Under the pieces are notes generated by a model. The model ran no database searches. It saw only the letters and a program-made list of their open reading frames with translations, and was not told the DNA's origin. 50,676 nucleotides of DNA from a virus: positions 1 to 50,676 of the IMG/VR virus record IMGVR_UViG_3300031841_003662; one strand, given 5' to 3'. Shown here piece after piece: positions 1 through 50,676 of the stretch. Within the stretch, counting starts at the first letter, position 1. Each line of letters opens with the position of its first letter. The position numbers were made by a program, and so were the translations under genes.

Positions 1-963
1 AAGACAAGCCAAATTAGCCCAAAGCCCCCTCAAGACGCAGATGGCGGCACAAAGAATCCCAAGAGTAAATTCGTTCCAAAGGATTTACTTGGTCAAGTTA
101 GGAACCATGTGAGCGCATCTGTCGCAAGACCAGATTCTCCAAATAAAGGAGATAGTGGTTTATATAAGACATTAGAAGAAATTGACACTAATTTGAAAAC
201 CATTAAAGTTTTTACTCAAGCCGAAAAACAAATCCTTGAAAAGTTTAAAAATGCCTTAGAAAGTTTCTTAACTCACCCTACTCTCAATCCACAAAACATT
301 GTTTTCAAAAGACCTAAGAGATACCGAATGGTGGATGGAGAACTTAAGATTACTTCAAAGACGAAAGAAAAGATTTATGGGCACTACATTGACGACTATT
401 TCATCAAGAGATACCCAAAACTAAAGGTTCCTGCTGGCTCTGAAAATTGGAGCAGTAAAACCAGAGATAAGGCAACACCCCCGTTATATCAAGCGATTTA
501 TGGCGGGGCTATGTTCCCTAAAGGTGGACTTATTGAAGTGATTGAATCTGCTATTGAGCAAATTGAAAAACCAATTGAGCCTGTCTTAACTAAAATCAAT
601 TCAGACCTTTTGGCTCAATTGCCACAGGTTAGGTCGTGGGTCATTAAAAATGCAAAGAGATTTTACAAGGATGGCAAATACAATTTGTCTGCGTTTAGAA
701 GTGAATTAAATTCACAGACTTATCAAGGGGCGGATTCTCTTCTGTTTAGAAGATTAATGACGGCTAATCTTACAGGGGAAAAATTATCTTCTATTAATGC
801 AAAGAATGTTTTGGCTCACCCCGTCCCTAAATTTAGAATTGATATGAAAACGAATAAGGCTATGCAAAACCTTATCAAAAACAGTTATATTCGTAGTCCA
901 AGAGCAAAGGCTCCTACACCGAAAAAAGAAGAAGTCAAGAAATGGTTTGAGATGGTATTATGA
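1..963 (+). CDS. Hypothetical protein, 5' end cut by window edge
   Basis: The reading frame is open from the first base of the window, so the gene starts upstream and the GTG at 109 is probably internal. The visible 320 residues are rich in Lys and Glu and match no family I recognise. The C-terminus reads KKWFEMVL, which resembles the W-x-[D/N/E]-hydrophobic tag found at the ends of many proteins here. The stop overlaps the next start (ATGA). It may be another accessory virion protein; that is inference from context only. Confidence 0.75.
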   Translation, partial: KTSQISPKPPQDADGGTKNPKSKFVPKDLLGQVRNHVSASVARPDSPNKGDSGLYKTLEEIDTNLKTIKVFTQAEKQILEKFKNALESFLTHPTLNPQNIVFKRPKRYRMVDGELKITSKTKEKIYGHYIDDYFIKRYPKLKVPAGSENWSSKTRDKATPPLYQAIYGGAMFPKGGLIEVIESAIEQIEKPIEPVLTKINSDLLAQLPQVRSWVIKNAKRFYKDGKYNLSAFRSELNSQTYQGADSLLFRRLMTANLTGEKLSSINAKNVLAHPVPKFRIDMKTNKAMQNLIKNSYIRSPRAKAPTPKKEEVKKWFEMVL

Positions 964-1187
964 CATGGAAACAGATTTTAAAGGAAGATGTTGCTAAAAA
1001 ACATCGTTTTATTTTTAATAAGGTAAATAAGAGAACAAAAGAATTTGGATATGTTTTGGACGGAGACGAAATTGGACCAATATATAAAATGGTTGGCGAT
1101 ATGAGAAAAAATATTGGTAGGCCAGAATTTGACCAAATTTATGATAAATTGAAAAAACATTTAGCAACATTGCGTTTTACACTTTGA
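960..1187 (+). CDS. Small tagged accessory protein (MTWKQILK)
   Basis: This 75-residue charged protein has no recognised domain. It begins with MTWKQILK, the first clear example of the N-terminal tag M-x-W-x-x-[I/V]-[I/L]-K shared by about 20 proteins in the window. Its start overlaps the upstream stop by 4 nt, so translation is probably coupled. The rest is a basic, probably helical sequence. The function is unknown. Confidence 0.7.
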   Translation: MTWKQILKEDVAKKHRFIFNKVNKRTKEFGYVLDGDEIGPIYKMVGDMRKNIGRPEFDQIYDKLKKHLATLRFTL

Positions 1188-1196
1188 GGTGATATT

Positions 1197-1859
1197 ATGA
1201 CAACAAGAAAGCGGTGTGGCTTGTGCCAAAGTGAACAAAGAGAGCAACTTGAAACTGCTCTTGAAAATCGCACGATGTCGTGCGATGAAATGGATATTGT
1301 TCACGGTTGGAGAAGTGGCACTGCGGCTCAACATCAGAGAAATCACATGGGGGATTATGAAATGTCTTCAAATCCACAGTGTAAGTTATGCACCGACCCA
1401 ATGAGGAAACATTATGAAAGTGCGCTTTCCGAAGGAAATGTTTCAAGTGAAGGTGTTTCTACTGCTCTTGGCATATCAAAAGCGCAGGTGCAACGCCACA
1501 TGAAGCACCACTTAACGCCAATCGTGCAAGAATCTGCGGCCATGATGATAGCCAAAAAAGAAGTAAATGAGATTGATTTGCTGTCAAACAATGTAGAGCG
1601 ATTAGATAGGCGTTTAGAGCAAGTCTTTGATGAATTAGGGAATGAGTTAGACCCTAAGATGATTGATGCGCTTACTAAGTTAGCCAGAGAAATTCGTGAG
1701 TCTTTGAAGTATCTTATGGAGTTTAAGGGTAAATTGATTCACAAGAGACAAGACACAATTATTGTCGCACAAATGCAGATTGTTCAAGAAGTGCTTGCAC
1801 AGAACAATCCTGAGATTTGGTTGGATATTAAAAGTAAAATGCAGGAGAGATTACAATGA
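1197..1859 (+). CDS. Double zinc-finger DNA-binding protein, candidate small terminase
   Basis: The 220-residue protein opens with two tandem units exactly 55 residues apart. Unit 1 has C7, C10, H46 and H50; unit 2 has C62, C65, H101 and H105. Each is C-x2-C-x35-H-x3-H. Unit 2 also contains a helix-turn-helix-like stretch (VSTALGISKAQVQRHMKHH). A helical, charged C-terminal half follows and could mediate oligomerisation. A DNA-binding N-terminus plus helical C-terminus upstream of a large terminase and portal suggests the small terminase that recognises viral DNA, but about 9 kb separates it from the large subunit. A transcription regulator is the main alternative. The site GAGGTGAT precedes the ATG. 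Confidence 0.6.
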   Translation: MTTRKRCGLCQSEQREQLETALENRTMSCDEMDIVHGWRSGTAAQHQRNHMGDYEMSSNPQCKLCTDPMRKHYESALSEGNVSSEGVSTALGISKAQVQRHMKHHLTPIVQESAAMMIAKKEVNEIDLLSNNVERLDRRLEQVFDELGNELDPKMIDALTKLAREIRESLKYLMEFKGKLIHKRQDTIIVAQMQIVQEVLAQNNPEIWLDIKSKMQERLQ

Positions 1860-2056
1860 GTTGGAAAGAAGAAATTAAAAAAGAAGACTACGAAACTAAA
1901 ATGCTTAGAAGGCAATTGGAGTCATTAAAGATTCTTATTAAAGACATATCAGAAGGGAAAGACCCAAGCATTAGAGAAAGATATAATGTAGGGCAAGAAA
2001 CGGGACTAGGAGATGCTTTAATGGACTTAGTTTCCGAAAAACACATTAAAGGGTAA
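1856..2056 (+). CDS. Small tagged protein (MSWKEEIK)
   Basis: This 66-residue charged, helical protein begins with MSWKEEIK, a divergent version of the N-terminal tag. Its start overlaps the previous stop by 4 nt. It is the first of four consecutive genes (starts 1856, 2074, 2321 and 2581) whose Shine-Dalgarno and first codons are identical over 21 nt while the bodies are unrelated. No function is assigned. Confidence 0.7.
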   Translation: MSWKEEIKKEDYETKMLRRQLESLKILIKDISEGKDPSIRERYNVGQETGLGDALMDLVSEKHIKG

Positions 2057-2073
2057 ATGCAGGAGAGATTACA

Positions 2074-2304
2074 ATGAGTTGGGAAATCATACTAAAAGTA
2101 GACAAAACTGAACTTTTAATCCTCATTCTTCCGATGGGTGGAGGGGCTTCTTTTGAAGTTAGTGAAGAAGTAAGAGGTAGAAGTAGAAACACTTTAGGAC
2201 TTTTTCCTACAAAAAGGGAAGCAATAGCATTTGCTAAAAAAGAAGGAAAGCGACAAGGAAAAAAGGTTGCCGATTTAACTTCTGGCGATGCTGTTTTTGT
2301 TTAA
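2074..2304 (+). CDS. Small tagged protein (MSWEIILK)
   Basis: The 76-residue protein begins with MSWEIILK. After the tag comes a short beta-rich part and then FPTKREAIAFAKKEGKRQGKK. This looks like small phage proteins with a strand followed by a 'TK-x-EA' helix, and a similar stretch occurs in the protein starting at 7985. The leader upstream of the ATG repeats the last codons of the gene ending at 1859 (AAATGCAGGAGAGATTACA), which suggests a duplication created it. Function unknown. Confidence 0.7.
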   Translation: MSWEIILKVDKTELLILILPMGGGASFEVSEEVRGRSRNTLGLFPTKREAIAFAKKEGKRQGKKVADLTSGDAVFV

Positions 2305-2320
2305 ATTGGGAGAGATTACA

Positions 2321-2569
2321 ATGAGTTGGAAAGACATAGTTAAGGGAGAGGAAGAATACTCATTTTATCTCGGACAAATTGAAAAGATAGAAAACATGCT
2401 AGAAAGACTGTATGATGATATAGAAAAATCTGCTATTGAAATGAACAAGCAAACAGGCTTACCGTTAGAACAGGCAAGAGAAATAATTAAAAACATACAA
2501 AAAGATACTATTGATGCAATAGAAAAAACACTTGAAGAATTTAAACAAAAATTAAAAAGGTCATTTTAG
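2321..2569 (+). CDS. Small tagged coiled-coil protein (MSWKDIVK)
   Basis: The start at 2321 was chosen over an upstream ATG at 2288 because it follows GGAGAGATTACA, as in the neighbouring genes, and gives the tag MSWKDIVK. The 82-residue product is almost entirely helical and charged (for example KIENMLERLYDDIEKSA) and probably forms a coiled coil. No family is recognised. Confidence 0.75.
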   Translation: MSWKDIVKGEEEYSFYLGQIEKIENMLERLYDDIEKSAIEMNKQTGLPLEQAREIIKNIQKDTIDAIEKTLEEFKQKLKRSF

Positions 2570-2580
2570 GAGAGATTACA

Positions 2581-3060
2581 ATGAGTTGGAAAAATATTAT
2601 TAAAGCCGCCACTAAAGAAGAAGTGAAGGCTTATGCTCAAGAAAAAGCAGATAAACTGGACAAGCCAATGTATTTTTTTCAAAACATGGGCAGGTGGGTT
2701 TTTGACCATGAGCCTCCAAAATCTATTAAGTATGAAGTAATCAATCCAACAGTTAAAATGGACGAAAGTAGAAAATTTCCAGAAGGATTTGCAGAACAAG
2801 AAATGATGGACATTAGTAAAAAATATAGCGAAGACACGCTATTTATGTCTTTTGATAATTTGGAAGAGTTAGTAGAAGCGATGCTTAAGAACAATACCAT
2901 GAACGCCAAATCACTTAATGTAATCTATAATAAGGTCAAGTCTGGAAAAATAAACAAAGACAAGCAAAAAGAATACCTAATGAATTTCAAGAAGTATGTT
3001 TCAAGAAAGCATGGCCTTAGAAAACAATGGGCCGATTTAGTTTCTGCTGGTAAATTTTGA
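2581..3060 (+). CDS. Tagged accessory protein (MSWKNIIK)
   Basis: The 159-residue protein begins with MSWKNIIK. Its C-terminus, RKQWADLVSAGKF, also carries a W-x-D-hydrophobic peptide, so the tag may be present at both ends. The central part includes a short aromatic patch (MYFFQNMGRWVFDHEPP) and a charged helical remainder. It sits in the four-gene set with identical leaders. No enzymatic motif is visible. Confidence 0.7.
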   Translation: MSWKNIIKAATKEEVKAYAQEKADKLDKPMYFFQNMGRWVFDHEPPKSIKYEVINPTVKMDESRKFPEGFAEQEMMDISKKYSEDTLFMSFDNLEELVEAMLKNNTMNAKSLNVIYNKVKSGKINKDKQKEYLMNFKKYVSRKHGLRKQWADLVSAGKF

Positions 3061-3069
3061 GGTGATTTC

Positions 3070-4968
3070 TTGTCTTGGCAGTTATTGTTGAAAAGTGAGT
3101 TGCCCTCCGATGAGGTCGCTCTTTTTTCCATGCTGTCGGATTATTCTACAACAAATCGTTTAAGGGATATTATTGCCGCAAGAAGCAAAAAAGGTGCTGG
3201 CAAAAGAAAATTTAAGGAATTTATTGAACAGTATGATGATTCAAGTCCCGAAGCCTTGCTCAATTCTATGGGTAAAGTCGCAAAAGATATGCTCGGTAGC
3301 AAAATTGAAGAAATTCACGACAATTTTTTAGCAATTAAGGCGGCACTTTCCAAAAAAATGCAACCTTCCCGCAAAGAAGGCGACAAATTGTCTGATTTTT
3401 TAGTTGAAGATAAGGAAACAGTTGAATATCTTTACAATAATTTCAAAGAAAACAGATTTAAACTCATAAGAAGTAAGGCCACGCCAGAAGAATTAGACAA
3501 AATGTTAAAATTATTCACAAAATACGCAGAAAAACCGAAAACTTTTGCAGAATTTGATGATGTTTTGAATTTTGGCTACGCAAAACTGAAAATTATTGTT
3601 CTTGGGGCCAAAAAAGACAGCGTTTCTGGCTTTGAAAGCGAAAAAGGCCCGACAAAGGAGGCCACCACTTTCAAAAAGGTTATCAAAGACGCTGAAATTG
3701 ATGCTATTAAGAAGAAAGAGGTCAAGGATTTGGCTAAAAAACTTGGGATGGAGTTAAGAGAGGGAGAAAACTATCGTATGGAGAAGACCATATCTCGGAA
3801 TGCTTCAAGATTTTTAGGAAAACAACGAAAAACGGAAGGATTTAAGTTTCAACAGGCAGAAGAAATTAAGACCTACCAAGTAGCAGAAATAGGAAGTAAT
3901 GAAGTCAAGGCTTTCTTTAGATTAATGAATATTCAATACAAAAGACAGAATTTAAATACTAGACTCATAACAAACGCTCTAAATTTTAAGATTGATGGTC
4001 AAGAAATTGGACATGAAAAGGCCAAAGAATTGCCTATTATGTATAAATCTAACGAACAATACAGAGGCACTGACTTTATGTTTGAACTTTTATCAAGTGA
4101 AAAACAAGGTATAGGGGCAGCCGAAGATGCCTTAAGAGCCACAGTTTCAGGACAAAGATTTGAACTCCTACCCGAAGAAGAAGCCGAAGAAGCAACAGAA
4201 GATGCTTCGGTTGAAGTTTTAGTGCCAAATGATTTCATAGAAGCGATTGGTCTTCAACCTGACGATTTTAAAGAGGTCGGAAATTCAATTGCATTGGACG
4301 ATACTGCTCTATTTGATATAAATGAATCAATCAGTGAGTATGATGAGGCTCCCGAAGAATTAAAAGAAAAATATCCAGATTTTGAATTTGATAAGGCTAA
4401 AGGAGTATATGTTGAAACTTACTTTAAGTCCCGAAGAGAAGCAGTTGAAGGGGCAAGTGTAGACATAAATGACCCATTAAATGCTTTAATTGAAATCGCA
4501 GAAGAAGAAAATAAAGGCATTACTGCTCTTTCAGATGATAATAAATTTCGTGGAGAAGGTAGATTTGAGGATTCTAACAAAGGCGTTCTTTTACTAAATC
4601 TAATAACTCTTCTTGAAAAATATGGTGGTGGAGAAGCGATGGATAAGGGGGAAGAAATCTACACCCCCGCCAGCAAAGGTAAAGAGGCGAAGGTCAATAG
4701 CGAGGCGAAGAAGCCTTTCCTTGACGAATTGGATAATGAAATTAAAGAATTATCTACTAAGTTTAGAGATGGCATTAAAAAGAAACTTCAAGATATTATT
4801 GACAATCCAGGAAAATATTCAGAAATTTACGGTATTAAATCCCAACAGGCAAAAGTTTTAGATTTAGAACAAATTTTACCAAAAGAATTTTTTAGCGTTG
4901 AAGTTTCAAAAGAACAACAAGATGGCAAAATGGTAGGAACCGAAGTCAATTTAATCAGGGTGGTATGA
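3070..4968 (+). CDS. Large charged tagged protein of unknown function (632 aa)
   Basis: It starts at a TTG eight bases after GAGGTGAT and begins MSWQLLLKSEL, matching the N-terminal tag. The 632 residues are rich in Lys and Glu and mostly helical, with an acidic stretch near residues 360-380 (EEEAEEATEDA). I see no catalytic motif, signal peptide or membrane segment. It is one of four very large charged proteins (starts 3070, 4965, 17040 and 30913) in this assembly region. The tag and location suggest an internal virion or ejected protein, but this is inference. The stop overlaps the next ATG by 4 nt. Confidence 0.75.
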   Translation: MSWQLLLKSELPSDEVALFSMLSDYSTTNRLRDIIAARSKKGAGKRKFKEFIEQYDDSSPEALLNSMGKVAKDMLGSKIEEIHDNFLAIKAALSKKMQPSRKEGDKLSDFLVEDKETVEYLYNNFKENRFKLIRSKATPEELDKMLKLFTKYAEKPKTFAEFDDVLNFGYAKLKIIVLGAKKDSVSGFESEKGPTKEATTFKKVIKDAEIDAIKKKEVKDLAKKLGMELREGENYRMEKTISRNASRFLGKQRKTEGFKFQQAEEIKTYQVAEIGSNEVKAFFRLMNIQYKRQNLNTRLITNALNFKIDGQEIGHEKAKELPIMYKSNEQYRGTDFMFELLSSEKQGIGAAEDALRATVSGQRFELLPEEEAEEATEDASVEVLVPNDFIEAIGLQPDDFKEVGNSIALDDTALFDINESISEYDEAPEELKEKYPDFEFDKAKGVYVETYFKSRREAVEGASVDINDPLNALIEIAEEENKGITALSDDNKFRGEGRFEDSNKGVLLLNLITLLEKYGGGEAMDKGEEIYTPASKGKEAKVNSEAKKPFLDELDNEIKELSTKFRDGIKKKLQDIIDNPGKYSEIYGIKSQQAKVLDLEQILPKEFFSVEVSKEQQDGKMVGTEVNLIRVV

Positions 4969-7601
4969 TGAATCAAAAATTCCCTGTATTATCTCAAATT
5001 TATGAGTATTCAGACGCTGATGGCTTTGATTGGCAAAACAATAAATTAGACGAAGGGGCAGACAAAAAGAATGCAATTCTCTCCATTATTCCTGCTCCAC
5101 TACAAAGCCTCTCTCCCGAACAAATCACCTCCGAATTAGATACTTCTTTTCTTGACACTTCTTCGTTGAGAAGAGAATTGATGGGGATTGCAGGAATTAA
5201 AACTCTTGGGAGAAGGCCAGAAGTAGCAAGGGCTTTAGTGCAGGAACTTAAAAATTACTTTAGGCCACCAAAGAAACAAAATCCATTTGAAATTATTTTA
5301 ACGGACACCACTACGGGTATTCCTACTCTGAATTATAAGGGCGAAGCATTAACTCTTGAAAGAATGAAGAGAAGAAATCTTGATTTGGAAGATTTGTCTT
5401 TAAATCGTGGCATTAAACCAAAGGCTCTTTTAAGGCAAGTTAAAAATGCATTTAAGGTTGGACAAGGTGAGAGGACTCTAACAACCGTTCAAAAAAGAAA
5501 TCTTGAATTGCTCATAAAGTATTTAGAGGACTACGAAATGCAAAGAAGACCTCAAAGGGCTTCAAAGAAGATTTCCTTTACTATTGACGACCGAGATATT
5601 TTCTTTGGTCGTGCGGGTGAAATTGAAGTAGAAGATGTGCAGAACGCATATGACTATTGGGAAGGCATTTCTAATAAGATTAAGAAGTTCACAGAAAATG
5701 TTGAAAAACTTATTGATGATATGGATTCCAGCGATGCCGATATGAAGAAACTTATTGAATTTTACAATAAGAATAAAGGCGACGACTTCTTAAATTACAT
5801 CGTAGAATACCCAGAAAGAACGGTGAAAATTGAAGACATCAACGATAGAATCGCTCAGTTTATTTCCGACTACTTACACACTTATAATATTCTTACTGTT
5901 TATGGCGACATTAAAATGGCTCAACATAGTGGAGAAGGTGCAAAAGAAGCACTTGGAGAATTAGACTATGATACTTGGGGCTTTCAAGCAGATGACGCAG
6001 ATTCTCAAGCAAGGGATGAATCTAATATTGCTGAAGCAGCACTAAATAAACCTACCCGACTTAACAATCAAGAAGCACCCTATGATAGAAAGGCTGCGGA
6101 ATTAGAAATTGACATGAAAGAGCAATCTCCAGATATTTACACGGATGATATGAAATTGGATGCAGTTTCAATTCTTGCTCTTAAAAGAAACTCTACCAAT
6201 TTTACTACTGATGTTGAAATTGATTTCTTTAGAGAATTAGCAGAAGATAAAATAGGTGATGTTCTTAATGCCTTCAAAGATAAAGGTATTCCATTTTCAG
6301 ATGAAGATGTTGAAAATTTCCGAGGGTTTTTAGGGAGAATTAAAAAGTTTGAAGAAGAAAGGTCTGGTATGTTGCCTGTTTTCTTTTCAGAATATACTCC
6401 TCTTGATGAGTTTTATAGCGGCGGGGTTTTTGGCAAATCAAGAGATTATACTGAAAAGATTACTGAATTCTTTTCTTTGTTAAAAAATGCCATTGAAACT
6501 CAAAATACCACGCTTCCACAAAATGTTAATTTAAGGCTTTATGGAACAAGGGAGAGAGCAAGACAGGGAAATGAAAATATTCCCGCTTCGGAAAAGCCCT
6601 TTTACGAAAGAAGGTCTAAAGTAAGTGGTCGTGGGGGAACAGGCAATCTTAAGCGAAATCTTGATAAAGATTTAATCAAAGATATTATTGAAGATATTGA
6701 AGAGTTATATGCTTCTCCTATGGATTCGGAATATTGCTTTGGCTATGAATTACCTTTTGCTGATACGGGTTCAATGAATGTTCTAATGACTTACGGAGAT
6801 TCTAAAGAGTTTGAAGGCATTAATTTATTGTATAGAAAACTTATGCGAGATAAAACTGCCGCCTTTAGAACGGGAGACTTAACAAAACTCGCTAACTCTA
6901 TGAAACAAATCAATGATGGATTTACTAACATTAAGAATGCTAAAAGAGGATTTGAGAAATTCGTTAAGGTTCTATCAAAGGCATTTGGCGTTAGAAAAGG
7001 AGATGAATATTACAATACTATTCTAAACGATGCCGCCGCTATGTTTGGTGGACTTAAAGCAAACATGGGAAATACTGAAAATGTTTCTCTTCAAGGCGTA
7101 GATGTAGATAAAGCATATAGAGAGTTTATTGAGGCTAATTCACAGAGACAAGTAGGTTTTGCTAACTTAAAATCCATTAGGGACTTTAAGAGATTCTTTA
7201 AGAAAAGGTCGGGAGAAATGTCCTTTGCTGAAACATTTACTTCGGATAAGGAAGGAAAATCTAAGAGAAGTGCGGCGGCAGGGGCTATTAAACAAATTGA
7301 AGAACAAATTAAAAATCTCAAGAGAAGAGACATTCAAAAGTCTTTATCCGATAAAATTCTTGAAGTGCATGATAGTCTTCGCTTGCTAAAAAAGGAAACA
7401 ATTTATTATGGTCGGCATGACTTGGAAGATTATGATTCCATGCAAAACATGATTGTCAAAATGCAAGAACAATTTAGCAGAGATATCTCAGTTAATGAAT
7501 TAACCAGCATTGTTTCTGAAGTGAATGCATTTGACGACATTTCAAAGTCTTATGGTATTTCAAAAGAAGAAGTGTATTTTATTAAGGCAAACTTTAGGTG
7601 A
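4965..7601 (+). CDS. Large charged protein of unknown function (878 aa)
   Basis: This 878-residue protein is translationally coupled (ATGA) to the 632-residue protein upstream, so the two may act together. It lacks the W tag at its start (MMNQKFPVLSQIYEY). It is charged and helical, with many short K/E helices and no nuclease, ATPase or transferase motif I can name. Size and position in the assembly operon suggest a structural or ejected protein. A secreted protein is unlikely because there is no signal peptide. Confidence 0.75.
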   Translation: MMNQKFPVLSQIYEYSDADGFDWQNNKLDEGADKKNAILSIIPAPLQSLSPEQITSELDTSFLDTSSLRRELMGIAGIKTLGRRPEVARALVQELKNYFRPPKKQNPFEIILTDTTTGIPTLNYKGEALTLERMKRRNLDLEDLSLNRGIKPKALLRQVKNAFKVGQGERTLTTVQKRNLELLIKYLEDYEMQRRPQRASKKISFTIDDRDIFFGRAGEIEVEDVQNAYDYWEGISNKIKKFTENVEKLIDDMDSSDADMKKLIEFYNKNKGDDFLNYIVEYPERTVKIEDINDRIAQFISDYLHTYNILTVYGDIKMAQHSGEGAKEALGELDYDTWGFQADDADSQARDESNIAEAALNKPTRLNNQEAPYDRKAAELEIDMKEQSPDIYTDDMKLDAVSILALKRNSTNFTTDVEIDFFRELAEDKIGDVLNAFKDKGIPFSDEDVENFRGFLGRIKKFEEERSGMLPVFFSEYTPLDEFYSGGVFGKSRDYTEKITEFFSLLKNAIETQNTTLPQNVNLRLYGTRERARQGNENIPASEKPFYERRSKVSGRGGTGNLKRNLDKDLIKDIIEDIEELYASPMDSEYCFGYELPFADTGSMNVLMTYGDSKEFEGINLLYRKLMRDKTAAFRTGDLTKLANSMKQINDGFTNIKNAKRGFEKFVKVLSKAFGVRKGDEYYNTILNDAAAMFGGLKANMGNTENVSLQGVDVDKAYREFIEANSQRQVGFANLKSIRDFKRFFKKRSGEMSFAETFTSDKEGKSKRSAAAGAIKQIEEQIKNLKRRDIQKSLSDKILEVHDSLRLLKKETIYYGRHDLEDYDSMQNMIVKMQEQFSRDISVNELTSIVSEVNAFDDISKSYGISKEEVYFIKANFR

Positions 7602-7605
7602 TATT

Positions 7606-7980
7606 ATGAAGTGGGAAGATATTTTGAAGATTAGCAATAGAAAAGCGAGAGAAATAGCGTATGAGTATGCTCGCGCAGATTATGATGCTGGTAATGAAGA
7701 GAATGCAGAAAGACTTTCAAAGCCTGTTGTAGAGGAAATAGATAAATTTTCTGATATTATAAGAGAATACATGGCCGACACAACGGGAAAAGCAAAAGAA
7801 AGATTTGAAGAAACCCTTGATGCTTTAAGATATTTTAGGGGAACAGTATTTAAAGATGGGAAGTATCATTTAAACACCTCTGCAGATGTAGAAAGAATGA
7901 GAAAAAGACTTATTCCTGTTAAAAAATTCCTTGTGAGGCAAGCAGGTATTCCATCTTCTGAGTTTAGTTGGTTTAAGTGA
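7606..7980 (+). CDS. Tagged accessory protein (MKWEDILK)
   Basis: The start at 7606 follows GGTGATATT and yields MKWEDILK, the N-terminal tag. An upstream in-frame start at 7525 would lie deep in the previous gene and is rejected. The 124-residue protein is helical and charged throughout (for example AREIAYEYARADYDAG) and ends in SEFSWFK. No family is recognised. Confidence 0.75.
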   Translation: MKWEDILKISNRKAREIAYEYARADYDAGNEENAERLSKPVVEEIDKFSDIIREYMADTTGKAKERFEETLDALRYFRGTVFKDGKYHLNTSADVERMRKRLIPVKKFLVRQAGIPSSEFSWFK

Positions 7981-7984
7981 TACT

Positions 7985-8464
7985 ATGAAGAAAATGGTTG
8001 AGATTTACAGCAGTGGTAATGAATACTATTATTATCTTGATGGGAAGAAAAGAGGCGGATTCTCAACAAAAGAAAAAGCCAAAGCCGATGCCAAAGAAAT
8101 GAATAGAGCAAGAAAGGCAAGAGGTGAAAAGAAAATTGTTTCTGGTAAAGTGAAAAATATTAGAACAGGGCCGATTCAACAGGGGGCTACAAAATTGACA
8201 GATAGAAAAAGAGAACTTAAGAAAAGCGAATGGTTTGACCTTCTTAAGAAAAAGCCTTCCCGAAGAGAAAGGAAACAAAGAAAATACACATACAAAGTCC
8301 CAAAAGGAGTTTATACTAAACCTGCTTTGAGAGCAAAGATACATAGAAGGTTATGGGCTAAAAATACTCATGGGACAGGAAAATATCAATGGTCTGGTCG
8401 TAAATCGCAAGAACTCAACCGATTGTATCAAAAGGCAGGTGGTGGCTTTGTCAATAAAAAGTGA
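7985..8464 (+). CDS. Basic hypothetical protein
   Basis: The 159-residue protein is very basic, especially after residue 50 (KKKPSRRERKQRKYTYK), which suggests nucleic-acid binding. The first 40 residues form a short beta unit followed by FSTKEKAKADAKEMNRARK, similar in pattern to the small protein starting at 2074. A second ATG three codons in is an alternative start. It lacks the W tag. Its 3' end overlaps the next gene. Confidence 0.65.
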   Translation: MKKMVEIYSSGNEYYYYLDGKKRGGFSTKEKAKADAKEMNRARKARGEKKIVSGKVKNIRTGPIQQGATKLTDRKRELKKSEWFDLLKKKPSRRERKQRKYTYKVPKGVYTKPALRAKIHRRLWAKNTHGTGKYQWSGRKSQELNRLYQKAGGGFVNKK

Positions 8465-8714
8465 TTGGTGGAACACTATCAAAGGCTTAACCGATACGCA
8501 AAAAGATATGGTGGAATGGAACAAAGAAAATTGGCAATCTCTTGGTGATGGAAAGAATGATAGGTATGCTCCTAAAGCAGTAGCGGATTCTCTTACCTCC
8601 GACCAAAAAGCATATGAAAATAGAAAAAAAAGTGAAGGAAAGAAAAAAGGAAAACAGCATGTTCCTAGAGGAAAAACGGCAAAGAAAGTATATAGGAGGA
8701 TTGAGGGACGATGA
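8448..8714 (+). CDS. Small basic protein with tag-like start (DWWNTIKG)
   Basis: The frame is open further upstream, but a TTG at 8448 (or GTG at 8442), just before the previous gene ends, gives a product starting SIKSDWWNTIKGL. This resembles the N-terminal tag and makes this the most likely start. The remaining 80 residues are basic and include TSDQKAYENRKKSEGKKKGK. The start is uncertain and I recognise no family. Confidence 0.55.
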   Translation: MSIKSDWWNTIKGLTDTQKDMVEWNKENWQSLGDGKNDRYAPKAVADSLTSDQKAYENRKKSEGKKKGKQHVPRGKTAKKVYRRIEGR

Positions 8715-9121
8715 ATTGGCAAATTATCTTAAAAGAATTATCCTGCCCAATAGCAACACAGGATTTAAAATTCAATACTAAAAATCGTAATGCGGCTATT
8801 AAGGATGAGGACATTAAATATGGCCCACTTAATATTGACGAACCTGCTGATTATTGGGAAAAAGTCGCAGAACATTGGGACACTTCTGTTGAAGCCGCTA
8901 AGAAATCAAAGTGTTCTAACTGTGTCGCTTTTGACATTAGCCCAAGAATGAAAGACTGTATGCCAATTGTAGATGTTAAGGATAAGGGACTTGGATATTG
9001 TTGGATGCACGATTTCAAATGCCATGAGGATAGAACCTGTTATACATGGGCGAAGGGTGGGCCAATCAAGAAGGATGAAAAGTCCAAGAAGAATCAAATG
9101 AAGCGGGAGGAAAAGAAATGA
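8711..9121 (+). CDS. Tagged Cys-rich metal-binding protein (MNWQIILK)
   Basis: The 136-residue protein begins with MNWQIILK. A compact Cys/His cluster follows: C68, C71, C83, C97, H100, C104 and C110, including GYCWMHDFKCHEDRTCYTW. The pattern resembles small Cys-rich proteins of unknown function in marine tailed phages, and zinc or iron-sulfur binding is plausible. The C-terminal 25 residues are Lys-rich. It overlaps both neighbours by 4 nt. The metal and function are not known. Confidence 0.7.
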   Translation: MNWQIILKELSCPIATQDLKFNTKNRNAAIKDEDIKYGPLNIDEPADYWEKVAEHWDTSVEAAKKSKCSNCVAFDISPRMKDCMPIVDVKDKGLGYCWMHDFKCHEDRTCYTWAKGGPIKKDEKSKKNQMKREEKK

Positions 9122-9471
9122 ATTGGAAAGATGTTTTAAAGGTACATTGTGGCACAGAAAAAACAGATAGCGAAGAAAAGGAAGAGTTTGAAAAGAAACT
9201 TTTTGGCAATCAAAAAAGAATTGATGCGAACAACGATGGTGAAATTACAGGAGAAGACTTTGAAATCCTAAATGAAAAGAGAAAGGCTGTTAAAAGCGAC
9301 TCTCAAATTGAAAAAGAAATTATTGCTATGTTCAAGAAAGAAGGAGGTGCGTTAGGGATGAAGAACTTAAAGTCAATTGCACCGCCAAAGGAACTCAATA
9401 GAATGTTAGATGCCATGATGCGTAAAAAGATAATTTATAAGCACAAGCATGGCGATTTGATTATGAGGTGA
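9118..9471 (+). CDS. Tagged EF-hand / winged-helix-like protein (MNWKDVLK)
   Basis: The 117-residue protein starts with MNWKDVLK. Residues 36-47, DANNDGEITGED, match the canonical EF-hand calcium loop: D, N, D, E, T and D at positions 1, 3, 5, 7, 9 and 12, with G at 6 and I at 8. Only one loop is visible, so it may be a lone or dockerin-like half. The C-terminal half (IEKEIIAMFKKEGG to HGDLIMR) looks like a winged helix. Calcium binding is inferred from the motif alone. Confidence 0.65.
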   Translation: MNWKDVLKVHCGTEKTDSEEKEEFEKKLFGNQKRIDANNDGEITGEDFEILNEKRKAVKSDSQIEKEIIAMFKKEGGALGMKNLKSIAPPKELNRMLDAMMRKKIIYKHKHGDLIMR

Positions 9472-9475
9472 GATT

Positions 9476-10054
9476 ATGGCATGGGAGGATATTTTAAAGA
9501 GAAAAAGAAGAGAGCCAGACCCTCCCAAAGACTACGGGTTTAAGCGTTATGACGGTGCGGCAGATGCGGCCCGAAAGAAAAGAGAGGCTATTCTCAATGA
9601 CCCTCAAATTAAAATTAATCGGTTAAAGAAAAGGGCTGAAGAGTTAATAAAAGAAGGCGAAGAATATATTAAATCAGAGGAAGAAGATTTAGACAATGAA
9701 TTAGAATATTTTTCTACAGAAATGGAGGGAATGGATTTTGAAGACTCTAGATATAGAGTAGGTAGGTTTTATAATACGATTGAAAAAATAGAAAAAAGAC
9801 GAGCCTATATTCGATTTTTAGAGGACAATATTAAAAATAAAACATGGGATAATTTGCGCTTTGTTAAGCAAGGAAGTTCTATGTTCAAACCATCTTACGA
9901 AATTATGAGCCATTTAGGTGGTCGTGATGGTGATATTGCTGAAGATAATAGATATGTATTTGGAAATTATTCAAAAACGGCAAGTGAAATCCTATTAAGA
10001 AAATTAAAGGAAATTGGATTCAAAAATGAAGAGATTCTTGAAAGGTATCGGTGA
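9476..10054 (+). CDS. Tagged coiled-coil protein (MAWEDILK)
   Basis: This 192-residue protein begins with MAWEDILKRKRREPD. Residues 35-120 are a long charged helix, probably a coiled coil. The remainder has no recognised fold. GGTGAGATT lies just before the ATG. It is followed after 4 nt by another tagged gene. Confidence 0.7.
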   Translation: MAWEDILKRKRREPDPPKDYGFKRYDGAADAARKKREAILNDPQIKINRLKKRAEELIKEGEEYIKSEEEDLDNELEYFSTEMEGMDFEDSRYRVGRFYNTIEKIEKRRAYIRFLEDNIKNKTWDNLRFVKQGSSMFKPSYEIMSHLGGRDGDIAEDNRYVFGNYSKTASEILLRKLKEIGFKNEEILERYR

Positions 10055-10058
10055 AAAT

Positions 10059-10412
10059 ATGTCATGGGAAGATATTCTCAAAAAGAAGCCTAAGAGCGCA
10101 AGGTCAAGGGCTTTAGAGAGAGCCAAGAAAAAGGGCCTTAAGGGACTTAATCGCCCTCAAAGACTAAACGATGATTCTGATAAGTCTCATCATGTTATGG
10201 CTTTTGAAGGCAAGCAAGCCAAATACATTAAATTTGGACAAAAGGGAGTCAAAACAAATCAAACTGCTGGACAACGGCGAGCATTTAAATCACGACATAG
10301 AAAGAATATTAAGCGTGGTAAAATGTCTGCGGCTTATTGGGCTGATAAGGTAAAGTGGAGTCCAAGCAAGACCAAAGAGAAAAAGAATAAGAAATGGCGT
10401 AAAGGGTCGTGA
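10059..10412 (+). CDS. Tagged small basic protein (MSWEDILK)
   Basis: The ATG at 10059 gives MSWEDILKKKPKSARSRA; the in-frame ATG at 10014 lies inside the previous gene and is rejected. The 117-residue product is very basic. The stretch KYIKFGQKGVKTNQTAG followed by RHRKNIKRGKMSAAYWADKVKW resembles a small basic protein family common in marine tailed phages, though no function is established that I know of. DNA binding inside the capsid would fit both charge and tag, as inference. Confidence 0.75.
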   Translation: MSWEDILKKKPKSARSRALERAKKKGLKGLNRPQRLNDDSDKSHHVMAFEGKQAKYIKFGQKGVKTNQTAGQRRAFKSRHRKNIKRGKMSAAYWADKVKWSPSKTKEKKNKKWRKGS

Positions 10413-10416
10413 TTAA

Positions 10417-10962
10417 ATGAATATAACTATTCCTAGCCAAATGTATTCAGAAAATGAGATGTTAAAAATCTGGAATAGTTATTGGTCTAAAAATAATAAA
10501 AAATACTTAAAAAAACCTAGAAGAGAAAGACCAACAGTTAAAACTCCACTTTCTACTGAAAACCCGATGTATTTTATGGCTTTTGATGGAGAAATTCCAG
10601 TAGGATATTGTGGAATAGAAGATAATGGGTCTTTTTTTGCTAGTGCAGGAGTATATGTTGTTCCCGACTATCAAGGAGAAAGAATTTCTAGTAATCTAAT
10701 GAAAAAGAGGTTAGATAAGGTAGATTCCGCAAATAAACCAATAATTGCTTTTATTAATAATAAAAATTTACCAGAGGGAACTTGGTATAATGCTTGGAAA
10801 AGAAAGGGTTGGAAAAAAGCAGACTTAGAAAATCTTCCTGAAAATTTGCCCGCAAATATTGTAAAAAAAGAAATAGAGGCGTATGGAAAAGATTATGTTT
10901 TAATTTATTCAAAGGACAATATTTCTAAAGCATGGTTTAATGTTCTTAAAAGGCACAGGTGA
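10417..10962 (+). CDS. GNAT-family N-acetyltransferase-like protein with C-terminal tag
   Basis: The 181-residue protein has the GNAT core: a strand pair (MYFMAFDGEIPVGYCGIE), then SAGVYVVPDYQGERISSNLMKKRLD, which fits motif A (V-x-P-x-Y-Q-G-x-x-I-x-x-x-L) for acetyl-CoA binding. The substrate cannot be predicted. The last residues are SKAWFNVLKRHR. The segment W-F-N-V-L-K matches the tag that other proteins carry at their N-terminus. It lies immediately before the large terminase. Confidence 0.7.
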   Translation: MNITIPSQMYSENEMLKIWNSYWSKNNKKYLKKPRRERPTVKTPLSTENPMYFMAFDGEIPVGYCGIEDNGSFFASAGVYVVPDYQGERISSNLMKKRLDKVDSANKPIIAFINNKNLPEGTWYNAWKRKGWKKADLENLPENLPANIVKKEIEAYGKDYVLIYSKDNISKAWFNVLKRHR

Positions 10963-10967
10963 ATGAA

Positions 10968-12401
10968 ATGAATGACATTGAAGCCTTTAATTTTGAACAT
11001 GAAATGGATATGAAATTATCCGAAAAATCCTTCCCCTATTTCTTTCAAAATGTTCTTGGTTTTGACTTTCCCTCTTACATTCAAGAATGGCATGAGTTAA
11101 TGAATGATACACAGAGAACCGTTATTATTTGTTCAAGAGACCACGGTAAATCTGTTTTTATGCATTCGTGGGTAGTATGGAAATTAATTTTCTCTGAACC
11201 CCCATATCAAATGCTTTATATTTCTTCTAACCAAAAGCAGACTTTGGTTCACATGAGGGACATTGATAAGATGTTCACACACCCGATGCTTAAGAAATTT
11301 AAACCCGCAAGAGGTTGGGCTATTGGAAACATCACATTAACAAATGGAAATCAAATTCTTGAGCGTTCTGTCGGTTCACAAATTCGTGGATTGCACCCTC
11401 AAGAAATTGTTATTGACGACCCTTTAAAAGAATTCAGTATTTCTGGTATTCAAAAAGTGACCGACTGGTTTTATGGGGATATGATTCCTACACTTCACCA
11501 TACTGCTTCTTTACGAGTTATTGGAACACCTTTCAGTTATACAGATATTTACCAACAGTTAGCAGAAAACGAAGCCTATACTGTTAGAACATACCCATGT
11601 CTTAATGCTTTAAATGAACCTCTTTGGCCTGAGCGTTGGGACTATGATGCACTTATGGCAAGAAAGGCTGAAGTAGGGTCATTAATGTTTACACGGGAAT
11701 ATATGTGTGTTCCGATTTCAACAGGAACATCTTTATTCAATCCCGAATATTTAGAAAAAGCAAAGAATAAAAACTTTGTTCTTCGTCCTCAAAGAAGAGA
11801 AGGATATAAGTATTATGTTGGCGTAGACCCTGCAATTTCAACAGATGGGGATTACAATGTTATTACTGTTCTTGAGGTGGATGAACACGACAATAAATCT
11901 ATTGTATATATTGACCGTTCAAAGAATGTTGAATTTAGAGAGAATATTCAGAAGGTTAGACTCATTGGAAAAATTTTCCATCCTGAAGTTGTGTTATTTG
12001 AAACAAATACATTCGCTAAATCTTTTACGCAGGAACTTAGAAATATTACGGATTTAAATGTGCATGACTTCAATACAACAAGAAAGCGTAAAGAAGAGAT
12101 TATTTTAAGCCTTCAAATGAATTTTGAGAATGAGAAAATTAACTTGCCCTACGGAAACGAAGAGAGCCGAAGAGTCTCGGCTTCATTGATTGAAGAATTG
12201 TCAATGTTTGCAATTACAGACCGAGGCAAATTTGAGGGAATCGGGGCGCACGACGACATGGTGATGAGTCTTGCTTTGGCGAATGCGGCAACCCATACGC
12301 TTAGTGAAACATTCATACTCTTGGACGACATGGGAATATTTGAGCCAGTCAGCCAGCCCAAATACGGGCGGTCAAATGGCTTCATAGGGCTTAACTTTTG
12401 A
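10968..12401 (+). CDS. terL: Terminase large subunit
   Basis: This is the DNA-packaging motor ATPase and nuclease that loads the genome into the prohead through the portal. Walker A is CSRDHGKS at residues 55-62 and Walker B is EIVIDDPLKE. The C-terminal RNase H-fold nuclease carries GVDPAIS...GDYN, the acidic LFETN region and GAHDDMVMSLALA. The 477-residue length is normal. The start at ATG 10968 was chosen over GTG 10959 because GGTG sits at a proper distance. No intein is visible. A LAGLIDADG-motif gene lies directly downstream. Confidence 0.95.
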   Translation: MNDIEAFNFEHEMDMKLSEKSFPYFFQNVLGFDFPSYIQEWHELMNDTQRTVIICSRDHGKSVFMHSWVVWKLIFSEPPYQMLYISSNQKQTLVHMRDIDKMFTHPMLKKFKPARGWAIGNITLTNGNQILERSVGSQIRGLHPQEIVIDDPLKEFSISGIQKVTDWFYGDMIPTLHHTASLRVIGTPFSYTDIYQQLAENEAYTVRTYPCLNALNEPLWPERWDYDALMARKAEVGSLMFTREYMCVPISTGTSLFNPEYLEKAKNKNFVLRPQRREGYKYYVGVDPAISTDGDYNVITVLEVDEHDNKSIVYIDRSKNVEFRENIQKVRLIGKIFHPEVVLFETNTFAKSFTQELRNITDLNVHDFNTTRKRKEEIILSLQMNFENEKINLPYGNEESRRVSASLIEELSMFAITDRGKFEGIGAHDDMVMSLALANAATHTLSETFILLDDMGIFEPVSQPKYGRSNGFIGLNF

Positions 12402-12413
12402 GGGGGATATAAC

Positions 12414-13745
12414 ATGCTAAATATCAAGGATAAAAGTCCCGAAGAAAAAGAAGAAGTGGCGGATAAAATTAAGGAAGTGGCACAAAAAGAAAAAGAACTG
12501 GAAACGATTCAAATGGGTTTTACTCATGTTATGTCTGACTATGAAGCCATTACAAATCTTTCTAAGAACCTTAACATCAATGCTACCGAAGCAAGAAAAC
12601 AACTTCAAGTCTTTCCATCCGAATATACCGTTGATGGGCAGACTATTCCCGACCTTATCAAAAAGATGAGAAAAGCCCGAAGGCAATTGAAAGGAGAACA
12701 TAGAACTAAGATGGCAAAAGCGATTGATACGGTTATTGATGGCTACTCCGACCATATTTCAAAGTGCATTGATTCTATCTATTGGATTACTCCCTACAAG
12801 GTTCCTCTTCTAAAAATGCGCTTTAATGAAAAAGATTTACAAAAGTTAAATAAAATTGATGATGTGCCAACAAGAAGACGGGTCGTTGATTCACTTTGTA
12901 AAATGTGGGAAGCAACATTAAGTCAAAATGGGATGGCTTTCTCACCAGACTTTGCTAAATTAGAAAAAGATATTCGCTCTGCAAGAAAAGATTTCAGAGA
13001 AGTAATTAAATCAATAACAGACCAATCTCTTATCAAATCAAGAAAAGAAAGAACATATGACTTTATTCTTGATACTATCTGTGAAAACCCCGGAATTGGT
13101 TTAGGTGAGATTCACGACAGAATGCCCACTTCTTTACACAAAAGTTCCTCAATTAAAATTATTAAAGGAATGATTAAGAAAATGGATGTTGGTGAAGTAG
13201 AAGGTAGCCACTATAAATTGCCGAACATGCTAAAGAAAAATATTTGGGCTTACACTGCGGCATTTATTGATTCGGACGGATATATTACAATGGATAGAAG
13301 CCATAACCCAAGAGTCGGTTTAGTCGCAACAGGCGACAGGGGGAGAGTATTCATGGAAGAAATTCATAAGGATATTGGTTTCGGAAAACTGCATTTAAAT
13401 CAAAAGTCTCCGCAAGATACTCGCCCTGTTAATCGTTTAAATTTTTATTCTCAAGACGATGTGCATAATCTCTTAACTAAGTGTTTGCCACATCTTAGAA
13501 TGAAGAAGGGAAATGCAGAATTGCTTCTTGAGTTAGTTAGGATGAAGAAAGGATTCAAAAAAGAAGCATGGTATAAAGAACGCTGTGATGAAATTTTCAA
13601 ACTGATGAAGTGGGAGAACCATAAAGACCATGTTGGTTTTGACTTCTCTAAAGAGGGAATTTACTTGGATGATATTCAAAAATACAAAGACAATTGTAAA
13701 ATGTCTGTTATGGATTCTATGGAACGGATTGGAACGGTGTTGTGA
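12414..13745 (+). CDS. LAGLIDADG-motif endonuclease-like protein with long N-terminal extension
   Basis: The 443-residue protein carries WAYTAAFIDSDGYITM near residue 278, a single LAGLIDADG-type motif, followed by about 150 residues of typical homing-endonuclease pattern. The first 280 residues are not part of such an enzyme: they are helical and charged, with a winged-helix-like segment near residues 215-270 (TYDFILDTICENPGIGLGEI). It sits between terminase and portal and is not inserted in either. It may be a freestanding homing endonuclease or one recruited to packaging. Which holds is not decidable here. Confidence 0.75.
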   Translation: MLNIKDKSPEEKEEVADKIKEVAQKEKELETIQMGFTHVMSDYEAITNLSKNLNINATEARKQLQVFPSEYTVDGQTIPDLIKKMRKARRQLKGEHRTKMAKAIDTVIDGYSDHISKCIDSIYWITPYKVPLLKMRFNEKDLQKLNKIDDVPTRRRVVDSLCKMWEATLSQNGMAFSPDFAKLEKDIRSARKDFREVIKSITDQSLIKSRKERTYDFILDTICENPGIGLGEIHDRMPTSLHKSSSIKIIKGMIKKMDVGEVEGSHYKLPNMLKKNIWAYTAAFIDSDGYITMDRSHNPRVGLVATGDRGRVFMEEIHKDIGFGKLHLNQKSPQDTRPVNRLNFYSQDDVHNLLTKCLPHLRMKKGNAELLLELVRMKKGFKKEAWYKERCDEIFKLMKWENHKDHVGFDFSKEGIYLDDIQKYKDNCKMSVMDSMERIGTVL

Positions 13746-13909
13746 TGCCTCGCCAACACTATGATATTTTCAAACATAAGGTAAGAACCAAACTACCTAA
13801 GAAAATTAGATATGCTACTGTTTGCAGAAGATGTAGAAAAGAAAAAATAGCAAATAGATGCTTGACTTGTCAAATTGAAGAAGCGATGCTTTGGACAAAA
13901 CCCTACTGA
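13745..13909 (+). CDS. Small zinc-ribbon protein (54 aa)
   Basis: This short gene starts at an ATG that overlaps the previous stop (TGATG). The product has C27, C30, C39 and C42 (C-x2-C-x8-C-x2-C) in a basic context, a likely zinc ribbon or knuckle. Such mini-proteins often bind nucleic acid or another protein. No family is recognised. Confidence 0.65.
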   Translation: MPRQHYDIFKHKVRTKLPKKIRYATVCRRCRKEKIANRCLTCQIEEAMLWTKPY

Positions 13910-13918
13910 AGTGATATT

Positions 13919-14089
13919 ATGAAATGGAAAGATATTTTTAAGTCAGAATCTCGTCAAAGAGAAGTAAATGAACTTTTGCATAAATTAAATACTCTTTTAG
14001 AAAAACATTATCCAGTTGAAGCAAACTATGCCTTTGGAAAATTTATGGACGAACTATCTAAAATATCGCCTTTAGAGGAAGATAAGTAA
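13919..14089 (+). CDS. Very small tagged protein (MKWKDIFK)
   Basis: The 56-residue product starts with MKWKDIFKSES and follows GTGATATT, the same leader as other tagged genes. The rest is a single helical segment (QREVNELLHKLNTLLEKHY) and an acidic end. It is short enough to be little more than the tag plus a helix. The stop overlaps another tiny frame (TAATG). Confidence 0.7.
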   Translation: MKWKDIFKSESRQREVNELLHKLNTLLEKHYPVEANYAFGKFMDELSKISPLEEDK

Positions 14090-14163
14090 TGCAACAGAAA
14101 AGATTTCAAAGGCAATTAATAATAGCCAAACATTGTTCAACCTTTACTGATGCTAACGAATAG
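14089..14163 (+). CDS. Possible 24-residue mini-gene
   Basis: An ATG overlapping the previous stop opens a 24-codon frame, MQQKRFQRQLIIAKHCSTF and on. It fills space that would otherwise be non-coding and its coupling to the previous gene is plausible. It could equally be untranslated. The 48 bases after it, up to the portal start, hold only the leader AGGGGGCGCAAGC. Confidence 0.25.
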   Translation: MQQKRFQRQLIIAKHCSTFTDANE

Positions 14164-14211
14164 ACACATTGATAAGAGAGATAACACTTCAAACGAATAG
14201 GGGGCGCAAGC

Positions 14212-15855
14212 ATGGTTGAACAAAAGCGAAGATTTTCCTTTACTAACCTATTTCGTCGTTCAACCCCAAAACCTGCGGATAGAAATATCTATAACATGGG
14301 TATTCAAGAACGACAGAATAACTACATGATGACAGCACCAATCATTTATTCAATGGTGCAACAATCAGTTATTGTCCGAACATGTATTACTCAATTAAAG
14401 CAAGAGATTTTTAGAAGAGGCTATGAATGGGAAAAGGCATTTGAAGCCCATTGTAATAATTGTCAGAAAAAACACCAAATGGCTGTTTTAAAATGCTCTC
14501 GTTGTGGTTCAGAAGATTTAAGGATTCCTGATGAAAAACAACTGCAATATGCAGAGAAATTTTTAGAAGGATATGTGAATCCATCCGAGCAATTATTTAT
14601 TGATGTTATGAAAGAGTTGGAAGACGACCTCAATACAATGGATGATGCTTACATTGTTTTTGTTAAAGAATATTTCTTAGATGGAAATGGTAAAATTAGA
14701 ATGCATCGCATCAAAGAAATTTATCGTGGCGACCCAGTGAGTATGTTTATTTATGCCGATGAAAACGGAGTTAAGGGAACAAAAGGTTTTACTTGCGTAA
14801 ATCATCGTAATTTTATTTCAGCAGAACCCCATGAACATTGTGAACACTGCAATAGTAAATTGTTTCCTGTGCATTATGTGAATCGCGCAAATGGAGAAGA
14901 ACAGTATTTTATCAAGGGAGAAGTCTTGCACTTTAGTAAATACAGTCCTTCTCGTTTGTATGGCTTTTCACCTGTCATTACACTATACAATCACATTATG
15001 ACTCTAATCGCTATGGAAAACTATGTTAATTCTTCTTACACAAAGAGCCGAATGCCGAGAGGTTTACTTGCAGTGCAAACGAGAAACATGGATTCAATGA
15101 GAGCCTTTTGGCGGTCTGTAAAAGAAAAAATGGAGAAAGACCCACACTTTATTCCTGTTATGGGAATTGAAGCAGAGGGTGGTAAAGGCTCTGTTGAATG
15201 GATTAAATTCATGGACAGCCTAAAGGAAATGGATTATGTTTCCGTCAAGGATGATTTGCGAGATAGAATCTCCGCCTTCTATGGGGTGAGCAAGGTATTC
15301 ATGGCTGATAACACTACAAGCGGTGGACTCAATAATGAAGGTATGCAGATTTTGGTCACGAATAGAGCAGTTCAAATGGCACAAAATGTCTATAACAATT
15401 ATGTTTTCCCGTTTTTAACAAAGCAATTTGGTATTACAGATTGGAACTTAAAATTGCCCCCAAGTGAAGAAGAAGATGAAATTGCTGTTCTTCGCAAGCG
15501 TGAGATTGAAGTCAATATTGCGGCATCAATTAAGAATTTAGGATTTGAAATTGATATGGACGAAGATGGACAATTTACTTATTCAAAGCCCGAACCCGAA
15601 CCTCAAGAGGAACAACCTCAACAAGAAGGGCAGGTTGAGAAAGACCCCTATGCAGGAACAAATATTGATGCTTCCCAATTAGGGCAAATGCAAGAACAGG
15701 CTTTACAGGGGCAACAATCTACACCCCAAGAGAACCCGCCAGCCACAAGAAATAAACCCTCAATGAGCGTAGGGCCAGATAAGCGAATGACGGGATTACC
15801 CGAAGATGCTGGAAATCAAAATGTAGATAGAAGAAGCGAAAGGAGGATTGGTTGA
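14212..15855 (+). CDS. Portal protein with two zinc-binding insertions
   Basis: The 547-residue protein sits downstream of the terminase and has the portal core: VQQSVIVRTCITQLKQEIFRRGYEW, KYSPSRLYGFSPVITLYNHI and ISAFYGVSKVFM, ending in a Gln/Pro-rich tail. Portals form the ring through which DNA enters and leaves the head. Two Cys clusters are inserted: C81, C84, C95 and C98, and C195, H198, C210 and C213, both likely zinc knuckles. The C-terminal 100 residues are low-complexity and probably disordered. The last codons are part of a direct repeat found again at 16221. Confidence 0.9.
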   Translation: MVEQKRRFSFTNLFRRSTPKPADRNIYNMGIQERQNNYMMTAPIIYSMVQQSVIVRTCITQLKQEIFRRGYEWEKAFEAHCNNCQKKHQMAVLKCSRCGSEDLRIPDEKQLQYAEKFLEGYVNPSEQLFIDVMKELEDDLNTMDDAYIVFVKEYFLDGNGKIRMHRIKEIYRGDPVSMFIYADENGVKGTKGFTCVNHRNFISAEPHEHCEHCNSKLFPVHYVNRANGEEQYFIKGEVLHFSKYSPSRLYGFSPVITLYNHIMTLIAMENYVNSSYTKSRMPRGLLAVQTRNMDSMRAFWRSVKEKMEKDPHFIPVMGIEAEGGKGSVEWIKFMDSLKEMDYVSVKDDLRDRISAFYGVSKVFMADNTTSGGLNNEGMQILVTNRAVQMAQNVYNNYVFPFLTKQFGITDWNLKLPPSEEEDEIAVLRKREIEVNIAASIKNLGFEIDMDEDGQFTYSKPEPEPQEEQPQQEGQVEKDPYAGTNIDASQLGQMQEQALQGQQSTPQENPPATRNKPSMSVGPDKRMTGLPEDAGNQNVDRRSERRIG

Positions 15856-16258
15856 TGAATTGGAGAAATATTTTGAAAAGCGATAAACCACGGTGGTCTG
15901 CATTTTTTTCAGAAAACGACATTACTGAATTTCTTAAAGAAGCCAAAAGGAAAGAAGGAGAAGATATACGAACTCACGGCTTTTTCTATGAACAATTTTA
16001 TGAACTAAGTGATAAATATAATATTCCTAGAGATGCAGCGGAGTTTATTTACCGAAGCCATTATAAGGACAACATTTACAATGTTAAGCCAATTACAGAC
16101 ATTAAATCCTATAATGCCGCAAATAGAAAGGCAATTGAAGAGAGACAAAAGGCAAAAATGAAAGAAAGACAAAATCGCCCACCCCGAAGAAAGGGACAAA
16201 AAAGACGGAGAGGATAATATGATAGAAGAAGTGAAAGGCGGGTTGGCTGATGAATTGG
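15826..16258 (+). repeat. Direct repeat pair around tagged starts
   Basis: Positions 15826-15863 and 16221-16258 are 34/38 identical (starting GATAGAAGAAG, ending TGATGAATTGG). Each ends in the MNW codons of a tagged gene and the first copy covers the end of the portal gene. Confidence 0.85.
15855..16217 (+). CDS. Tagged accessory protein (MNWRNILK)
   Basis: The ATG at 15855 overlaps the portal stop (TGATG) and gives MNWRNILKSDKPRW. The 120-residue product is helical in the middle and ends in a very basic tail (PPRRKGQKRRRG) that could bind DNA. The DNA around its start is 34/38 identical to that around the start of the next tagged gene at 16250, implying one arose by duplication and replacement of the body. 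Confidence 0.75.
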   Translation: MNWRNILKSDKPRWSAFFSENDITEFLKEAKRKEGEDIRTHGFFYEQFYELSDKYNIPRDAAEFIYRSHYKDNIYNVKPITDIKSYNAANRKAIEERQKAKMKERQNRPPRRKGQKRRRG

Positions 16259-16263
16259 TTTAG
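16219..16263 (+). other. 14-codon remnant frame between two tagged genes
   Basis: ATGATAGAAGAAGTG opens a 14-codon frame after GAGGATAAT. Its leader and first codons match the leader and start of the gene at 16803 (26/29 bases), and its 3' half matches the end of the portal gene. It therefore looks like a junction scar of cassette insertion rather than a functional gene, although it could still be translated and couple to the tagged gene at 16250. Confidence 0.4.
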
Positions 16264-16786
16264 CATAGTTAAGAAAAAAAGAAACATAAAACTACCTTCA
16301 AAAAGAAAGAAGGATTTAGTAGATACAGGCAAATATTATGGCTACGGTAAAAAAACTGGGCCTAGTAAAGAAACAATAAAAAATCAAAAGGCAACTAAAA
16401 TTCATATGTTAAAAACTCGTATGTCCAATCAAATCCTGCAAATGATAGAAAGAGAATTGATGAAACACTTGGGAAATATGAAAGACGGCATCAAATATGC
16501 CGAACAAAGGGGAGATTTAAAAATGGTAGAAGCGCAAAAAGAACTTATTAGTAATCTTGAAAATAATAGCCCTGAAAAAATTAGAGACAAAATTTACGAT
16601 TTGTTAGTAGATAAATTTGAAAAAGAAGTCAGCGAAAATCCCAAAGTATTATTCTCAAAATATAAGGGAGATAAATTAACAGATATGGCAGTAAACGAAG
16701 TGTTTGAAAACGGCGACTTTTATTTTGATATAGAATCCGCTAAAATTATTGAAAGAGAAATAATCAGAAGAAGAATGGCATACTAA
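16250..16786 (+). CDS. Tagged accessory protein (MNWFSIVK)
   Basis: The 178-residue product begins MNWFSIVKKKRN, a tag variant. A basic segment follows, then charged helices (for example IERELMKHLGNMKDGIKYAEQ). There is no recognised domain. The start is supported by the repeated leader shared with the gene at 15855. Confidence 0.7.
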   Translation: MNWFSIVKKKRNIKLPSKRKKDLVDTGKYYGYGKKTGPSKETIKNQKATKIHMLKTRMSNQILQMIERELMKHLGNMKDGIKYAEQRGDLKMVEAQKELISNLENNSPEKIRDKIYDLLVDKFEKEVSENPKVLFSKYKGDKLTDMAVNEVFENGDFYFDIESAKIIEREIIRRRMAY

Positions 16787-16802
16787 AGATGGAGAAGATA
16801 AT

Positions 16803-17030
16803 ATGACAGAAGACACGAAACAAAAAGAAATCCGCTTGAAGAAAGAATTAGCAAAGGTTAGAGCGCAGAATTCAGATGATATGAGAAAGACTACAAAGAA
16901 CCGAGATTTCTCGGTTGGTGGTTTGCCTCCCGATACTACGCATAAGGCGACTCTTGCATCAAATGATGTTCCCGATGTTATTCTTCCCCCACAGCGAAGA
17001 AGAGGCAAGAAAGAAAATATTCCCTTTTGA
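16803..17030 (+). CDS. Small charged hypothetical protein
   Basis: The 75-residue protein (MTEDTKQKEIRLKKELAKVR) has an N-terminal charged helix and a Pro/Arg-rich C-terminus (ILPPQRRRGKKENIPF). It lacks the W tag. Its leader is duplicated at 16201-16229. No function is recognised. Confidence 0.6.
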   Translation: MTEDTKQKEIRLKKELAKVRAQNSDDMRKTTKNRDFSVGGLPPDTTHKATLASNDVPDVILPPQRRRGKKENIPF

Positions 17031-17039
17031 GGTCGTCTT

Positions 17040-19763
17040 ATGTGGCAAGCGATTATTGCGAAGCAAGAAGATAATTTATATTATCTCTTGAAGTTTTTCG
17101 CTGAATCGTTAGATGATGATATTTTGAAAGCAACTCGCAAACCACTTACAATGAGATATGGAGTAGATGTGCAAGAAGGAGATGTTAAAGATTACGACCC
17201 TGCACAATATCTTGCTCAAAATACTCAAGAACAATATCTTCGTCGTTTTCAAGGAGCAACCAAAAAGGTTTTGGCTCAGAGAAAAAAACTTATTGATGCA
17301 AATAAAAAGTTGGCTGAAGAATTGAATGAAGCCCAAAAAATTACGGATAAAGACTTACCTAACAATAAAAAACTTTCTGACATTAAATCGCAAATGACAA
17401 AACTCCGAACAGAAATAAATGAGTATGCTGAAAATCCTGACCCAAATCAAAAAGAACGAGTTAAGGAACTAAGAGAAAAGTTAGAAGCGCAAAGTAAAAA
17501 ATATAACTCTGCTTTAACTTCTTATTCTTCTAAAATGAAAGAAAGGGCCGACAAAATCACTGCCCAAATTAAAGACAATGATGCAGCAATTAAGTTAATT
17601 GGAGAAAAAGTTCAATCTGCCAAAAAACAAAAGACACTTGCTTCAAAAGAAAAGTCTCTCACCGCATACATGAAAAAGCCTACTATGGCAAATTTACAAA
17701 AATACTTTGATGAAATTGCAGACCGTGAGGCAATCATTCGTTTTGCTTCTGGGTTTAAATTAGATGCCTCAAAAGACATAGAAGGATTAGGGAATCTTCG
17801 CTCTGCTCAATTAGAAGAAGCAGCACAAGAATTTAAGCCTGTTGAAGCAACAGAAAAAATAAAGGAAAAATTTGATGCTCAATTGAGAGGATTAGGATAT
17901 GTTGGGCCTGAATCTGTCAAGACTGTTTTAGAAAATATTTCGTCAAGAAAATCTAAAAAGACTACAAATAAGCCATTTAACCAATTGGGGCTGATGGAAA
18001 CTATATTTACTGATGAAGACATCAAAGAGTTAAAGGACTTAATTAGTGATAATAAAACAATTTTAGAATCTTTAAAACAAAATATTGAATTGCCTGTTCC
18101 AAGTGGAGCAGAACCTAAAGAGCATTTTAGTGCAGTTTTGAATCAGCCTGAAGGAAGTAAGGTTTCTCCGAACAGAAACATTCATGATGCACATAAAGGA
18201 GCAGTGTATAGAATTTATGAGATTTTAAGGAAGTATTACTATGATAGGACTCTTCCTGAAAACAAAAGAAACACTGCTAAAAAACTAATGCGGAGATTAG
18301 AAAAACTAAATGAAACAAAAAAGGGTTCTGAGTTTAAAAATTTCAAGGTTCCAAATTTAGGAACAAAGGGATATGAGAAAGAGGAAAAGGATAAGGTTGA
18401 AGATATTGACCGCAACCAAATACAAAACCCTGAATTCTTGAACGAATTGGCAGTTTCTACCATTGACCTTTACGAAATGATTTACAGAGATTTGGACTTG
18501 ACGAAGAAGCAAGCCCAAAACGCAGAGCAATCTAAAGAAGTGGAAAATATTATTGAAGTCTTCTCTAAGAAGATTTCAAAAGACTTTGCTTTGAGAGAAG
18601 CAGTTATCTTAATTTTAGATGCGTTTGCAGATAAAGAAGAAGCAAAAGACTTTATGGAAAGTTATCTTTTTGATGATGAATATGATGAATACCGTGTTCC
18701 CAAAATACATCGTAAGAACCTTAGCGAAAGCAACAGAGAAAAAATTATGGATGTTGGAACAGAATTGTTTGAAGAATTAAGCCAGCCAATGGAAACTTCG
18801 GAAGGAAAGAAAGAGTTTTATGTTGATAGAATCAATGACATTATCAAAGATACAGGAGTTAAGATTCCTCGTAGAAAAATGAAAGCCAAAACACTTAATA
18901 AACTTTTAAAGAACCCATCTGATTCTGCTTCGGCATCTAAATATGTTCGCAAATATGTTTATGAAAAGTTAAAGAAACTATTAAGTGATATTCCAGAAGA
19001 GAAAGATGAATTTGGAAGGCAAACAACATTTGTTGTAGATGATGACACAAGAGGACAATTAAAAAACTTTAAAGATTGGTTGGACAATTTTGACGAAAAT
19101 ATAGAAATAACTAAAAAAATAAGAGACTTGCAGAAAAAACTACCTCAAGATAAAAGAGGGCTTATTGATGCTTCTGCGGGAGAGCAACTTGATTTTACTA
19201 GTCTATTTGATGAGAAAAAGTTAAACGAATACTTACAAAGAATATATGATGATGATTCTCAAAAAGAAGAAGCCGAAGAGACTAAAAAATTAATAAATGA
19301 ATCTAAGGCTTTACTGAAAGAAAGACCCGCCCTTAACTGGACATCTTTATTTGATTCAATTCCTGACACTAAACAAGCAAGAGCATTTTTTAGGGTCTAT
19401 AATAATAAAAGAACGCAAGATAATATGAAAACAGTATTTGGTGAAGCAGACGAAGGGGCAGAAATGCCGCCGCCTCCAAAGAGAGACAGAAGTAAAATTT
19501 ATGATACTGAAAATAAATTGTCTATCGGTGAAGAAACTATTCTTCAAGTGTTGAAAAGAAAGGATAAAGCAAGTTATGATAAATATATTAAATTTGGTCC
19601 AGAAAAACTTAAAGCACAACTTAAATTTATTTCTGACAGAATTAAACAAAATGAGAAAAAATTATCGGAAGAAAATAAGAAAAAATATAATCAATTAGAT
19701 ACCGATTATGAAAGAAAAGAATTTATCATAGAACAAATGATTGCGAGGAGGAAGAAAAAATGA
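17040..19763 (+). CDS. Very large charged coiled-coil protein (907 aa), tag-like start
   Basis: The product begins MWQAIIAKQEDN, a shortened version of the tag. Residues 60-200 are a strong coiled coil (for example KLRTEINEYAENPD and VKELREKLEAQSKKYN). The remainder is Lys/Glu-rich helix without recognisable motif. With the proteins at 3070, 4965 and 30913 it belongs to a set of very large charged proteins placed among head genes; they could be internal or ejected proteins. The stop overlaps the next ATG by 4 nt. Confidence 0.75.
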   Translation: MWQAIIAKQEDNLYYLLKFFAESLDDDILKATRKPLTMRYGVDVQEGDVKDYDPAQYLAQNTQEQYLRRFQGATKKVLAQRKKLIDANKKLAEELNEAQKITDKDLPNNKKLSDIKSQMTKLRTEINEYAENPDPNQKERVKELREKLEAQSKKYNSALTSYSSKMKERADKITAQIKDNDAAIKLIGEKVQSAKKQKTLASKEKSLTAYMKKPTMANLQKYFDEIADREAIIRFASGFKLDASKDIEGLGNLRSAQLEEAAQEFKPVEATEKIKEKFDAQLRGLGYVGPESVKTVLENISSRKSKKTTNKPFNQLGLMETIFTDEDIKELKDLISDNKTILESLKQNIELPVPSGAEPKEHFSAVLNQPEGSKVSPNRNIHDAHKGAVYRIYEILRKYYYDRTLPENKRNTAKKLMRRLEKLNETKKGSEFKNFKVPNLGTKGYEKEEKDKVEDIDRNQIQNPEFLNELAVSTIDLYEMIYRDLDLTKKQAQNAEQSKEVENIIEVFSKKISKDFALREAVILILDAFADKEEAKDFMESYLFDDEYDEYRVPKIHRKNLSESNREKIMDVGTELFEELSQPMETSEGKKEFYVDRINDIIKDTGVKIPRRKMKAKTLNKLLKNPSDSASASKYVRKYVYEKLKKLLSDIPEEKDEFGRQTTFVVDDDTRGQLKNFKDWLDNFDENIEITKKIRDLQKKLPQDKRGLIDASAGEQLDFTSLFDEKKLNEYLQRIYDDDSQKEEAEETKKLINESKALLKERPALNWTSLFDSIPDTKQARAFFRVYNNKRTQDNMKTVFGEADEGAEMPPPPKRDRSKIYDTENKLSIGEETILQVLKRKDKASYDKYIKFGPEKLKAQLKFISDRIKQNEKKLSEENKKKYNQLDTDYERKEFIIEQMIARRKKK

Positions 19764-20122
19764 CATGGGATTTTTACGACGATGGACGAGAAATTAAGTT
19801 AGAAAAGGCTAAGAAGTCTGAGACTATTCTTAATTCTCTTGACCCAAAGCAAAAAAAGGCTTTGAAAAAGACGCTGCAAGCAGCAGAACCGACAGAATTT
19901 TTTGGGCAGGACTTTACCAAATTAGGTGAATTACTGAACATGATTGAGAGTTTAGAATTTACGAAGTCGGATAAAGCATTAACGAAGAAAGTTAAGAGCA
20001 TGGATGAGCGCAACCTTGATATTGTCGCTACTGCTACCAAACTTCGTAAGGAGTATGAATTGCTCTATCGTCAAATTAGAGATTTAGTTTATCCAAAGCC
20101 AAAAAGAAAGAAAGGTGAATAA
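19760..20122 (+). CDS. Accessory protein with weak tag-like start
   Basis: The 120-residue protein starts MTWDFYDDGREIKLEKAKKSE. The Trp at position 3 fits the tag but the following residues do not, so it may be a degenerate member. The body is helical (ALKKTLQAAEPTEFFGQDF) and ends in a basic tail. GAGGAGG-type Shine-Dalgarno bases precede the ATG. Function unknown. Confidence 0.65.
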   Translation: MTWDFYDDGREIKLEKAKKSETILNSLDPKQKKALKKTLQAAEPTEFFGQDFTKLGELLNMIESLEFTKSDKALTKKVKSMDERNLDIVATATKLRKEYELLYRQIRDLVYPKPKRKKGE

Positions 20123-20123
20123 T

Positions 20124-20366
20124 ATGACAGATTCGGACATTAATAAAGACTTGTTGGAGATTATTAAGGCTCTAACAGATAAAATTGAAAGATTGGAAAA
20201 GGCAGTATATAACGACGATAATCTACTAATGAAGTCGGGTTTCGTTGTAGCAAATACTCCAACGCCACACATTAGCAATTCTGCGCCAATGTCGCCAGCA
20301 GGTGATATTGCGAAGATGGAATGGAGCGATATTCACGAATTAGTCAAGAAAGCAGGGGGACAATGA
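20124..20366 (+). CDS. Small scaffold-like coiled-coil protein with C-terminal tag
   Basis: The ATG at 20124 follows GGTGAATAAT and is preferred to a GTG at 20115. Residues 8-30 form a short coiled coil (LLEIIKALTDKIERLEKAV), a Pro/Ser-rich linker follows, and the end is KMEWSDIHELVKKAGGQ. This closely matches the C-terminus of the prohead protease (SMDWSDIHKMVRGI), so both probably bind the same partner. In tailed viruses the C-terminus of scaffold contacts the capsid protein, which makes that the leading candidate. Confidence 0.7.
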   Translation: MTDSDINKDLLEIIKALTDKIERLEKAVYNDDNLLMKSGFVVANTPTPHISNSAPMSPAGDIAKMEWSDIHELVKKAGGQ

Positions 20367-20367
20367 T

Positions 20368-20586
20368 ATGCCAGAAAAAATGACAAAGGAAGAAGCGATT
20401 ATTGCTATGGCAATTAAGAAAGCGAGAGAAGCAAAGGGTCTGCTTCACGAATCTACTCAAATTATGCCTTATGACCACGAAGTAGAAGTGGTTAAGATTA
20501 AGCGACCTAAAGCACAAAATGTAAAAATTAAAAACCAAACCCAAAAGAAAGAAGGATATGGTTTGGCTGGTGAAAGCAGGAAGTGA
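20368..20586 (+). CDS. Small hypothetical protein
   Basis: The 72-residue protein begins MPEKMTKEEAIIAMAIKKAREAKG, a charged helix, followed by a beta-like segment (HEVEVVKIKRPKAQNVKIK) and a basic end. It lies two bases after the scaffold-like gene and is probably co-translated with it. No family is recognised. Confidence 0.6.
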   Translation: MPEKMTKEEAIIAMAIKKAREAKGLLHESTQIMPYDHEVEVVKIKRPKAQNVKIKNQTQKKEGYGLAGESRK

Positions 20587-20592
20587 TTTTTT

Positions 20593-21024
20593 TTGTCTTG
20601 GGATTCTGTTCTTAAGAGGAGTGAAATTTTTGACTTCCGAGGAAAAGATAAAAATTTTATGATTTCTATTACAAATCACCCAACATTGGATGATTGGGAT
20701 TACAACGATATTAGAGTTAGTGTATTCTCCGAAAAAACAGATAGTGATGATGATGAGATTAGATTATCTATTGAAGAGGTCGCTCTTGAAGGACAATTGA
20801 TTGGCTACACTAAAGATGAAAAGGAAGAATATATAAAATTAAAAACAGCACTAACTAATGATGAAATTGAAATTGATTTTGCTTTTAGACAAAAACCCGT
20901 AAAAGAAAATTTTCTCAATGTATATATTGAAAAGGCTTCAATAGACATAGAACTTGATTTCCAAAACACAGAAGACATAAAGAAAGCATATTGCACATTA
21001 GTTCTAATATACACTAATAGTTGA
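20593..21024 (+). CDS. Tagged protein, TTG start (MSWDSVLK)
   Basis: The TTG at 20593 lies shortly after AAGTGATTT and gives MSWDSVLKRSEIFDF. The arrangement (GTGATTT, T-run, TTGTCTTGG) is like that at the 3070 gene, which also uses TTG. The 143-residue body is predominantly beta-strand, unlike most tagged proteins, and acidic. No family is recognised. Confidence 0.65.
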   Translation: MSWDSVLKRSEIFDFRGKDKNFMISITNHPTLDDWDYNDIRVSVFSEKTDSDDDEIRLSIEEVALEGQLIGYTKDEKEEYIKLKTALTNDEIEIDFAFRQKPVKENFLNVYIEKASIDIELDFQNTEDIKKAYCTLVLIYTNS

Positions 21025-21029
21025 TAGTT

Positions 21030-23534
21030 ATGGCATATCTCATTGAGAAGGACAGTCCTTCGGAAGAAATTCTGCGACTCTTTGAAAAAACAAGAGTCGC
21101 ATATCTTTCTGCAAGAACAGACCCCAAAGAATACGGCGGTCGTTGGCGTAAGTCAATTGAGAACATTCAAGACCTTTATGATGATTCAAGCGAATTAGGT
21201 GAAGAGTTAAAAGACTTCATCCAAGAAGCCGACATTGAAAACAATGAGGCTTCCGACCCCCAATCAAATACTGCTGAAAAGATATACGAAGGCATCAAAG
21301 CCTTTCGTATGTCTTCGGAATATGTTAGCGACCCCTTCGCTAAAAAGTTTAAAGGGAATGTTCTTGAAGCATTATTGGAATCTCCAGAGTTAATGGTTAA
21401 ATTCGTCCACTATGCTATGAGGGCAGACGATAAAGCCCTATCTCCAGACATTTATAGCATTAAAGACATGGAGCCTGACGAGATTACAGATGGGCTTAAG
21501 GGGCTTGACCTACAATCGGACGACATCGCCCTCTATATCATTGAGCAATACGGGGATGGAAAAGACTCAAAGAAGGTAGAAAAGAAAGTTAAGACCGCCC
21601 TTGACTTTTTGGAACTCCTCTATTTCTCTAAGCATCAAGAAGAAGATTGGGAAGAGTTAAAAGATATTGAAGATATGGACTTAACTAAGTCCGAAGAAGA
21701 GAAATCTCAATCGGATTTCATTTTACCCAATAAACCAATGTATCGTATTTTTGATATTGAGGACATGAATGAGTTAAAAGGATTCAGTGGAGAATATATC
21801 GTCCAAGAAAAGTATGACGGTATGAGAATCCAAATTCATAAAATTGATAAGAAAATCACAATTTATTCCTATAATGAAAAAGACATCACTTCAAAGTGTA
21901 AAGAAATCGTAAAGGAGATGGAGAAGAAACACTTTGGAGATTGCATTCTTGATGGTGAATTGATTCTCTTTGATGATAAAGAAGCACTTCACCGAGCAGA
22001 TACAATCGCTCATGTTTTCAAAGGCAAATACAAAGATGCTACATTAAAAGCACATATGTTTGACATTATGCGCCACAATGATAAGAAGATTGTTGATGAA
22101 ACATTACAGCAAAGACTCAATACAATGTTCAACAATTACTCTATTCATTCAAGTGATGTTCTTAATTTTCCATCAAAGAAAGATACGAGAATGGCTGATA
22201 GCATAAAGGATATTGAAGAATATGCAAAGGCTATTATGGAAATGCCAACCGCAGAAGGCGTTGTTATTAAAGACGCTACATCTACATATTTTGAAGGAAC
22301 AAAGAAGAACCCAAAATGGATTAAGTGGAAGAAGTTTGTTGATTTGGATTTAGTCGTTCTTGATAAGAAGAAGACTAAGAGCAATTTATATTCCTATACA
22401 TTGGGTGCTGGCCCATTAGATGAAGATGCCGAAGGTCAAGAACTAAATGGCAAGAAATACATGAATGTTGGCAAAGCACTAAACACTAAAATTTCTGTTG
22501 GTGTTGGCGATATTGTTCGTGTTAAGGTTGATGAAGTCAAAGAATCCGATGGAAAATACACTGTCTTTTCAGCAAAGGTTATTGAGGTTCCCGAAGTAGA
22601 TTCACCGGAAAAAATCATAACTTTAGAGATGCTATCTAAAGACACTAAAAAATCCTTGAAGTATTCTGTTGAGGCATTGACCAAAGGAGTTAAAATTACC
22701 GACCACATTCACGGAGAGGCTTCTGTTATTATCAAGGGAGACTTTGATGGCTTTACCATTTATGGCTTTGAAGAAAGCAATCTAATGTCAAAGAACGCTT
22801 TGGCTGATTTAGATATGTGGAAAATTCAAGCAGAAGAAATTATGAAGACCAAACAAAGTAAAATCATTGTGGCAATTTTTAATTATCTTAAGAAAACTGG
22901 AAGTAAAACTCCCCAAGAACTACACAAGTTTTTAATTGGTAATAAATTTACAAAAGACCTATATGAAGATTTGTTGGAATCTAAATCAGCAAGGCTAAAG
23001 GATTGGTTAGAAGATAGGGGTAAAGACCACGGTGTTCTCTTTAGGGGCAATAAGTTTATTCACGACCCAAATAAAATTATGGCGGAAATTAAAAAGTATG
23101 AGACTCCTGAAGAATACCGAGAAGGTGATTTCAAAATTTATCTAAGAGATGATGGCAATTTAAATCTTATTATTAAACTGAAAGATGAAACTCTCAATTG
23201 GTTCATTGACTTAGAAAAAGACGAAGATATTTTTGACCTCTTTGGAAAAGCAGGAAAATATCCTGCTATTGTCGGTAAAGACCTTAATAAGAAAAAGGTC
23301 ATTGATGAAGGAGAAGTTAAGTTAGGTGTTCAAAGAACAGGCTATCACGAATACTTCTTAGAAGGTAATAAATTTGAAACAAAGATTCACTTTAGAGTAA
23401 TCCCTGCCGAAGAAGGTAAAATGTGGATTGCTTTTACTGGGTATAAACAAAGCCCTGCTGATAAGGATAAGGATAAAGGATTGTGGAATATTTATGATGA
23501 TGGGTATAATGAGTTGCCCCTCCCCAAGAAATAA
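21030..23534 (+). CDS. ATP-dependent DNA ligase with extra N- and C-terminal regions
   Basis: The 834-residue protein has the nucleotidyltransferase core of ATP-dependent ligases: motif I EKYDGMRIQ (adenylated Lys about residue 261), motif III DGELILF, motif IV AEGVVIKD and motif V WIKWKKF, followed by an OB-like region. It would seal DNA nicks using ATP. Around 250 residues precede the core and about 300 follow it. The C-terminal part has a beta-rich stretch (FKIYLRDDGNLNLIIKLKD...) that faintly recalls the phosphoesterase domain of bacterial LigD but lacks obvious catalytic His residues. The start was placed at ATG 21030 rather than TTG 21021. A ligase between head genes is unusual. Confidence 0.85.
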   Translation: MAYLIEKDSPSEEILRLFEKTRVAYLSARTDPKEYGGRWRKSIENIQDLYDDSSELGEELKDFIQEADIENNEASDPQSNTAEKIYEGIKAFRMSSEYVSDPFAKKFKGNVLEALLESPELMVKFVHYAMRADDKALSPDIYSIKDMEPDEITDGLKGLDLQSDDIALYIIEQYGDGKDSKKVEKKVKTALDFLELLYFSKHQEEDWEELKDIEDMDLTKSEEEKSQSDFILPNKPMYRIFDIEDMNELKGFSGEYIVQEKYDGMRIQIHKIDKKITIYSYNEKDITSKCKEIVKEMEKKHFGDCILDGELILFDDKEALHRADTIAHVFKGKYKDATLKAHMFDIMRHNDKKIVDETLQQRLNTMFNNYSIHSSDVLNFPSKKDTRMADSIKDIEEYAKAIMEMPTAEGVVIKDATSTYFEGTKKNPKWIKWKKFVDLDLVVLDKKKTKSNLYSYTLGAGPLDEDAEGQELNGKKYMNVGKALNTKISVGVGDIVRVKVDEVKESDGKYTVFSAKVIEVPEVDSPEKIITLEMLSKDTKKSLKYSVEALTKGVKITDHIHGEASVIIKGDFDGFTIYGFEESNLMSKNALADLDMWKIQAEEIMKTKQSKIIVAIFNYLKKTGSKTPQELHKFLIGNKFTKDLYEDLLESKSARLKDWLEDRGKDHGVLFRGNKFIHDPNKIMAEIKKYETPEEYREGDFKIYLRDDGNLNLIIKLKDETLNWFIDLEKDEDIFDLFGKAGKYPAIVGKDLNKKKVIDEGEVKLGVQRTGYHEYFLEGNKFETKIHFRVIPAEEGKMWIAFTGYKQSPADKDKDKGLWNIYDDGYNELPLPKK

Positions 23535-23544
23535 AGCGAGTCCA

Positions 23545-23580
23545 TTATATACTTGAAAGGATAACGGAGGTTTGAAACAC
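23545..23580 (+). promoter_or_regulatory. Possible TATA-type promoter and leader of prohead protease
   Basis: TTATATAC (23545-23552) is followed about 25 bases later by the start region of the protease gene, and ACGGAGG (23564-23570) is a clear Shine-Dalgarno. It would allow separate expression of the head genes. The short gap and AT-rich background make this weak. Confidence 0.3.
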
Positions 23581-24810
23581 ATGAACGGAGGTGTCTTGGC
23601 GGTAAGGAATGACGATTTCAGCATTCTCAAAAGCGCAGACGACCTTATGATTGGAGGATATGCAAGCATTGAAATCGTGGATAAACAAAATGATTTAATC
23701 ACATTAGATGCTTTACAAGACGCAGTTAAAAAATTCATGGAAGAACCAAGATTCAGAAATGTAATGACAAACCATTCAAATGTTCAAGTGGGAGAAGTAG
23801 TAGATTCATACCGAGATAAAAACGGAAGATTATGGAAATCAGAAGTAGATGATGTCGGATTCTTTGTTGTGATTAAATTAAGAGACGACATAGAAAAAGC
23901 AAAAGAAGTAGGAAGAGGAATTCGCAAAGGGTCGTTAAGGTCATTTAGCATTGGTGGACAAGCATTACGAAAAGTAAAGAAAAGCCACGAAAGGATGGGA
24001 GAATACAACGAAATTAGCAAATTGGAGTTGCATGAAATTACTATCTGTGAAAAAGGAATTAACCCCGAAGCGAGATTTGATATACTAAAACAAGAAAAAA
24101 CAGGTGATGTTATGACACAAGAAAAACTGGAAAAAGCATTAGGCGAATTGGATGAACTTTTGAAGGAAGTCAATTCGTTAAGAAAAGAAGAAGGAGAAAC
24201 GGAATCGGGCGAATACATGAACACCGAGATGGCCGCTAATGAGGACATAGAAGAAGGTAATTATGAAGAAATGGCCGCTAATGAGGACATGGAAGAAATG
24301 GACATCCAAACCGCAGAAGAAAGAGAAAGAGCAGAAAAGGCTTATCTCCGAACCCTTGACGGTGCTGGAAACCAAATCGGTGAACCTGCTGATAGAATCG
24401 TTATCAACAATGGTCGCCCCACTTCTTCTGATATGCCTGTTGTTAAGGCATTCAACAACAATGAATTGCAAACGCTTGATTTGAGCGTTAGCAACATTGA
24501 GAAGGCTTACGAGGCTTTCCGCCAAGAGCAATTAGAGGCTTTGGCTTACGATAACCTCAAGAAGTCTTTTGAAGACAGATTCGCTCAAGAAGTGAATAAC
24601 AGAGAAAATGTGATTGCCAAGCAAAACTACGATGCTGCTTCAGAAATCGCTTCTCTTAAGAATGAATTTAGTGAACTCCGTAAGTCTCTTACTACGGAAA
24701 AGAACGAAATTCGCAAGGCACAAGAAGAAAGTGCAGTTAATGTTCCAACCGTTGATGATGTCGCCAGTATGGACTGGTCAGACATTCACAAAATGGTTCG
24801 TGGAATTTGA
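23581..24810 (+). CDS. Prohead protease fused to scaffold, C-terminal tag
   Basis: Residues 1-165 resemble the XkdF/HK97-type prohead serine protease: GGYASIEIVDKQND, a His in VMTNHSNVQVGEV and a Ser in GSLRSFSIGG. The protease matures the capsid. An acidic linker with a 14-residue repeat (MAANED) follows, then a coiled-coil scaffold region (about residues 290-390). The last 14 residues are SMDWSDIHKMVRGI, related to the tag on accessory proteins. ATG 23581 follows ACGGAGG; TTG 23572 is too close to it. The capsid gene is 11 bases downstream, the usual order. Confidence 0.85.
   Translation: MNGGVLAVRNDDFSILKSADDLMIGGYASIEIVDKQNDLITLDALQDAVKKFMEEPRFRNVMTNHSNVQVGEVVDSYRDKNGRLWKSEVDDVGFFVVIKLRDDIEKAKEVGRGIRKGSLRSFSIGGQALRKVKKSHERMGEYNEISKLELHEITICEKGINPEARFDILKQEKTGDVMTQEKLEKALGELDELLKEVNSLRKEEGETESGEYMNTEMAANEDIEEGNYEEMAANEDMEEMDIQTAEERERAEKAYLRTLDGAGNQIGEPADRIVINNGRPTSSDMPVVKAFNNNELQTLDLSVSNIEKAYEAFRQEQLEALAYDNLKKSFEDRFAQEVNNRENVIAKQNYDAASEIASLKNEFSELRKSLTTEKNEIRKAQEESAVNVPTVDDVASMDWSDIHKMVRGI
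24229..24297 (+). repeat. Short tandem repeat in protease linker
   Basis: ATGGCCGCTAATGAGGACAT is present at 24229 and 24271, with a 42-bp period. It encodes the repeated acidic MAANED segment in the linker between protease and scaffold. Confidence 0.8.
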
Positions 24811-24821
24811 GGTGATTAAAG

Positions 24822-26153
24822 ATGACTGGATATATTAATACAATTGCAGACTTAGAAGCACAGACTTATGGAATTAACAACTTACCCGCCGGTAATGCTC
24901 TTTTAAAGCAAGCGGGTGCTGTTGGTGGTATTCATACAGGACACGACGGTTCTCCTTCCTTTTCGGGAAGCGCAGTTTCCGATGTTTCCGCCCTTTACAA
25001 CATAGTTTATGGGCAGAAAGTTTGGTCTATGCTTAACCGTGAAGTAAACGCTCTTTCAATGATTTCAAAGCGTCCATATACATCAAGTGGTTGGCGAGTT
25101 TTGAAGTCTCGTCCTGCTGGTGGCTCTGGAAATCTCTTTTCCGTCGCTACTTCGGGAGATGCCACATTAGATGGTTTAGGCGCAGATGCTCCAAGAGCCG
25201 ACCGAATCGGTGGTGTTCCTGAAAATGCAGGTCTTTCTAACTCCCAAGACGGATTAGGCCCAATTGCTCCAACCTATGCTCAATTAAACATGAGTCCAAA
25301 GGTTATTGCTCATCAATTTGATTTCAGCGAATTGGCTATGGAAATGGCTCAAATTGACGATGGTATTGGCGATATTAGAGCGCAAATGCGTGAAGATATG
25401 GGTAAGCACCATGCTGAGGTTCAAAACAAAATGCTGGTTATGCCACTTGAAAACTATCAAACGGCTGCTTTGACCAATATCGGAAACAACTACACTTCTT
25501 TGATGAAGGTTATTTCAAGTCGTGGCGAAATTTTAGCCAGCGATACCGCTTTAGGCGATACTTCGGCTACTGCTTCAACAATTGATGCTAAAATCTATGG
25601 TAGTGAGCGATTTACTGCCGCTTCTTTCCTTGATGCAGAGGTTGATTTTGGAACTGATTATACGGCTGGAAATGTTCGTTCTTTGACGCTTACTCGTTTA
25701 AATGACATGATTCGCAACCTGCGCCTTGCTGGTGGTTCTCCAAAGGTTATCCTTACGGGATATGACACCATTCAAGCCCTTGCTGACCTATTGCAGAGCC
25801 AAGAGCGATTTATGGACAGAAAGGAAATTGTTCCCACTGTTAATGGTGTTCGTGGAACAAAAGGCCAAGAAGTCGGTTTCCGTGTTGCTACCTATTATGA
25901 CATTCCTTTGATTCCTGTTAAGGATATGCCACAAACCGGTGCGGCATCCACAAAATTATCCGACATGCTTTTCCTTGATACCGACCATTTGTGGCTATCT
26001 GTTATGAAACCAACCCAATACTTTGAGGATGGTATCGCAAACGGAAATCCATTCGGCGTTGGAACTCTCGGAAACAGAGCCTTATACCGAACAATTGGTG
26101 AAGTTGGCTGTTCTTTCTTTAGAGGACAGGGTAAAATCACTAACATTCAATGA
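24822..26153 (+). CDS. Major capsid protein, HK97 fold
   Basis: The 443-residue protein directly follows the protease/scaffold, the standard place for the major capsid protein. Recognisable parts are the N-terminal arm, VYGQKVWSMLNREVNALSMI, the region KVIAHQFDFSELAMEMAQID and the conserved late segment (DMLFLDTDHLWLSVMKPTQYFEDG). It forms the icosahedral shell. A strong GAGGTGATT site 7 bases upstream of ATG suits high expression. It carries no tag. The arm may be cleaved by the upstream protease; the cleavage site cannot be placed with confidence. Confidence 0.88.
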   Translation: MTGYINTIADLEAQTYGINNLPAGNALLKQAGAVGGIHTGHDGSPSFSGSAVSDVSALYNIVYGQKVWSMLNREVNALSMISKRPYTSSGWRVLKSRPAGGSGNLFSVATSGDATLDGLGADAPRADRIGGVPENAGLSNSQDGLGPIAPTYAQLNMSPKVIAHQFDFSELAMEMAQIDDGIGDIRAQMREDMGKHHAEVQNKMLVMPLENYQTAALTNIGNNYTSLMKVISSRGEILASDTALGDTSATASTIDAKIYGSERFTAASFLDAEVDFGTDYTAGNVRSLTLTRLNDMIRNLRLAGGSPKVILTGYDTIQALADLLQSQERFMDRKEIVPTVNGVRGTKGQEVGFRVATYYDIPLIPVKDMPQTGAASTKLSDMLFLDTDHLWLSVMKPTQYFEDGIANGNPFGVGTLGNRALYRTIGEVGCSFFRGQGKITNIQ

Positions 26154-26178
26154 GGACAAAAAAAGGAGATGATTTATT

Positions 26179-26442
26179 ATGGCATGGACAACGACAGTAT
26201 TATTTGAAATGAATGTGGAAGGAAACCGAAGAATGGTTTTTGGAAAGACTACGACCGATAGCGCAGACGATGATGTAGCAACGGGATTATCCCGTGTTGA
26301 TTCGTTTTTGTTTTCTCACTCTGGTTCAGCAGTGGAAGCAAATGCGGCAGTTATTAAGGAAAGTCTGCCAAATACCGATGGCAATATCAATGTGATTTGC
26401 ACTTCGGGCGATGTTCTTTATTGGATGGCAATTGGCTTTTGA
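26179..26442 (+). CDS. Small beta-rich capsid accessory (decoration-like) protein
   Basis: The 87-residue protein begins MAWTTTVLFEMNVEGNRRM and is almost entirely beta-strand with few Lys. It follows the capsid gene after AAGGAGATGATT. Similar small beta proteins next to the capsid gene are common in marine tailed phages, and decoration of the shell is the likely role. Although residue 3 is Trp, what follows is unlike the tag. Confidence 0.6.
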   Translation: MAWTTTVLFEMNVEGNRRMVFGKTTTDSADDDVATGLSRVDSFLFSHSGSAVEANAAVIKESLPNTDGNINVICTSGDVLYWMAIGF

Positions 26443-26452
26443 GGTGTTTTAA

Positions 26453-26815
26453 GTGGCACACACTATTACGCTTTTAGGCGACCACAAAGGCTATACCCGT
26501 TCAAGGGTAAATGGCGCAGAATATGTGGTTGATGCGGCAATTGACATTACTACATATGATTCTGCTGGTGATGTTGGTGAATTGATTACCGCCTCAGAAT
26601 TGGGATTATCCTCAATTACCGCAGTAGAAATTACAGGACAAGAAGCAGTTAATGGAATTGCTGCGATTAGAACGGATTCTTCAGGAGACTATGAATCCTC
26701 TTCTTCGTTTAAAATTCTGTTTCTGCAACCTTCTGCTACTCCACAATTGTTGGAAGAAGAAGCAGATGATACCAATATTGGTATTGTTCGGGTTAGAGCA
26801 TACGGCAACCTTTGA
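26453..26815 (+). CDS. Beta-rich structural protein near capsid
   Basis: It starts at GTG after GAGGTG and encodes 120 residues, mostly beta-strand (MAHTITLLGDHKGYTRSRV). It contains acidic, low-charge sequence typical of capsid decoration or head-vertex proteins. No exact family is recognised. Its position directly between two other small capsid-linked genes supports a virion role. Confidence 0.6.
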   Translation: MAHTITLLGDHKGYTRSRVNGAEYVVDAAIDITTYDSAGDVGELITASELGLSSITAVEITGQEAVNGIAAIRTDSSGDYESSSSFKILFLQPSATPQLLEEEADDTNIGIVRVRAYGNL

Positions 26816-26824
26816 GGCGATAGC

Positions 26825-27160
26825 ATGGTTTCAGTAAAATTGACAGAAAACAGTCAATTAGGGAGCCGATTCGTTATTGAGGGATTAGAAGGGTGGACTG
26901 AGATTACTCGGAATGAAGCCGCTTCTATCTCTCTCCGAAGGGCGATTATTGGTCTTTCTGACACTAATTTAATGTTTGCTTTTGATGAAGAAGATAGAGA
27001 AGGTTTAATGAACCTATCTGAAAAACTTCTTAGGCTTGCGGCATTAGAATTAGATAAGGAAAGTCTTACTGCTCAAGAATTGTGCGATTTGCTTCTTCCT
27101 AAGCCAAAGGCTTTATCAAAGAAGAAAACCCCCAAAAAGTCTTCTTTGAAGACTGAATAA
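26825..27160 (+). CDS. Hypothetical protein of head module
   Basis: The 111-residue protein (MVSVKLTENSQLGSRFVIEG) has a beta-rich first half, an acidic helical second half (EDREGLMNLSEKLLRLAALEL) and a Lys/Pro-rich tail. It could be a connector or an assembly factor. The 50 bases after it contain a small inverted repeat and an AT-rich box. Confidence 0.6.
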   Translation: MVSVKLTENSQLGSRFVIEGLEGWTEITRNEAASISLRRAIIGLSDTNLMFAFDEEDREGLMNLSEKLLRLAALELDKESLTAQELCDLLLPKPKALSKKKTPKKSSLKTE

Positions 27161-27165
27161 CATCG

Positions 27166-27182
27166 CACCTCTTAAATAGGTG
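27166..27182 (+). promoter_or_regulatory. Small hairpin and AT box after capsid genes
   Basis: CACCT at 27166-27170 pairs with AGGTG at 27178-27182 around CTTAAAT, followed by T/G-rich bases. CTTAAATAGG also resembles an archaeal TATA element at a suitable distance (about 30 nt) upstream of the next ATG. It may be a weak terminator, a promoter or neither. Confidence 0.25.
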
Positions 27183-27210
27183 TTGTTGTTATCAACGGAT
27201 AGGTGATACT

Positions 27211-27492
27211 ATGGCGGGTCAAACTTGCAGGTCAAGCGGCGTTTTAGCGGCAGATAAAATTGTTTCAAATGAACAATGCTTATTAGTTTCTATTCACGCT
27301 TGCGAAACGGCTGGAGGAACAGGCGAAATTAGGGTTTATGATGGAACCAGCGCAAGCGGAACAGAAATCGCAAGGATTGTTTTAACTGCAAATCAAACAA
27401 TTGAATTTGATATGCATGGTGTTTTAGCGAGAAACGGATTGTTTTTCAAGAAACAATCTGGAACCGTTGCCTGTTCTATTGAATTTGCTTGA
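27211..27492 (+). CDS. Beta-rich virion protein (93 aa)
   Basis: The protein (MAGQTCRSSGVLAADKIVSN) is beta-rich with few charges and resembles phage structural accessory proteins that pack on the head or tail surface (EIRVYDGTSASGTEIARIV). GGTGATACT precedes the ATG. It is separated from the previous gene by a 50-base gap, one of the few in the window. Confidence 0.6.
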   Translation: MAGQTCRSSGVLAADKIVSNEQCLLVSIHACETAGGTGEIRVYDGTSASGTEIARIVLTANQTIEFDMHGVLARNGLFFKKQSGTVACSIEFA

Positions 27493-27501
27493 GGTGATTT
27501 T

Positions 27502-27882
27502 ATGCCAGCATTAAATACAGAAACCCGTTTGGTTATGACGATTCTTTTCGTTGGAACCGTTAGCGGAGCAAATGTTTTCTTTTACGCAAATTATGGAACA
27601 GGTTTCCCACACGGCACTTTAGCCCATGCAATTCTATTTGGGTTGATTACTGTCGGTGCTATCATGGTTTTGAAAGCACTATTTGATATTGCTCTTAATG
27701 ATAGAATTGAGATGTATCTTCTTGACCAAAGAATCAAAGCATATTGGGAAAGAAAATCAAAAGAAGAAGCCCAAAGGCAAAAAATTCGTGAAACCTATAA
27801 AACTACTATAATTGCTCAATCCCCTACTTATGAATCGGCTGAAAATTCTATTGGAAATGAATTTTTAGCGGCTTTACAGTAG
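27502..27882 (+). CDS. Small membrane protein, two TM segments
   Basis: The 126-residue protein has two hydrophobic segments, about residues 10-28 (VMTILFVGTVSGANVFFYA) and 38-62 (LAHAILFGLITVGAIMVLKAL), then a charged helical tail that would face the cytoplasm if the N-terminus is also inside. It could be a holin-like, virion-membrane or host-interaction protein. It precedes another membrane protein and a GTPase, so the three may form a unit. Confidence 0.65.
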   Translation: MPALNTETRLVMTILFVGTVSGANVFFYANYGTGFPHGTLAHAILFGLITVGAIMVLKALFDIALNDRIEMYLLDQRIKAYWERKSKEEAQRQKIRETYKTTIIAQSPTYESAENSIGNEFLAALQ

Positions 27883-27890
27883 GTGATTAA

Positions 27891-28106
27891 ATGATTGGCG
27901 ACTGGTTGGGATTTTCCGATTCCGATTATATGTATAATCAAACTAGAGCGCATTCTGCTGATATTTTTTTTCTTAAAGCAAAGGCTTGGTTTTACGGTAT
28001 TACTTGCACCGTTGCTGGCTTTTTGTTTGGGAATATCATGGGTGTTTTTGATTTAAATATCATGGGTTTCCTGTTTGACACTTTGTTAAACGGGTGGGGG
28101 CATTAA
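27891..28106 (+). CDS. Small membrane protein (71 aa)
   Basis: The product MIGDWLGFSDSDYMYNQTR has an N-terminal polar part and one or two hydrophobic segments (about 30-68, AWFYGITCTVAGFLFGNIMG and on). Its stop overlaps the GTPase start (TAATG), so expression is coupled to it. No family is recognised. Confidence 0.65.
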   Translation: MIGDWLGFSDSDYMYNQTRAHSADIFFLKAKAWFYGITCTVAGFLFGNIMGVFDLNIMGFLFDTLLNGWGH

Positions 28107-28768
28107 TGTCATTAATGACAGGCTTTGCTATTTTAGTCGGTGAAGCAATTATAGGATTCTACAAAAAGGTTCACGCAATTAATTTTGGAGTTTACGGGGC
28201 CACAATGGTAGGAAAAACAACATTAAGTCATCAGTTAAGAACAAGGGGAGAAGTGCCTACAATACAAGAAAGAACAGTTGGAAAGCATAGAGCCTCAAGA
28301 AAAACAGTTAAAATAGACGGAGAATCCCATACAGTAAGGAGCGCAGATATTGGCGGAGAAGCAATTTATTGGAAGCAATGGGAAAAAGATATGCGAGAAA
28401 GAAGAGTAAAGTATGTTATATTTATGATTGACCACCGACACTTAGATAGTAATTCAAATTTAGACCACCAATTAGCATGGAAGTTTTTAGTAGATACAAT
28501 TATTTCAAACACATGGTCAAACGGTAAAAAGAAAAGAGATTCAGATTTTCCTATGGCTGTTGGTATTTGGGCAAATAAATATGATGTTTGGGGAGAAAAA
28601 CATAAGTCTGATAAAGAAATAGACAAACATGAAATTTTTGAGCCATTCACATATGGAATGAGAAAACTAAATGATAAAGGAATACCGTGTTTTAAGTATA
28701 TTGTATCAGCAAAATCACAACCAGAAATGGTGTATAAAGGGATTACCACAATGATAAAGGACTACTGA
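28106..28768 (+). CDS. Membrane-anchored Ras/Arf-like small GTPase
   Basis: The 220-residue protein has a hydrophobic N-terminus (about residues 3-19) and then the full set of small-GTPase motifs: G1 GATMVGKTT (31-39), a Thr-containing switch I (TIQERT, 52-57), G3 ADIGGE (80-85, like Arf DxGGQ), G4 NKYD (157-160) and G5 SAK (201-203). It should bind and hydrolyse GTP. The order and spacing fit the Ras/Arf superfamily, not a DNA motor. The Gln after GG is Glu, which may lower hydrolysis. The start is at ATG 28106, coupled to the membrane gene. Its role in a virus is unknown. Confidence 0.8.
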   Translation: MSLMTGFAILVGEAIIGFYKKVHAINFGVYGATMVGKTTLSHQLRTRGEVPTIQERTVGKHRASRKTVKIDGESHTVRSADIGGEAIYWKQWEKDMRERRVKYVIFMIDHRHLDSNSNLDHQLAWKFLVDTIISNTWSNGKKKRDSDFPMAVGIWANKYDVWGEKHKSDKEIDKHEIFEPFTYGMRKLNDKGIPCFKYIVSAKSQPEMVYKGITTMIKDY

Positions 28769-28773
28769 TTATT

Positions 28774-29079
28774 ATGTGGAAAGATATTTTAAAGGGTAGA
28801 GGGTCAGCAAGGAAATTAAATCATAGTTTTTTGAAACAACTCACTTTAAGTTTGGCTAACAAACACAAAGGAAAAACACTTGCCAAAGACGAATTTCTAG
28901 ACTTTTTAGAACAAATAAGACTAATTTATTCTCTTAAACACACAAACATACCGCTAGACCGAATTAGCGTCCCTGTTGTAAGAATATTAAAAAGAAATAA
29001 TTTATTAGAAGTTAAGGCAAAAAGACTTGGCCCAGAAGAGTATAGAAAAGAAGAAAAATTTTATATTTTTAAGGAGTGA
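28774..29079 (+). CDS. Tagged protein (MWKDILK)
   Basis: The 101-residue product begins MWKDILKGRGSARK, the tag with no residue between Met and Trp. The rest looks like a winged-helix domain (FLDFLEQIRLIYSLKHTNIP and VPVVRILKRNNLLEVKAKR). The leader TGATTATTATGTGG is repeated at the next tagged gene. Confidence 0.65.
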   Translation: MWKDILKGRGSARKLNHSFLKQLTLSLANKHKGKTLAKDEFLDFLEQIRLIYSLKHTNIPLDRISVPVVRILKRNNLLEVKAKRLGPEEYRKEEKFYIFKE

Positions 29080-29084
29080 TTATT

Positions 29085-29624
29085 ATGTGGTTTGATGTTA
29101 TCAAGGCCCTTCAAAGAATTGCTCTTAGTAAAAACGATAAAATAACAAAAGAAAACACAAGGCAAAAAGAGAGTATTAAACCCAAAGGCTTATGGTATTC
29201 GTTTAGTTTAGGAAGTGGGTGGATGAAAAGAAATATGTTTGATTATGGTTGGCTACGCTCATATAAATATATTTTGTATTTGGACACTTCCCAATTAAAC
29301 ATTTTACAAATCAAAAATTTAGAAGATGCTAAGGACTTTTATGAAAAATTTGGCCTTAAAACTGACCCTTTTAGAGTAATAGCAAAATGGGATATTGTTG
29401 CTTACACATATGATGGAGTAGAATTATTAAATTACGAGTCATGGGTAAGACCAGCCTATTCGGTTAGCAAAGACGAAGATGCTCTCATGGATATGTTTTA
29501 CGGATGGGACATGGATTCAGGTTGTATCTGGAATACTCAAAATTTAAAGGTTAAAAAAGTAAAGCCTATTGAACAACGACACTACAATAAACAAGATGAA
29601 GAATTATATGGAGGATATGAATAA
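29085..29624 (+). CDS. Tagged protein (MWFDVIK)
   Basis: The start at ATG 29085 follows AAGGAGTGATT, preferred to GTG 29076. The protein begins MWFDVIKALQRIALSK, the tag. The 179 residues that follow are mixed alpha/beta with many aromatics (GLWYSFSLGSGWMKRNMFDYGW) and look folded, but no family is recognised. The stop overlaps the next start (TAATG). Confidence 0.65.
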   Translation: MWFDVIKALQRIALSKNDKITKENTRQKESIKPKGLWYSFSLGSGWMKRNMFDYGWLRSYKYILYLDTSQLNILQIKNLEDAKDFYEKFGLKTDPFRVIAKWDIVAYTYDGVELLNYESWVRPAYSVSKDEDALMDMFYGWDMDSGCIWNTQNLKVKKVKPIEQRHYNKQDEELYGGYE

Positions 29625-30253
29625 TGTATCAGCAACCGCAATTAATTAGCAACCAAACTGCACTAGCATTTTTGCCAAAACTGCAACAGTTTAGAGCCGC
29701 AGGACAAATTGAAGAATATAAATATGATTCAATCAAGCCAAAGAAAAAACTAAAAGAAATCACAAAGGTTCTCATGCCCGAAAAGAAAAAGATTCTTTTT
29801 GTAAAATACGGATACAAATTTAATCTAAAGGATAGATGTGTTGTTTGTGGAATGCACCATGTTTGGGAAGCAGGTGATTTTCTTCGCCCTCCAATTCCTT
29901 TAGACCGTGTGGAAAAAGGGAGGCCATTAAGAGGAACCTATTGTCCTAAACACGCTTCTGTTCATAAACAGATGGAAATGCTACAACAACAGATTCTTGC
30001 AGAACAACACGGATTAGATTTCAAGGCATTTATCCCAAGACCAAAAATGCCTCAAATGAGCAAAAAGGGGCCATTAACCTCCCTATCTCAAAATGATATT
30101 GCCTCGCTCTCGGCCATCGGATATATTATAACCTCACCCGACATGAGAGAAACGGAAACGCCAATTGATGAGGTCAAGCGTCTAACCAATGAGATTCAAA
30201 ACGCTAATGTGCGTATTCAGGAACTATTAAACAAAAAGGACGGTGAAAAATAA
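29624..30253 (+). CDS. Zinc-binding hypothetical protein
   Basis: The 209-residue protein contains C72-x2-C75 (CVVCGMHH) and C107-x2-H110 (CPKH), a treble-clef or ribbon-like metal site. The C-terminal part is helical (EVKRLTNEIQNANVRIQEL), probably coiled coil. It lies between accessory genes and the connector region. Function unknown; DNA or protein binding is plausible. Confidence 0.6.
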   Translation: MYQQPQLISNQTALAFLPKLQQFRAAGQIEEYKYDSIKPKKKLKEITKVLMPEKKKILFVKYGYKFNLKDRCVVCGMHHVWEAGDFLRPPIPLDRVEKGRPLRGTYCPKHASVHKQMEMLQQQILAEQHGLDFKAFIPRPKMPQMSKKGPLTSLSQNDIASLSAIGYIITSPDMRETETPIDEVKRLTNEIQNANVRIQELLNKKDGEK

Positions 30254-30903
30254 TGGTATTTGGAACAAGTAATAAAACAGTTTTAGGGGCGGTTCAAGCC
30301 CAAAACGACCAGCAATTTAAGAATGTAAATAACCTGCTTTCTTTGCAGGATAATCATGTTGAAGAATTCTTCCAATATCACGGTGAAAAGTTTTTGCAAG
30401 CACTTGAGAAATTAATGGAAGATGTTGTTCAAAGAGTCGTTTCTCAGATGTTAGGAAATTTAGCATTTATTACAGATTCAACGACAGGTGGCCTTAAAAT
30501 TCATCCCGATGCTATGAGAGAATTTGAAAGAATTACTCAAGAAAACATTGACCTTGACATTCAACAGATTTTAGCAGTTGCTCTAAACACCGAGGTTATA
30601 AACCAGCGAAAATTGGCTAAACAACAATACCTAGAATCTCAAGGTTTTGGAGGCGCAGGTGGCCCTTCGGCAGGTCAGGCTATCGCAGGTATTACTGGAC
30701 AAACGCAACAATACCAGCAAATGCAGGGGGCCATGAATAACGGGTCAGGCTACCCCATTCCCCCAAGCGGAACAGACGGCTATGGCCGTCCATATTGGAT
30801 TGACCCGAATAATGGTCAAATGTCATACGAACCGCCATCAAGCGGCTTACATCTCGGTTCTGCAATTCAAAAGGGTGCGGCTTGGGCTAAATGGTTAATG
30901 TGA
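30253..30903 (+). CDS. Hypothetical virion protein with Gly/Gln-rich tail
   Basis: The 216-residue protein has a helical N-terminal half (NHVEEFFQYHGEKFLQALEKLM) and a Gly-, Gln- and Pro-rich second half, ending GAAWAKWLM. The low-complexity tail and neighbours suggest a structural role. The Trp-rich C-terminus is only loosely like the tag. No family is recognised. Confidence 0.6.
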   Translation: MVFGTSNKTVLGAVQAQNDQQFKNVNNLLSLQDNHVEEFFQYHGEKFLQALEKLMEDVVQRVVSQMLGNLAFITDSTTGGLKIHPDAMREFERITQENIDLDIQQILAVALNTEVINQRKLAKQQYLESQGFGGAGGPSAGQAIAGITGQTQQYQQMQGAMNNGSGYPIPPSGTDGYGRPYWIDPNNGQMSYEPPSSGLHLGSAIQKGAAWAKWLM

Positions 30904-30912
30904 GGAATCTAA

Positions 30913-33366
30913 GTGAAAATTAGATATTATCGCGTTAAATCTGCAAGTGGTGGAAAACCACCACCCATTGAATTTAACTTGCGATATGCTACCCAAGAAA
31001 TTTTAAAATATATTTTGGATGATTTTGTTCAACAAGATAATGGAAAGCCTTACGACGATATTCCAGAAATTTTAACAGAGACTTTTATTAAAAATAATAA
31101 AAGTGCCGACTTTAAAAGTATGATTAAAAATGCTATTTCTCAAATTAAAGAAACGGATTTAGACGATTTAGAAATTGACAATTTAGACCCAAAGGGGGCA
31201 GAAGTGGTTAATACTTTGAAGTCTATGTTTCCTAACCTTAAATTAAAAGAATTAAAAGGAACAGTCCGAAGCAGAATTTTGGAAGAACCCGATGACTTAC
31301 AGATGTCTGTGAGTTTTTCAAATAAAGGATTAAACAATGAAGAGTTTAAGAAATATAAGGAGGCTTTGAAAAAAGACATACAAATTTCTTCTCCTTCGGA
31401 AGACACATACAGAATTACTTTAGATGAAGAACCTTTTAATTTGTCTGCTATTGATGCTACATCTGGAACAATTGATTTAGATACTGTGGAAGCCTTTGAT
31501 AAATTAAAAGATAGGGAAGTAGAAAGCAAATTACAGAAGTTATTTGTTTTAGGATTTAACAATATTAGTCTAAGAGATAGAAGAAAAATTCAAGAAAAAA
31601 AGGATGGAACAAGGGAAACTTCCGATGAAACTTTAAATTATTTGAGAGATGAAGTTAATTTACCTAAAAGTTTTAACGACCTTTTGATTCCAGCCGATAA
31701 ACTAATTGAGGCAAGAGAGGCAGAATATGACTATTTAACAATAGAATCATTTTTAATTTCAAGTGGACTTATTGTTGAATTTTCAGAGTTATACAAAAAC
31801 ATTATTAAGACAATGAAAAGCAAAACTCTTTCTATTGATAGGCAAGTTAGTGAAGATGTTGAAAAGGTTTTAGGTAATTCTGGACGCTTCTTGGAATTAA
31901 TGAAACGCTTTGAGGAAAGCGTAAAGGACGCAAAAAGTTTAATTGGGGCAAGTCCAGAAGATAAAGAAGAAGGGGAAACCACTGAAAGCCTAAGAGAAAA
32001 ATTTAAAATTAAAGCGACAAATAGAATTCAAGAAATTGATAAAGCCATTCGCTTTATGGGTTCTCCTACAATTGAATTCAGAAATGTTGGAAAAGAAGGA
32101 ACAACAGAGAAATTTAAACAGCCTAACCGTTTGAAAAAACTTTCTACACAATTAAGAGGAATAGCAAACGACATGGCAGCAATTTTTAATAAAAATGATA
32201 AAGTCGTTGCAGAATTGTATGACGGGCTAATTCCTTTTTCTAGAAAAATAGCGAGAGAATTAGATTCAATTATTTTGAAAAAGGATTTAGCGGAACTTAA
32301 TCATATTAAATTACCAGAAACATACGGCATTAAAATTCCAGGATTGTCTAAAAAAGAATCTATTGATTTAACTCTTGGTGAGATTCTATCTCAGCCCGAA
32401 CTTAGAATACAAGAAATGGCCGAAGAAGAAAATAGAGATGCTGTTAAAGAACTTCAAAACGAAATTAGAGAATTAGAAGCGAGCAATAAAGAAAATAAAG
32501 AAGAGTTAGTCGCACAAAAAGAAAGTCAAATAAATGCACTTAATGATGCATTAGATGAAATTAAACCCGAAATGCTTGCTACTTTCAAAAATGCGGGTAT
32601 TACAGATGAAGATGGCGACTTCACAGAGAAATTCATTGGCGATATAGAAAAACTATTTAACGAAGATATTAAAGAAATGGTGGCTGAATTAAAAGAAAAA
32701 GTAGAAAAGTCATCTATTATTCAAAAGAATGCGGATAGCAAAGAACAAATAAATGCTTTCGTTGCTCAATTTGAAGCCATGCCAAATAAAGAAGGATTTA
32801 AGTCCTTTGAAAACTTAAGCAAAAAAATCCGAAAGAAAAAGGAAGAAAATGTCATTTCTCTTAGAAGAGAAGTAAAAGAACTTCTCAAAGAAGCAAAAAC
32901 AGAATACGAATTTGGCGGAAAAAGGGATTCTGCTCAAAGAGAAGGATATAAACAATACAAAAAGGCATCGGGAGAAAATATCGCAAAAAAATACTTTGAG
33001 GCGGCACAGAAAAACGATACGGATGAAATTATGAATTTGATGTCGGGAAACAAATCTTTCTTTAAGTCATCTTTAAAATTACTAAAGAATATTTCTAAAT
33101 ATGAGATTGAGGTTAAATTAGGCAAAGACAAAGACGGAAACCCTAAGTATTCTTTCCTAACCTACAAAGAAATTTTATCAAAGGAAGTAGATACCAGCCT
33201 ACTGCCAAAAGGAAAAATGGGCCAAGACAGATTTAAACCAAATAGGCAACCAAAAATTGGTGTATCTAAATTTAAAAGGGTTCAAAAGGGCGAATTTGCT
33301 AGATTTATGGATTTGATTTCTGCGGGATTAAAAGATATTGAGTATGAATTACAGGAGATGGTTTGA
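30913..33366 (+). CDS. Large charged protein of unknown function (817 aa)
   Basis: It starts at GTG after TGAGGAATCT. The protein is Lys/Glu-rich and helical with coiled coils around residues 510-600 (KELQNEIRELEASNKENKEE). The C-terminus contains RFMDLISAGLKDIEYELQEMV, whose MDLISAG resembles ADLVSAG at the end of the tagged protein ending at 3060. It is the fourth very large charged protein of the window and lies beside the head-tail connector genes. No catalytic motif is visible. Confidence 0.72.
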   Translation: MKIRYYRVKSASGGKPPPIEFNLRYATQEILKYILDDFVQQDNGKPYDDIPEILTETFIKNNKSADFKSMIKNAISQIKETDLDDLEIDNLDPKGAEVVNTLKSMFPNLKLKELKGTVRSRILEEPDDLQMSVSFSNKGLNNEEFKKYKEALKKDIQISSPSEDTYRITLDEEPFNLSAIDATSGTIDLDTVEAFDKLKDREVESKLQKLFVLGFNNISLRDRRKIQEKKDGTRETSDETLNYLRDEVNLPKSFNDLLIPADKLIEAREAEYDYLTIESFLISSGLIVEFSELYKNIIKTMKSKTLSIDRQVSEDVEKVLGNSGRFLELMKRFEESVKDAKSLIGASPEDKEEGETTESLREKFKIKATNRIQEIDKAIRFMGSPTIEFRNVGKEGTTEKFKQPNRLKKLSTQLRGIANDMAAIFNKNDKVVAELYDGLIPFSRKIARELDSIILKKDLAELNHIKLPETYGIKIPGLSKKESIDLTLGEILSQPELRIQEMAEEENRDAVKELQNEIRELEASNKENKEELVAQKESQINALNDALDEIKPEMLATFKNAGITDEDGDFTEKFIGDIEKLFNEDIKEMVAELKEKVEKSSIIQKNADSKEQINAFVAQFEAMPNKEGFKSFENLSKKIRKKKEENVISLRREVKELLKEAKTEYEFGGKRDSAQREGYKQYKKASGENIAKKYFEAAQKNDTDEIMNLMSGNKSFFKSSLKLLKNISKYEIEVKLGKDKDGNPKYSFLTYKEILSKEVDTSLLPKGKMGQDRFKPNRQPKIGVSKFKRVQKGEFARFMDLISAGLKDIEYELQEMV

Positions 33367-34682
33367 TGAGCATTACTAATTCACCAAGCGATTATACTGC
33401 AATTAATGTGGATTATGCCACAGGTTCTGGGTTTTATACTGATAAGTCTGCTGTTGCTAATTTACTTCAAGTTCCTGCATTTACCTCTTCAACATATCCT
33501 AGTGAATCTCAAGTCGGTGAAATTATTAAAAGAGTAGAAGGTATGATTGATGAAAAAGTTAAGCGTTCTTATCGCCCCCTTCTTCACAAAAATGAGCATT
33601 ATAATTTTGAATTTGTAAATCACCCAATGCAAACATACTACGGTGGGTATGTTGGTTTTATTCAATTGACCACACTTAAACTACGCAAGGTAGTTTCTTT
33701 GCGCGTTTGGCAAGGAAACCGCTACATTGAATTAGCATCTGCTCAAGCACAGATTAAACTTCTTGAGAATTACAGAGACATTTATTCAATTGTTTTGCAA
33801 TTACCAAATGGTGGGACAGAATTTGAAATGCTATCCGAATCTGCAATTGGTGGCTCTTTGTCTAACAGTGAGTTTAATAATGCTTACGGAATCAAGACTA
33901 CAAATGATGAAATTGTTGCATTAATCAATGAACAATTTCCATCCAAGACTTCAACCTTTACAAAGGCTACGGCAGCAAAAAGCCTCATTTCTTCTTCTCT
34001 ATCTATTTCTGACCTTTTCTATGCCCAAAAAGACTCGGAAGACAGCACCAATTTACTCATCTCATCCCTGCTTGCAGGGGAAGACGGGTCGGAATGTAAG
34101 GTCAAAATTAGAACACAACAAGCAATTACACACACAAATGGAAGCACTAACCTTGTTGTGGCTGATTCGTCTAAATTAGTTGTAGGTATGGAGATAGAAG
34201 ATAACAATAATCATATTCCTAGTGGAACAACAATTACTGCTATTGTTGATTCAACAAACATTACTATGTCTGCCGCCGCAACAAATACAGGTTCAGGCAC
34301 AGGAACATTTACTGCAATTGATACTTCTGTTCCTACTTTAGCAACAATTACTAAATTTACAGATAAGCAGGACTTGAAGAGACTTGGTTCTTTCTGGACA
34401 ATTAAAGACGAAGCAAGAATTTTCTTCTTGAGGGATTATCCATATCACACACAAAACTCTGTAATCATTTCATATATTGCTGGTGATTCAAGAGTTCCCT
34501 CCACAATTCACGAAGCCGCCACAAAATTAACTGCGGCAGAAATTTTAAGACATGACGACCAAACAATTCTCGTTGCTGAAACAGGCGCAAATATTTCTAC
34601 AAAAGAAAAATATGATATTTTGCGAAAAGAAGCGATGGATATTTTAAGCGGAAAAGGCGATATTGTTTTCTTGGTGGAGTGA
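33366..34682 (+). CDS. Head-tail connector-like protein with Ig-like insertion
   Basis: The 438-residue protein begins MSITNSPSDYTAINVDYATG. The N-terminal part (SQVGEIIKRVEGMIDEKVKRSYRP) and the C-terminal part (HEAATKLTAAEILRHDDQTI) look like a phage head-completion protein. Between them, about residues 255-315, TNLVVADSSKLVVGMEIEDN and NITMSAAATNTGSG form the common VGM...SAAA beta-sandwich repeat of virion proteins. The start was moved to ATG 33366, overlapping the previous stop (TGATG). Confidence 0.65.
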   Translation: MSITNSPSDYTAINVDYATGSGFYTDKSAVANLLQVPAFTSSTYPSESQVGEIIKRVEGMIDEKVKRSYRPLLHKNEHYNFEFVNHPMQTYYGGYVGFIQLTTLKLRKVVSLRVWQGNRYIELASAQAQIKLLENYRDIYSIVLQLPNGGTEFEMLSESAIGGSLSNSEFNNAYGIKTTNDEIVALINEQFPSKTSTFTKATAAKSLISSSLSISDLFYAQKDSEDSTNLLISSLLAGEDGSECKVKIRTQQAITHTNGSTNLVVADSSKLVVGMEIEDNNNHIPSGTTITAIVDSTNITMSAAATNTGSGTGTFTAIDTSVPTLATITKFTDKQDLKRLGSFWTIKDEARIFFLRDYPYHTQNSVIISYIAGDSRVPSTIHEAATKLTAAEILRHDDQTILVAETGANISTKEKYDILRKEAMDILSGKGDIVFLVE

Positions 34683-34686
34683 TATT

Positions 34687-35295
34687 ATGAGCGAATGGAT
34701 GAACATTATTGCTAAGAGAGAATTATATGATGATGATATTATCAAACTTAAATTTCTCAGCCGAAAAAGCAAAAAAGCAAAAGCGGAAAGAGAAAGAAGA
34801 TTGGAACAGATGAGGCAAACTCAACAATCCCAAAAACAAAGAGAAGTGGAAAATGTTCCAAGTATGGTTAATCTAAATGAAGAAGGCAAACGACAATTAA
34901 ATTTGCCAAAAGTTCCAGATTCGGCTCCTGATTTACCTTCTAATTTTAATATCCCCAATCAACCTAATGAAAGAATTCTTGCAGATGTTGGAAAAGAAAG
35001 CGAGGAAATAGGAAGACTTAGAATGGAAGAAAGGCGGAGAAAGCAACAACAAACCAAACAAGCACAAAAACCACCACAACAACAGCAAAGAGTCCCTCTC
35101 TCTCAAACATCACAAAATACAGCCCAAAAGAAAAAACAGGATGCAATTCGCCAATTAAATGCAAAAATACAGCAAGAACAACAAACTGTTCCGCAGGGAA
35201 GCCCGTCCGAAATTCAACAACAAAGACAGGACAAACAAAAAAATATTCAGGCATTACAGAATAAACTGAAAGAGATTCAAGCAATTCAGGTTTGA
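34687..35295 (+). CDS. Tagged Gln-rich protein (MSEWMNIIAK)
   Basis: ATG 34687 follows GGAGTGATATT; a start at 34663 would be inside the previous gene. The product begins MSEWMNIIAKRELYDDD, a tag variant with one extra residue. Most of the 202 residues are Gln/Lys/Arg-rich low complexity (KQQQTKQAQKPPQQQQR) and likely disordered. It lies among connector genes, which puts a tagged protein at the neck region. Confidence 0.65.
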   Translation: MSEWMNIIAKRELYDDDIIKLKFLSRKSKKAKAERERRLEQMRQTQQSQKQREVENVPSMVNLNEEGKRQLNLPKVPDSAPDLPSNFNIPNQPNERILADVGKESEEIGRLRMEERRRKQQQTKQAQKPPQQQQRVPLSQTSQNTAQKKKQDAIRQLNAKIQQEQQTVPQGSPSEIQQQRQDKQKNIQALQNKLKEIQAIQV

Positions 35296-35299
35296 TATT

Positions 35300-35482
35300 A
35301 TGTTAAACATTACCCCTTTCATTCAAGCCCAAAAAGAAAGGGCAAAAGCCATGAAAGAATTATCGGATATGCTCGGAATGGATTTTACATTTAGCGAAGA
35401 CGAAATTATGAAATTTGCTTTAGAAGACTACGGTAAAGCAATCAAAAAAGAAATTGATAAGGTGGTGTCTAATTTTGGATGA
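35300..35482 (+). CDS. Small helical protein (60 aa)
   Basis: MLNITPFIQAQKERAKAM is followed by a charged helix and EDYGKAIKKEIDKVVSNFG. It may be a subunit of the neck or tail completion complex given its neighbours. Its end overlaps the next gene by 8 bases, so translation is probably coupled. Confidence 0.6.
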   Translation: MLNITPFIQAQKERAKAMKELSDMLGMDFTFSEDEIMKFALEDYGKAIKKEIDKVVSNFG

Positions 35483-35993
35483 AGTTAGCCTTATTCTTGA
35501 CATTTTGGAAACAAATTGGAATGCTTCAAGAACGGCGTTAAATTCTGCTGGAAAGATTGGAAGCACACCAAATCTTCCTAACCTTGTTGATGTTCGCACA
35601 TTACAGAAAAATCGTGGCGTAAGATACGATTTATCCGCAGGTGATGTTATTGTTGTTTTTGAGGACTCGCAGAATATTGAATATGGAACAGTGCATTATG
35701 ATGTGAGAAATGAAACCTATTCATTCACTTTACACATAAGAACAATTCACGACGAAAGAGCCGTTGGGGTGGGTTCAACAGACCCCAATTTTGGCCGAGA
35801 CAGGCTAAGGGATTTATACTTGATAACGGTTCACGCACTTGAGACAAGCCGACGAGGTTATACTGCTTCCGATGGAACGAAGTTTAATCAACTATTTGTA
35901 GGTTCAAGAACCGAAAGCAACGATAGAAGCAAAAGACTGTTTGGCTACAAAATTACATTAGAAGCGAAAAGATTTGCAATTAGTATTCCCTAG
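35475..35993 (+). CDS. Neck / tail-terminator-like protein
   Basis: A TTG start at 35475 after AAGGTGGTG fits best. The 172-residue protein has a mixed alpha/beta pattern (DEVSLILDILETNWNA, LSAGDVIVVFEDS, YSFTLHIRTIHDER) like small tail-completion proteins that cap the tail tube, and it stands directly upstream of the tube gene, the normal place for it. The assignment rests on position and general pattern. Confidence 0.55.
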   Translation: MDEVSLILDILETNWNASRTALNSAGKIGSTPNLPNLVDVRTLQKNRGVRYDLSAGDVIVVFEDSQNIEYGTVHYDVRNETYSFTLHIRTIHDERAVGVGSTDPNFGRDRLRDLYLITVHALETSRRGYTASDGTKFNQLFVGSRTESNDRSKRLFGYKITLEAKRFAISIP

Positions 35994-36023
35994 TAAGTTA
36001 GTTAGGAAGGGGGAGTTTAGCAT

Positions 36024-37661
36024 ATGGCGATTAATACAGACATATTTTTAGGTAGCGGCGCAACTTTGACTATGATTCCAGAATTGGATTTAAAGGTCAT
36101 TTTAGACGGAACAAGCACAAGCACACAATTAACTGCTGATGCTCTTTGGTCAGACAATGTGCGAATGGTGGAAAACCTCTATGTTGGTTGCGTTGTTGAT
36201 TTATACGATGCTTCTGAATCTACTACCTTAATTCATTCAACCCATGTTATTACTGCCAATGATACGACTTCTTTTACAATTTCTCCTGCTCACGACAGAA
36301 CGATTCAAGACGCTACTGATTTTATCGTTATTAGGGGATATGGCGCACCTGCACCAACAACTTTAACAGGTTCTATTGCACGATTAAGTGCCGATAATTG
36401 GTTAGGTGTTTTAGAAACCGCCGCCTTCCCAAGCCTTGAGGTTGAAATGAAACAACTAAATATTTCTCTCGGAAACAGCAGAAACTTTACTCATCAATAT
36501 AAGGGTATTGAAACTGCAAGTGGTGGAAACCTAAATGTCGTCGCAAATCATGGCACTTGGCTTTATTATGCTTTAGGTAAATGCACACAAATTAATGCGA
36601 CATTTACGGGAAGTGCTTCCACTGACCCCGCAGATATTAGAACAGCCCATGCAAATAATGTTCATTATTTGGATATTGGAGAAACTGCTGGAGCAAAAGC
36701 ATTTGGCGATAATATTACTGGCTTTACCAGCACAGGCCCACTTTTCTACCGAACAGCAAAAGATTCTACTTTTATGATTCCTCCTGTTGCCAATCAAGAT
36801 ACAGCAACACATATGGCTCTTTTGACCCTGCCTTCTTATAATGCAAGTGGTGTTCTAACAAACCCAATCAAATACACTTTTGCAGAAGCAAACGGTGAAG
36901 AATTGCCCTCTTTTGGACTGGAACAGAATATGAGTAAATTAGAAGCCTCTAACGCATACCGAACAGGAGACACTTCTTTGGCGACTGAATCTCACAACTT
37001 TGTGAGAATCGCCAGAGGAAACCGTGTAAATACTTTGACCATGACGGCTAACGAAAATGAAGAAGTCAAAATGACTTTGGATTTAAATTCAAGAGCCGTT
37101 CACAAATTGAAGACTGGCGAGGCTTATGAAGGCCGTGGCGGGGTTTCCGACAATGCAGATTTATTTAACTTTGGTAGTGGTTCAAATACTTTAGCCGCAA
37201 CAGGTGAAGAATCTCTTGAACCTTTCTTTTTCTCATCGGGTTCCTTTTCTATCTTTGGTGAGCAATTCTTAAAGATTACCAATATGACTTTAACCATCAA
37301 CAATAACCTCCAAGATAAGAGATTTATTGGTGTTGGCAATAAGTCAGTTAAGTCTGCCATTCCTGCCCAAAGAAACTATGAATTGTCTTTTACTGCTATG
37401 ATTACAGATAACAGGCTCTTTGAAGAACTTCTTGACCAAACCGAAGAAGGAACGGCTAATTTAATTACGCTTCAATTTGATAAGAATGCACCTGATGGCA
37501 CACTTAATGAGCAAATTCTTTTGAAGTTCCAAGACTACTACTTAAGCACAGCCAACATCACCATTCCTGATGATAAGGGGCCAATTACGATTGAAGGCAC
37601 AGTTATGCCAAGAAATCTCAACACTTGTGAAGTTAGAACTCACTGGATTTTACAGGGATGA
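36024..37661 (+). CDS. Major tail tube protein (candidate)
   Basis: The 545-residue beta-rich protein lies upstream of the frameshifted chaperone genes and tape measure, where tube proteins sit. Its late part (KITNMTLTINNNLQDKRFIG and YELSFTAMITDNRLFEELLD) fits the tube fold. It is longer than typical tube proteins (about 150-300 residues), so extra domains are probably displayed on the outside. The strong site AGGAAGGGGGAG lies 10 bases upstream of ATG. A hairpin follows the downstream 37-codon gene. Confidence 0.7.
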   Translation: MAINTDIFLGSGATLTMIPELDLKVILDGTSTSTQLTADALWSDNVRMVENLYVGCVVDLYDASESTTLIHSTHVITANDTTSFTISPAHDRTIQDATDFIVIRGYGAPAPTTLTGSIARLSADNWLGVLETAAFPSLEVEMKQLNISLGNSRNFTHQYKGIETASGGNLNVVANHGTWLYYALGKCTQINATFTGSASTDPADIRTAHANNVHYLDIGETAGAKAFGDNITGFTSTGPLFYRTAKDSTFMIPPVANQDTATHMALLTLPSYNASGVLTNPIKYTFAEANGEELPSFGLEQNMSKLEASNAYRTGDTSLATESHNFVRIARGNRVNTLTMTANENEEVKMTLDLNSRAVHKLKTGEAYEGRGGVSDNADLFNFGSGSNTLAATGEESLEPFFFSSGSFSIFGEQFLKITNMTLTINNNLQDKRFIGVGNKSVKSAIPAQRNYELSFTAMITDNRLFEELLDQTEEGTANLITLQFDKNAPDGTLNEQILLKFQDYYLSTANITIPDDKGPITIEGTVMPRNLNTCEVRTHWILQG

Positions 37662-37665
37662 TATT

Positions 37666-37779
37666 ATGGATAAATACGACAAATATCGTCTTAAAGAAGA
37701 AGCGGCTAAAAAGCCCGCTAAAAAGAAAGAAGTTAAGAAGGAAGAACCCAAGAAGACTACGAGTAAGTTAGCAGAATAA
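37666..37779 (+). CDS. 37-residue Lys-rich mini-protein
   Basis: ATG 37666 follows GGATGATATT; a longer frame start at 37570 lies inside the tube gene. The product MDKYDKYRLKEEAAKKPAK is almost all Lys, Glu, Ala and Pro. It may be a small charged factor co-expressed with the tube. Confidence 0.5.
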   Translation: MDKYDKYRLKEEAAKKPAKKKEVKKEEPKKTTSKLAE

Positions 37780-37785
37780 TATTCC

Positions 37786-37812
37786 ACCAACACCGTTTGT
37801 TTGTTTGTTGGT
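37786..37812 (+). terminator. Hairpin between tail tube and tail chaperone genes
   Basis: ACCAACA (37786-37792) pairs perfectly with TGTTGGT (37806-37812) around a T-rich 13-base loop, in one of the few gaps of the operon. It could reduce read-through from the highly expressed tube gene or stabilise its mRNA. Confidence 0.4.
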
Positions 37813-37828
37813 AAAGAAGGTGGATAAT

Positions 37829-38197
37829 ATGTTAAACGAAAAAAAAGTAATAACTGATAAAACTGCGCTATTTGCGCTTGCAGAACCTACGCTACATTAT
37901 ATTAAGGTAGCACCGAATAAAGAAGAATACCTCAAGGTCTGGGTAAAAGAACCCACATGGCTTGAGGCTGAAAAGGCTTTAAATGCCGTGATGAAGATTG
38001 ATTCACGAACTCAAAGCCTTGACCTTGATTTAAATGCCATGTATAAATACATGGTTGAGAATTTTATTGACAAAACCGAACCCTCTCTTTCCGCAATTGA
38101 TATGCTTAGACTAAGCCCATTTGTCGGAAATCAACTTAAAGAAATCCTGCCTAACCCTATGGCTATGATGCAGGAGGATGAAGAAAAAAACGATTAA
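37829..38197 (+). CDS. Tail assembly chaperone, first frame (gpG-like)
   Basis: ATG 37829 follows AGGTGGATAAT. The 122-residue helical protein (LNEKKVITDKTALFALAEPT, VKEPTWLEAEKALNAVM) lies between tube and tape measure, the location of the first tail assembly chaperone that binds the tape measure during tail assembly. It ends in an acidic stretch where A AAA AAC occurs in the zero frame, allowing a -1 shift into the following frame. Confidence 0.75.
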   Translation: MLNEKKVITDKTALFALAEPTLHYIKVAPNKEEYLKVWVKEPTWLEAEKALNAVMKIDSRTQSLDLDLNAMYKYMVENFIDKTEPSLSAIDMLRLSPFVGNQLKEILPNPMAMMQEDEEKND

Positions 38198-38249
38198 TTG
38201 AAGATACGATGAGAGGGCGCAAAGCAGACCCTCAAGCCGTATCTTTAAT
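38185..38249 (+). promoter_or_regulatory. Programmed -1 ribosomal frameshift signal
   Basis: The heptamer A AAA AAC at 38185-38191 is in the zero frame of the chaperone gene. Five bases later a perfect 12-bp stem (one G-U) forms between 38197-38208 and 38238-38249 (ATTGAAGATACG with CGTATCTTTAAT), with an inner 5-bp stem (GAGGG, 38213-38217, with CCCTC, 38229-38233). Slippery site, spacer and stem fit the standard -1 signal. The -1 frame is open through to 38403. Confidence 0.8.
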
Positions 38250-38403
38250 AATGGTTTATACGCTTTCTAAAGCGTTGGCGATAAGTCCATTAGAAGTATA
38301 TAAAATGCCAATATCTTTAGCAAAAGATTTATTGACTGTTCACGGAATTACTGAGAAAATAAAGCATGAAGAAATTGAAAAGGTGCGAAAACAGGTGAAG
38401 TGA
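38191..38403 (+). CDS. Tail assembly chaperone, second frame (gpT-like), read by -1 frameshift
   Basis: After a slip at 38185-38191 the ribosome would continue as RLIEDTMRGRKADPQAVSLI, making a GT-type fusion. The frame also has an ATG at 38209 at the loop of the hairpin but no good Shine-Dalgarno, so frameshifting is the more likely route. The downstream frame (MVYTLSKALAISPLEVYKMP) has the pattern of the T part in phage tail chaperones, which binds the tube protein. The tape measure starts 2 bases after its stop. Confidence 0.75.
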   Translation, partial: RLIEDTMRGRKADPQAVSLIMVYTLSKALAISPLEVYKMPISLAKDLLTVHGITEKIKHEEIEKVRKQVK

Positions 38404-38404
38404 A

Positions 38405-40420
38405 ATGGCCGACGAACTAAACGCTACAATTGCAGGTTTAAATGATTTAAATAAAACTGCAAGGTTTTCAGCAATTGAGTTTCAAGGTCTAACTAAGTCT
38501 CTAATCAAAATGGCAGATTCCACTAGCAGGGCTGGTAAAAAATGGACAATTTTAAGTCGGTTTCTTTCAGGAACCCCTCTTTGGAAAGTCCAAAATTATG
38601 TTCGTGCTACTATTGGTGTTTTTGCAGAATTAGAGAGTTCTTCTCAAGAGGTAATGAAAGCGCAAGAAGAACAAAATAAAACCTTTATGGAGAGCATCAA
38701 GAATTATGATACTCTAAAAAAGCAAGTAAAAGATACTAATTTCTTAATGAAAGATTTAGGGAAAACGAATAGTAAAATCACTAAAATGGTAGATGACTAT
38801 ACTAGTGCTTTAGATAGACAAAAGAATGCCCAAAAGATTTTAGCCAGAGTAAATAGAGATGTTGGCAATCCAAACTTTGAAGAAAATCTAGAAATGGCAG
38901 AATCTGTATTAGAAGCAATAGATAAAGAGGTAGAAAAAAGAAAAGAGCAATTAGATATTGTTAAACAACAAAAGAAAATATTTGAAGATTCTTTAGAAGA
39001 TAACATCACTTATCAAAAAATTCTTTTAGCCACAGGTAATGCAGAAAAAGCAAGATTTGTGGCTGTTTCAGAATACAATAAACAGTTTAAACTTGAAACT
39101 AAAAGAAGAAAAGTAATAGAAAAGCAAGTAAAAGACGCATATGCTTTTGATGAGTCAAGATTAAAGACCGCTAAAAATTTGGCAAAATTTGACGCTAAAA
39201 GAATGGGCCTCAACAAAAAGGACACAAAGTTTTTCCTAAAAATGAAAAAGGATGAAGAGAAAAAACAAATGAAAAAAGACCAGAAAAAAGTAGAAAAAGA
39301 AGGATTTACTGGATTTATGAAATCAGTTAGCGATACTGTTCCAAATACTGCAAAAGCATTAAAACCACTACTTAATATTGGTGCGCCAGTTTTAGGAATA
39401 TTTAAGTTAGCAAAGGCTTCAACGGGAATGGGTAAAGACGCAAGAAAGTTTAGAACGAGAATGTATAAACTAGGCCAAAGAACCATGAAAGTTTTAGATT
39501 TCTTCTTCAAATATATGATGCTTGGTATTATTGTTGCGGGTGCTATTCTCATCGGTATGAAATACTTCCAAGAATTATATGGCCTTTTAAGTGAAATGGG
39601 GGTAATAGATAGAATTAAAGATTTGGGCAAAGATTTGATGAGCATTTTAGGAGATGTATTTTCTGTTGTTGATGCCTTTATGAAGGGAGACTATGAGAAA
39701 ATTGTCCCGTTATTAGGAAAAATATTTGACAAGGCCGTTCTTTTCTTATTGAAAACTCTTGGCGTTTTGCTAGATGTCGGGTTCCTTGCTTTAGTTGCTG
39801 GCTTTAAATTGGTCGGTGATTTTATTGTGAAGATGTTCACAGATGAAGCCTTTAAAAATAGAGTTCTAAAGGGCCTAAAGGTTCTCTTATTATTCGTGGC
39901 AGGATTTATTGTCCTTAAATTCATTATTGCTCAGTTAATTTTATTGGCTGGTATTGCCGCATTACCTGTCGCTTTGGGAATTGTTGTCCTCGCCGCAGGA
40001 TTTACAATTGCTAAATACTTTGGCGACAAATTGCGAGAAAAATTCGGAAAACAGGCAAACCGCATTATTGAGGGCGTTTGGAAAATGGTGAACTTCTTGA
40101 AAGGTGTTAGAGATAAAGTCTCAGAATTTGGAAAAAAATTAAGAGATATGCCTTTCTTCGCAAATGGTGGTGTTTCATCTGGCGGATTAGCGGTTGTTGG
40201 TGAAAGAGGCCCAGAATTAGTCAATTTACCAGCAGGTGCGAGAGTTAATTCAAATCGTGAATCTCGGAAGATGGCTGGCGGAACAACAAATAACATTAAT
40301 ATTACAATCAATGCAAGAGATACTTCCGACCAAGAATTGCGCCGTATTGCAGATAAAATCGGACAGATGGTGAACACGAAGATTAATAGAACGACTTCTT
40401 CAAGAACATTCGGAGGCTGA
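38405..40420 (+). CDS. Tape measure protein
   Basis: The 671-residue protein directly follows the chaperones. The first 330 residues are charged helix and coiled coil; hydrophobic segments lie at about 370-392 (YMMLGIIVAGAILIGMKYF) and 490-540 (LLLFVAGFIVLKFIIAQLIL and on). The C-terminus has the typical tape-measure motif FANGGVSSGGLAVVGERGPE followed by LVNLPAGARV. The protein sets tail length; at about 1.5 angstrom per residue it predicts a tail near 100 nm. Confidence 0.88.
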   Translation: MADELNATIAGLNDLNKTARFSAIEFQGLTKSLIKMADSTSRAGKKWTILSRFLSGTPLWKVQNYVRATIGVFAELESSSQEVMKAQEEQNKTFMESIKNYDTLKKQVKDTNFLMKDLGKTNSKITKMVDDYTSALDRQKNAQKILARVNRDVGNPNFEENLEMAESVLEAIDKEVEKRKEQLDIVKQQKKIFEDSLEDNITYQKILLATGNAEKARFVAVSEYNKQFKLETKRRKVIEKQVKDAYAFDESRLKTAKNLAKFDAKRMGLNKKDTKFFLKMKKDEEKKQMKKDQKKVEKEGFTGFMKSVSDTVPNTAKALKPLLNIGAPVLGIFKLAKASTGMGKDARKFRTRMYKLGQRTMKVLDFFFKYMMLGIIVAGAILIGMKYFQELYGLLSEMGVIDRIKDLGKDLMSILGDVFSVVDAFMKGDYEKIVPLLGKIFDKAVLFLLKTLGVLLDVGFLALVAGFKLVGDFIVKMFTDEAFKNRVLKGLKVLLLFVAGFIVLKFIIAQLILLAGIAALPVALGIVVLAAGFTIAKYFGDKLREKFGKQANRIIEGVWKMVNFLKGVRDKVSEFGKKLRDMPFFANGGVSSGGLAVVGERGPELVNLPAGARVNSNRESRKMAGGTTNNINITINARDTSDQELRRIADKIGQMVNTKINRTTSSRTFGG

Positions 40421-40424
40421 TTAA

Positions 40425-41051
40425 ATGTCATATGTTTATTTGAAAACGCAAAGTTATACGGGAACAAATCTCTCCCAAAACACAATTCCGCTTAATGTGG
40501 TAAGTGCTGGTATTTCTGTTTCAAAAACTATTCCTGCATTCCCTATTCCTCTTTCGGGTGTTGCTACGGGTGAATCTATCACTACTGCGTTTGATTTGGG
40601 TATGGCTACAAAATCTGTAAATTTGAGTGGGTTTATTAAAGACGCAGAAATCACAAAAACATTCGGTGGTGGAGATAATCCTACCACAACAGAAACCAAT
40701 ACATTCACAGCGCAAGAAATTGCTCAAATGATTGCTTCGGGTGTTGATTCAACAGGGTTTGCTAAGAAACAAGCATTTAGTGAATTGGTTATTTTGATTC
40801 CCTCTAATGTGGATTCAGACTACAATACAAGAGGAACATTAGGAACTTTAATTCCATTAACATTCGGTTCAAGAGGGAATAAAAATGAAAAGGACAATGA
40901 AGGTGTTCCTTTGCCTTTAACAACATTTCCTGATGCTTCAACAGATGTTGGCCTCACAGGTTTCATTAGAAGTTTTTCTTTTAATCTTGAAGCAGAATCC
41001 GTTGATGTTTCTTTCAGTTTAGATTTTGAAGTCGCTACGGTTATTCCTTGA
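40425..41051 (+). CDS. Distal tail / baseplate protein (candidate)
   Basis: The 208-residue beta-rich protein follows the tape measure with CGGAGG upstream of its ATG. Pattern (FSELVILIPSNVDSDYNTRG, FSFNLEAESVDVSFSLDFEV) fits a tail-tip or distal tail component that links tube to hub. Assignment is mainly from position. Confidence 0.55.
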   Translation: MSYVYLKTQSYTGTNLSQNTIPLNVVSAGISVSKTIPAFPIPLSGVATGESITTAFDLGMATKSVNLSGFIKDAEITKTFGGGDNPTTTETNTFTAQEIAQMIASGVDSTGFAKKQAFSELVILIPSNVDSDYNTRGTLGTLIPLTFGSRGNKNEKDNEGVPLPLTTFPDASTDVGLTGFIRSFSFNLEAESVDVSFSLDFEVATVIP

Positions 41052-41060
41052 GGTGAATAA

Positions 41061-42176
41061 ATGTATCATATTTTAACAGGAAAACAACGCTCATTAGTGT
41101 TTCCTGTTATGTGCAACGCAAGAGTAAAAATGGACTACTCAAGCAATATTCCCGATATTGAAGGAACCCCATCCGATACCACAGATGATACGGGATTTGG
41201 CATTTGGGGCCATACGGGAACATTTACTTTTGAAAGTGTTATTACTCCGTATGAAATTAATGGGATTGATTTCAATACCTCTTTACACGATACAAAATCC
41301 TCTCACAAAATTATGCCAAATGCTACGACTTCTGATTCGGAAAGCAATCTGTATTTATCTACAACGGCCAGACTTACACATGAAATGATGATTTTCTACA
41401 ACACTAATTTTCAAGTTAGTTTAGTGAATGATACCGACCATTTATACGGACAACCAGCAGAATACAAAATACGGGTTCGTTTAAAATTAGGTTCCACAAC
41501 TGATACCTATACCACAGGAAAAGTTATTTCTGCAACAGAAGGTAAAATGTTTGTTTATGATGATTTAGGTTCGGATAACGCAGGTTTTGATAAAAGTGGT
41601 CGCTTGAAATTTAGACAGGCTACAACAGGAGCGACGACTACAAGTCCTTTCACCACTTTATTGGTAGCATCGGTTTCTCAATTCGTTGATGTGAACTCTC
41701 AAGAGGTGTTCTATCGCAGTGGTTTTGACTTCCTATCTCTTGGGGTCATTACGAATATTAGCGGCACTACGCTTACCATAACTAATCCAAATGGTGTCTC
41801 GTTAAGTCCCGGAACCCCCATTTATTTGAAGGCTTATTCGCTTCCAAATTACATAAACGACTCATTTCATATTGCTTGTGTGTTTGAAGAATTATCTAAA
41901 ACGCTTAATATTTACCTAAATGGAAAATTACTTTCAACAAATACGCATAGTGATAGTGGGGCATTTACTTTTGATAGGAGTGATATTTACTTGGGTTCTA
42001 ATGGTAGTGATTCAACAGGTGCAGGTTCGGCCACCACAAATAAACAGTTTATGGGAGAAATGCACGAATTGGCTATCACTAAAGCACAAAGAAAAAGGTT
42101 TCCCTATGTTTTGAATTTATTGCCAAACTACGATGATACTTTACTTTATTTGAGATTTGAGGAGGTTGATTTGTAA
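41061..42176 (+). CDS. Tail protein with C-terminal LamG-like lectin domain
   Basis: The 371-residue protein is beta-rich. The last 110 residues (FHIACVFEELSKTLNIYLNG, DIYLGSNGSD, GEMHELAITKAQR) fit the concanavalin-A/LamG jelly roll that often binds sugars; the N-linked NGK turn and the MHELAI strand are typical. It could bind host surface glycans at the tail tip. It ends in TAATG, coupled to the hub. Confidence 0.65.
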   Translation: MYHILTGKQRSLVFPVMCNARVKMDYSSNIPDIEGTPSDTTDDTGFGIWGHTGTFTFESVITPYEINGIDFNTSLHDTKSSHKIMPNATTSDSESNLYLSTTARLTHEMMIFYNTNFQVSLVNDTDHLYGQPAEYKIRVRLKLGSTTDTYTTGKVISATEGKMFVYDDLGSDNAGFDKSGRLKFRQATTGATTTSPFTTLLVASVSQFVDVNSQEVFYRSGFDFLSLGVITNISGTTLTITNPNGVSLSPGTPIYLKAYSLPNYINDSFHIACVFEELSKTLNIYLNGKLLSTNTHSDSGAFTFDRSDIYLGSNGSDSTGAGSATTNKQFMGEMHELAITKAQRKRFPYVLNLLPNYDDTLLYLRFEEVDL

Positions 42177-45100
42177 TGGCATTAAAGGCATTCCAAACGG
42201 GACAAACTGTTGTTTCTTCTGTCTTTAACTATAATGTTCCCACTAATCCAAAATTAACAACAGAATCTACATTTAGTGGAGATAAAAGATTATTTACAGT
42301 TATTTATCCAGACGATACCAGCCTTGACACAATCACTGAATTTGGCTCGTCTGCAAATACTTCATATAGCAATTTAGAAACAACAGAAGGTTTTAGAATT
42401 AAGTGTTATGATTCTGCTTCTCAAGAGGGAATACAATTTAATCCATCAGCATCAGACTTAACCAACAATGACTACTATGTTTTAATTCATGCAGATGATG
42501 AAAATAAACACCATCTTGCTAAAATTACTGAAGTATTGGCTATGGATTCTACTGGCGATGGATTTGAATTTACGCCAAAATTGGGAAATGAATTAGCAGA
42601 AAACACCAAGTTTAGAATTTATTCAATACCGAGTAGCACAACAGCCCTTGCGGTTTCTTTTGGGATTAAACTTGAGCATCAAGATAAATTAGTTGTTGCT
42701 CGTCCTATGTTTTGTTTTGACAATGATAATCTACATAAGAAGGATGAGTTAGACCACAATACAAAATATTTTGCCGTAAGTGATGCAGAAGGCTCAAGCA
42801 CAACAAATGATTTATCTTCTGCTACTTTAAAAGCAACAATTTTAACTACAGAAGCATATGCTGGTTCAATCGTAGATTACAGTAAATATTCAATGAAGTT
42901 AGAACTGTTTGATAATCTTCGGAATTTAGACGACCCCTCAAATAGTCCATATAAATCTAACGAAGATTTAACAATTACATTAGATTATACCGACTATGAT
43001 GATGCGTTTCCAAATGCAAGGTCAGACACAGATGATGGCATTAATCCAGTTTCAAACTATCAACAAAAAGGATTTAAGAGGTATTCTTTTTATGATTATT
43101 CTCCCACGAAAAACAATACCCTGTATAATACCATTGACGCAAATATTCAACAGGCAATTGGACAAAGAGGTGGCTTTGCCCAAGTAAAACTTTCGGATTC
43201 ATTTAGAATTATGCCAAAGAAGGTTTCCGAGTTTGATTCTTTGAGAGTTAGACACGCTGTTCACACCGCTATTCTTACAGATTGGTTCGCTCTTTCTGCA
43301 ACAGTTTCAAGTGATTCTGGCTCAAACACTTATGTTTTTCAAACAGACCATGATTTGAAAGATTTCTTAAAAGCAGGAGATGAAGTAAAGGTAAAGGACA
43401 CACATCTTCTTGTTCAGACAATTGGGACATTTGGTTCTTCAAAAACCCAATCAATTACTTTTAGAAGCATTACTAGAACAAAAGATGATGCTGCTTTTTC
43501 TACAAATACTTATGCTCCTGCTGTTGGAGAAATTTTGTATAGGCGGGCATTTAAGCCGACAGCCACCGAAGGCTCTACTGCGGATAATGCAGCAACAAAT
43601 ACATTATTAACAGACTTTGTTATGATGGAAGATAGATTTACAAATCTATTTGTTGAATTTATTGTCGGTGGATTTACTAAATTGGTTGCTACTGCAACTG
43701 CAACAGACCCAGACAAAAAATTACTTACGCTAAGTTTTGACGGGACAGAATATTATGATTCTGCTTACACAAATTTAGAATTCGTGGAAGGTGCATATTC
43801 AATTCAAGTAGAAAGACTTGATGGTGAGATTGAAACGATTAAATCTTACAAGCAAGACGGACAAACCTTCATGGAATTAGAAGGCAGGGATAAATTCAAC
43901 AAATTGCTTTCGCCTATTGTGAACAGAGATTTCTTGTTTTCCGAAGACATTATTTACAGTAGTCTAAGCCCCTACAATAAACTAACTGATTTATCTGCAA
44001 CAATTACCTGCGATTTTGACACTGCCGTTGATGCTTTAACATTTTCATCTAGTTTGACTTTAACGATTGGCGACCATATTTTCGTAAAGCACACTAACGG
44101 AACCTTTGGATATGTAGGAGAAATTGCTGCTACTGCCACAGGAACAACCCATACTTTGCGAACAACCCCAATGGTAGAAGGAACAGCACTATCCGCTTTT
44201 AAAGCAGCAAATAAAAATTACATTTTTAATAAAGCGTTGGCTTCAAATCCTCTTGTTGAATCCACAACTTCTTTATCGGGTGCTTCTGATAAAGGCGTTA
44301 TTTTTAATGCTGGTAGAAACATTTCAAGGACTACCTTTTCGGAAACTTTAGCAGGTACATCTTCTTCTGCAAACGGAATAGATTTAGGATATGATATTTC
44401 AAATTGTAGGGGAATTAAAAGCGACAATGCTTTCCAAGGCACACTTGACAATGAAAACTTTGATATTACAAACACATTAATTGATTTCACTATTTTTGAT
44501 GTTCAAGAAGATGGTGTAAATAAAATTGTTAAAGTCGCGCCTTACATTCCTTTAACTTTAGGAAGAGTAGAAGTAAATTATGCAAATACTCAAGACGCTA
44601 CACTTAATGATTTAGGAACGGCTTCTTCCACACAAACTGATATTAGATATGTTGAAACTGCTAGTCAGTCATATTTATCTTCTTTTTCTGTTCAAAGAAA
44701 ATACCACAATAAACCATTATATATTGAAGGAGCGTTTGTAGGATTTATTATCGGAGCCCAACTACAAACAGATTATTCTACAGTTAGAGTCTATTTAGAT
44801 AGAAAAGTTTCATATTCTAGTGGCGACCAACTACAAGTATTAAATTATTCTGCAACTTATGAAGAATCAACAAAATTAACACACGAATTACAATTACTAA
44901 ACGCAGGACATTTGCATACTGGTAAATTCATTTGTCTTTTAAATTCACAACTTAATAGTGGTAGAGAACCCATTATGTTTAATTATCCATTATATTATCC
45001 TACTATGGGTTCTAATCCAAAAACTCATGCTGAAAGATTTGGCCCAAGCCTATACAGATTATTTAATATTGAGAAAGGAAATATACATAAAATTAAATCT

Positions 45101-48100
45101 CTTTATTCTGATAGAGCAATTGCTACTTCTAAACCTTCACAATATTATAGTGATAAAATTTCTAAAGTCAAATTTTATGCATCTGGATATAAAATGAATT
45201 TTGGACATTATATTACAGGTGGTTCTTTAGACGAAAATGTTATTGGGACAGACATTATGCACATAGCACATCACAAAATGCCAGAAACGAGAGGATATAC
45301 TTCTGTTCGTGGTTCTAATTTCTTTGACACGACTGTTCACGCTTCAGGGGAAACATACAACTTGATGAGATATGAAGACTTTACAGACACAAATAGTGGT
45401 TATATCATTAAAGACATTTTTTATCAACCTGATGCAAAAGCAGCAAGAATGTTTTTATTTATCAATTGTGATTTAACCCCTTACAGTTCCACAAGATTTG
45501 ATAGTCTTATGGCAGGTTCACCATACACTAAAACCATAGAAAATTATTCTTTGCTTGCATTAAAAACCCCAAAAACAGCAGGTCGCTCAGATGCTAAAGA
45601 TTTAATTTTAGGTCAAAGTGAAACTATTAATTTGAAGGATAATGATTATACTTCCGCTTCAATTATTTCGGCAGATAAAACAATCTCTTCTCTAAAAAGA
45701 TTTAGTATTATGCGTCTTACCGAAGTAGTTTATGATTGGCATTTCAATCAAATTGACCCAGAAAATATTGTCTCTAATGATAGAACTCTTCCTAAGACCT
45801 CAATAAATGAATTTACAACTACACAGTTTGCTTCAGGTGCAGCCAATATAACTCACCCAGTTGGTGGAAACAACGCAAAAATATCATATTCTACTGCAAT
45901 TACCCCACCTTCGGCAGATGATTTAATTTTTGACCAATACGGAAGATTAATTGGTGAAGTCGCATCTGCCACAAGCACAGAAATTACATTGAAAGAAAAT
46001 GCAATTAAAACAGATGGAGGAAATATTGCCGCTACTCCACACATGAAAATGACCATCACTTCACAAAAAACAAGCGATATCCTTAGAGGACATGGTAGTG
46101 AAGATACTTCTATTTTAATAAGCGAAATCCATATGTTAAAGTCTTTTGTAGTAAATAGTGTTGGGACTGGCGGATATGGAGAATCCCCTTCCGCTTGGCA
46201 TACTAACTATGGGCGCACATTAGAAAATTCTGCGGATACTGGAAGATACCCAAATTTCTTTTTACCGGTTGATTTAGGAGATGATGCAAGAGGTAGTTCT
46301 AATACGCATTATTCAAGCCATGTCGTTCAAATGTATAGAGATGGCACTTCATCAATCGCATCTGCTTTGCCATTCGCTAATGACGATTTAACTCTTAAAA
46401 ATTTCAGGGCTATTTTCTTTGACAGATATACGATTGAAGAGGGAACTCATTTAGTAGATAAAGGAATGGTTAGCGATTATATTACAGGTATGTCTTTTAG
46501 TGAAGATAATTCGGGAGTCCTGACTAGCAGACTTGGACTAGTCGCATTCAAAACAGATGAAAACTTTGGCGAAAATGAAAGCGTAAATAAAAGTGGAGGG
46601 TCTTCTGCTACTACTGCTGATGGCGTATTTATGGGATTTAAGCCAGAAATAACTCTTCCCGGCGTAAGTGCTTTTAATAAGTCAATAGGAAACAAAACGG
46701 TTTATTATTATAGAATAGAAGCCACAGGTGAAAATCACTTCTTAAATTATGTAGATTTAACAGGAACCTATTTAGTAAATCAACTCGGAAAATATTACGA
46801 TGCTCAAGGGGATATTCAAACTTCTTCTGATGGAGAGTCATTAAATGAATTAACTATTACAGACATGGCATATGTTATTTCTCATGAATTAGACCACACT
46901 AGTTCAGCACATTTTCACATCTTGACACTAGACACAGATTTAAGCAATCTTACTTGCAGAATTATGCAACCTAACCATACTTGCTTTTATTCCTACTCAC
47001 CAAAAGAAATCCAACTCAATACGCTTTCTTCTAAATATACAAAGATGGGCAACGAAAATAAAATGTATGAGTCTATCAACGCTTATCAATTTAGAAACGC
47101 AAAAGGAACACGCTCAAATGATAGCAACAATGAAGGCGTTTTATCAGCGTATGTTGTATTAGATATTGATAATCAACCAAATTTAGAAAACTTTGTGTTT
47201 GTTAAAGATTCTTCCTCTTTTTCAACTTTATTTGGCAATATGAAATTAGATATGGGAATTAGCGACGGAGAAACTTCTTTCATATCCTCTGTTGAATATA
47301 CGAACAATGGAGATGCTATTGGGCACTACTTGAACTTTGGGGAATTAAAAGAATGTTTAGGCGTAGTGTCTATTTCAGAAACAATCAATTTAACCGTAAA
47401 TGGAGAAATTACTTCGGAACATAAAAGAACAATGATTGGTGCAGGTGTTCAAATTGGAAGAGAAGCCCAAGATATTGTAAATGATTTATTAGAAAGCGAA
47501 GGTTTAACATATGAAACCGATGGAACAACATCTTATCATTTGGCTCCTAATTTTGAAAGCATTGATTTGTTCGGTGCTATCAATTTTGTTCTAAAGAAAA
47601 TCAATAAGACTATTTTTATAGAAGGAGATAACTACAAACTAAAGGATAACCAATCCGACGATTTGTATTCTTCTAATATTAAAATTGGTGATGATGCAAA
47701 TGTTAAAGTCTTTGAGTTTGAAAAGTCCTCTACCATCTTCAATTTCTACAATGATATTACAGTTTATGGTAGGGCGCACAAATCAACCAGAAAAGACTTG
47801 AGAAGCATTCAAAAGGTTGGCAGGAAATCATTTGAGCATACAGACAAAACTTTAGTCAATCAAAATGAAGTGGACGAAAAAGCCAGAGAATTGTTTTCTC
47901 TCTACAATAGAAACAATCAAAAGATTGAATTGCTTGTGAACCATGAAAATATTTCTACTCTTCAAGTCGGAGATATTGTGAATGTTGAAATTCAGCAAGA
48001 AAACATTCCATTATCTTCCTTCTTAGTATTACAAATGGAACATCAATTGACAGGTCTAATCAAATTACAATTAGGCAAGTATAGTAGATTGTTAGAAGAT

Positions 48101-48358
48101 ACTTTGGCCGAGATTGTAGCCACAACGAGGAAGAACGAAAAAGACAATCGTTCTTCAAACTTAACTGCAAATGAACAACAATATTACTTCTTGGAAGGCG
48201 TTAAAATTAATTTGCGTAAGTTGCTGGTCAGAAAAAGAACCTCAAGTGGAGGCAACGCATTGGGCTTTTCAGCACAATTAAATACGGGTAGCCGCACACT
48301 TGGATTCAGTGGCGGAAGCGGTGTCGTATTGACTGATTTAGTGGAGGAAGAGTTTTGA
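42176..48358 (+). CDS. Giant tail hub / baseplate protein (2060 aa)
   Basis: This is the largest gene in the window. The N-terminal 600 residues include beta-sandwich segments and a region IQVERLDGEIETIKSYKQDG and FMELEGRDKFNKLLSP that resembles a tail hub domain. The C-terminal 350 residues (EAQDIVNDLLESEGLTYETD, LQVGDIVNVEIQQENIPLSS) again look like the hub fold seen in phage tail proteins. The long middle part is beta-rich and may carry receptor binding or domain insertions. No protease or lysozyme motif is obvious. The length suggests a fusion of several baseplate functions. Confidence 0.7.
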   Translation: MALKAFQTGQTVVSSVFNYNVPTNPKLTTESTFSGDKRLFTVIYPDDTSLDTITEFGSSANTSYSNLETTEGFRIKCYDSASQEGIQFNPSASDLTNNDYYVLIHADDENKHHLAKITEVLAMDSTGDGFEFTPKLGNELAENTKFRIYSIPSSTTALAVSFGIKLEHQDKLVVARPMFCFDNDNLHKKDELDHNTKYFAVSDAEGSSTTNDLSSATLKATILTTEAYAGSIVDYSKYSMKLELFDNLRNLDDPSNSPYKSNEDLTITLDYTDYDDAFPNARSDTDDGINPVSNYQQKGFKRYSFYDYSPTKNNTLYNTIDANIQQAIGQRGGFAQVKLSDSFRIMPKKVSEFDSLRVRHAVHTAILTDWFALSATVSSDSGSNTYVFQTDHDLKDFLKAGDEVKVKDTHLLVQTIGTFGSSKTQSITFRSITRTKDDAAFSTNTYAPAVGEILYRRAFKPTATEGSTADNAATNTLLTDFVMMEDRFTNLFVEFIVGGFTKLVATATATDPDKKLLTLSFDGTEYYDSAYTNLEFVEGAYSIQVERLDGEIETIKSYKQDGQTFMELEGRDKFNKLLSPIVNRDFLFSEDIIYSSLSPYNKLTDLSATITCDFDTAVDALTFSSSLTLTIGDHIFVKHTNGTFGYVGEIAATATGTTHTLRTTPMVEGTALSAFKAANKNYIFNKALASNPLVESTTSLSGASDKGVIFNAGRNISRTTFSETLAGTSSSANGIDLGYDISNCRGIKSDNAFQGTLDNENFDITNTLIDFTIFDVQEDGVNKIVKVAPYIPLTLGRVEVNYANTQDATLNDLGTASSTQTDIRYVETASQSYLSSFSVQRKYHNKPLYIEGAFVGFIIGAQLQTDYSTVRVYLDRKVSYSSGDQLQVLNYSATYEESTKLTHELQLLNAGHLHTGKFICLLNSQLNSGREPIMFNYPLYYPTMGSNPKTHAERFGPSLYRLFNIEKGNIHKIKSLYSDRAIATSKPSQYYSDKISKVKFYASGYKMNFGHYITGGSLDENVIGTDIMHIAHHKMPETRGYTSVRGSNFFDTTVHASGETYNLMRYEDFTDTNSGYIIKDIFYQPDAKAARMFLFINCDLTPYSSTRFDSLMAGSPYTKTIENYSLLALKTPKTAGRSDAKDLILGQSETINLKDNDYTSASIISADKTISSLKRFSIMRLTEVVYDWHFNQIDPENIVSNDRTLPKTSINEFTTTQFASGAANITHPVGGNNAKISYSTAITPPSADDLIFDQYGRLIGEVASATSTEITLKENAIKTDGGNIAATPHMKMTITSQKTSDILRGHGSEDTSILISEIHMLKSFVVNSVGTGGYGESPSAWHTNYGRTLENSADTGRYPNFFLPVDLGDDARGSSNTHYSSHVVQMYRDGTSSIASALPFANDDLTLKNFRAIFFDRYTIEEGTHLVDKGMVSDYITGMSFSEDNSGVLTSRLGLVAFKTDENFGENESVNKSGGSSATTADGVFMGFKPEITLPGVSAFNKSIGNKTVYYYRIEATGENHFLNYVDLTGTYLVNQLGKYYDAQGDIQTSSDGESLNELTITDMAYVISHELDHTSSAHFHILTLDTDLSNLTCRIMQPNHTCFYSYSPKEIQLNTLSSKYTKMGNENKMYESINAYQFRNAKGTRSNDSNNEGVLSAYVVLDIDNQPNLENFVFVKDSSSFSTLFGNMKLDMGISDGETSFISSVEYTNNGDAIGHYLNFGELKECLGVVSISETINLTVNGEITSEHKRTMIGAGVQIGREAQDIVNDLLESEGLTYETDGTTSYHLAPNFESIDLFGAINFVLKKINKTIFIEGDNYKLKDNQSDDLYSSNIKIGDDANVKVFEFEKSSTIFNFYNDITVYGRAHKSTRKDLRSIQKVGRKSFEHTDKTLVNQNEVDEKARELFSLYNRNNQKIELLVNHENISTLQVGDIVNVEIQQENIPLSSFLVLQMEHQLTGLIKLQLGKYSRLLEDTLAEIVATTRKNEKDNRSSNLTANEQQYYFLEGVKINLRKLLVRKRTSSGGNALGFSAQLNTGSRTLGFSGGSGVVLTDLVEEEF

Positions 48359-48693
48359 TTACTGACAAATTAAAGCAATTGCTGGCAGAACGGATTGTTT
48401 CGTTAATTGATTCAGGACAGGTCGGTTTAGGTGGCAATTCTTCTTCTCCGAATGCAAATGCTTTAGATGTGCCAAGTGGAGCGACTACAACCGTAAATGC
48501 GGTTTCTACGGATGAGAATGTTATGGAAGTAAAGGTTTCTGTTGGTGGTGGCGCAATTACAGGTATGACGATTCGTGAAGCAGGTGTTTTTGATTCATCT
48601 TCAAATATGCTTTCAAGAGTAAATTTTGATGGTGTTGGCCCATTTTCTTCAACGGAAACATTAGAAGTTATTTTGATTATTGAGGTGGAATAA
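48355..48693 (+). CDS. Tail-fibre-associated protein (112 aa)
   Basis: The TTG at 48355 overlaps the hub stop (TTGA). The last 60 residues (MTIREAGVFDSSSNMLSRVN and TLEVILIIEVE) resemble the 'I-x-E-x-G-x-F' domain at the N-terminus of phage tail fibres or their adaptors. It probably links the fibre at 48693 to the hub. Confidence 0.6.
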   Translation: MITDKLKQLLAERIVSLIDSGQVGLGGNSSSPNANALDVPSGATTTVNAVSTDENVMEVKVSVGGGAITGMTIREAGVFDSSSNMLSRVNFDGVGPFSSTETLEVILIIEVE

Positions 48694-50264
48694 TGGTAGA
48701 AGTGAACCCGCATTACATATCGCAACTTAGCACAGGAGCAACAATTGGACACATTGAAGATGATGTAGATTTTCCCCATACTGGATTATTCAAATCATTG
48801 ATGCAAGGTGTTTCAGGGAACTTCGTAATTAAGAACAATACAAATGATTTTGATATTACACAATCTGCAAGCGACCCTGTGGTTTCTGTCGCAGTAGGAA
48901 GTTATCTTGATAATGGCGAATTGAAAACTACTTCTGGTGTAGCGACTTTTAATTCTGCGGCATTCACATTTACAACAAATAAAGCCTATTACTTATTAGT
49001 CGTGGACTCTTCTGGAACTGTTGCTTTAAGAGTCCCAACAGTAGCAAATCGTGTGGCGAATCATTCTGCGGGCGATACAATTATTGCTATGATTGAGATT
49101 GCAGACGATACAGCATTTGGCTCAAGAAAGGTTCAATTCTTTACTTCGTCAAAGACAGATAATCATTTAAGTATCGCAAGAGATAATTCTGGCGCTTATA
49201 CCGAAATGGGTAAAATTACTTCGGATGCTGATAGTATAGACATTAGTACGACTAATTCAAATGCTGATATTAATTTGACCCCACACGGAACAGGCGATGT
49301 TAAATTAGGAACATTAGCAATTGATGGCGACCAAACGGTTGGTTCAGGCCAAGATGGGTATGTTCTAACTTATACCCATTCAAATACAAAAGCAGCGTTA
49401 GCGGCCCTTCCCACATCATTATCAAATGTCGTTGAAGATACTACTCCACAATTGGGAGGAAACCTTGATACTAATAGTAATCACATTGATTTTGACGATG
49501 CTCACGGCATTCGGGATAGCAACGGAAATGAGCAATTAATTTTCCAAGAAACCTCAAGTGCTGTTAATTATGTGGAAATTACCAATTCTGCTACAGGAAA
49601 TAGACCTCAAATTGCAGCAGTAGGTGATGATACAGATATTGGGATTACAATTAAAACTAAAGGTGGGGGAGATGTTTTATTGGATACAGATTATTTATTT
49701 GTAAATAGAGTGCAATTAGGTTATGGAACAGGGCCAGGAAAACTTCAAGTTTATAACGCTGGAGACAATTTAGAACTTTATGCCGCAGGAGACTCAAATG
49801 GCAATCAAAAGATTCTTGAATTAGATGCTGGAACAGATGGTGCAGAAGCAAATAGAATTGCTAGTGTTTCTGGTCATTTAGAAGTTAGTCAAGAAATTAG
49901 AAGTAAAGGGTATATTAGAAATATTACCGAAGTGGTCGGTTCGGCACTTGGCCCTCCCCCTGTTGTAAATTATTCTGTATTAGAGACAGATGATATTATT
50001 ATCGCTAAAGCCCCAAGTGGCTCTCCACCAAACGATTTAACGCTAAATCTTCCAGATGCGGAAGCGGCAGATATTGGCAGAACATATAGAATTATTGCTT
50101 CCGATGCAACGGCCACATTAAGTTTAGATAGAACAGGAGCAGATGATACAATAGAAGATACTACGGGCGGAACACTTACTTTGCCTTACTCTTTATCAGC
50201 AGGTAAAATTTACGATATTACCTGTATTGATGCTGATAGATGGATGCTTATGCAATTGAACTGA
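48693..50264 (+). CDS. Tail fibre / receptor-binding protein
   Basis: The 523-residue protein has beta-rich sequence with the element VEDTTPQLGGNLDTNSNHID and repeats like GDDTDIGITIKTKGGGDVLL, a signature of tail-fibre proteins of marine phages. It probably forms a trimeric fibre that recognises the host. The C-terminal 120 residues (RTYRIIASDATATLSLDRTG) would be the tip. The GAGGTGGAATA leader precedes ATG. Confidence 0.82.
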   Translation: MVEVNPHYISQLSTGATIGHIEDDVDFPHTGLFKSLMQGVSGNFVIKNNTNDFDITQSASDPVVSVAVGSYLDNGELKTTSGVATFNSAAFTFTTNKAYYLLVVDSSGTVALRVPTVANRVANHSAGDTIIAMIEIADDTAFGSRKVQFFTSSKTDNHLSIARDNSGAYTEMGKITSDADSIDISTTNSNADINLTPHGTGDVKLGTLAIDGDQTVGSGQDGYVLTYTHSNTKAALAALPTSLSNVVEDTTPQLGGNLDTNSNHIDFDDAHGIRDSNGNEQLIFQETSSAVNYVEITNSATGNRPQIAAVGDDTDIGITIKTKGGGDVLLDTDYLFVNRVQLGYGTGPGKLQVYNAGDNLELYAAGDSNGNQKILELDAGTDGAEANRIASVSGHLEVSQEIRSKGYIRNITEVVGSALGPPPVVNYSVLETDDIIIAKAPSGSPPNDLTLNLPDAEAADIGRTYRIIASDATATLSLDRTGADDTIEDTTGGTLTLPYSLSAGKIYDITCIDADRWMLMQLN

Positions 50265-50273
50265 GGAATAAAA

Positions 50274-50426
50274 ATGTTGTTAGAATTGTTTTTATTATCT
50301 TTTATTTTGGGTTTTATTACTATATGGTTAAGCACCCCAAGTAGCACAGACACAGTAATTATTTTTGAAACCGAAGAAGAATTATATAATCTTTGTTGGG
50401 AAGGATTGCGAAAAGGCCAACAATAG
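50274..50426 (+). CDS. 50-residue single-TM membrane protein
   Basis: Missed by length filters, this frame starts 10 bases after the fibre gene with TGAGGAATAAAA. MLLELFLLSFILGFITIWLS forms one transmembrane segment followed by an acidic tail. It is the last gene on the + strand and could be a small lysis or envelope-interaction factor; nothing specific is visible. Confidence 0.6.
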   Translation: MLLELFLLSFILGFITIWLSTPSSTDTVIIFETEEELYNLCWEGLRKGQQ

Positions 50427-50482
50427 CGAATAATTTTTTCAAGGTCAAAAAAATGACGCAAAATGCGAGCCAAAAAGGGGGC

Positions 50483-50514
50483 TTGAGAGGCTATCCCCCC
50501 AGATAGCCCCTCAA
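50483..50514. terminator. Bidirectional hairpin at convergent gene ends
   Basis: TTGAGAGGCTATC (50483-50495) pairs with GATAGCCCCTCAA (50502-50514) with one mismatch; CTGTCTTTT follows. It sits between the end of the + strand array and the end of the - strand zinc-ribbon gene, whose stop it overlaps, and would stop both. The 56 bases before it (50427-50482) show nothing else. Confidence 0.6.
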
Positions 50515-50654
50515 ACTGTCTTTTCAGACCAAATGCCAAAACATTTTCGGCATTCCCATAAATTAGCCTGTTTATTTGAACCTACATAGAAACCAAGTAG
50601 CCTTACGGCTAGTGTTTCATTACTACAGTATTTGCAGGGTTGTCTTCTACTCAT
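50511..50654 (-). CDS. 47-residue zinc-ribbon protein on the minus strand
   Basis: Reading leftward from 50654: MSRRQPCKYCSNETLAVRLL, then WECRKCFGIW. C7, C10, C35 and C38 form a C-x2-C...C-x2-C zinc ribbon. It is the only convincing - strand gene and marks a change of transcription direction at the right edge. It may be a small DNA-binding or regulatory protein. Confidence 0.6.
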   Translation of the reverse strand: MSRRQPCKYCSNETLAVRLLGFYVGSNKQANLWECRKCFGIWSEKTV

Positions 50655-50676
50655 TTTTTATTTCCGTCCTGTCTCC

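Follow-up and report, generated by a model that had tools for sequence, protein, structure and literature searches.

Why should a tailed virus keep a small GTPase of the Ras/Arf type among the genes that build its virion? The locus that raises this question lies in a stretch of 50,676 nucleotides (IMG/VR record IMGVR_UViG_3300031841_003662, positions 1 to 50,676; hereafter the window), where an initial annotation had proposed a Ras/Arf-like GTPase with an N-terminal membrane segment in a head-tail region. We found the open reading frame where that annotation had placed it, at 28106-28768 on the plus strand, encoding 220 amino acids; the ATG with which it opens at 28106 shares bases with the stop codon of the preceding gene (TAATG), its own stop codon ends at 28768, and the genes around it do form a head-tail operon.

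The window fits the virion half of a magrovirus genome (order Magrovirales, with Poseidoniales archaea as hosts). Magrovirales are viruses of Poseidoniales that have genomes of 90-110 kb, a split PolB and a capsid protein related to that of the Druskaviridae (PMC10768690, PMC12999244). The relatives of the window, marine contigs 88-97 kb long, have their PolB in two pieces, and the capsid protein is about 25% identical to that of HCTV-5 (Druskaviridae) and also matches SU10-type capsid models. It is because of these genome features, the divided PolB and the capsid match that we assign the virus to Magrovirales, on the evidence of relatives that show the defining features of the order, the window itself being a 50.7-kb fragment. 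One record, IMGVR_UViG_3300021958_000021 (L025, L198; 184,733 bases), has about twice the genome length, four PolB pieces and homologous regions at two places, and would seem to be either two genomes joined head to tail or two strains assembled together. Within the window, a 443-aa protein between terminase and portal (12414-13745) carries a LAGLIDADG-like AAFIDSDGYI in its C-terminal half and possibly has a homing-endonuclease-derived domain. In the head cluster, an 837-aa protein with a DNA-ligase-like KYDGMR motif (21021-23534) lies between an 83-aa protein and the prohead protease, a place that it keeps in 100/100 loci with enough flank.

The GTPase itself was compared with 49 diverse relatives, whose identity to the window protein is 61-95%, and has the following parts:

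28106-28768, plus strand: small GTPase with an Arf-like fold, 220 aa, recognised by motifs, profile matches, an AlphaFold model and structure searches
28109-28171, plus strand: N-terminal hydrophobic/amphipathic helix (residues 2-22), proposed membrane contact, with invariant G6, F7 and E13 and a helix in the AlphaFold model
28196-28222, plus strand: G1/P-loop GATMVGKTT (residues 31-39); G31, G36, K37, T38 and T39 invariant in 49/49
28271-28282, plus strand: G2, switch I, RTVG (residues 56-59); R56, T57 and G59 invariant in 49/49
28346-28360, plus strand: G3, DIGGE (residues 81-85); D, G and G invariant, position 85 Glu in 46/49 and Gln in 3/49
28574-28585, plus strand: G4, NKYD (residues 157-160), guanine specificity; N, K and D invariant in 49/49
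28706-28714, plus strand: G5, SAK (residues 201-203); invariant in 49/49

The five G motifs that had been read from the letters (GATMVGKTT, the switch Thr, DIGGE, NKYD and SAK) are therefore all present, and they are not a product of chance: the P-loop (G.{4}GKTT), the switch-I threonine (T57), DxGG, NKxD and SAK show no variation across the relatives. The full series G1-G5, in order and including NKxD and SAK, is the motif signature of the Ras superfamily (TRAFAC) and occurs in 49/49. The position of the catalytic glutamine in DxGG[E/Q] is held by Glu in 46 members and by Gln in three, so that the Arf-type DxGGQ is found in only 3/49.

Profile searches point the same way, at scores below the curated cut-offs. 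The NCBIfam model for the small GTP-binding domain, TIGR00231, matches 46 of the 49 relatives (best E 8.7e-7, below the curated cut-off). When whole records were searched with this model, it gave exactly one match per magrovirus in 4/4 tested, always the GTPase gene, and none in two haloviruses, a halovirus-related contig, a sister magrovirus and another archaeal-virus record. The window protein falls short of the curated cut-offs of TIGR00231 (22.8 against 42.5 bits), PF01926 (18.4 against 21.9) and PF00071 (16.2 against 21.6), and in a single-sequence Pfam search all its scores lay under the cut-offs. These scores bar filing the protein under TIGR00231, PF00071 or PF01926; they do not bar the superfamily call, which stands because it is based on motifs and fold. 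The Arf model PF00025 matches weakly, in 10/49 members at E<=0.01 (best 3.6e-5), the window protein not among them, and finds no match in the window record; matches to the SRPRB profile are also weak (12/49 members, best E 8e-5). A phmmer search of the window protein against the PDB was likewise weak (best E 0.023).

Structure prediction gave a clearer answer. While a first AlphaFold model, built from 26 close sequences, was of limited quality (pLDDT 66.5), with poor switch regions and ambiguous structural neighbours, an improved model from 49 diverse sequences (pLDDT 74.2, pTM 0.73) has the Ras order of strands and helices, with six strands and a C-terminal helix, and a helix at residues 2-22 in front. 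A Foldseek search with the model returned 1300 matches at E <= 0.001 (best E 2.1e-8), with Rab/Ras/Arf and G-alpha complexes among the matches listed. In VIA-align the best 30 rows were all Arf/Arl/Sar1 (Z 13.7-14.9), led by Arf6 (Z 14.9, 161 aligned residues, rmsd 2.9, 21% identity) and followed by G-alpha (Z 13.6), the Asgard ArfR protein GerdArfR1 (Z 13.6) and Rab5 (Z 13.3). In a library of viral structures, the named matches were mostly giant-virus proteins of Ras/Rab type. The predicted fold thus shows a modest preference for Arf, by a small margin over Rab and G-alpha, which agrees with DxGG[E/Q]. The structure search suggested by the initial annotation thereby places the protein in the Ras superfamily with Arf/Arl/Sar1 as best matches, in line with both its superfamily call, to which the motifs and TIGR00231 matches also speak, and its description of the protein as Arf-like. 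Residue 2 is Ser in 44/49 members, leaving no Gly2 for myristoylation, and because of this missing glycine we file the GTPase as Arf-like and not as a canonical Arf.

The same data bear on whether the protein might belong to another P-loop class, such as the kinases or packaging ATPases, or be a degenerate GTPase without function. Profile scores under the cut-offs, weak PHROG matches to kinase/Sak4 near the P-loop and, in most members, a Glu in place of the catalytic Gln could all be read in this way. NKxD and SAK, however, are GTPase-specific and invariant in 49/49, the Foldseek and VIA-align matches listed are Ras-superfamily/G-alpha only, and the family is under strong purifying selection (median dN/dS 0.05 over 25 close pairs). 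Both ideas are largely refuted and we regard them as scarcely credible; a firm placement in another P-loop class, which had been named as fatal to the original reading, was not seen, the motifs being those of a GTPase and the fold that of Ras.

What had been described as an N-terminal membrane segment is, in part, just that. A hydrophobic helix does occupy residues 2-22, with Glu13 in mid-helix invariant among the 49 relatives, yet residues 1-19 score only as a marginal transmembrane span (approximate dG +1 kcal/mol on a simplified hydrophobicity scale, low helical moment). Distant relatives have a Lys at position 17 and an amphipathic helix, with moments up to 0.62, whereas the helix of the window protein is more uniformly hydrophobic. 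Judging from sequence, the segment is likely to be a membrane-contacting helix, lying in the plane of the membrane or spanning it.

A GTPase with such a helix could be a mimic of an Arf/ArvA-like or SRP-receptor-beta-like host GTPase, hijacking host trafficking or targeting so as to redirect membrane insertion, vesiculation or cell-surface turnover. The N-terminal helix would suit this, as would the weak SRPRB and Arf profile matches given above, and archaeal small GTPases that act in vesiculation do exist (PMC10927574). Against it, we detected no close cellular homologue in the genome collection, where the search, limited by exact peptide patterns, returned a single match, a 12-kb magrovirus-like contig. 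Mimics usually remain recognisably near a host gene, and we consider a hijack of this kind unlikely. The matching contig (L095, NZMJ01000024.1, 12.2 kb) comes from a Maricaulis MAG, carries the GTPase with the upstream membrane genes in magrovirus gene order, and is probably a mis-binned viral contig. The family is also absent from PHROGs, apart from the weak matches near the P-loop, from phage and plasmid records and from PADLOC. The GTPase is not mentioned in a magrovirus survey, and a prior annotation as "GTPase" elsewhere in the magrovirus literature is possible.

Within magroviruses the gene is a constant feature. It was found at the same place in 46/46 capsid-selected loci with enough flank and, in a second, broader capsid search, in 34/34 magrovirus loci with at least 2 kb downstream, which answers the question, raised with the original reading, whether its locus is conserved among relatives. 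Most sampled magroviruses have the GTPase as a core gene, in single copy, within the late (virion) operon. Furthermore, its conservation equals that of the capsid protein: the all-pairs median identity, used because identities from loci picked by one gene are biased both ways, is 74.6% for the GTPase, 73.5% for a 216-aa protein encoded downstream and 71.0% for the capsid protein. Of the 54 proteins that two divergent genomes share, only three are more conserved than the GTPase (61.3%), namely two with the size and position of portal and terminase and one of 625 aa; the capsid protein is level with it at 61.2%.

This pattern bears directly on the suggestion, also part of the initial annotation, that the GTPase excludes rival viruses. 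A membrane-associated protein could act in superinfection exclusion or counter-defence at the membrane, and the late operons of viruses often include genes for exclusion. Such genes, like those for defence, are however usually patchy and quick to evolve, while this one occurs throughout its clade, matches the capsid protein in conservation, is held at a dN/dS of about 0.05 and has no PADLOC match. Because the GTPase is never missing and hardly varies within the clade, we regard exclusion as very unlikely. Between the other two stages that the annotation named, entry and exit, the sequence itself does not discriminate.

The GTPase does not travel by itself. It belongs to an all-or-none module of two small membrane proteins, the GTPase, a Cys/His (zinc-type) protein and the 216-aa protein, which in the window is arranged around the GTPase as follows:

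27502-27882, plus strand: 126-aa membrane protein, upstream of the GTPase in every case, with two transmembrane segments (one strong, one marginal) and a charged tail at the C-terminus
27891-28106, plus strand: 71-aa protein, the immediate upstream neighbour, with a single marginal transmembrane segment and a stop that overlaps the GTPase start
28774-29624, plus strand: variable insert outside the module, made up of a 101-aa and a 182-aa gene, both with an N-terminal W..I.K tag
29624-30253, plus strand: 209-aa protein with a conserved CxxC...CxxH (predicted zinc site), always alongside the GTPase
30253-30903, plus strand: 216-aa protein, almost as conserved as the GTPase and always alongside it

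Wherever the flank suffices, this order is kept, with the 126-aa and 71-aa proteins upstream and, after the variable insert, the 209-aa and 216-aa proteins downstream, and in 121 loci the GTPase starts within -1 to +1 bases of the stop codon of the upstream membrane-protein gene. As a group, the module genes have the capsid protein/decoration genes on one side and the head-completion gene on the other. When two divergent genomes are compared, only the 126-aa protein and the tape measure protein, of all the late-operon proteins in common, have a convincing transmembrane span. A lenient transmembrane threshold let through one more shared protein, a head protein encoded beside the capsid gene, probably as a false positive. 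The 216-aa protein is soluble and highly conserved. The 209-aa Cys/His protein has no detectable similarity to known GAPs or to ArvC, and neighbouring proteins have no Pfam match to DUF2073 (ArvB) or DUF2072 (ArvC); a role for the 209-aa protein as a regulator of the GTPase is possible.

The two insert genes are rarely shared (3/132 loci for the 101-aa gene and 10/126 for the 182-aa gene) and belong to a larger set. Across the window, the tag M(x)W(K/E)xI(L/V)K opens 18 of the 56 called proteins, against a mean of 0.17 and a maximum of 2 for shuffled proteins; on the plus strand their ORFs start at 960, 2074, 2288, 2581, 3070, 7525, 8711, 9118, 9476, 10014, 13919, 15852, 16250, 17040, 20593, 28774, 29076 and 34663. 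Proteins of a sister-clade virus (L269) bear the same tag, which by analogy looks like a T4-style capsid-targeting sequence for proteins packed inside the head. The 83-aa protein (20115-20366) and the prohead protease (23572-24810) share a related C-terminal motif, EWSDIHELVKKAGGQ and DWSDIHKMVRGI, which may serve as the counterpart to the N-terminal tag in docking or cleavage.

All five module genes are missing together from the haloviruses and from a sister clade of magroviruses (L268-L273), which keeps homologous genes for a 115-aa protein (42.4% identity), head completion (39.9%) and the capsid; the whole 64-kb record of one sister, which may be a fragment, has no GTPase. On the capsid-protein tree, presence of the module needs one change (support 99/99), and we read this as a single gain. 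The existence of sisters without the module rules out that the GTPase is needed for any virion of this kind, and magroviruses and haloviruses that lack it must release their virions in some other way.

What, then, does the module do where it is present? Conservation at the level of the capsid protein implies an essential step, and a universal, slowly evolving gene of the virion operon should serve a necessary late one; the module is probably an essential, undescribed part of how these viruses work. We tentatively favour a late, GTP-controlled switch at the host membrane, whose most likely task would be membrane remodelling for virion release, the cell biology being what we infer from the genes. 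Release at the host membrane is preferred because the gene appears to serve a late step and the 126-aa protein has a convincing transmembrane span. The GTPase would work on the cytoplasmic face of the host membrane, its N-terminal helix lying on the membrane or within it, next to the two membrane proteins of 126 and 71 aa. Once loaded with GTP, the protein would expose its helix and switch regions and recruit or reorganise the partners. Late in infection the switch would then deform the membrane or open it, most likely to let virions out. Hydrolysis of GTP, probably slow by itself and stimulated by a partner, would reset it, and the best candidate for the stimulator would be the Cys/His protein, by analogy with zinc-type Arf GAPs and ArvC. 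In this its action would resemble that of Arf or ArvA, a likeness of mechanism and not a claim of identity. The complete G motifs, the Arf-like fold, the hydrophobic-to-amphipathic helix with its invariant residues, the coupling to a membrane-protein gene, the constant company of the five genes and their single gain all speak for this release model, as does the example of a haloarchaeal small GTPase that buds vesicles with the help of two operon partners (PMC10927574); the Cys/His protein, having no GAP or ArvC similarity, and the place of the module speak against it.

That place matters, since lysis genes are unusual between capsid and connector genes, and a structural or assembly role is therefore nearly as likely. 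As a morphogenesis switch, the GTPase and its four partners would help to build the particle, by docking proheads or connectors at the membrane or by timing head completion, and some of them might end up in the virion. The location of the genes, with those for capsid protein/decoration to one side and that for head completion to the other, their conservation at the level of the capsid protein and the soluble, highly conserved 216-aa partner speak for such a role. Two of the partners are, however, membrane proteins, and sister magroviruses and haloviruses, which lack the module, make similar virions from capsid and connector genes that are homologous. Nonetheless, assembly at the membrane closely rivals release, and a morphogenesis switch is a possible, if rather doubtful, answer. 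Returning to the release model, its fullest form, in which an obligatory step of infection, most likely release, is run by the virus's own Arf-like GTPase machine of switch, two membrane partners, zinc-type regulator and effector, is a possibility more than an expectation.

Membrane-shaping small GTPases are seen as a eukaryotic hallmark, and their archaeal forerunners (ArvA, Asgard ArfR) have been shown to be active only recently. Poseidoniales are some of the most abundant archaea of the ocean, and a GTPase lineage of this kind as a core gene in their viruses would mean that prokaryotic viruses use the principle too. Moreover, the module offers a concrete five-gene candidate for how tailed archaeal viruses handle the host membrane, a long-standing gap, and the module can be tested outside its uncultured host. 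If the release model is true, this would be virus-encoded, GTPase-driven membrane remodelling in a prokaryotic tailed virus, and a first concrete mechanism by which a tailed archaeal virus leaves its host.

Among tailed viruses, the haloarchaeal Druskaviridae (HCTV-5 and HVTV-1) share a homologous capsid protein (about 25% identical) and protease, but have neither the GTPase nor any of its four module partners. Among GTPases, eukaryotic Arf/Arl and Asgard ArfR are the best structural matches (Arf6 Z 14.9, GerdArfR1 Z 13.6) and share DxGG[Q/E] and a helix before the G domain that is able to meet the membrane. They differ in sequence (about 15-23% identity, with PF00025 at best a weak match) and in setting, the viral protein being part of a five-gene module in a tailed virus; unlike Arf/Arl, it lacks Gly2 and usually has Glu at the catalytic position. 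In haloarchaea, ArvA drives vesicle budding with ArvB and the zinc-ribbon protein ArvC, a suggested GAP (PMC10927574). ArvA (OapA) is likewise a small GTPase of archaea that has an N-terminal helix, comes nearest to Arf when profiles are compared and is encoded in an operon with a zinc-type protein (PMC10927574), whereas the viral partners are two membrane proteins and a 216-aa protein, with no DUF2073/DUF2072 match; the likeness of the module to the ArvA system, drawn from descriptions, is an analogy. Finally, the Ras/Rab GTPases of giant eukaryotic viruses are also virus-encoded and have the same fold, and one report proposes a role for the mimivirus Rab in virion membrane biogenesis (PMC4569851). 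Those proteins, however, are recognisable copies of eukaryotic genes, while the magrovirus family is a distant lineage seated in the virion operon of a prokaryotic tailed virus.
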